Source of the DNA: a virus
Length of the DNA: 20,739 bases
Strand: one strand, 5' to 3'
Virus record (IMG/VR): IMGVR_UViG_3300021373_001860
Span: 1-20,739 of that record
Position numbers and translations under genes: made by a program. Below the pieces are notes generated by a model. It was not told the DNA's origin. It did no database searches and saw only the letters and a program-made list of their open reading frames with translations. Numbering within the stretch: position 1 is the stretch's first letter; the number at the start of each line of letters is the position of its first letter. Of the stretch, positions 1 to 20,739 are shown piece by piece.

Positions 1-81
1 CTCTTTATCGCAAGTCATCATATGCTCGCGAAGAAAAGTCTCGTTAATATCGCTTGGGCGTGTGTTGTTTTCGTTATTCAT
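1..81 (-). CDS. Partial small early protein, N-terminus only
   Basis: An open frame starts at an ATG at position 81 and runs off the left edge after 27 codons. The visible protein is hydrophilic and begins MNNENNTRPSD; I do not recognise it. An AAGG ribosome binding site lies 8 bases upstream, in a leader that contains ACAACACTTT and so resembles the leaders of the next two minus-strand genes. The same orientation, spacing and leader place it in one early gene set. Whether it has its own promoter is unclear: the region around 114-145 matches the neighbouring promoters in part (CGATACTAT) but has no good -35 box. Confidence 0.6.
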   Translation of the reverse strand, partial: MNNENNTRPSDINETFLREHMMTCDKE

Positions 82-161
82 TCTTAAAACCTTAAAAGTG
101 TTGTTTTCGTTATGTTAATAGTATCGCCTATGGTCGTGACACGTTAGGTCACTTCTCACGA

Positions 162-311
162 TCAATCGCAAGAATATTTTCCGTTCATAGTAATAGTTTC
201 CCAAGTTGGCTCGCTTTCGCGAATTTCGATTTTGCCCTCGCGAATTGCTTGGGCGAACTCTTCAAGAGTCATGCCTTCGGTTTCTTTGGCGGTTAGAAAT
301 TTCTTAGTCAT
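162..311 (-). CDS. Small hypothetical early protein, 49 aa
   Basis: A 49-residue frame from ATG at 311 to TGA at 162. It begins MTKKFLTAKETEGMTLEEFA and ends in GKYSCD. The protein is charged and probably largely helical in the middle, with no membrane segment or signal peptide; I know no family for it. Support for a real gene is contextual: an AAGG ribosome binding site 8 bases before the ATG, and a near-consensus sigma-70 promoter (TTGACA, 17-base spacer, TAGAAT) about 40 bases further upstream, both in the same arrangement as for the gene at 415-579. Small single-gene units behind strong host-type promoters are typical of phage early regions, so a host-takeover role is possible, but that is inference. 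Confidence 0.7.
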   Translation of the reverse strand: MTKKFLTAKETEGMTLEEFAQAIREGKIEIRESEPTWETITMNGKYSCD

Positions 312-350
312 AGTTTTTACCTTAGTAAGTGTTGTTTGTTGTATGTCTTA

Positions 351-379
351 ATTCTATAGTATAGTATCGTCTATGTCAA
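351..379 (-). promoter_or_regulatory. Sigma-70-type early promoter
   Basis: Read on the minus strand: TTGACA (379-374), 17-base spacer, TAGAAT (356-351), five of six matches to the -10 consensus. The spacer contains CGATACTATA and the predicted transcript start carries AAGACATACAACAAACAA, both shared with the other promoters in this region. It would drive the 49-residue gene and possibly the gene running off the left edge. Confidence 0.75.
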
Positions 380-414
380 ACGGAATCTTGACTGATTCCT
401 GAATTATTCCCGAA

Positions 415-579
415 TTATTTTTGAGCGTAGCCGGTGATGATTCCGTTTTCTACTGTGAATCCCCAACCGTTTTCGTCGAGTACAACGCCGTATTCTACTT
501 CGCCGGTGTAGTTTGCACCGATTACGTTTACGTCATTGTCTACTGCGTTGAATAGTTCGTTTTCGTTGGTGAAGATCAT
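415..579 (-). CDS. Small hypothetical early protein, 54 aa
   Basis: A 54-residue frame from ATG at 579 to TAA at 415. It starts MIFTNENELFNAVDNDVNVI and ends GIITGYAQK. It is acidic, with alternating hydrophobic and polar residues that suggest a small beta-rich fold (for example GEVEYGVVLDENGWGFTVEN). There is no signal peptide or membrane segment, and I recognise no family. TAAGGA lies 8 bases upstream of the start, and a perfect-consensus sigma-70 promoter (TTGACA, 16 bases, TATAAT) ends about 40 bases upstream. The leader resembles that of the 162-311 gene, so the two are parallel, separately promoted early genes. Confidence 0.72.
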   Translation of the reverse strand: MIFTNENELFNAVDNDVNVIGANYTGEVEYGVVLDENGWGFTVENGIITGYAQK

Positions 580-619
580 TTTAGTTTTCCTTAGAAAGTG
601 TTGTGTTTGTTATGTCTTA

Positions 620-647
620 ATTATACTATAGTTATCGGATTTGTCAA
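620..647 (-). promoter_or_regulatory. Perfect-consensus sigma-70 early promoter
   Basis: On the minus strand: TTGACA (647-642), 16-base spacer, TATAAT (625-620). Both hexamers match the bacterial housekeeping consensus exactly. Spacer and downstream leader resemble the promoters at 719-746 and 351-379. It would transcribe the 54-residue gene at 415-579. Confidence 0.85.
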
Positions 648-718
648 GAGCAATCTTTAGTAATTCTGAAAGTTTTTTTATTACTTGTTTGATTGTTGTT
701 GTCTCTTGTATGTCTCCC

Positions 719-746
719 ATTATACATACTTATCGGAATTTGTCAA
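719..746 (-). promoter_or_regulatory. Second perfect-consensus sigma-70 early promoter, in tandem
   Basis: On the minus strand: TTGACA (746-741), 16-base spacer, TATAAT (724-719). The spacer is almost the same as that of the promoter at 620-647 (both contain TCCGATAA). No gene with a ribosome binding site lies between it and that promoter, so it probably adds transcription into the 415-579 gene or is what remains after a small gene was lost. Confidence 0.75.
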
Positions 747-946
747 TAGGTGTGTGCAGTTATTCTAGGATTATTTCGGAAATAAATATTTTGACTTTTT
801 TTGCATTTTTGCTATTGACACGGGTGGTATTTTATCTTCACGACGGAATAGCCCGACGTGGGGGGAAAATCCTTGGGTGGTTCAAACATAATTAACCCAA
901 CCAAACAATATGTATCAGCCAAACTAGATAGATAGACCCTCTTGAT

Positions 947-1111
947 TCAGTCAGCCTCGTCACGCCCCTTCTCGCGACATAAAACACAGATGCGATACTT
1001 TCCTACTATTTTAAAAACCTTGCAGCCACAGACGCACACAGACTGTCTAATACAGTACTGAGCAGCTTCGCCCTCAGTGTTCTTTTGTTTGCTTATGAAC
1101 TTTGCCCTCAT
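947..1111 (-). CDS. Small cysteine-rich (zinc-ribbon-like) protein, 54 aa
   Basis: A 54-residue frame from ATG at 1111 to TGA at 947; an in-frame TAA just upstream fixes the start. It is basic at the N-terminus (MRAKFISKQK) and has a cysteine cluster: C20, then CVCGC at 26-30, then CVLC at 42-45, followed by a charged tail REKGRDEAD. Paired CxC and CxxC knuckles about 12 residues apart are what a small zinc ribbon looks like, so DNA, RNA or protein binding is plausible; this is inference. No Shine-Dalgarno sequence is visible and the promoter is unclear, which lowers confidence. It is co-oriented with the early genes. Confidence 0.5.
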   Translation of the reverse strand: MRAKFISKQKNTEGEAAQYCIRQSVCVCGCKVFKIVGKYRICVLCREKGRDEAD

Positions 1112-1174
1112 TACATGAAATTAATTTTATCTGTTAATCAATTACTACGTGTTCTATGCGAGACCGATACCCAA

Positions 1175-1193
1175 TACGTACCGTAGGTGCGTA
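1175..1193. repeat. Imperfect 19-base inverted repeat, possible operator or hairpin
   Basis: TACGTACC and GGTGCGTA form an 8-base inverted repeat with one mismatch (a wobble pair in RNA) around a 3-base centre GTA. It lies about 65 bases upstream of the cysteine-rich gene and just downstream of a minus-strand TATAAATA. It could be a protein-binding site or a small transcript hairpin; nothing in the sequence decides which. Confidence 0.35.
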
Positions 1194-1339
1194 CCAAGAC
1201 TATTTATACCTGTAAAGAGAAAGAAACCCTTGGCGGTATTGGTTACTGTGAGAAGCAGTGAGGTCTTAGATACTAGTAGTTTTTACTTTTACTTTATTCA
1301 ATTTCAGCGTTAGCTGCTTTACAGGTCTTGGTTGGTTAG

Positions 1340-1528
1340 TCACACAGAGCCAAGATTTTCATTTTTTGCCTCACCTCGGAGTGCTTGTTCACTCTCAGGT
1401 GACTTCTCATTCAGCAAGTGGTTAGAACGCAAAACTACACCGGTAACGTTTTTATACAAATTTTTACTGAATTTCGACGCTAGATAACCATCGTCTACCC
1501 TATTATAGATGATTTTCACGGATTTCAC
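1340..1528 (-). CDS. Possible small hypothetical protein, 62 aa, GTG start
   Basis: A 62-residue frame beginning with GTG at 1528 and ending TGA at 1340. The protein starts with KSVKIIYNRVDDGYLASK, is basic in its first half, and is polar and acidic in its last third (SPESEQALRGEAKNENLGSV). No family is recognised. In its favour: it has the strand of the other early genes, no competing gene on the other strand, and a possible minus-strand promoter at 1563-1590 that would give a leader of about 28 bases. Against: the GTG start has only a weak purine-rich stretch (AAAAAAGAA) as a ribosome binding site and the composition is unremarkable. Treat as tentative. Confidence 0.38.
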   Translation of the reverse strand: MKSVKIIYNRVDDGYLASKFSKNLYKNVTGVVLRSNHLLNEKSPESEQALRGEAKNENLGSV

Positions 1529-1558
1529 AAGTTCTTTTTTGGAAATTTTGCGTTTCGG

Positions 1559-1567
1559 GTGTATAAT
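1559..1567 (+). promoter_or_regulatory. Putative phage late promoter, copy 1
   Basis: GTGTATAAT, with TATAAT at 1562-1567, 43 bases before the start of the 1610 gene. No TTGACA-like box lies at 16-18 bases. The same 9-mer occurs upstream of the portal, protease-scaffold and first appendage genes. This copy has only a short T stretch in front (GCGTTTCGG). Confidence 0.6.
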
Positions 1568-1590
1568 ATGGTAAGGAACAAATTACTCAA
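1563..1590 (-). promoter_or_regulatory. Possible divergent minus-strand promoter
   Basis: On the minus strand: TTGAGT (1590-1585), 16-base spacer, TATTAT (1568-1563). The -10 hexamer overlaps the plus-strand TATAAT at 1562-1567, so the two promoters would share melted DNA. It would serve the 1340-1528 frame. Confidence 0.4.
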
Positions 1591-1609
1591 GACATACAGG
1601 AACACTTAG

Positions 1610-2599
1610 ATGACAAAAAAGGTTATGCTGACTGGCGGTGCTGGTTTTATCGGACATCATATTTTGGAACACATGCTTCTCAACACTGACTGGGAATTTG
1701 TGTGTTTGGATAGACTTGACACTTCGGGATCACTGCACAGGATGCAAGAAGTTCTGGATCGCGATCCCTCGTGGAAAAAACGAACCAGATTTGCATTTCA
1801 TGACCTTAAATCGGAACTTAACGACATCGTTCGCCACAATCTAGGGCGAATTGACACTATTATCCACTTGGCTGCCGCCTCACATGTTGATAGATCAATT
1901 GACGATCCCATGTCGTTTGTTCAAGATAATGTAGTGGGCACTACAAACCTTCTCAATTACGCTCGTCACCTAGACTCTTTAGATTTATTTATTAATTTTT
2001 CTACGGACGAAGTATTTGGACCGGCCCCTAAAGGCGTGAAATACAAAGAATGGGATAGATACGACAGCACTAATCCATACTCGGCTTCCAAGGCTGGAGC
2101 AGAGGAGATGTGTTTAGCTTTTGCTAACACGTACCGTATGCCGATCATCAATAGTCACACTATGAATGTGTTTGGGGAGCGTCAGCATCCTGAGAAATAC
2201 ATTCCGCTTTGTGTGAAAAAGATTCTTGAGGGCGAGAAGATTACTATTCACGCATCTCCACAGGGCGAACCCGGAAAGCGACACTATATCCACGCTAGAA
2301 ACGTAGCTGCTGCGGTTTTGTTTCTTATGGACAAGTGGGAAACGCGAGAGAAGTATAATATCGTGGGAGAAGCTGAGATTGACAATCTACAGCTAGCTCA
2401 AAAAATTGCTGATATTCTTGGAAAGCCACTTAATTATGAGTTAGTTGACTTTCACAGTAGCCGTCCGGGTCATGATCTTCGCTACGCACTGTGTGGCGAG
2501 AAGATGAAGGGACTTGGCTGGGAATTACCTATGAATATCGACGAAAGCCTAGAACGAACTGTAAACTGGACTATTAAAAACGACAGGTGGTTACTATGA
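1610..2599 (+). CDS. NAD-dependent sugar epimerase/dehydratase, dTDP-glucose 4,6-dehydratase-like
   Basis: A 329-residue extended short-chain dehydrogenase/reductase. Visible motifs: dinucleotide-binding GGAGFIG at 9-15; acidic D34 at the end of beta-2, fitting NAD(H); HLAAASHVDRSI at 86-97; STDEVFG at 131-137 with the T132-D133-E134 trio used by RmlB-type dehydratases; YSASK at 157-161 with catalytic Tyr157 and Lys161; GKRHYIHARNVA at 222-233; and SRPGHDLRYAL at 284-294, characteristic of RmlB. The family converts dTDP-glucose to dTDP-4-keto-6-deoxyglucose, the entry to rhamnose and other deoxysugars; related epimerases cannot be excluded. Length is normal for the family. AGGA lies 8 bases before the ATG. 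It is first in the rightward gene train, behind a putative late promoter, and overlaps the next gene by ATGA. In a phage it may alter host surface glycans or supply a sugar for virion or DNA modification. Confidence 0.88.
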   Translation: MTKKVMLTGGAGFIGHHILEHMLLNTDWEFVCLDRLDTSGSLHRMQEVLDRDPSWKKRTRFAFHDLKSELNDIVRHNLGRIDTIIHLAAASHVDRSIDDPMSFVQDNVVGTTNLLNYARHLDSLDLFINFSTDEVFGPAPKGVKYKEWDRYDSTNPYSASKAGAEEMCLAFANTYRMPIINSHTMNVFGERQHPEKYIPLCVKKILEGEKITIHASPQGEPGKRHYIHARNVAAAVLFLMDKWETREKYNIVGEAEIDNLQLAQKIADILGKPLNYELVDFHSSRPGHDLRYALCGEKMKGLGWELPMNIDESLERTVNWTIKNDRWLL

Positions 2600-2775
2600 C
2601 AAAAGAAATGCATAAATGTGACAGTAAATTATCGTGCAAGGCTTCAGCATCACTGAATGAGTCTGTTAAGGCAGAACTTGAAGCTGAAGACAAGCCCTTA
2701 GAGGATTTATTAAATGAAAAAGATACTAGTGAGGCACTTCGGCCTGACACCGGCGAAGCAAGCGAAGGACAGTAA
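2596..2775 (+). CDS. Small acidic hypothetical protein, 59 aa
   Basis: ATG at 2596 overlaps the TGA of the preceding gene by four bases, and AGGTGG lies 5-10 bases upstream, so translational coupling is likely; the GTG at 2587 is a less attractive start. The protein begins MTKEMHKCDSKLSCKASASL and continues as an acidic, probably helical or disordered chain rich in Glu, Leu and Ser. No family is recognised. Its last 62 bases overlap the start of the next gene in another frame, which is unusual even here. It could be a real small protein or a coupling frame that carries ribosomes to the next start. Confidence 0.5.
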   Translation: MTKEMHKCDSKLSCKASASLNESVKAELEAEDKPLEDLLNEKDTSEALRPDTGEASEGQ

Positions 2776-3373
2776 CGATTTACTACTGAATTGCTGCGAC
2801 CACAAAGACTGTGAGCATCAATTGTATAATGCTAGCCCTGAACAACTAGAGGAATTTTGTGCCTTGCATCAGGTTGGTACTAATAATTTATTTTATTATC
2901 AGGCTGACAGTAACCGCAAGGGCAAACTTCAAGTGCGTGAGCAGGGGATTGGTCGCTTTCTGTCTGACGAGAATGGAACTAGGATGACTAGGGACCATGT
3001 ATTCTTCGTTGACGCTTCAGCTATCGGCGGGGCAAGAGTCTATACTGAAAAACATCACGACTTTGGAGACGAAGCTATCACTATTGGTTTCTTTGTTCCT
3101 GAAGATATTGCTATTAGATATTACTTTCCCAATTCTATCTTTACATCTGAGGGCACTGTCCTGCTTGAAGATGGTGAAATATTAATGGCCGACAAAGATC
3201 GAGGATTTATTGGGGGTAAAGCTGCTAACGTTATCGAGATGATCCAAAAGCACAAGACTGGATTTCAATTACCAAGCGTAAAACCAAGGAAACCAAAACA
3301 GGGTACGGTAGTATTTAACAAGGCTACCAAAAAGTTTGAGGGATATAACGGTAGAGGATGGATAGAACTATGA
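2714..3373 (+). CDS. Unknown 219-aa protein with Cys/His cluster and fibre-like C-terminus
   Basis: The start at 2714 is fixed by GAGG nine bases upstream and by an in-frame TAA directly before the ATG. Near the N-terminus is a possible metal-binding cluster: NCCDHKDCEH (C27, C28, H30, C33, H35) followed by C49 and H52. The middle (about 55-180) is a mixed hydrophobic and charged domain I cannot assign. The end, GTVVFNKATKKFEGYNGRGW at 197-216, matches a short module often seen in phage fibre and baseplate proteins, in which a GT[IV]xxN strand is followed by YNGxxW. That suggests a virion protein, though it sits among enzymes rather than in the appendage cluster. It ends in an ATGA overlap with the sigma-like gene. 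Confidence 0.7.
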   Translation: MKKILVRHFGLTPAKQAKDSNDLLLNCCDHKDCEHQLYNASPEQLEEFCALHQVGTNNLFYYQADSNRKGKLQVREQGIGRFLSDENGTRMTRDHVFFVDASAIGGARVYTEKHHDFGDEAITIGFFVPEDIAIRYYFPNSIFTSEGTVLLEDGEILMADKDRGFIGGKAANVIEMIQKHKTGFQLPSVKPRKPKQGTVVFNKATKKFEGYNGRGWIEL

Positions 3374-3885
3374 AAATACCAAAAGGAATGACCGAACAAC
3401 AGGTTATAGATCAAATTAAAGTTGTATGTGATAGAATATCTCCTAGATATACCTTTTATGGATATACAATTGATGATATAAAACAAGAGTCTTTTATTAT
3501 TTGTGTGGAGGCCCTTAACAGATATGATGAGGCTCGGCCCTTGGAGAACTTCCTTAGTGTAAATTTATCCAATCGTTTGAAAAATTTTGTTCGTGATAAT
3601 CATTTCATTGGCGATGAAAACTTGGAAAGACAGCGAGTTTATCAACCAGCGCAGTTAGACTATGAGGATAGCATTATTGACGAAGACGAAAAGTTTTCGA
3701 GTAGTTATGAGTCAATTGAATACAACGACATGGCTAAGATCCTAGATAAAAATCTTCCAGCTAGCTTTAGGATGGATTATTTGAAGATGATTAACGATGT
3801 ATATATCACAAAACAAAGACGGCAAGAGGTTATAGACGTGATAAACGAAATTCTAGAGGAGTACGGATACCATGAAGAGCGGTAG
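3370..3885 (+). CDS. Sigma-factor-like protein, probable late-transcription sigma (gp55-like)
   Basis: 171 residues from the ATG at 3370, which overlaps the previous stop as ATGA; an ATG at 3358 would add four residues but has its purine tract directly against it. Residues 33-76 resemble sigma-70 region 2: DDIKQESFIICVEALNRYD (35-53), then an amphipathic stretch with SNRLKNFVRDN (67-77), matching the core-binding and -10-recognition layout DLxQEgxxgLxxAvxrFd. There is no clear region 4, so it is much shorter than a housekeeping sigma and close in size to the T4 gp55 late sigma. The C-terminus (RQEVIDVINEILEEYGYHEE) is acidic and hydrophobic; in T4 the corresponding end binds the sliding clamp, but I cannot show that here. 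It is the natural candidate to recognise the GTGTATAAT sites. A catch-all phage sigma-like protein remains possible. Confidence 0.7.
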   Translation: MKIPKGMTEQQVIDQIKVVCDRISPRYTFYGYTIDDIKQESFIICVEALNRYDEARPLENFLSVNLSNRLKNFVRDNHFIGDENLERQRVYQPAQLDYEDSIIDEDEKFSSSYESIEYNDMAKILDKNLPASFRMDYLKMINDVYITKQRRQEVIDVINEILEEYGYHEER

Positions 3886-4687
3886 AATTTCCAAAATCGA
3901 AGAGAAGTTTATCTCTGATAATATACATACTGACTACAAAGAGCTTGCCGTCGAACTCGATAGAAATGCAGAGTCTCTCTTAGAGTTCATCAAGAAAAAA
4001 GTAGCCAAGGGCGATCTTCCAGAACCTATCTGGATGCAAGATCAGTACAATGAAGAGAAAGCACAATACGATCTTACATTTAGACCATACTGGCTTGAGC
4101 TAAAGAGTCAATTTACAGACGAAGAACTCAAATTGTTTCAATATCATTGGTCTAGGATCATTTCTCAGTTTAAGGATGATGTTATCCCCACCGAAGAGCT
4201 ACAGGTTGTTGACCTCATCAAGCTAGAACTTCTAATGAACAGAGCTTTAAAAGGAAACAAGGAAAACATTGAGCAGATATCGGCTCTAGACGCTCTAATC
4301 ACCTCTGAGAGGCAGCGCGATCCCGATCAGATAGACAAAGACGCCCTTTTTAATATGGAGCGTCAGGTGGCCTCTCTGAAAGCCTCGCAAGAGTCTCTAA
4401 ATAAAGACTATCGTGAGCTGCAAACAAAAAAGAACTCTATGCTCAAAGAAATGAAGGCAACACGAGAGCAGCGAGTTAAACGTCTCGAAGACTCCAAGCA
4501 AAATTTTACAAGTTGGCTAGCGCACCTAGTAGCAAATCCAGAGATAACTAAAAAATATGGTATCGAAATGGAAAAGATGCGATTAGCAATGGACAAGGAG
4601 CGAGAGAGACTATCTAAATTTCATAAATACACAGATGATATGGTGGATCAGCCATTTCTTACACCGGATACAGTAAAGGACGAATAA
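3872..4687 (+). CDS. Coiled-coil protein with helical N-terminus, possible small terminase
   Basis: 271 residues; GAGGAG ends 10 bases before the ATG, and the start overlaps the sigma-like gene by 14 bases. Residues 1-45 (RISKIEEKFISDNIHTDYKE, then LAVELDRNAESLLEFI) look like a helix-turn-helix of the type that senses 'is this element allowed to bind', common at the N-terminus of small terminases. About 140-245 is strongly charged with heptad spacing and reads as a long coiled coil. No catalytic motif is seen. A DNA-binding N-terminus, a coiled coil for ring assembly and a place upstream of the large terminase fit a small terminase subunit, but several genes intervene and the length is above the usual size. 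A scaffold or structural role is an alternative. Confidence 0.42.
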   Translation: MKSGRISKIEEKFISDNIHTDYKELAVELDRNAESLLEFIKKKVAKGDLPEPIWMQDQYNEEKAQYDLTFRPYWLELKSQFTDEELKLFQYHWSRIISQFKDDVIPTEELQVVDLIKLELLMNRALKGNKENIEQISALDALITSERQRDPDQIDKDALFNMERQVASLKASQESLNKDYRELQTKKNSMLKEMKATREQRVKRLEDSKQNFTSWLAHLVANPEITKKYGIEMEKMRLAMDKERERLSKFHKYTDDMVDQPFLTPDTVKDE

Positions 4688-5674
4688 ATGAAAAAAGCTA
4701 TTGTTTTTGGCGTTACAGGTCAAGACGGCAGTCACTTGTCGGATCTGCTTTTGAAGAAGGATTACTACGTGGTTGGGGTTTCTAGAAGAGCCAGCACTGA
4801 TAACACTCAAAGAATCAAACATATCCTAAGAAACGAAAGATTCGAGCTGGTCGAAGGCGACATCACAGATGCTCACTCAGTTAATAATATACTTAAAACA
4901 CACGAGAATGTAGATGAAATCTATAATCTAGCTGCACAATCCCATGTGGCAGTGTCTTTCAAACAGCCAGCTCTTACTTGGGATATTACCGGTAAAGGCT
5001 GTCTTAATATTTTACAAAGCATTGTTGATCTTGGTATTAATGCTAGGTTCTATCAGGCTAGTAGTAGTGAAATGTTTGGCAAAAATTATGACGAGATTGA
5101 CGGTGAAAAGTTTCAAAATGAAGACACCAAGTTTATGCCTCAGAGTCCATATGCTATCGCTAAGTGCGCCGCACATTATATGACGAGATTATTTCGAGAA
5201 GGTTATGACATCCATGCTAGCGCTGGTATTTTATTTAATCACGAAGGTGAGCGACGAGGTGAAACATTTGTCACTAGAAAAATCACAAAGTGGATTGGGG
5301 ACTGGGTTAAGAGCGGTCGCGATCCAAACTTTCCAAAGCTGCGTCTGGGTAACTTGGAAGCATTTAGAGATTGGGGGTACGCAGGAGATTACGTGGAAGC
5401 GATGTGGATGATGCTCCAACAGGAAAGTCCGCAGGATTACGTTATCTGCACCGGCGAAACTCATACTATTCGCGAGTTCTTAGACGTAGCATTTTCTCAT
5501 ATTGGTATAGATGATTGGTCTAACTTGGTCGTCCAAGACCCAGAGTTTTACAGACCAGCAGAAGTAGATTATTTACGTGGAGATTGCAGTAAGGCTAATA
5601 ATATTTTAGGCTGGAAACCAGAAAACTCATTTGAAGATTTGGTAAAAAGGATGGTAGATTACGATATACTATGA
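4688..5674 (+). CDS. gmd: GDP-mannose 4,6-dehydratase
   Basis: 328 residues with the diagnostic GMD signature throughout: GVTGQDGSHL at 8-17 (nucleotide-binding loop); VSRRAST at 31-37 (2'-phosphate-binding arginines, typical of NADP(H)); NLAAQSHVAVSF at 80-91; ASSSEMFGK at 124-132; SPYAIAK at 153-159 with catalytic Tyr155 and Lys159; FNHEGERRGETFVTRKIT at 183-200; and LGNLEAFRDWGYAGDYVEAM at 220-239. The enzyme turns GDP-mannose into GDP-4-keto-6-deoxymannose, precursor of GDP-fucose, GDP-rhamnose and perosamine. The usual catalytic Thr of the TSE trio is Ser126, a conservative change also seen in other GMDs. The ATG follows the previous stop by only a few bases. It is the second nucleotide-sugar enzyme of the cluster. 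Auxiliary metabolic gmd genes are known from aquatic phages. Confidence 0.95.
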   Translation: MKKAIVFGVTGQDGSHLSDLLLKKDYYVVGVSRRASTDNTQRIKHILRNERFELVEGDITDAHSVNNILKTHENVDEIYNLAAQSHVAVSFKQPALTWDITGKGCLNILQSIVDLGINARFYQASSSEMFGKNYDEIDGEKFQNEDTKFMPQSPYAIAKCAAHYMTRLFREGYDIHASAGILFNHEGERRGETFVTRKITKWIGDWVKSGRDPNFPKLRLGNLEAFRDWGYAGDYVEAMWMMLQQESPQDYVICTGETHTIREFLDVAFSHIGIDDWSNLVVQDPEFYRPAEVDYLRGDCSKANNILGWKPENSFEDLVKRMVDYDIL

Positions 5675-5934
5675 AGATTTACTGCTTAAAGCTAGATCTT
5701 ACAATGTGTATCTCTAGGCTGAAAAAATTTAACCTAAAAGAATTTAATAGTCCACATCCGGTTATTTTCACCGAAGCAAAAGATCCAGACGACGCTTGTT
5801 ATAAATGTCTTTGCATGTTTACAGAAACACTACTAAAACAAGATGAGTCCAGAGAGACTGCGTTCTTAATTAAAGATATCCTACCAGATGTAAAAGTTAA
5901 AAAGGTTTATTGTAAAGATGAAAAGAAACTATGA
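5671..5934 (+). CDS. Hypothetical protein, 87 aa
   Basis: ATG at 5671 overlaps the gmd stop as ATGA, and the 3' end overlaps the HNH gene by 17 bases, so it is embedded in a coupled operon. The protein begins MKIYCLKLDLTMCISRLKKF and contains five cysteines, including the pair in CYKCLC (43-48), with a basic C-terminal tail (VKVKKVYCKDEKKL). The mixed hydrophobic and charged pattern looks like a small folded domain. No family recognised; no signal or membrane segment. AGGATGG upstream is rather far (about 18 bases), so translation may depend on coupling. Confidence 0.65.
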   Translation: MKIYCLKLDLTMCISRLKKFNLKEFNSPHPVIFTEAKDPDDACYKCLCMFTETLLKQDESRETAFLIKDILPDVKVKKVYCKDEKKL

Positions 5935-6184
5935 AGATCCGGTCTATAAAGAGTGGAGGCAAAGAGTCTATAAGCGCGATAAGTTTAGATGTCAAATGCC
6001 AAATTGTAAATGTAAGTCAAGATTGCAAGCACATCACGTAAGAAAGTGGTCAAGCGCCTCTATGTTGAGATATGATATTGATAATGGAATCACGTTATGC
6101 AGGAAGTGTCATGAGTCAATACACGGTAAAGAACATTTATATGAATCACTATTCATGGAGATAATACGTAAAAATGCCAGCTAA
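5918..6184 (+). CDS. HNH homing-type endonuclease, small
   Basis: 88 residues holding a complete HNH fold: zinc-knuckle cysteines C25 and C30 (CQMPNC), the catalytic HH at 39-40 (LQAHHVRKW), the structural Asn56 in DIDNGITLC, the second knuckle CRKC at 61-64, and H65 and H69 of the third element (HESIHG). The family cuts or nicks DNA with one divalent metal ion. There is nothing outside the nuclease core, so it is of the short HK97 gp74 type often found beside terminases, where such proteins assist packaging-related cleavage, rather than a large homing endonuclease with target-recognition repeats. It overlaps both neighbours by a few bases and sits two genes before the ClpP-like and terminase genes. 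Confidence 0.88.
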   Translation: MKRNYEDPVYKEWRQRVYKRDKFRCQMPNCKCKSRLQAHHVRKWSSASMLRYDIDNGITLCRKCHESIHGKEHLYESLFMEIIRKNAS

Positions 6185-6683
6185 AGCACCTGCCTACACA
6201 GTTATAAAAGATACCAGAGAACAAGACGGTTATACCTTTGAGAAATTCAACGGTAGATACACCTCTTGTAACGGTATGGTTGTTCGCAAGTTAGATACTG
6301 GTGACTACTCACTTGTTGGGCTTGAGGACAAAGTGTGCATAGAAAGAAAGGGCAGGGTTTCAGAATTAGCTATCAATCTTGGAAAAGATAAGTATAGGTT
6401 TATGAGAGAAATTGAAAGAATGAAGGAATTCCCATTCCGATTTCTTATTTTAGAATTTTCTCTTGAAGACGTTATGGATTTCCCAGAAAGATCAGACATT
6501 CCTGAAGAGAAGTGGGATTCTATCAAGGTCACAAATAAATACATGTTAAAAATGTTAATCGAGTTTCAAATGTACGATAACATCCATGTTATATTCTGTG
6601 GTAGCAAGAAAAACGCCAAACTGGTTGTGAACAGCATATTAAAGAGGGTAAACGAATTCTACTCGGTCGGGAGGAAGAAATGA
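6174..6683 (+). CDS. ERCC4 (XPF-type) nuclease domain protein
   Basis: 169 residues. The ERCC4 nuclease core is visible: DTREQ at 13-17, GDYSLVG at 43-49, CIERKGRVSEL at 55-65 and a conserved helix with DKYRFMREIERM at 72-83, followed by the beta-strand FRFLILEF at 88-95. This matches the GD...ERK signature of XPF/Mus81-type structure-specific nucleases, with Asp44, Glu57 and Lys59 the likely catalytic residues. The acidic residue usual after ERKx3 is shifted by one (ERKGRVSE). There is no helicase domain and no clear helix-hairpin-helix tail. Possible jobs are resolution of branched DNA before packaging or recombination-linked repair. It overlaps the HNH gene by 11 bases and the ClpP-like gene by 4. 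Confidence 0.82.
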   Translation: MPAKAPAYTVIKDTREQDGYTFEKFNGRYTSCNGMVVRKLDTGDYSLVGLEDKVCIERKGRVSELAINLGKDKYRFMREIERMKEFPFRFLILEFSLEDVMDFPERSDIPEEKWDSIKVTNKYMLKMLIEFQMYDNIHVIFCGSKKNAKLVVNSILKRVNEFYSVGRKK

Positions 6684-7333
6684 TTAATCCGAATTTATCA
6701 ATTGATACTCTATCAGATATTCATACCTATGGCATAGATGTAGAGAGAAGAGAATTATATCTTCATGGGTATATAGGCAATACGGATGAAGACCCCGGCG
6801 TAGAATACAGAATGGCTGCACAGTTTTATAAGAATATAAGGTTGTTGGACGTAATTAGCAATGAGCCAATCATTATTCATATGTTAAGCGTTGGCGGAGA
6901 GTGGGATTCCGGCATGGCTATCTACGACGCTATGATGCTATGTAATTCATACGTGACAATCGTTACATACGCACAGGCGTCTTCAATGAGCAGCATTATA
7001 CTTCAGGCTGCTGACAAAAGGGTTATGACGGCCAATTCTCACTTTATGCTACACTATGGCTCTGTTGATTGCGGTGGAGATCACCTGAGTGCCCACAACT
7101 ACGCAAAAGTAGATAAGAAAAACACGGAAACCATGATTAGTATTTATGCAAACCGCTGCGTAAAAAGCAAATACTTTAAAGGGCACTATACCGACATCAA
7201 CGAAGAAAAAGTAAAGAACTATCTAAAGAGAAAGCTAAAAGATGGCGACTGGTACTTAGACCCAGAAGAAGCTGTTTACTACGGCTTTGCAGACTGCGTT
7301 CTAGACACTAAGGATATAAATAGCTTAAAATGA
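6680..7333 (+). CDS. ClpP-like serine protease (S14 family)
   Basis: 217 residues with a ClpP fold pattern: LYLHGYIG at 26-33, IIIHMLSVGGEWDSGMAIYD at 64-83 (the usual SPGG loop is SVGG), AQASSMSSIIL at 98-108 with catalytic Ser102, HFMLHYGS at 121-128 with catalytic His125, and DGDWYLDPEEAVYYGFAD at 188-205 with Asp190 in the position of the third triad member. Length matches ClpP. In phages, ClpP-type proteases often act as prohead proteases beside the portal and capsid genes. Here the gene lies directly before the large terminase, with ATGA overlaps on both sides, and a second protease is fused to the scaffold, so its target is uncertain: scaffold, host proteins or another virion protein. 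Confidence 0.85.
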   Translation: MINPNLSIDTLSDIHTYGIDVERRELYLHGYIGNTDEDPGVEYRMAAQFYKNIRLLDVISNEPIIIHMLSVGGEWDSGMAIYDAMMLCNSYVTIVTYAQASSMSSIILQAADKRVMTANSHFMLHYGSVDCGGDHLSAHNYAKVDKKNTETMISIYANRCVKSKYFKGHYTDINEEKVKNYLKRKLKDGDWYLDPEEAVYYGFADCVLDTKDINSLK

Positions 7334-9306
7334 GTAACTTAAAAAAAATAGATGAGGCTTGGTTAAATCTAGATGGTCTCGACGAACGCACATTATTTAA
7401 TCCATTTGATATCGTCAACTTTAATGAAGATGACTATCATTTAAGAACAATGTGGCTCATGACAAGACCAGAATACTTTTCGTTTTTATGCAAACATGTG
7501 TTTAATATCAACATTTTACCTTCGCAGGCTTTGTTTTTGTGTGAGATGTGGAATAGAAAGTTCCCCATGCTTATAGCTAGTCGTGGATTTGGTAAATCAT
7601 TTATTCTATCTTTGTATTCAATGATTAGGGCACTCATCTTACCAGAGCGTAAGGTTGTAGTTGTCGGTGCTGCTTTTCGTCAGTCTAAAGTTTTGTTTGA
7701 ATACATGGAGACGATTTGGAACAATTCACCTATACTGAGGAGTATGTGCGATGCGAGTAGTGGGCCAAGGCGTGATGTTGACCGTTGCGTTATGCGCATT
7801 AATAAATCTCGTGTTACTTGCCTTCCTCTTGGAGATGGTCAAAAGATTAGAGGCCAGAGAGCTAATGATATTATTAGTGATGAATTCGCAAGTATACCTC
7901 GTGATATTTTTGAAACTGTCGTTGCTGGTTTCGCTGCTGTTAGTTCTGATCCAATCGAAAATGTTAAAAAGATTGCAGCCGCTAAGAAGGCAGCAGAACT
8001 AGGGATTGAACTAGAACAAGAAAGTGAAAGCGTTATTGATAAGAAAGACAATCAGATCATCCTTTCTGGTACAGCTTATTACGACTTCAATCATTTCGCT
8101 GATTACTGGAAGAGGTGGAAATCTATTATTAAGAGTCAAGGCAAACCATCTAGACTAAGAGAGATTTTTGGCGAAGATCCGCCAGAAAATTTTCAGTGGA
8201 AAGACTATTCAATTATTCGTGTTCCATACGAGCTTTTACCAGAGGGCTTTATGGATGCCTCACAGGTCGCCAGATCGAAGGCGACAGTTCATGCTGGAAT
8301 TTATCAGATGGAGTTTGGAGCGTGCTTTACGCGCGATTCTCAGGGCTTCTTCAAGCGTACACTTATTGAGTCCTGCGTGACTGACGATAGAGGTACAATT
8401 AAGGATAAGAACGGTAACGATATTTGTTTTCAAGCTCAACTTCGTGGCGATCAAAATAAACAATATGTTTTTGGGGTTGACCCCGCATCGGAAGTTGATA
8501 ATTTTAGCATTGTTGTATTAGAAGTTAATAAGGACCATAGAAAGATTGTTCACTGTTGGACTACCAATAGAGAGCAGCATAAAGAGAAGGTTAAGAGTGG
8601 ATATTCTAAAGAGAGCGACTTTTATGCTTACTGCGCCAGAAAAATCAGAGACCTAATGAAAATATTCCCATGTATTCATATTGCTATGGATGCTGGCGGT
8701 GGTGGTATCGCGGTTATGGAAACCCTGCATGACCAAGACAAGATCCAAGAAGGAGAACATGCTATATGGCCCGTTATCGACGACGATAAACCAAAAGACA
8801 CAGACGATCAAAGAGGTTTACATATTCTAGAGATGTGTCAATTTTCTAAATATGACTGGTTAGCAGAGGCCAATCACGGATTAAGAAAAGATTTAGAAGA
8901 TAAGATTGTTTTATTTCCTATGTTTGACTCTATTAGCCTTGGTATTGCCAACGCAGAGGATGGCTTAAAAGGCAGGAATTACGACACGTTAGAGCAGTGC
9001 GTTATGGAAATCGAGGATCTAAAAGATGAACTTACAATGATCCAGATAACACAGACCGCTACAGGTAGAGACAAGTGGGATACGCCAGAGACGGTGGTGG
9101 GCACAGGAAAAAAGGGGAAACTCAGAAAAGACCGTTATTCGTCTTTAATCATGGCTAATATGGCAGCCAGAACAATCGCTAGAGCGCCAAGCCCTGTTGA
9201 CTATAGTTTTTACGGAGGGTTTGCTACAATAGAAAAAGCAAAGAAAGGCGCTCAGATGTTTTCTGGGCCAGCTTGGTTTACAGATGGTATGAAGGATGTT
9301 TACTAG
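7330..9306 (+). CDS. Terminase large subunit (packaging ATPase and nuclease)
   Basis: 658 residues. The ATPase half has Walker A SRGFGKS at 84-90, Walker B IISDEF at 181-186 (Asp184, Glu185) and the coupling motif LSGTAYY at 245-251. The nuclease half has an RNase H-like centre: Asp384 in FGVDPASEVDN, Asp454 in IAMDAGGGG and probably Asp601 in LRKDRYSSL. The protein pumps DNA into the prohead through the portal and cuts the concatemer. A charged helical insertion (about 206-240, with KKIAAAKKAAELGIELE) sits between Walker B and the coupling motif, and the protein is somewhat longer than many terminases. ATGA overlap with the ClpP-like gene. It is the last gene before the late promoter of the portal. 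Confidence 0.96.
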   Translation: MSNLKKIDEAWLNLDGLDERTLFNPFDIVNFNEDDYHLRTMWLMTRPEYFSFLCKHVFNINILPSQALFLCEMWNRKFPMLIASRGFGKSFILSLYSMIRALILPERKVVVVGAAFRQSKVLFEYMETIWNNSPILRSMCDASSGPRRDVDRCVMRINKSRVTCLPLGDGQKIRGQRANDIISDEFASIPRDIFETVVAGFAAVSSDPIENVKKIAAAKKAAELGIELEQESESVIDKKDNQIILSGTAYYDFNHFADYWKRWKSIIKSQGKPSRLREIFGEDPPENFQWKDYSIIRVPYELLPEGFMDASQVARSKATVHAGIYQMEFGACFTRDSQGFFKRTLIESCVTDDRGTIKDKNGNDICFQAQLRGDQNKQYVFGVDPASEVDNFSIVVLEVNKDHRKIVHCWTTNREQHKEKVKSGYSKESDFYAYCARKIRDLMKIFPCIHIAMDAGGGGIAVMETLHDQDKIQEGEHAIWPVIDDDKPKDTDDQRGLHILEMCQFSKYDWLAEANHGLRKDLEDKIVLFPMFDSISLGIANAEDGLKGRNYDTLEQCVMEIEDLKDELTMIQITQTATGRDKWDTPETVVGTGKKGKLRKDRYSSLIMANMAARTIARAPSPVDYSFYGGFATIEKAKKGAQMFSGPAWFTDGMKDVY

Positions 9307-9312
9307 CGTTTT

Positions 9313-9321
9313 GTGTATAAT
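9313..9321 (+). promoter_or_regulatory. Putative phage late promoter, copy 2 (portal)
   Basis: GTGTATAAT with a TTTT run in front, in the 80-base gap between terminase and portal. TATAAT is at 9316-9321, 66 bases before the portal start. No -35 consensus. Confidence 0.65.
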
Positions 9322-9335
9322 AATGCGAATGATAA

Positions 9336-9359
9336 TCTGAATGAATTTAATCAATCAGA
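9336..9359 (+). repeat. Inverted repeat in the portal leader
   Basis: TCTGAATGA and TCAATCAGA pair with one A-A mismatch around the loop ATTTAA. It lies in the predicted leader of the portal mRNA. It has no T-run behind it, so it is not a typical intrinsic terminator; it could be an RNA stability element or a protein-binding site. Confidence 0.4.
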
Positions 9360-9386
9360 ACGACGCTAACCAATAGGAAAACACAA

Positions 9387-11378
9387 ATGCCTAACGACCC
9401 CATCATTAGCTGGGAAGACGGAGATTCTACAAGTAAAGCCAAGGCTTTCGAGAAATTTTCAGAGTCGCAACAAGCCTACGAGGGTGTAGCTAGAGCTTAC
9501 CACAGAGACTTTTTAGACATTGAGGCAAATAGATCTGTCAAGCCTCATTTTGGCTCAAATGATTACTATGCCTTTAGACCAGAGGAAGAGGTTCCCAGAA
9601 AGTCTAAGCGTGCAATTAAGATGTGTATGGATGCCTACGATAAGGTTGGTATTATTCGCAATATTATTGATCTTATGGGGGATTTTGGTTGCCAAGGCAT
9701 CAACATCGTTCATGAAAATAAGAGCGTTGAAAAGTTTGGACAACAATGGTTTAAAAAGATTGGTGGCAAGGAAAGGTCAGAGAGATTCTTAAACAATCTT
9801 TATAAGACCGGAAACGTATTTGTCTATAGAAGTTATGCAAATATCACGCCAGAAATCAACAAGTATATCAAATCTTTAGCTAGTGATATAAAAGTAGAAA
9901 CACCCAAGATTGAAGAAAACGTCATACCGTGGCGCTATAATTTCTTTAATCCTCTAACTGTAGATATGAAAAATGGGAATATTAGTCTATTCTTAGGTCG
10001 CAAAGACTACGCCCTTACCGCTAACACTTTCTTTGATAACTTTAAAGATGGTACTATTCCAATTAAAGTTTTGGAAACTCTTCCTACTGAAATTAAGAAC
10101 GCTATCAATAGAAAAGACAGGAAGATTGAGTTAGACCCAGAAAGATTATCGGTTCATCATTACAAGAAAGACGACTGGCAACAGTGGGCACACCCTCTCG
10201 TGTACGCTATTCTAGATGATATTATCATGCTTGAAAAAATGAAGCTCGCTGATCTTGCTGCTCTAGATGGTGCAATTTCTAACATCCGACTCTGGACCCT
10301 TGGTGATTTTGACTATAAAGTTTTGCCAACAAAAGAGGGTATCAACAAACTTCGTAATATTCTAGCTAGTAATACTGGCGGTGGGACTATGGAGTTGGTT
10401 TGGGGTCCAGAACTCAAATTCACAGAGAGTAACTCTCAGGTCTACAAATTTTTAGGGTCTGAAAAATACCAGTCCGTTCTAAATAGCATATATGCTGGAT
10501 TGGGAGTTCCTCCTACTCTAACTGGTATTGCCGGTCAGAGTGGTGGATTTACTAATAACTTTATCTCGCTAAAGACTTTGGTCGAGAGATTGCAATACGG
10601 TCGCGATCAACTAACTAGATTCTGGGAAAAAGAATTAGAAGACATTAGAAAAGCTATGGGCTTTAGAAAGCCTTTTCATATTGTATATGACCAAATGAGC
10701 TTGTCTGATGAGGCTTCTGAAAAGAACTTGCTTATTCAACTTGCTGATCGAGACATTATCTCGCACGAAACAGTTCTTGAGAGATTCAAGGAAGTTCCGG
10801 GCGTTGAAAAGGTTAGACTACAGCGTGAAGATAAAGCAAGGGATATAGAAAAATTCCCACCAAAAGCTAGTCCATTCCATAATGCAAACAAGCAGTTTGA
10901 AATGGATAAAATGGATAAACAGGCAGATATTCAAGAGAAGGTTGCAGAAAAGAAGCAATCCCAAAAGCCAGTTCGTGAATCTGGAAGACCACCAAGTTCA
11001 CTAGATGAGGAACCGCGAAAGAAAAGGGTCGATACGCCAAAAAGCACTCCCGGTGTCGCAGAGCTTGTTGTTTGGGCTACATCTGCCTTTGAGTCTGTAG
11101 AGTGTCTGAATAAAGGATACCTTGAGATGAAGTCCAAGGCAAATCTTAGACAACTCACTAAAGACGAGGCCATCGAGCTAGATAATATAAAACTATCTGC
11201 TTTCCTATCTTTTGAGCCTTTGTGCGCACTAAACAATGAAAATATTTTCAAGGCTGTAGCTACAAAATCTTCTATTCCTAAGCAATTTAGAAACTTAAAA
11301 GATGTTAGCACCAGTACCGAAAACTATAAAAAAATTGTTATCGGCACCTATATTCAGTCTGTTATTGATGAGAAATAG
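9387..11378 (+). CDS. Portal protein with C-terminal extension
   Basis: 663 residues; TAGGA ends 8 bases before the ATG. The order matches phage portals: N-terminal wing (about 80-150: GIIRNIIDLMGDFG, YKTGNVFVYRSY), a beta-rich part with NPLTVDM, the stem helix region (PLVYAILDDIIMLEKMK, 270-286) and the crown-facing segment LGVPPTLTGIAGQSGG (372-387) followed by a long helix LKTLVERLQYGRDQL (395-409), very characteristic of portals. The dodecameric ring forms the DNA entry channel and docks terminase and connector. Residues 500-555 are charged and low in complexity; 556-663 form an extra globular-looking domain (VAELVVWATSAFESVECLNK onward) not needed for a portal. It follows a late promoter and is the first head gene. 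Confidence 0.92.
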   Translation: MPNDPIISWEDGDSTSKAKAFEKFSESQQAYEGVARAYHRDFLDIEANRSVKPHFGSNDYYAFRPEEEVPRKSKRAIKMCMDAYDKVGIIRNIIDLMGDFGCQGINIVHENKSVEKFGQQWFKKIGGKERSERFLNNLYKTGNVFVYRSYANITPEINKYIKSLASDIKVETPKIEENVIPWRYNFFNPLTVDMKNGNISLFLGRKDYALTANTFFDNFKDGTIPIKVLETLPTEIKNAINRKDRKIELDPERLSVHHYKKDDWQQWAHPLVYAILDDIIMLEKMKLADLAALDGAISNIRLWTLGDFDYKVLPTKEGINKLRNILASNTGGGTMELVWGPELKFTESNSQVYKFLGSEKYQSVLNSIYAGLGVPPTLTGIAGQSGGFTNNFISLKTLVERLQYGRDQLTRFWEKELEDIRKAMGFRKPFHIVYDQMSLSDEASEKNLLIQLADRDIISHETVLERFKEVPGVEKVRLQREDKARDIEKFPPKASPFHNANKQFEMDKMDKQADIQEKVAEKKQSQKPVRESGRPPSSLDEEPRKKRVDTPKSTPGVAELVVWATSAFESVECLNKGYLEMKSKANLRQLTKDEAIELDNIKLSAFLSFEPLCALNNENIFKAVATKSSIPKQFRNLKDVSTSTENYKKIVIGTYIQSVIDEK

Positions 11379-11389
11379 GTGTTTTTTTG

Positions 11390-11405
11390 AAAAAAAATTT
11401 TTTTT
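11390..11405. other. A8T8 tract before a late promoter
   Basis: Eight A followed by eight T, preceded at 11382-11388 by seven T. Such a tract is self-complementary and intrinsically bent. It abuts the late promoter at 11406-11414 and could act as an upstream activating element, or in RNA as a weak hairpin ending the portal transcript. Confidence 0.5.
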
Positions 11406-11414
11406 GTGTATAAT
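11406..11414 (+). promoter_or_regulatory. Putative phage late promoter, copy 3 (protease-scaffold)
   Basis: GTGTATAAT directly after eight T. TATAAT is at 11409-11414 and the start codon at 11432, so the predicted leader is only about a dozen bases and little more than the ribosome binding site GAGG at 11420-11423. Confidence 0.65.
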
Positions 11415-11431
11415 TGTCTGAGGTAAACAAA

Positions 11432-12934
11432 ATGTCAATAAAAATTTATCAACAAGAAGTTAACGACGGTGTTGGCGATCTCGTCAAGAGCACCGCTAGT
11501 TTTGCGTATTGTTCTGAGGCTACTGTTAAAAAGGGCGAGCTAGCGGTTGCTAAAGAGGTGATCTCTAACGCAGACGTTCTTGAAAGGGTGGTCGCAGAAA
11601 ACAAAGATCAGATAGACCTGTACTATTTAGAGTCTGTTTTGGTTTCCACCGGCTGGAATAAAAACGATGATGTTTTCACCTCAGATTCAACTTGGGCTGC
11701 TAGAAATACCCCCGAAGATAAGCAGTTCAATTTTATGCACAATGAAAACGATATTATCGGTCATATAACCGGAAGTTATGTATTAACCAAAGACGGTAAA
11801 GCTGTAGCAGACGACGAACTGGAAAGACCTGACGAGTTTGACATTATAACTCAAGCTGTTCTCTATAATAGTTGGACCGGAGAAGAGAACAGAGATAGGA
11901 TGAAAAAAATTATTGCAGAAATCGAGCAGGGTAAATGGTATGTTTCGATGGAATGTCTATTTGCTGGTTTTGATTACGCTTTAATTGACGAAAAGGGAGT
12001 TGCAAAAGTTCTACCAAGGGGCGAGGCTTCTGCTTTTTTGACAAAACATCTTAGGGCTTATGGCGGAACCGGAGAATACGAAGGTTATAAGTTAGGTCGC
12101 GCTCTGTCGAATATTTCATTTTCTGGCAAGGGATTAGTATCAAAGCCCGCTAATTCTAGAAGTGTTATATTAAGCAAAAGCGCTGCACAATTCAATGTAG
12201 ATAGTAATTCTATACTTTCAATAGGAGAATTTAAAATGTCAGATGTATTGACAGAGCAATTAGCTGAAGTCAAGGCACAGCTTGAAGCTGCTAAAGCCGA
12301 AAACGAAGCTATTAAAGCTAAAATTGAAGAAGCAAAAGACAAAGAATTTGCTTCCAAGATTAAGGCTTACGAAGTTGAGGCAGAAGAAAGCAAAGCTAAT
12401 ATCGAGCAGCTCAATGAAACTATTAAGTCAACTGAAGCTCGCGTTGCTGAACTTGAAGATGCCCTCGCTCAATCAACTCAGCAACTTGCTGAAGCTAAAG
12501 AGCACATGGAAGAAATGAAGAAGAAGGAAAAAATGGAAAAGCGTAAAGCTGCTCTTGTAGAAGCTGGTTTTGAAGCAGATGACATTGATGCTGCTCTTGC
12601 TGCTTTTGATGGACTTGCTGATGACGCTTTCGATTCTGTTGTTGCAATGTATGGCAAGAAGCCAAAAGCTGACAAGCATGGCGACATGAAGAAGAAAAAA
12701 GACGATGAAGCAGAAGCTGGTATGCCACCAGCTCTTAAAGAAGCACTTGAGAAGAAGAAGGAAAAAGAAGCTAAAGCTGATGAAGAAGCTGAAGCTGAAG
12801 TAACCCCAGAACTTCTTGAAGATGTCGAGACTTCTGAAGCAACTATGGTTGAGCCAGAAGCTGTTGACGAACTAGATCAAGCAAGAGCCAGCGTTGCAGA
12901 CTGGTTCTCTAACCATGTTCTTAAAAACAAGTAA
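11432..12934 (+). CDS. Prohead protease-scaffold fusion
   Basis: 500 residues from the ATG at 11432, with GAGG eight bases upstream; a TTG at 11414 would lie inside the promoter. Residues 1-250 resemble phage maturation proteases of the T4 gp21/HK97 gp4 kind: FMHNENDIIGHITG at 101-114 with probable catalytic His103; WYVSMECLF at 169-177 with probable catalytic Ser172; and GLVSKPANSRS at 234-244, like the conserved VSxPAN element. From 269 on it is a typical scaffold: long coiled coil (TEQLAEVKAQLEAAKAENEA onward), then Lys/Glu-rich segments and an acidic tail ending SVADWFSNHVLKNK. The scaffold directs capsid assembly and the protease removes it before packaging. An internal start at 12236 probably makes the scaffold alone. 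It lies directly upstream of the decoration and capsid genes. Confidence 0.87.
   Translation: MSIKIYQQEVNDGVGDLVKSTASFAYCSEATVKKGELAVAKEVISNADVLERVVAENKDQIDLYYLESVLVSTGWNKNDDVFTSDSTWAARNTPEDKQFNFMHNENDIIGHITGSYVLTKDGKAVADDELERPDEFDIITQAVLYNSWTGEENRDRMKKIIAEIEQGKWYVSMECLFAGFDYALIDEKGVAKVLPRGEASAFLTKHLRAYGGTGEYEGYKLGRALSNISFSGKGLVSKPANSRSVILSKSAAQFNVDSNSILSIGEFKMSDVLTEQLAEVKAQLEAAKAENEAIKAKIEEAKDKEFASKIKAYEVEAEESKANIEQLNETIKSTEARVAELEDALAQSTQQLAEAKEHMEEMKKKEKMEKRKAALVEAGFEADDIDAALAAFDGLADDAFDSVVAMYGKKPKADKHGDMKKKKDDEAEAGMPPALKEALEKKKEKEAKADEEAEAEVTPELLEDVETSEATMVEPEAVDELDQARASVADWFSNHVLKNK
12236..12934 (+). CDS. Nested scaffold protein from an internal in-frame start
   Basis: An ATG at 12236, in frame with the protease-scaffold gene, is preceded by ATAGGAGAATTTAAA: an AGGAG with 8-base spacing. 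This is nearly the same ribosome binding site as those of the decoration gene (TATAGGAGATTTTAACT) and the capsid gene (AAGGAGATTTAAAT), the two other genes expected to be made in bulk. Translation here gives 232 residues (MSDVLTEQLAEVKAQLEAAK onward) starting exactly where the protease domain ends and the coiled coil begins. Lambda C/Nu3 uses the same layout. Codon choice in this half is strongly biased (GAAGCT, GCTGAA repeats) compared with the protease half, as expected for high expression. The evidence is from sequence only. Confidence 0.8.
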   Translation: MSDVLTEQLAEVKAQLEAAKAENEAIKAKIEEAKDKEFASKIKAYEVEAEESKANIEQLNETIKSTEARVAELEDALAQSTQQLAEAKEHMEEMKKKEKMEKRKAALVEAGFEADDIDAALAAFDGLADDAFDSVVAMYGKKPKADKHGDMKKKKDDEAEAGMPPALKEALEKKKEKEAKADEEAEAEVTPELLEDVETSEATMVEPEAVDELDQARASVADWFSNHVLKNK

Positions 12935-12954
12935 TTTTATAGGAGATTTTAACT

Positions 12955-13449
12955 ATGGCTCTTAAAGCAGATAGATACGAAGAATCGACTGACATCAGTT
13001 TTTTCTATACTGACAGTGCAGTTGTGCGTGGTGGAGTTGTTTGCCTCGAAACACTTAGCGCTTCTGGCGCAGCACTCGATCAAGGCGACAACACCGTTTC
13101 TTACCAGCAGGCAGCGGCTACTGACGTTCCAGTTGGTATTCTTTTGAACGATGTTGTTAACAAAGATCTTACCCGTACTCATCTTAACCAGTACAAAGAT
13201 GAAATCCAACTTGGTGGTAAGGTTACTGTCTTGACTCGTGGTTGGGTTGTCACCAATATGATTGACGGAGCACCAAGTCCGGGCGATGTTGCTTACGCTT
13301 CTGACGCTGGCGGAAACGCTGGCTACATTACTGATGGCGCAGCAGACGCTACTGCCTCTGGCAATCTAGCGATTGGCCGTTTTATGTCCGCAAAGGACGC
13401 AGATGGCTACGCTAAAGTTTACGTAAACCTTCCTAACCACGGTGCCTAA
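12955..13449 (+). CDS. Small head decoration-like protein
   Basis: 164 residues; AGGAG 12 bases before the ATG, in a 20-base gap after the scaffold. It begins MALKADRYEESTDISFFYTD and is rich in Gly, Ala, Val and Asp with short beta strands (VVRGGVVCLETLSAS, VPVGILLNDVV, GGKVTVLTRGWVVTN, NLAIGRFMSAKDADG, YAKVYVNLP). This layout, with GILL and GRF motifs and a position between scaffold and major capsid gene, fits the small decoration or capsid-stabilising proteins of HK97-fold phages. No enzymatic motif. Strong ribosome binding site and codon bias indicate high output. A minor head-completion role is a less likely alternative. Confidence 0.72.
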   Translation: MALKADRYEESTDISFFYTDSAVVRGGVVCLETLSASGAALDQGDNTVSYQQAAATDVPVGILLNDVVNKDLTRTHLNQYKDEIQLGGKVTVLTRGWVVTNMIDGAPSPGDVAYASDAGGNAGYITDGAADATASGNLAIGRFMSAKDADGYAKVYVNLPNHGA

Positions 13450-13474
13450 GCCATAATCTAAAGGAGATTTAAAT

Positions 13475-14482
13475 ATGTCATTTACAGAAAGACCTAGTGA
13501 TGAATTCCTCAGTCTTTACAAAAAGACTGGCGATAACGATCAAAACGTGGCTTATGCAGCACAGCGTGAATTCGCTAAAGCTCTTGAGCTTCCACTCCGC
13601 AAGGGCGTTTTGGTTGGTAACATTCTCGGAAATATTTTCGAGACTATCAATGTCGAGCCGGGAGCTTCTACCGAGTATCCTCTCGATCTAATTTCTCCGG
13701 GACTTGAGGGTGAGCACGTAGCTTACACTAATCCCGGTCATGGTCGCGTTCCTGAGCGTGCGGTTGAAAGCGATTACGTCATGATTCCAACCTACAGCAT
13801 CACTTCGAGCATTGATTACTTGCTCCGTTATGCTCGTGAGGCACGTTGGGATGTAGCTGGTCGTGCTGCACAGGTCATGGAAGCTGGCTTCGTCAAGAAG
13901 ATGAACGATGACGGATGGCACACCCTTTTGGCCGCCGGTGTTGATCGTAACATCTTGGTTTATGACGGAGACGCAACTGCTGGTTTGTTCTCCAAGCGAC
14001 TTGTTAGCTTGATGCAAACCGTCATGCGTCGTAATGCTGGTGGTAACACTGGCTCTGCTAATCGTGGTCGTTTGACCGACTTGTACGTTTCGCCAGAAGC
14101 ACTCGAAGACGTGCGAAACTGGGGATTGGATCAAGTTGACGAAGTTACTCGTCGCGAAATTTACACCGCGAGTGAAGGTGGTGCTCCTATCACCCGTATC
14201 TTTGGTGTCAACCTTCACGATCTTGATGAGCTTGGCGAAGGTCAAGAATACCAAGACTTCTTCGTGAACGGACTTGGCGGTGCGTTGGAAGCTAGCGACC
14301 TTGAGTTGGTTGTTGGTTTGGACCAAGGTGCTAATGACAGCTTTGTTATGCCAATGAAGCAAGCACTTCAGGTCTTTGAAGATCCAACTCTCCATCGTCA
14401 GCAGCGAGTTGGCTACTACGGGTGGGCTGAACTCGGATTTGGTGTCCTTGATAATCGTCGCATTATGCTAGGCTCCTTCTAA
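13475..14482 (+). CDS. Major capsid protein (HK97 fold)
   Basis: 335 residues; AAGGAG lies about 9 bases before the ATG. Order: N-terminal helical arm (about 1-45), strand and E-loop region (ETINVEPGASTEYPLDLISP at 56-75), spine helix (SSIDYLLRYAREARWDVAGR at 110-129, continuing RAAQVMEAGFVKKMNDDGW) and a C-terminal A-domain with TDLYVSPEALEDVRNW and GVNLHDLDELGEGQEYQDFF. This is the usual plan of T4-like/HK97-like capsid proteins. It has no separate propeptide of delta-domain size, in keeping with a dedicated scaffold. It stands last in the head operon, directly before the strong terminator at 14511, and its codon use is that of a very highly expressed gene. Confidence 0.9.
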   Translation: MSFTERPSDEFLSLYKKTGDNDQNVAYAAQREFAKALELPLRKGVLVGNILGNIFETINVEPGASTEYPLDLISPGLEGEHVAYTNPGHGRVPERAVESDYVMIPTYSITSSIDYLLRYAREARWDVAGRAAQVMEAGFVKKMNDDGWHTLLAAGVDRNILVYDGDATAGLFSKRLVSLMQTVMRRNAGGNTGSANRGRLTDLYVSPEALEDVRNWGLDQVDEVTRREIYTASEGGAPITRIFGVNLHDLDELGEGQEYQDFFVNGLGGALEASDLELVVGLDQGANDSFVMPMKQALQVFEDPTLHRQQRVGYYGWAELGFGVLDNRRIMLGSF

Positions 14483-14510
14483 TAATCCAATTGAGTTCTA
14501 ATTAATCATA

Positions 14511-14548
14511 AGAGTCATCTCCATATCATTGGTGATGGCTCTTTTTTT
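14511..14548 (+). terminator. Rho-independent terminator after the capsid gene
   Basis: AGAGTCATC (14511-14519) pairs with GATGGCTCT (14534-14542) with one G-T wobble; the loop side can add CCA with TGG. A run of seven T follows (14542-14548). It ends the head operon 28 bases after the capsid stop. Its T-run is also the T-tract of the next late promoter. Confidence 0.88.
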
Positions 14549-14557
14549 GTGTATAAT
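14549..14557 (+). promoter_or_regulatory. Putative phage late promoter, copy 4 (appendage genes)
   Basis: GTGTATAAT directly after the T-run of the terminator. TATAAT is at 14552-14557, 56 bases before the start of the next gene. Same architecture as the copies at 9313 and 11406. Confidence 0.68.
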
Positions 14558-14613
14558 AGAGTGTAATTCGCGCTTTACAAACAACAGGATTTTCTTGAAG
14601 GGGAAAATATATA

Positions 14614-15078
14614 ATGACAGCTTTATCTGATTATTTGGAATCTGGATTACTACATCATGTCTTTCGTGGTCAAGAATTGCCAAAATTTAGTGGTATAGCT
14701 GTTGCTCTATGCAGCGGTGTGCCATCTGAAAGTGATACAGGCGAAACGATTCCAGAACTTCCAAGTGGCATTAATGGCTCTGGAACCGGTTATTCAAGAT
14801 ATAATCTTGGCGATACTACTGCTAGCGGAGATTATTTCTGGCAATACAATATAGACGACCACAACGCCGGTAGCGGCCTGATTAAAAATGATGTAACTCT
14901 TTTGTTTGACACCGCTCTACTTGATTGGGGCTGGGTCTCTGGTATAGCAATCGTTGATTCTGGAGATTATGGTGTGGGCAATCTTCTTATGTACTCAGCG
15001 CTTAACAATCCAAGGATTATCTATCAGGGGGACTCAGTTAAATTTGACTCTTCCACACTGCAAATCAAATTCAAGTAG
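14614..15078 (+). CDS. Virion protein of the small 'LL..FRG' structural type
   Basis: 154 residues; AAGGGG lies 10 bases upstream. It opens MTALSDYLESGLLHHVFRGQ, followed by FSGIAVALCSGVPSESDTGE, a GTGYSRYNLG motif at 57-66 and WGWVSGIAIVDSGDYGVGNL. This layout (a short N-terminal helix pair, a strand vALxxxxP, an acidic loop, then a Y[AS]R motif and a W..i.g..i.D segment) is that of a common small structural protein found in tail and appendage clusters of many phages, usually of unassigned role. First gene of the appendage transcript. Exact placement in the virion is unknown. Confidence 0.65.
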   Translation: MTALSDYLESGLLHHVFRGQELPKFSGIAVALCSGVPSESDTGETIPELPSGINGSGTGYSRYNLGDTTASGDYFWQYNIDDHNAGSGLIKNDVTLLFDTALLDWGWVSGIAIVDSGDYGVGNLLMYSALNNPRIIYQGDSVKFDSSTLQIKFK

Positions 15079-15087
15079 GCTTAAATT

Positions 15088-16710
15088 ATGATTTTGACCA
15101 AATCAGAATATCTGAACAAGATAGATATCTTGCTTGCAGATAATTCTACCCAAGAAATCTCACCTCTGGATTTAAGAACTAGCCTTATAGATTTAGTAGA
15201 TTCTGTAGGTAATCTTTTTGCTGGTCTAGAATTAGATGCTGCTAACTTTTCAAGTCCAAATACGAGAACTACGAGAGGTGGAGACTTATCACTAAATAGC
15301 ATGTTTTTAGCTGGTCGTTCAAGTGTAGACAATTCTGCGTTTGGATACGCCAGTTTAAGAAATAATTATAATGGCACAGAAAACACTGCGGTTGGCTCTT
15401 TCTCTTTAGCTTGTAATCTCTATGGTAGTCATAATTCTGCATTTGGTTATCATGCTATAGCTGGAAATACTTCTGGCAGTGGAAATGTTGGTATTGGTAA
15501 TTTTGCTCTAAATAATAATAAGTACGGTAATTTTAACATTGGCATTGGTCACGGGGCAGGTTACTACATAGATAAAAACGATGAATTTAAGTTTTATCTT
15601 GGTTCTTTTCCTATATCTTCTGGAGATACATGCGTTGGAGAAGAAGCTGTAACAAGTGGCGATGCCCCTCTTTTGTTTGGGGATTTAAAGGTTGAAAGTC
15701 ACAGACTTGGCGTTGGCGTTAATACCTTGCATGACTTTGGTATGTTACAAGTATCTGGCGACGTTTCACCTTCCGTTAGTGGCGATTTTGGTCTTGGTAA
15801 TAGCGTTTACCCTTGGTCCCACGTTAATAATGAGATTCAGTTTTCCGGTAGCTACATTGGTTTTGGCGGTGCTCCATCTGGCGATGTTCACGGTGTGTCT
15901 GATGCTAACACAACAATGTATGGAGATTTTTTACCTTCACAAGATGGTCGCTGGGCGCTTGGTAGCCCCGGCAATGGCGCTGATGGTACAAATAGGCTAC
16001 TTTGGGATGGATATTTTAATGATGTAATTATAAGTGGGCAAGCATTTATCAATGAGGCGAATTACAATACCATTGAAGAATGTTTATATGAGTGTAAAAC
16101 CCTACACTTAGCCACGAGCGGCTTCTGCGATCCAGAAAGTGCTGGATTTGACGATTCTGCCGTTTGTGGAATTTTGAACGATGAGGGGCTAGATGGTGCT
16201 GGATTTGAGATTCATTCTAGCGGTGCCGGTAATATCTACAGAAGAGACTATAGGTTTATCTACAAGGCCCCAGACTCGGAACTCGCTTGTCTACCAGTTG
16301 ACAATGCTTTTACTAGATCGAGATTTGAATCCAACATTTCTCTAGAAGTTGTTGACGGTGCAGCATTAATCAGTGAAAGATTGCTTGGTAGATATGACAC
16401 CAGTTTGGCTATTCAAAGTGGCTGCATGGGTATCTTCTTAGAGCCATACGCCGTTTCTGGGCAAAGGGTGGTTGTAGCTCAAGAGCCGCATTACACCAAT
16501 CAGTACCCAACCCTGAATGATGTAAACTTTATCTCACGTTCTGGTACAGACATTATTGATGGTAATCCTAGCGGTTACAATTATACCGCCATGTACGGAA
16601 CTGTAGACTCTGGTGTTCAGGTCTCACAAAGATTTGCCAGTAGAATTAAAAGCTCAAGCACTGTTCGTGGATTCAGCATTGTCTACCATGACGAACTAGA
16701 TCAGGAATAA
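15088..16710 (+). CDS. Fibre-like appendage protein with 17-residue repeats
   Basis: 540 residues; the ribosome binding site TAGG is part of the previous stop and lies 8 bases before the ATG. The N-terminus has a motif common at the start of phage fibres: ILLADNSTQEISPLDLRTSL (14-33), then LIDLVDSV. Residues 81-161 are a run of 17-residue repeats of the type [DEHG]N[ST]A[FV]GxxxLxxNxxG (four full units and a partial fifth), like the 'NTAIG' stalk of trimeric adhesins and fibres. The remainder has Gly/Ser-rich beta segments (GDVSPSVSGDFGLGNSVYPW) and a C-terminal domain (about 330-540) I cannot assign. It probably forms a trimeric beta-helical stalk that carries a receptor-binding or attachment part. 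Confidence 0.75.
   Translation: MILTKSEYLNKIDILLADNSTQEISPLDLRTSLIDLVDSVGNLFAGLELDAANFSSPNTRTTRGGDLSLNSMFLAGRSSVDNSAFGYASLRNNYNGTENTAVGSFSLACNLYGSHNSAFGYHAIAGNTSGSGNVGIGNFALNNNKYGNFNIGIGHGAGYYIDKNDEFKFYLGSFPISSGDTCVGEEAVTSGDAPLLFGDLKVESHRLGVGVNTLHDFGMLQVSGDVSPSVSGDFGLGNSVYPWSHVNNEIQFSGSYIGFGGAPSGDVHGVSDANTTMYGDFLPSQDGRWALGSPGNGADGTNRLLWDGYFNDVIISGQAFINEANYNTIEECLYECKTLHLATSGFCDPESAGFDDSAVCGILNDEGLDGAGFEIHSSGAGNIYRRDYRFIYKAPDSELACLPVDNAFTRSRFESNISLEVVDGAALISERLLGRYDTSLAIQSGCMGIFLEPYAVSGQRVVVAQEPHYTNQYPTLNDVNFISRSGTDIIDGNPSGYNYTAMYGTVDSGVQVSQRFASRIKSSSTVRGFSIVYHDELDQE
15328..15570 (+). repeat. Coding 51-base repeats (17 residues) in the first fibre protein
   Basis: Units start at residues 81, 98, 115, 132 and 149 (the last partial), for example DNSAFGYASLRNNYNGT, ENTAVGSFSLACNLYGS and HNSAFGYHAIAGNTSGS. 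Spacing is exactly 17 residues in each case. The DNA has diverged, so these are old repeats held by structure rather than recent duplications. Confidence 0.85.
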
Positions 16711-16713
16711 ATA

Positions 16714-19395
16714 ATGAAAGATAGACTATCAATACATATAGATAACGGTCAAGCTGATGTAAGAGAAGCGGTGACTGTATTAAGGAATGGTGGTACTGGT
16801 TCGCAGTCTGGATTGGTTGGTATCACCAATGCGATTTATGACCCTGACACAGGCTCTCCCGTTTTACCAGAAACTATATTCAACGTCCAGTCAACTGGCG
16901 ACTCTACCATTAGGTTCACAAGCGGTCCATCAAAGGACTATAGAAGTTCGTTAGAGCTGCTAGGTGTAAGCAATACAAGAGCTTCTGGATTACACATTAC
17001 CTACAATCCAGAGTTTGACGATGCATATGTTGATGCTGACACTGGATACGGTTACTACGAGCCGTGCGTAAACCCCGGAGTGACCGACAAGACTGTTTCT
17101 GACATCTCGCTTATTCGCCCAAGTGGTGATGTTGGGATGGAATTTTCTCATATTTCACTTTCAGAGAAGGGTTATGTCAGTGTAGGTCTTACTAGGGTTC
17201 ATGAGCAAAGGCACTTTGAAGCCAACGCGCCGCTTACAATTGCCTACATGTGCGACGGACATCGAGACAGCGGAACCATTTCTATTCACGAGCAGGCGTC
17301 TGCTCCAGCAAACCACTCTGATTTTGGCAAGGTTTATGTTAAGCCATATTCTGTTGGTGGTAGAACACAGGCTTTATATTTTAAAGACGACGGTGGAACA
17401 GAGACCAACCTAGTTTTATCTCAAGACCTAGACCCAACAAACCCAGAAGACGGATTGGTTTATGGCGATGCTAACTGTAATACCTATGGTGGTTTAAATA
17501 GCCCTCCCACTAGATCAGAGATATCTTCGCAGACAAATAACACGTTCTATGGTAATAATGTCGCTAACGACACAGTATATACGAGCGGCAATCTATTCAT
17601 GGGGTGTCAGACCGCTAGTGGTCTTACTCAGGTATTCAACAACATTGTACTTGGTAATAAGTCTGCGCAAGATGATGGTGAACTTAAAAATAATATTCTT
17701 ATCGGTCATAGATCGGCTCAGGGCTTAACTAATGGCCTGATTAATTCTATCATTATCGGTCACGATCTACAGGTCGATGATGATGACGCTTCTACTGACG
17801 GCTTATTTTTAGTTGATAAATTAATTAAAGGTAGCCTTGTTGAAAATTCTCAATACATGTCTGTTACAGATGGTTATTTCTCTGTTCTGGATACAGATGA
17901 TGTAGAATTTAAGATCTTTAACGAGTATGATGATGCACGATCTAGATTCACTTCAAATATTGATTTGATAGACTATAATCGTAGTGACGCTCAATACCCT
18001 CAGAACAATTTAAAATTTAACTTCAGAAATTCAAATAATGTATCTAACTGGACTTTGTTCCAGCTTGAGTCTGTCGGTGCTCCGATGACCAACACTCCGT
18101 CGTTTGGTGTAACTTCTAACCCCTATGCCCGACTAGACGGCGATCTACTAATTAGGGGTTCTATAAAGTTTGCTGATGGCTCAGTTATTAATGGTCTGTC
18201 TGATGCTGAGTACACACCCGTTGCTGGTGTTACCGGCGTTCAGGTTGTATTCCAAGATAATGTAGATAAAATTAGGCTTAATTATTCTTCACTAGATTTG
18301 GCTTCTTCGCTTGATACTATAGAGCCCAGCACGGCTTTTGTGGCCCTGCAAGTTGGCGGATCTTCTTCAAGTAGTATTGGTAAAATTTCTCTTGAGGGTC
18401 TTGCTGAGTATGTTGGCGGTGGCGGCGGTGGCGGCGGTGGTGGAGATACTATCGCTGTAGAAAACTGTAATATACTTGCTACTAATTCTGAAAACAGAGA
18501 GAATGTTTCCACCGCATTAAATATCGGCTCTGTGATGATGGGTTGTGATGTCGCAAGAGATGCCCAAGGCTGGGTAAACTCAGTTATGATTGGTGCTGAG
18601 GCTGGTGCCGATGCCGCTACACCAAACGCCGATCTAGACATTGAAAGTGCAGCCGTATTTATTGGTTCTCGTGCTGGTAAAGACTGTGACGATGTTTATA
18701 GAACGATTTGTATTGGTAATAACGCCGGTCAAACAGCTAGTGGCTCTACTGATTCTGTATTTATTGGTTCCAGTGCTGGTCTTGGTTCTAATTATGACCA
18801 GTCTTTAGGTCTTGGAGGGTGGGCACTTTCTAGCCCCATTGGTGAGTCTAATGCTGGATCGGGGAACTTGGAGATTGTAACTGGTCTACTAAGTAATCAA
18901 AGATTGTTCCATCCTAGTATTCTTGATGCTAACGGTGATCCAAGACAGTTAAATTCTAGATTGAATATTCAAAATAGTATTGCTGGACGAACAGACAGAA
19001 GAAACATCTCCATTGGAGACGCTAGACTTTCACCAACGGCACCGCTAGAAGTTAGAAGATCGAGTACGCTTCATGGCGACAATCCGAACAACTATGTTCA
19101 GGCTTGGTACTGCGATGATGTTCTTGTTGCCAGCTTGGATTGCGACGGTAATTTTGCGTCTGGCGACGAAGCCCAAAACATTGAAGGCTTTATTGTTGGT
19201 TCTGACTTGACCGGGAGTGCAACAATGAGCCTTCCAACTTCAGGAAAGTTGAACATTTATGAAGACGGTGTTTCTACGGGGCGAGAAATTTATATTAAAA
19301 ACAGAGACCCTAACTTAACCATTAACGGAGGAACTTATGTGGTCGCCACCAAGATAGGTAGTGATTATAGACCGGTTTGGGTAAGCTGCTCTTAA
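16714..19395 (+). CDS. Large fibre-like appendage protein with two repeat blocks and polyglycine
   Basis: 893 residues; AGGA lies 8 bases before the ATG, four bases after the previous stop. About 1-200 is a beta-rich N-terminal domain. FGKVYVKPYSVGGRTQALYF (204-223) followed by KDDGGTETNLVLS is a module common in phage fibres. Two stalk blocks follow: about 295-352 (NNIVLGNKSAQDDGEL, NNILIGHRSAQGLTNGL, NSIIIGHDL) and about 605-700 (NSVMIGAEAG, AAVFIGSRAG, RTICIGNNAG, DSVFIGSSAG), both of the [SIV]xIGxxA[GQ] kind. Between them lies a stretch of ten Gly (568-577). The C-terminus (RREIYIKN-like REIYIKNRDPNLTINGGTYV) looks like a small terminal domain. It is evidently a paralogue in design of the 15088 protein and probably part of the same appendage. 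Confidence 0.78.
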   Translation: MKDRLSIHIDNGQADVREAVTVLRNGGTGSQSGLVGITNAIYDPDTGSPVLPETIFNVQSTGDSTIRFTSGPSKDYRSSLELLGVSNTRASGLHITYNPEFDDAYVDADTGYGYYEPCVNPGVTDKTVSDISLIRPSGDVGMEFSHISLSEKGYVSVGLTRVHEQRHFEANAPLTIAYMCDGHRDSGTISIHEQASAPANHSDFGKVYVKPYSVGGRTQALYFKDDGGTETNLVLSQDLDPTNPEDGLVYGDANCNTYGGLNSPPTRSEISSQTNNTFYGNNVANDTVYTSGNLFMGCQTASGLTQVFNNIVLGNKSAQDDGELKNNILIGHRSAQGLTNGLINSIIIGHDLQVDDDDASTDGLFLVDKLIKGSLVENSQYMSVTDGYFSVLDTDDVEFKIFNEYDDARSRFTSNIDLIDYNRSDAQYPQNNLKFNFRNSNNVSNWTLFQLESVGAPMTNTPSFGVTSNPYARLDGDLLIRGSIKFADGSVINGLSDAEYTPVAGVTGVQVVFQDNVDKIRLNYSSLDLASSLDTIEPSTAFVALQVGGSSSSSIGKISLEGLAEYVGGGGGGGGGGDTIAVENCNILATNSENRENVSTALNIGSVMMGCDVARDAQGWVNSVMIGAEAGADAATPNADLDIESAAVFIGSRAGKDCDDVYRTICIGNNAGQTASGSTDSVFIGSSAGLGSNYDQSLGLGGWALSSPIGESNAGSGNLEIVTGLLSNQRLFHPSILDANGDPRQLNSRLNIQNSIAGRTDRRNISIGDARLSPTAPLEVRRSSTLHGDNPNNYVQAWYCDDVLVASLDCDGNFASGDEAQNIEGFIVGSDLTGSATMSLPTSGKLNIYEDGVSTGREIYIKNRDPNLTINGGTYVVATKIGSDYRPVWVSCS
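18415..18444 (+). repeat. Polyglycine-coding GGN tract, ten codons
   Basis: Ten glycine codons built from GGC and GGT with one GGA at the end, in the order GGC GGT GGC GGC GGT GGC then GGC GGT GGT GGA. It joins two domains of the 893-residue protein. Confidence 0.9.
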
Positions 19396-19416
19396 AAAAT
19401 AAATAGGATTAGATAG

Positions 19417-20739
19417 ATGGGAAGACCTGAAAACTGCAACTGTTGCGAAGATTTTGGCAATCCGCCACTACCACCAATTACTGATTGTGATCGTACGATC
19501 TGTATTGCATTTATAGACGAGAACAACGATAGTAACGGTAGAGACACCGTTGATGCTAAGTTTGCTGAATGGGTAAAGGCTTTTCCCAATAGAATTCTTT
19601 TTGTGGTAGATGTATTTGTTGATAATCCATTGAATCCAGACGGGACGCCAAAGTTATATTTTCCAGATGGCTGGAACAATCAGGCTTTTAATCTTCGTGG
19701 CGAATTTATTCGCGGTCTTTCCGTTCCAGAATTTTGCAACAGAGACAATGGAGACGTTGGCCTTGCAACAGATGTTTGGGCTGCACTTGCTACAATTGCT
19801 GCTGATAGGAATATCTTATCTGAGTTTGTTTCCGCAACAGAAGTTTCTATCTTTGTTAACACAACAAATAGTATGCCAGACGGCACAGTTCAGGCGGCCT
19901 ATGATTTACTTGTTAGCAAAGCTGAATCTATCGGTAAGACAATAACAACTAGCACTTTCAATTCTGATAAAGATTATCTTTGCCCATTCGTTACTTCTAG
20001 CTGTTGCCCAAATGAATTTACAGGGTCACTACAGACCCTATGTGGTTTATCATCTACTTGCACTCCAACTACTATACAGTTAAACAATAGGTCTATTCTT
20101 GGTTATAATGGTTTCATACCTGTGTATGGCCGTTCAAATTTCTTAATCAGGGAATACATTTATTTTGACCCTGATAACCCCCCTAATGAAGATTGGAACG
20201 CTTCTTTTGGTGGCGTCGAAAATGTTTTCAACAGATCGTATGGAAATCCCGGCCTTGAAGAAACAAATCAGCAGCAACTTGTTTTTATGACTAAGGTCGT
20301 TAACTCTGAAGGTGTAGAATTAGACTTTGTTGATATCGCTTACTTCATAGACTACAGTGATGACGATGGCAATACTTGGACCCAGATAGACGATCTTGGT
20401 ACAAAATTTTCTGGTCAGACATTAACACAATCTGTCATAGTTGACAATTTTGGCGGTAGCTCTTCTTCTGTCACAACTACGCACGACTGGCTTGGTGCTA
20501 CGGTTAGTGATTATGCACAAGAGAACTGGGAAGGCACGTTTGACACTAGATGGCTGTATGATAGAAAGTTTAGAATCAGGGTAAATCTTCCATCTTACCC
20601 CGACCTTGGGTCCGTTGCGTATGAATTTAGATTGCAAGAGTACAGAGTTCCAAAAACTATTGGCGGCGGAGGCGGCGGAGGCGGCGGAGGCGGAGGACCA
20701 TTATACCAAATGCTCTTTAGGGATGACATAACTTTTTCT
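19417..20739 (+). CDS. Structural protein, 5' part only, with vWA-like segment and polyglycine
   Basis: The frame opens with ATG at 19417 (AGGA 8 bases upstream) and stays open for 441 codons to the window edge. It starts with a cysteine-rich leader (MGRPENCNCCEDF, then TDCDRTICIAF). Residues about 25-175 alternate strands and helices: RTICIAFIDENND, NRILFVVDVF, WAALATIAADRNILSEFV, TEVSIFVNTTNSMPDGTVQA. The last resembles the DxSxS strand-loop of von Willebrand factor A domains, but with Asn-Thr-Thr-Asn-Ser in place of the metal-binding residues. A second cysteine group (CPFVTSSCCP, then C and C) follows, and beta-rich domains run to a 12-Gly stretch at 416-427. Probably an appendage or fibre-base protein of the same cluster. 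The vWA reading is tentative. Confidence 0.75.
   Translation, partial: MGRPENCNCCEDFGNPPLPPITDCDRTICIAFIDENNDSNGRDTVDAKFAEWVKAFPNRILFVVDVFVDNPLNPDGTPKLYFPDGWNNQAFNLRGEFIRGLSVPEFCNRDNGDVGLATDVWAALATIAADRNILSEFVSATEVSIFVNTTNSMPDGTVQAAYDLLVSKAESIGKTITTSTFNSDKDYLCPFVTSSCCPNEFTGSLQTLCGLSSTCTPTTIQLNNRSILGYNGFIPVYGRSNFLIREYIYFDPDNPPNEDWNASFGGVENVFNRSYGNPGLEETNQQQLVFMTKVVNSEGVELDFVDIAYFIDYSDDDGNTWTQIDDLGTKFSGQTLTQSVIVDNFGGSSSSVTTTHDWLGATVSDYAQENWEGTFDTRWLYDRKFRIRVNLPSYPDLGSVAYEFRLQEYRVPKTIGGGGGGGGGGGGPLYQMLFRDDITFS
20662..20697 (+). repeat. Polyglycine-coding GGN tract, twelve codons
   Basis: Twelve glycine codons: three times GGC GGC GGA, then GGC GGA GGA. More regular than the tract at 18415-18444, so it is more open to slippage during replication. 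Confidence 0.9.

Follow-up and report, generated by a model that had tools for sequence, protein, structure and literature searches.

A conserved internal start signal points to a separately made scaffold within a putative protease-scaffold gene of uncultured tailed phages

A nested protease-scaffold layout is known from lambda C/Nu3 and Mu I/Z. In the lambda annotation, the protease-scaffold gene lies between the portal and decoration genes and contains an in-frame internal scaffold start, so that both products have a common C-terminus. In Mu and in the Mu-like phages of Pseudomonas, a head protease gene likewise carries an in-frame internal scaffold start (PMC4378225). Herpesvirus UL26 consists of an N-terminal protease of about 250 residues followed by a C-terminal scaffold, and a shorter co-terminal scaffold is made separately and in excess, with the UL26-derived scaffold accounting for about 10% of the total (PMC12474303). 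In P2 gpO, an N-terminal protease and a C-terminal scaffold are likewise joined in one chain, which is described as self-cleaving (PMC7552001). The locus described here has the gene layout of lambda C/Nu3 and Mu I/Z. Its family appears in no paper that we found in the open-access literature, nor did we find one there on a phage protease of assemblin fold that contains a nested scaffold start.

The window, which is the entire 20,739-nucleotide (20.7 kb) stretch of DNA analyzed, comes from an uncultured tailed phage and covers a fragment of its genome. It carries, in order, a ClpP-like serine protease gene (6680-7333), the terminase large subunit gene (starting at 7330), a portal gene (starting at 9387 and named from its position and conservation), the protease-scaffold gene (11432..12934, plus strand, 500 codons, defined by its open frame and its relatives), a capsid cement/decoration gene (12955..13449, plus strand; Phage_cement PF22758 and PF23982, both above cut-off) and the gene of the probable major capsid protein (MCP; 13475..14482, plus strand). 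The latter product had no match in family searches and is named from its position and codon usage; it is conserved in 86 loci. The protease-scaffold gene therefore sits in a head module with the portal on one side and the decoration and capsid genes on the other, a synteny that is maintained in relatives (portal in 90 of 90, cement in 87, capsid in 86). Outside this module, two sugar-nucleotide epimerase/dehydratase-like genes, identified by eye, directly precede the packaging genes (1610-2599 and 4688-5674, the second conserved in 35 loci). Between them and the ClpP-like gene, at 5918-6683, are a small HNH-type gene and an ERCC4-type nuclease-like gene (also by eye), which are conserved in 42 and 44 loci, respectively. 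After the capsid gene, a hairpin followed by a T-run at 14505-14550 resembles a terminator, and by eye the same T-run begins the next promoter motif.

Relatives were collected from scans of IMG/VR and one scan of GTDB genomes, giving 251 loci, 203 of them distinct, down to about 35% identity. These fall into three clades, which we refer to as the window, L083 and L084 clades. A tree of 71 representatives sharing less than 80% identity separates them (support 100/98 for the window clade, 100/100 for L084 and 85/47 for L083). Full-length relatives of the protease-scaffold gene are 61-77% identical to it, and tblastn searches with this gene, the portal and the capsid protein against 50,697 phage records returned no match. 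Four contigs of the L084 clade (L118, L137, L148 and L163) are 201-244 kb long, indicating that the family includes jumbo-sized phages, for which a search with this gene found no isolate. As to the host, the three genome-collection matches, to SAR202, Flavobacteriales and Alphaproteobacteria MAG contigs, contradict one another and were not used.

The original prediction, made from the sequence of this DNA, was that an internal start within the protease-scaffold gene yields the scaffold separately from a protease-scaffold fusion. The coordinates of the predicted signal are exact: a Shine-Dalgarno (SD) sequence AGGAG at 12223..12227 is followed, after a spacer of 8 nt, by an in-frame ATG at 12236, which is codon 269 of the frame opened by ATG 11432. 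Translation from this ATG would give a coiled-coil scaffold of 232 residues (12236..12934, plus strand). Within the window, AGGAG-N5-9-ATG is not a rare arrangement (5 observed vs 3.25 expected), and conservation is therefore the deciding evidence. GGAG-N6-9-ATG is present in frame in the linker of 203/203 distinct relatives from all three clades, whereas the same pattern precedes only 5 of the 2131 other in-frame ATGs of these genes and 23 of their 3914 out-of-frame ATGs. The observation is therefore real and above chance, and a chance origin of the internal SD-ATG is ruled out by its conservation across relatives. The typical spacing between GGAG and ATG is 8 nt in the window clade, 6 nt in L083 and 9 nt in L084, with one relative (L121) reading TCGGAG-N9-ATG. 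In the first 81 window-clade sequences, the internal Met and the upstream TAGGAG are both invariant. The Met is fixed although the surrounding linker varies, and the residue following it is Ser in 180/203 relatives.

The conservation extends to synonymous sites. Codons 264-266 carry 76 synonymous differences across 54 window-clade representatives that share less than 90% nucleotide identity, against an expectation of 1766. The resulting ratio of 0.043 is smaller than in any other of the 480 three-codon windows scored (mean 1.00, sd 0.21). For a set of 32 representatives below 80%, it rises to 0.078 but is again the minimum. Gly265 is encoded by GGA in 54/54 representatives, a stricter codon fixation than at any other of the 110 conserved columns with four- or six-fold degeneracy. 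The codon phase of the SD also differs between clades, being read as (ATA-GGA-GA.) in the window clade and as AAG-GAG or NNG-GAG in the other two, so the same DNA signal is coded by different residues. In the L084 clade, the first SD codon may specify Ser, Thr, Val, Met, Ala, Pro, Lys or Gln, but it always ends in G. Where it is Ser the codon is TCG in 20/20 cases (4% gene-wide), where Val it is GTG in 18/18 (5%), and where Thr it is ACG in 5/5 (3%), while the Glu that follows is GAG in 63/63 (18%). In addition, Ile-to-Val and Ile-to-Leu replacements leave TAGGAG intact. Amino-acid conservation as the source of the fixed DNA is ruled out by these rare synonyms, the two codon phases and the retention of TAGGAG through the Ile changes. 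Comparison of the sequences thus indicates that the conserved SD-ATG is a product of selection on a start signal and not on the protein. The outcome is the opposite of a site that is lost while the protein is kept, because the linker protein varies and the SD and ATG are fixed. Together, conservation of the SD and ATG over a variable linker supports the original reading, and the phage very probably makes additional scaffold separately from the internal start.

The translation signals and codon usage of the two parts of the gene are informative about their expected output. The internal site is similar to those in front of the cement gene (TATAGGAGATTTTAACTATG, start 12955) and the capsid gene (AAAGGAGATTTAAATATG, start 13475), as had been noted, with computed anti-SD pairing of -7.3 kcal/mol for the scaffold, -7.3 for cement and -8.7 for capsid. 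The internal SD of lambda Nu3 is similar at -6.9 kcal/mol, and Mu Z also has an AGGAG-type SD of similar strength. The full-length chain has a GAGGT SD at 11420..11424 (plus strand) with a computed pairing of -6.9 kcal/mol, which nearly equals that of the scaffold, and SD strength alone therefore gives no scaffold excess. The rise in codon bias noted past the internal site was also confirmed. Relative to cement and MCP, the codon adaptation index (CAI) increases from 0.53 in the N-domain (z -1.4) to 0.79 in the scaffold (z +5.4, both z against background usage), compared to 0.78 for cement and 0.73 for the MCP themselves, so that the codon usage of the scaffold resembles that of a highly expressed gene. 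In amino-acid-matched comparisons within each relative, the scaffold part is better adapted than the N-domain to that relative's own capsid gene in 64/65, 41/44 and 47/54 cases in the three clades. RNA structure around the internal start shows no excess over shuffles (z 0.18). The initial 80 nt of the presumed transcript do fold more stably than shuffles (z -2.0), but this was given no weight because the principal stem is located 3′ of the start.

A promoter-like motif, a T-tract followed by GTGTATAAT, occurs at four sites in the window (1553-1567, 9307-9321, 11400-11414 and 14543-14557), all intergenic, vs 0.51 expected. Relatives retain it ahead of the portal, protease-scaffold and post-capsid genes, and it is absent before the cement and capsid genes. 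The copy before the protease-scaffold gene (TTTTTTGTGTATAAT, 11400..11414, plus strand), where a generic sigma-70 scan gives 11/12 matches, has a -10 element that ends 17 nt 5′ of ATG 11432. It was detected in 82/91 relatives at 5-21 nt from the start, 71 of them at 16-17 nt and 81/82 at 14-21 nt, whereas the motif is 35-65 nt away from the start codons of the portal and post-capsid genes. Assuming that transcription begins about 7 nt past the -10 element, GAGGT would be located right at the 5′ terminus of the transcript. A short distance (16-21 nt) is also seen in 33/46 leaders of the L083 clade, and the mRNA of the full-length chain would thus be nearly leaderless in the window and L083 clades. 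Such a very short leader could lower full-length output despite the near-equal SD pairing. The short distance was not seen in the L084 clade and so is not required for the internal start.

The N-domain (residues 1-268, 11432..12235, plus strand) belongs to no protease family that sequence family searches could find. A search of the window with Pfam PF04586 (Peptidase_S78), taken up to E 10, was negative, and the protease-scaffold gene has no match to Pfam S49. In profile comparisons, the N-domain aligns weakly with ten S78 proteins (E 0.012, probability 3.5%), in a 31-column alignment that keeps the GR...NI...PAN motif in register; the same ten-protein set does no better against T4 gp21 (E 0.21). 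Comparison with the lambda C protease domain using hhalign gave E 0.24 and a probability of 0.3%, which amounts to no similarity. Support for a protease comes from predicted structures. A first AlphaFold2 model (59 sequences, pLDDT 75) had no match in the PDB, and its best match in the BFVD viral library was Prohead serine protease (E 1.2e-5, probability 1.0). For a second model (100 sequences, pLDDT 82), the best nine PDB matches were herpesvirus proteases, with moderate Foldseek scores (E 0.026 upward, thus above 0.001; probability up to 0.93; TM ~0.3). H103, H111 and S172 are invariant in the 100 sequences. The N-domain therefore likely adopts an assemblin/prohead-protease fold, and it may be an active protease. 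The confidence of the models drops under 50 at around residue 250 and beyond, in agreement with the domain boundary near 268 placed by the original prediction, and the linker is predicted to be disordered. The scaffold part matches coiled-coil-type families only, and a PDB sequence search returned only unrelated coiled coils.

These observations suggest a model in which one mRNA with two starts gives two co-terminal proteins from the gene at 11432-12934. Initiation at ATG 11432 would produce the 500-residue chain of a serine-protease-like domain, a disordered linker and a coiled-coil scaffold, and initiation at AGGAG-N8-ATG 12236 would produce the 232-residue scaffold by itself. We hold with good confidence that internal initiation supplies this scaffold beside a presumably rarer protease-scaffold chain. 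Scaffold chains would outnumber fusion chains, and because the scaffold is common to both, the minority fusion would be built into the same assembly as the abundant scaffold chains and the capsid protein. The fusion would in this way bring the protease inside the prohead, where its proteolysis would serve maturation.

Several other explanations can be considered for the origin of the scaffold. The fusion could release it by self-cleavage in the linker with the SD-ATG remaining unused, as in P2 gpO. Protease-scaffold fusions often self-cleave, as with P2 gpO (PMC7552001) and at the R site of herpesvirus UL26 (PMC12474303), and the linker here is predicted to be disordered; self-cleavage leaves unexplained, however, both the fixation of SD and ATG at synonymous sites in 203/203 genes and the change in codon usage at the boundary, which makes it very unlikely as the sole source. 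Linker cleavage may occur in addition to the internal start. A separate, shorter transcript from a promoter within the protease part has a precedent in herpesviruses, where UL26.5 has its own mRNA, and the internal SD would be needed in either case. Nevertheless, the 150 nt ahead of the internal ATG lack the GTGTATAnT motif that precedes the whole gene in 203/203 cases, and a generic scan, which covers promoters of the sigma-70 type, found no plus-strand site within the gene upstream of 12236. A sigma-70 promoter inside the gene was accordingly rejected, and we consider a separate transcript slightly less probable still than self-cleavage. Since SD-like sequences within genes have been proposed to slow ribosomes, the conserved GGAG could instead mark an elongation pause at the domain boundary. 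A pause needs no ATG, yet an ATG follows GGAG by 6-9 nt in 203/203 genes within an otherwise variable linker, and the codon-usage step would again be unexplained; this explanation is extremely improbable.

A different alternative accepts the internal start but not the protease. Here the N-domain would be some other scaffold-linked part, and the ClpP-like product of 6680-7333 (PF00574) would mature the heads. Consistent with this, the ClpP-like gene matches PHROGs named 'head maturation protease' (phrog_94, E 4e-31), adjoins the terminase gene and was found in 41/41 window-clade loci with enough flank, while the N-domain lacks a protease match by sequence. On the other hand, the N-domain resembles prohead proteases and assemblins in its predicted fold and has invariant His and Ser residues. 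In addition, L084-clade contigs of 201-244 kb carry the ClpP-like gene at least 95 kb away from the head genes. We therefore regard this alternative as unlikely, though less so than those above, and favor internal initiation within a protease-scaffold gene.

The original prediction drew a parallel with lambda C/Nu3, and this parallel holds for the gene layout but not for the type of protease. The annotation of lambda C is that of an S49 peptidase, to which the N-domain has no profile similarity and from which its predicted fold differs. Mu encodes its portal elsewhere in the head cluster and shows no sequence relation to this locus; the family-wide synonymous-site conservation of a nested start is demonstrated here and not for Mu I/Z. 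P2 gpO also combines protease and scaffold in a single chain, but its source, in the part available (PMC7552001), describes self-cleavage and does not mention an internal start. The HK97-type prohead protease (Peptidase_S78) shares the order of His, Ser and PAN motifs, the fold-level match and the weak in-register alignment, but has no scaffold fusion. Because the predicted N-domain fold is nearest to prohead proteases and assemblins, herpesvirus UL26/UL26.5, with its protease-then-scaffold layout and the proteases closest to our model in the PDB, is a closer analogue than lambda C/Nu3. This likeness is one of predicted fold, as no sequence similarity to the herpesvirus proteases is detectable, and in herpesviruses the scaffold is started as a gene of its own (UL26.5) and not from an internal ribosome site. 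More tentatively, and with a probability somewhat short of even, the locus may be a phage counterpart of UL26/UL26.5: an assemblin-fold protease-scaffold of a widespread family, whose ratio of chains is set by translation through a nearly leaderless fusion mRNA in two clades and a strong internal scaffold start. Annotation software that calls a single ORF per frame would overlook the scaffold, and our analysis now labels the head genes of a family without a tblastn match in the searched phage records. Tailed phages and herpesviruses share a common capsid ancestry. If an assemblin-like protease with a fused scaffold and nested start is indeed present here, the herpesvirus arrangement would fall within phage diversity, and this phage lineage could serve as a bacterial model of it.
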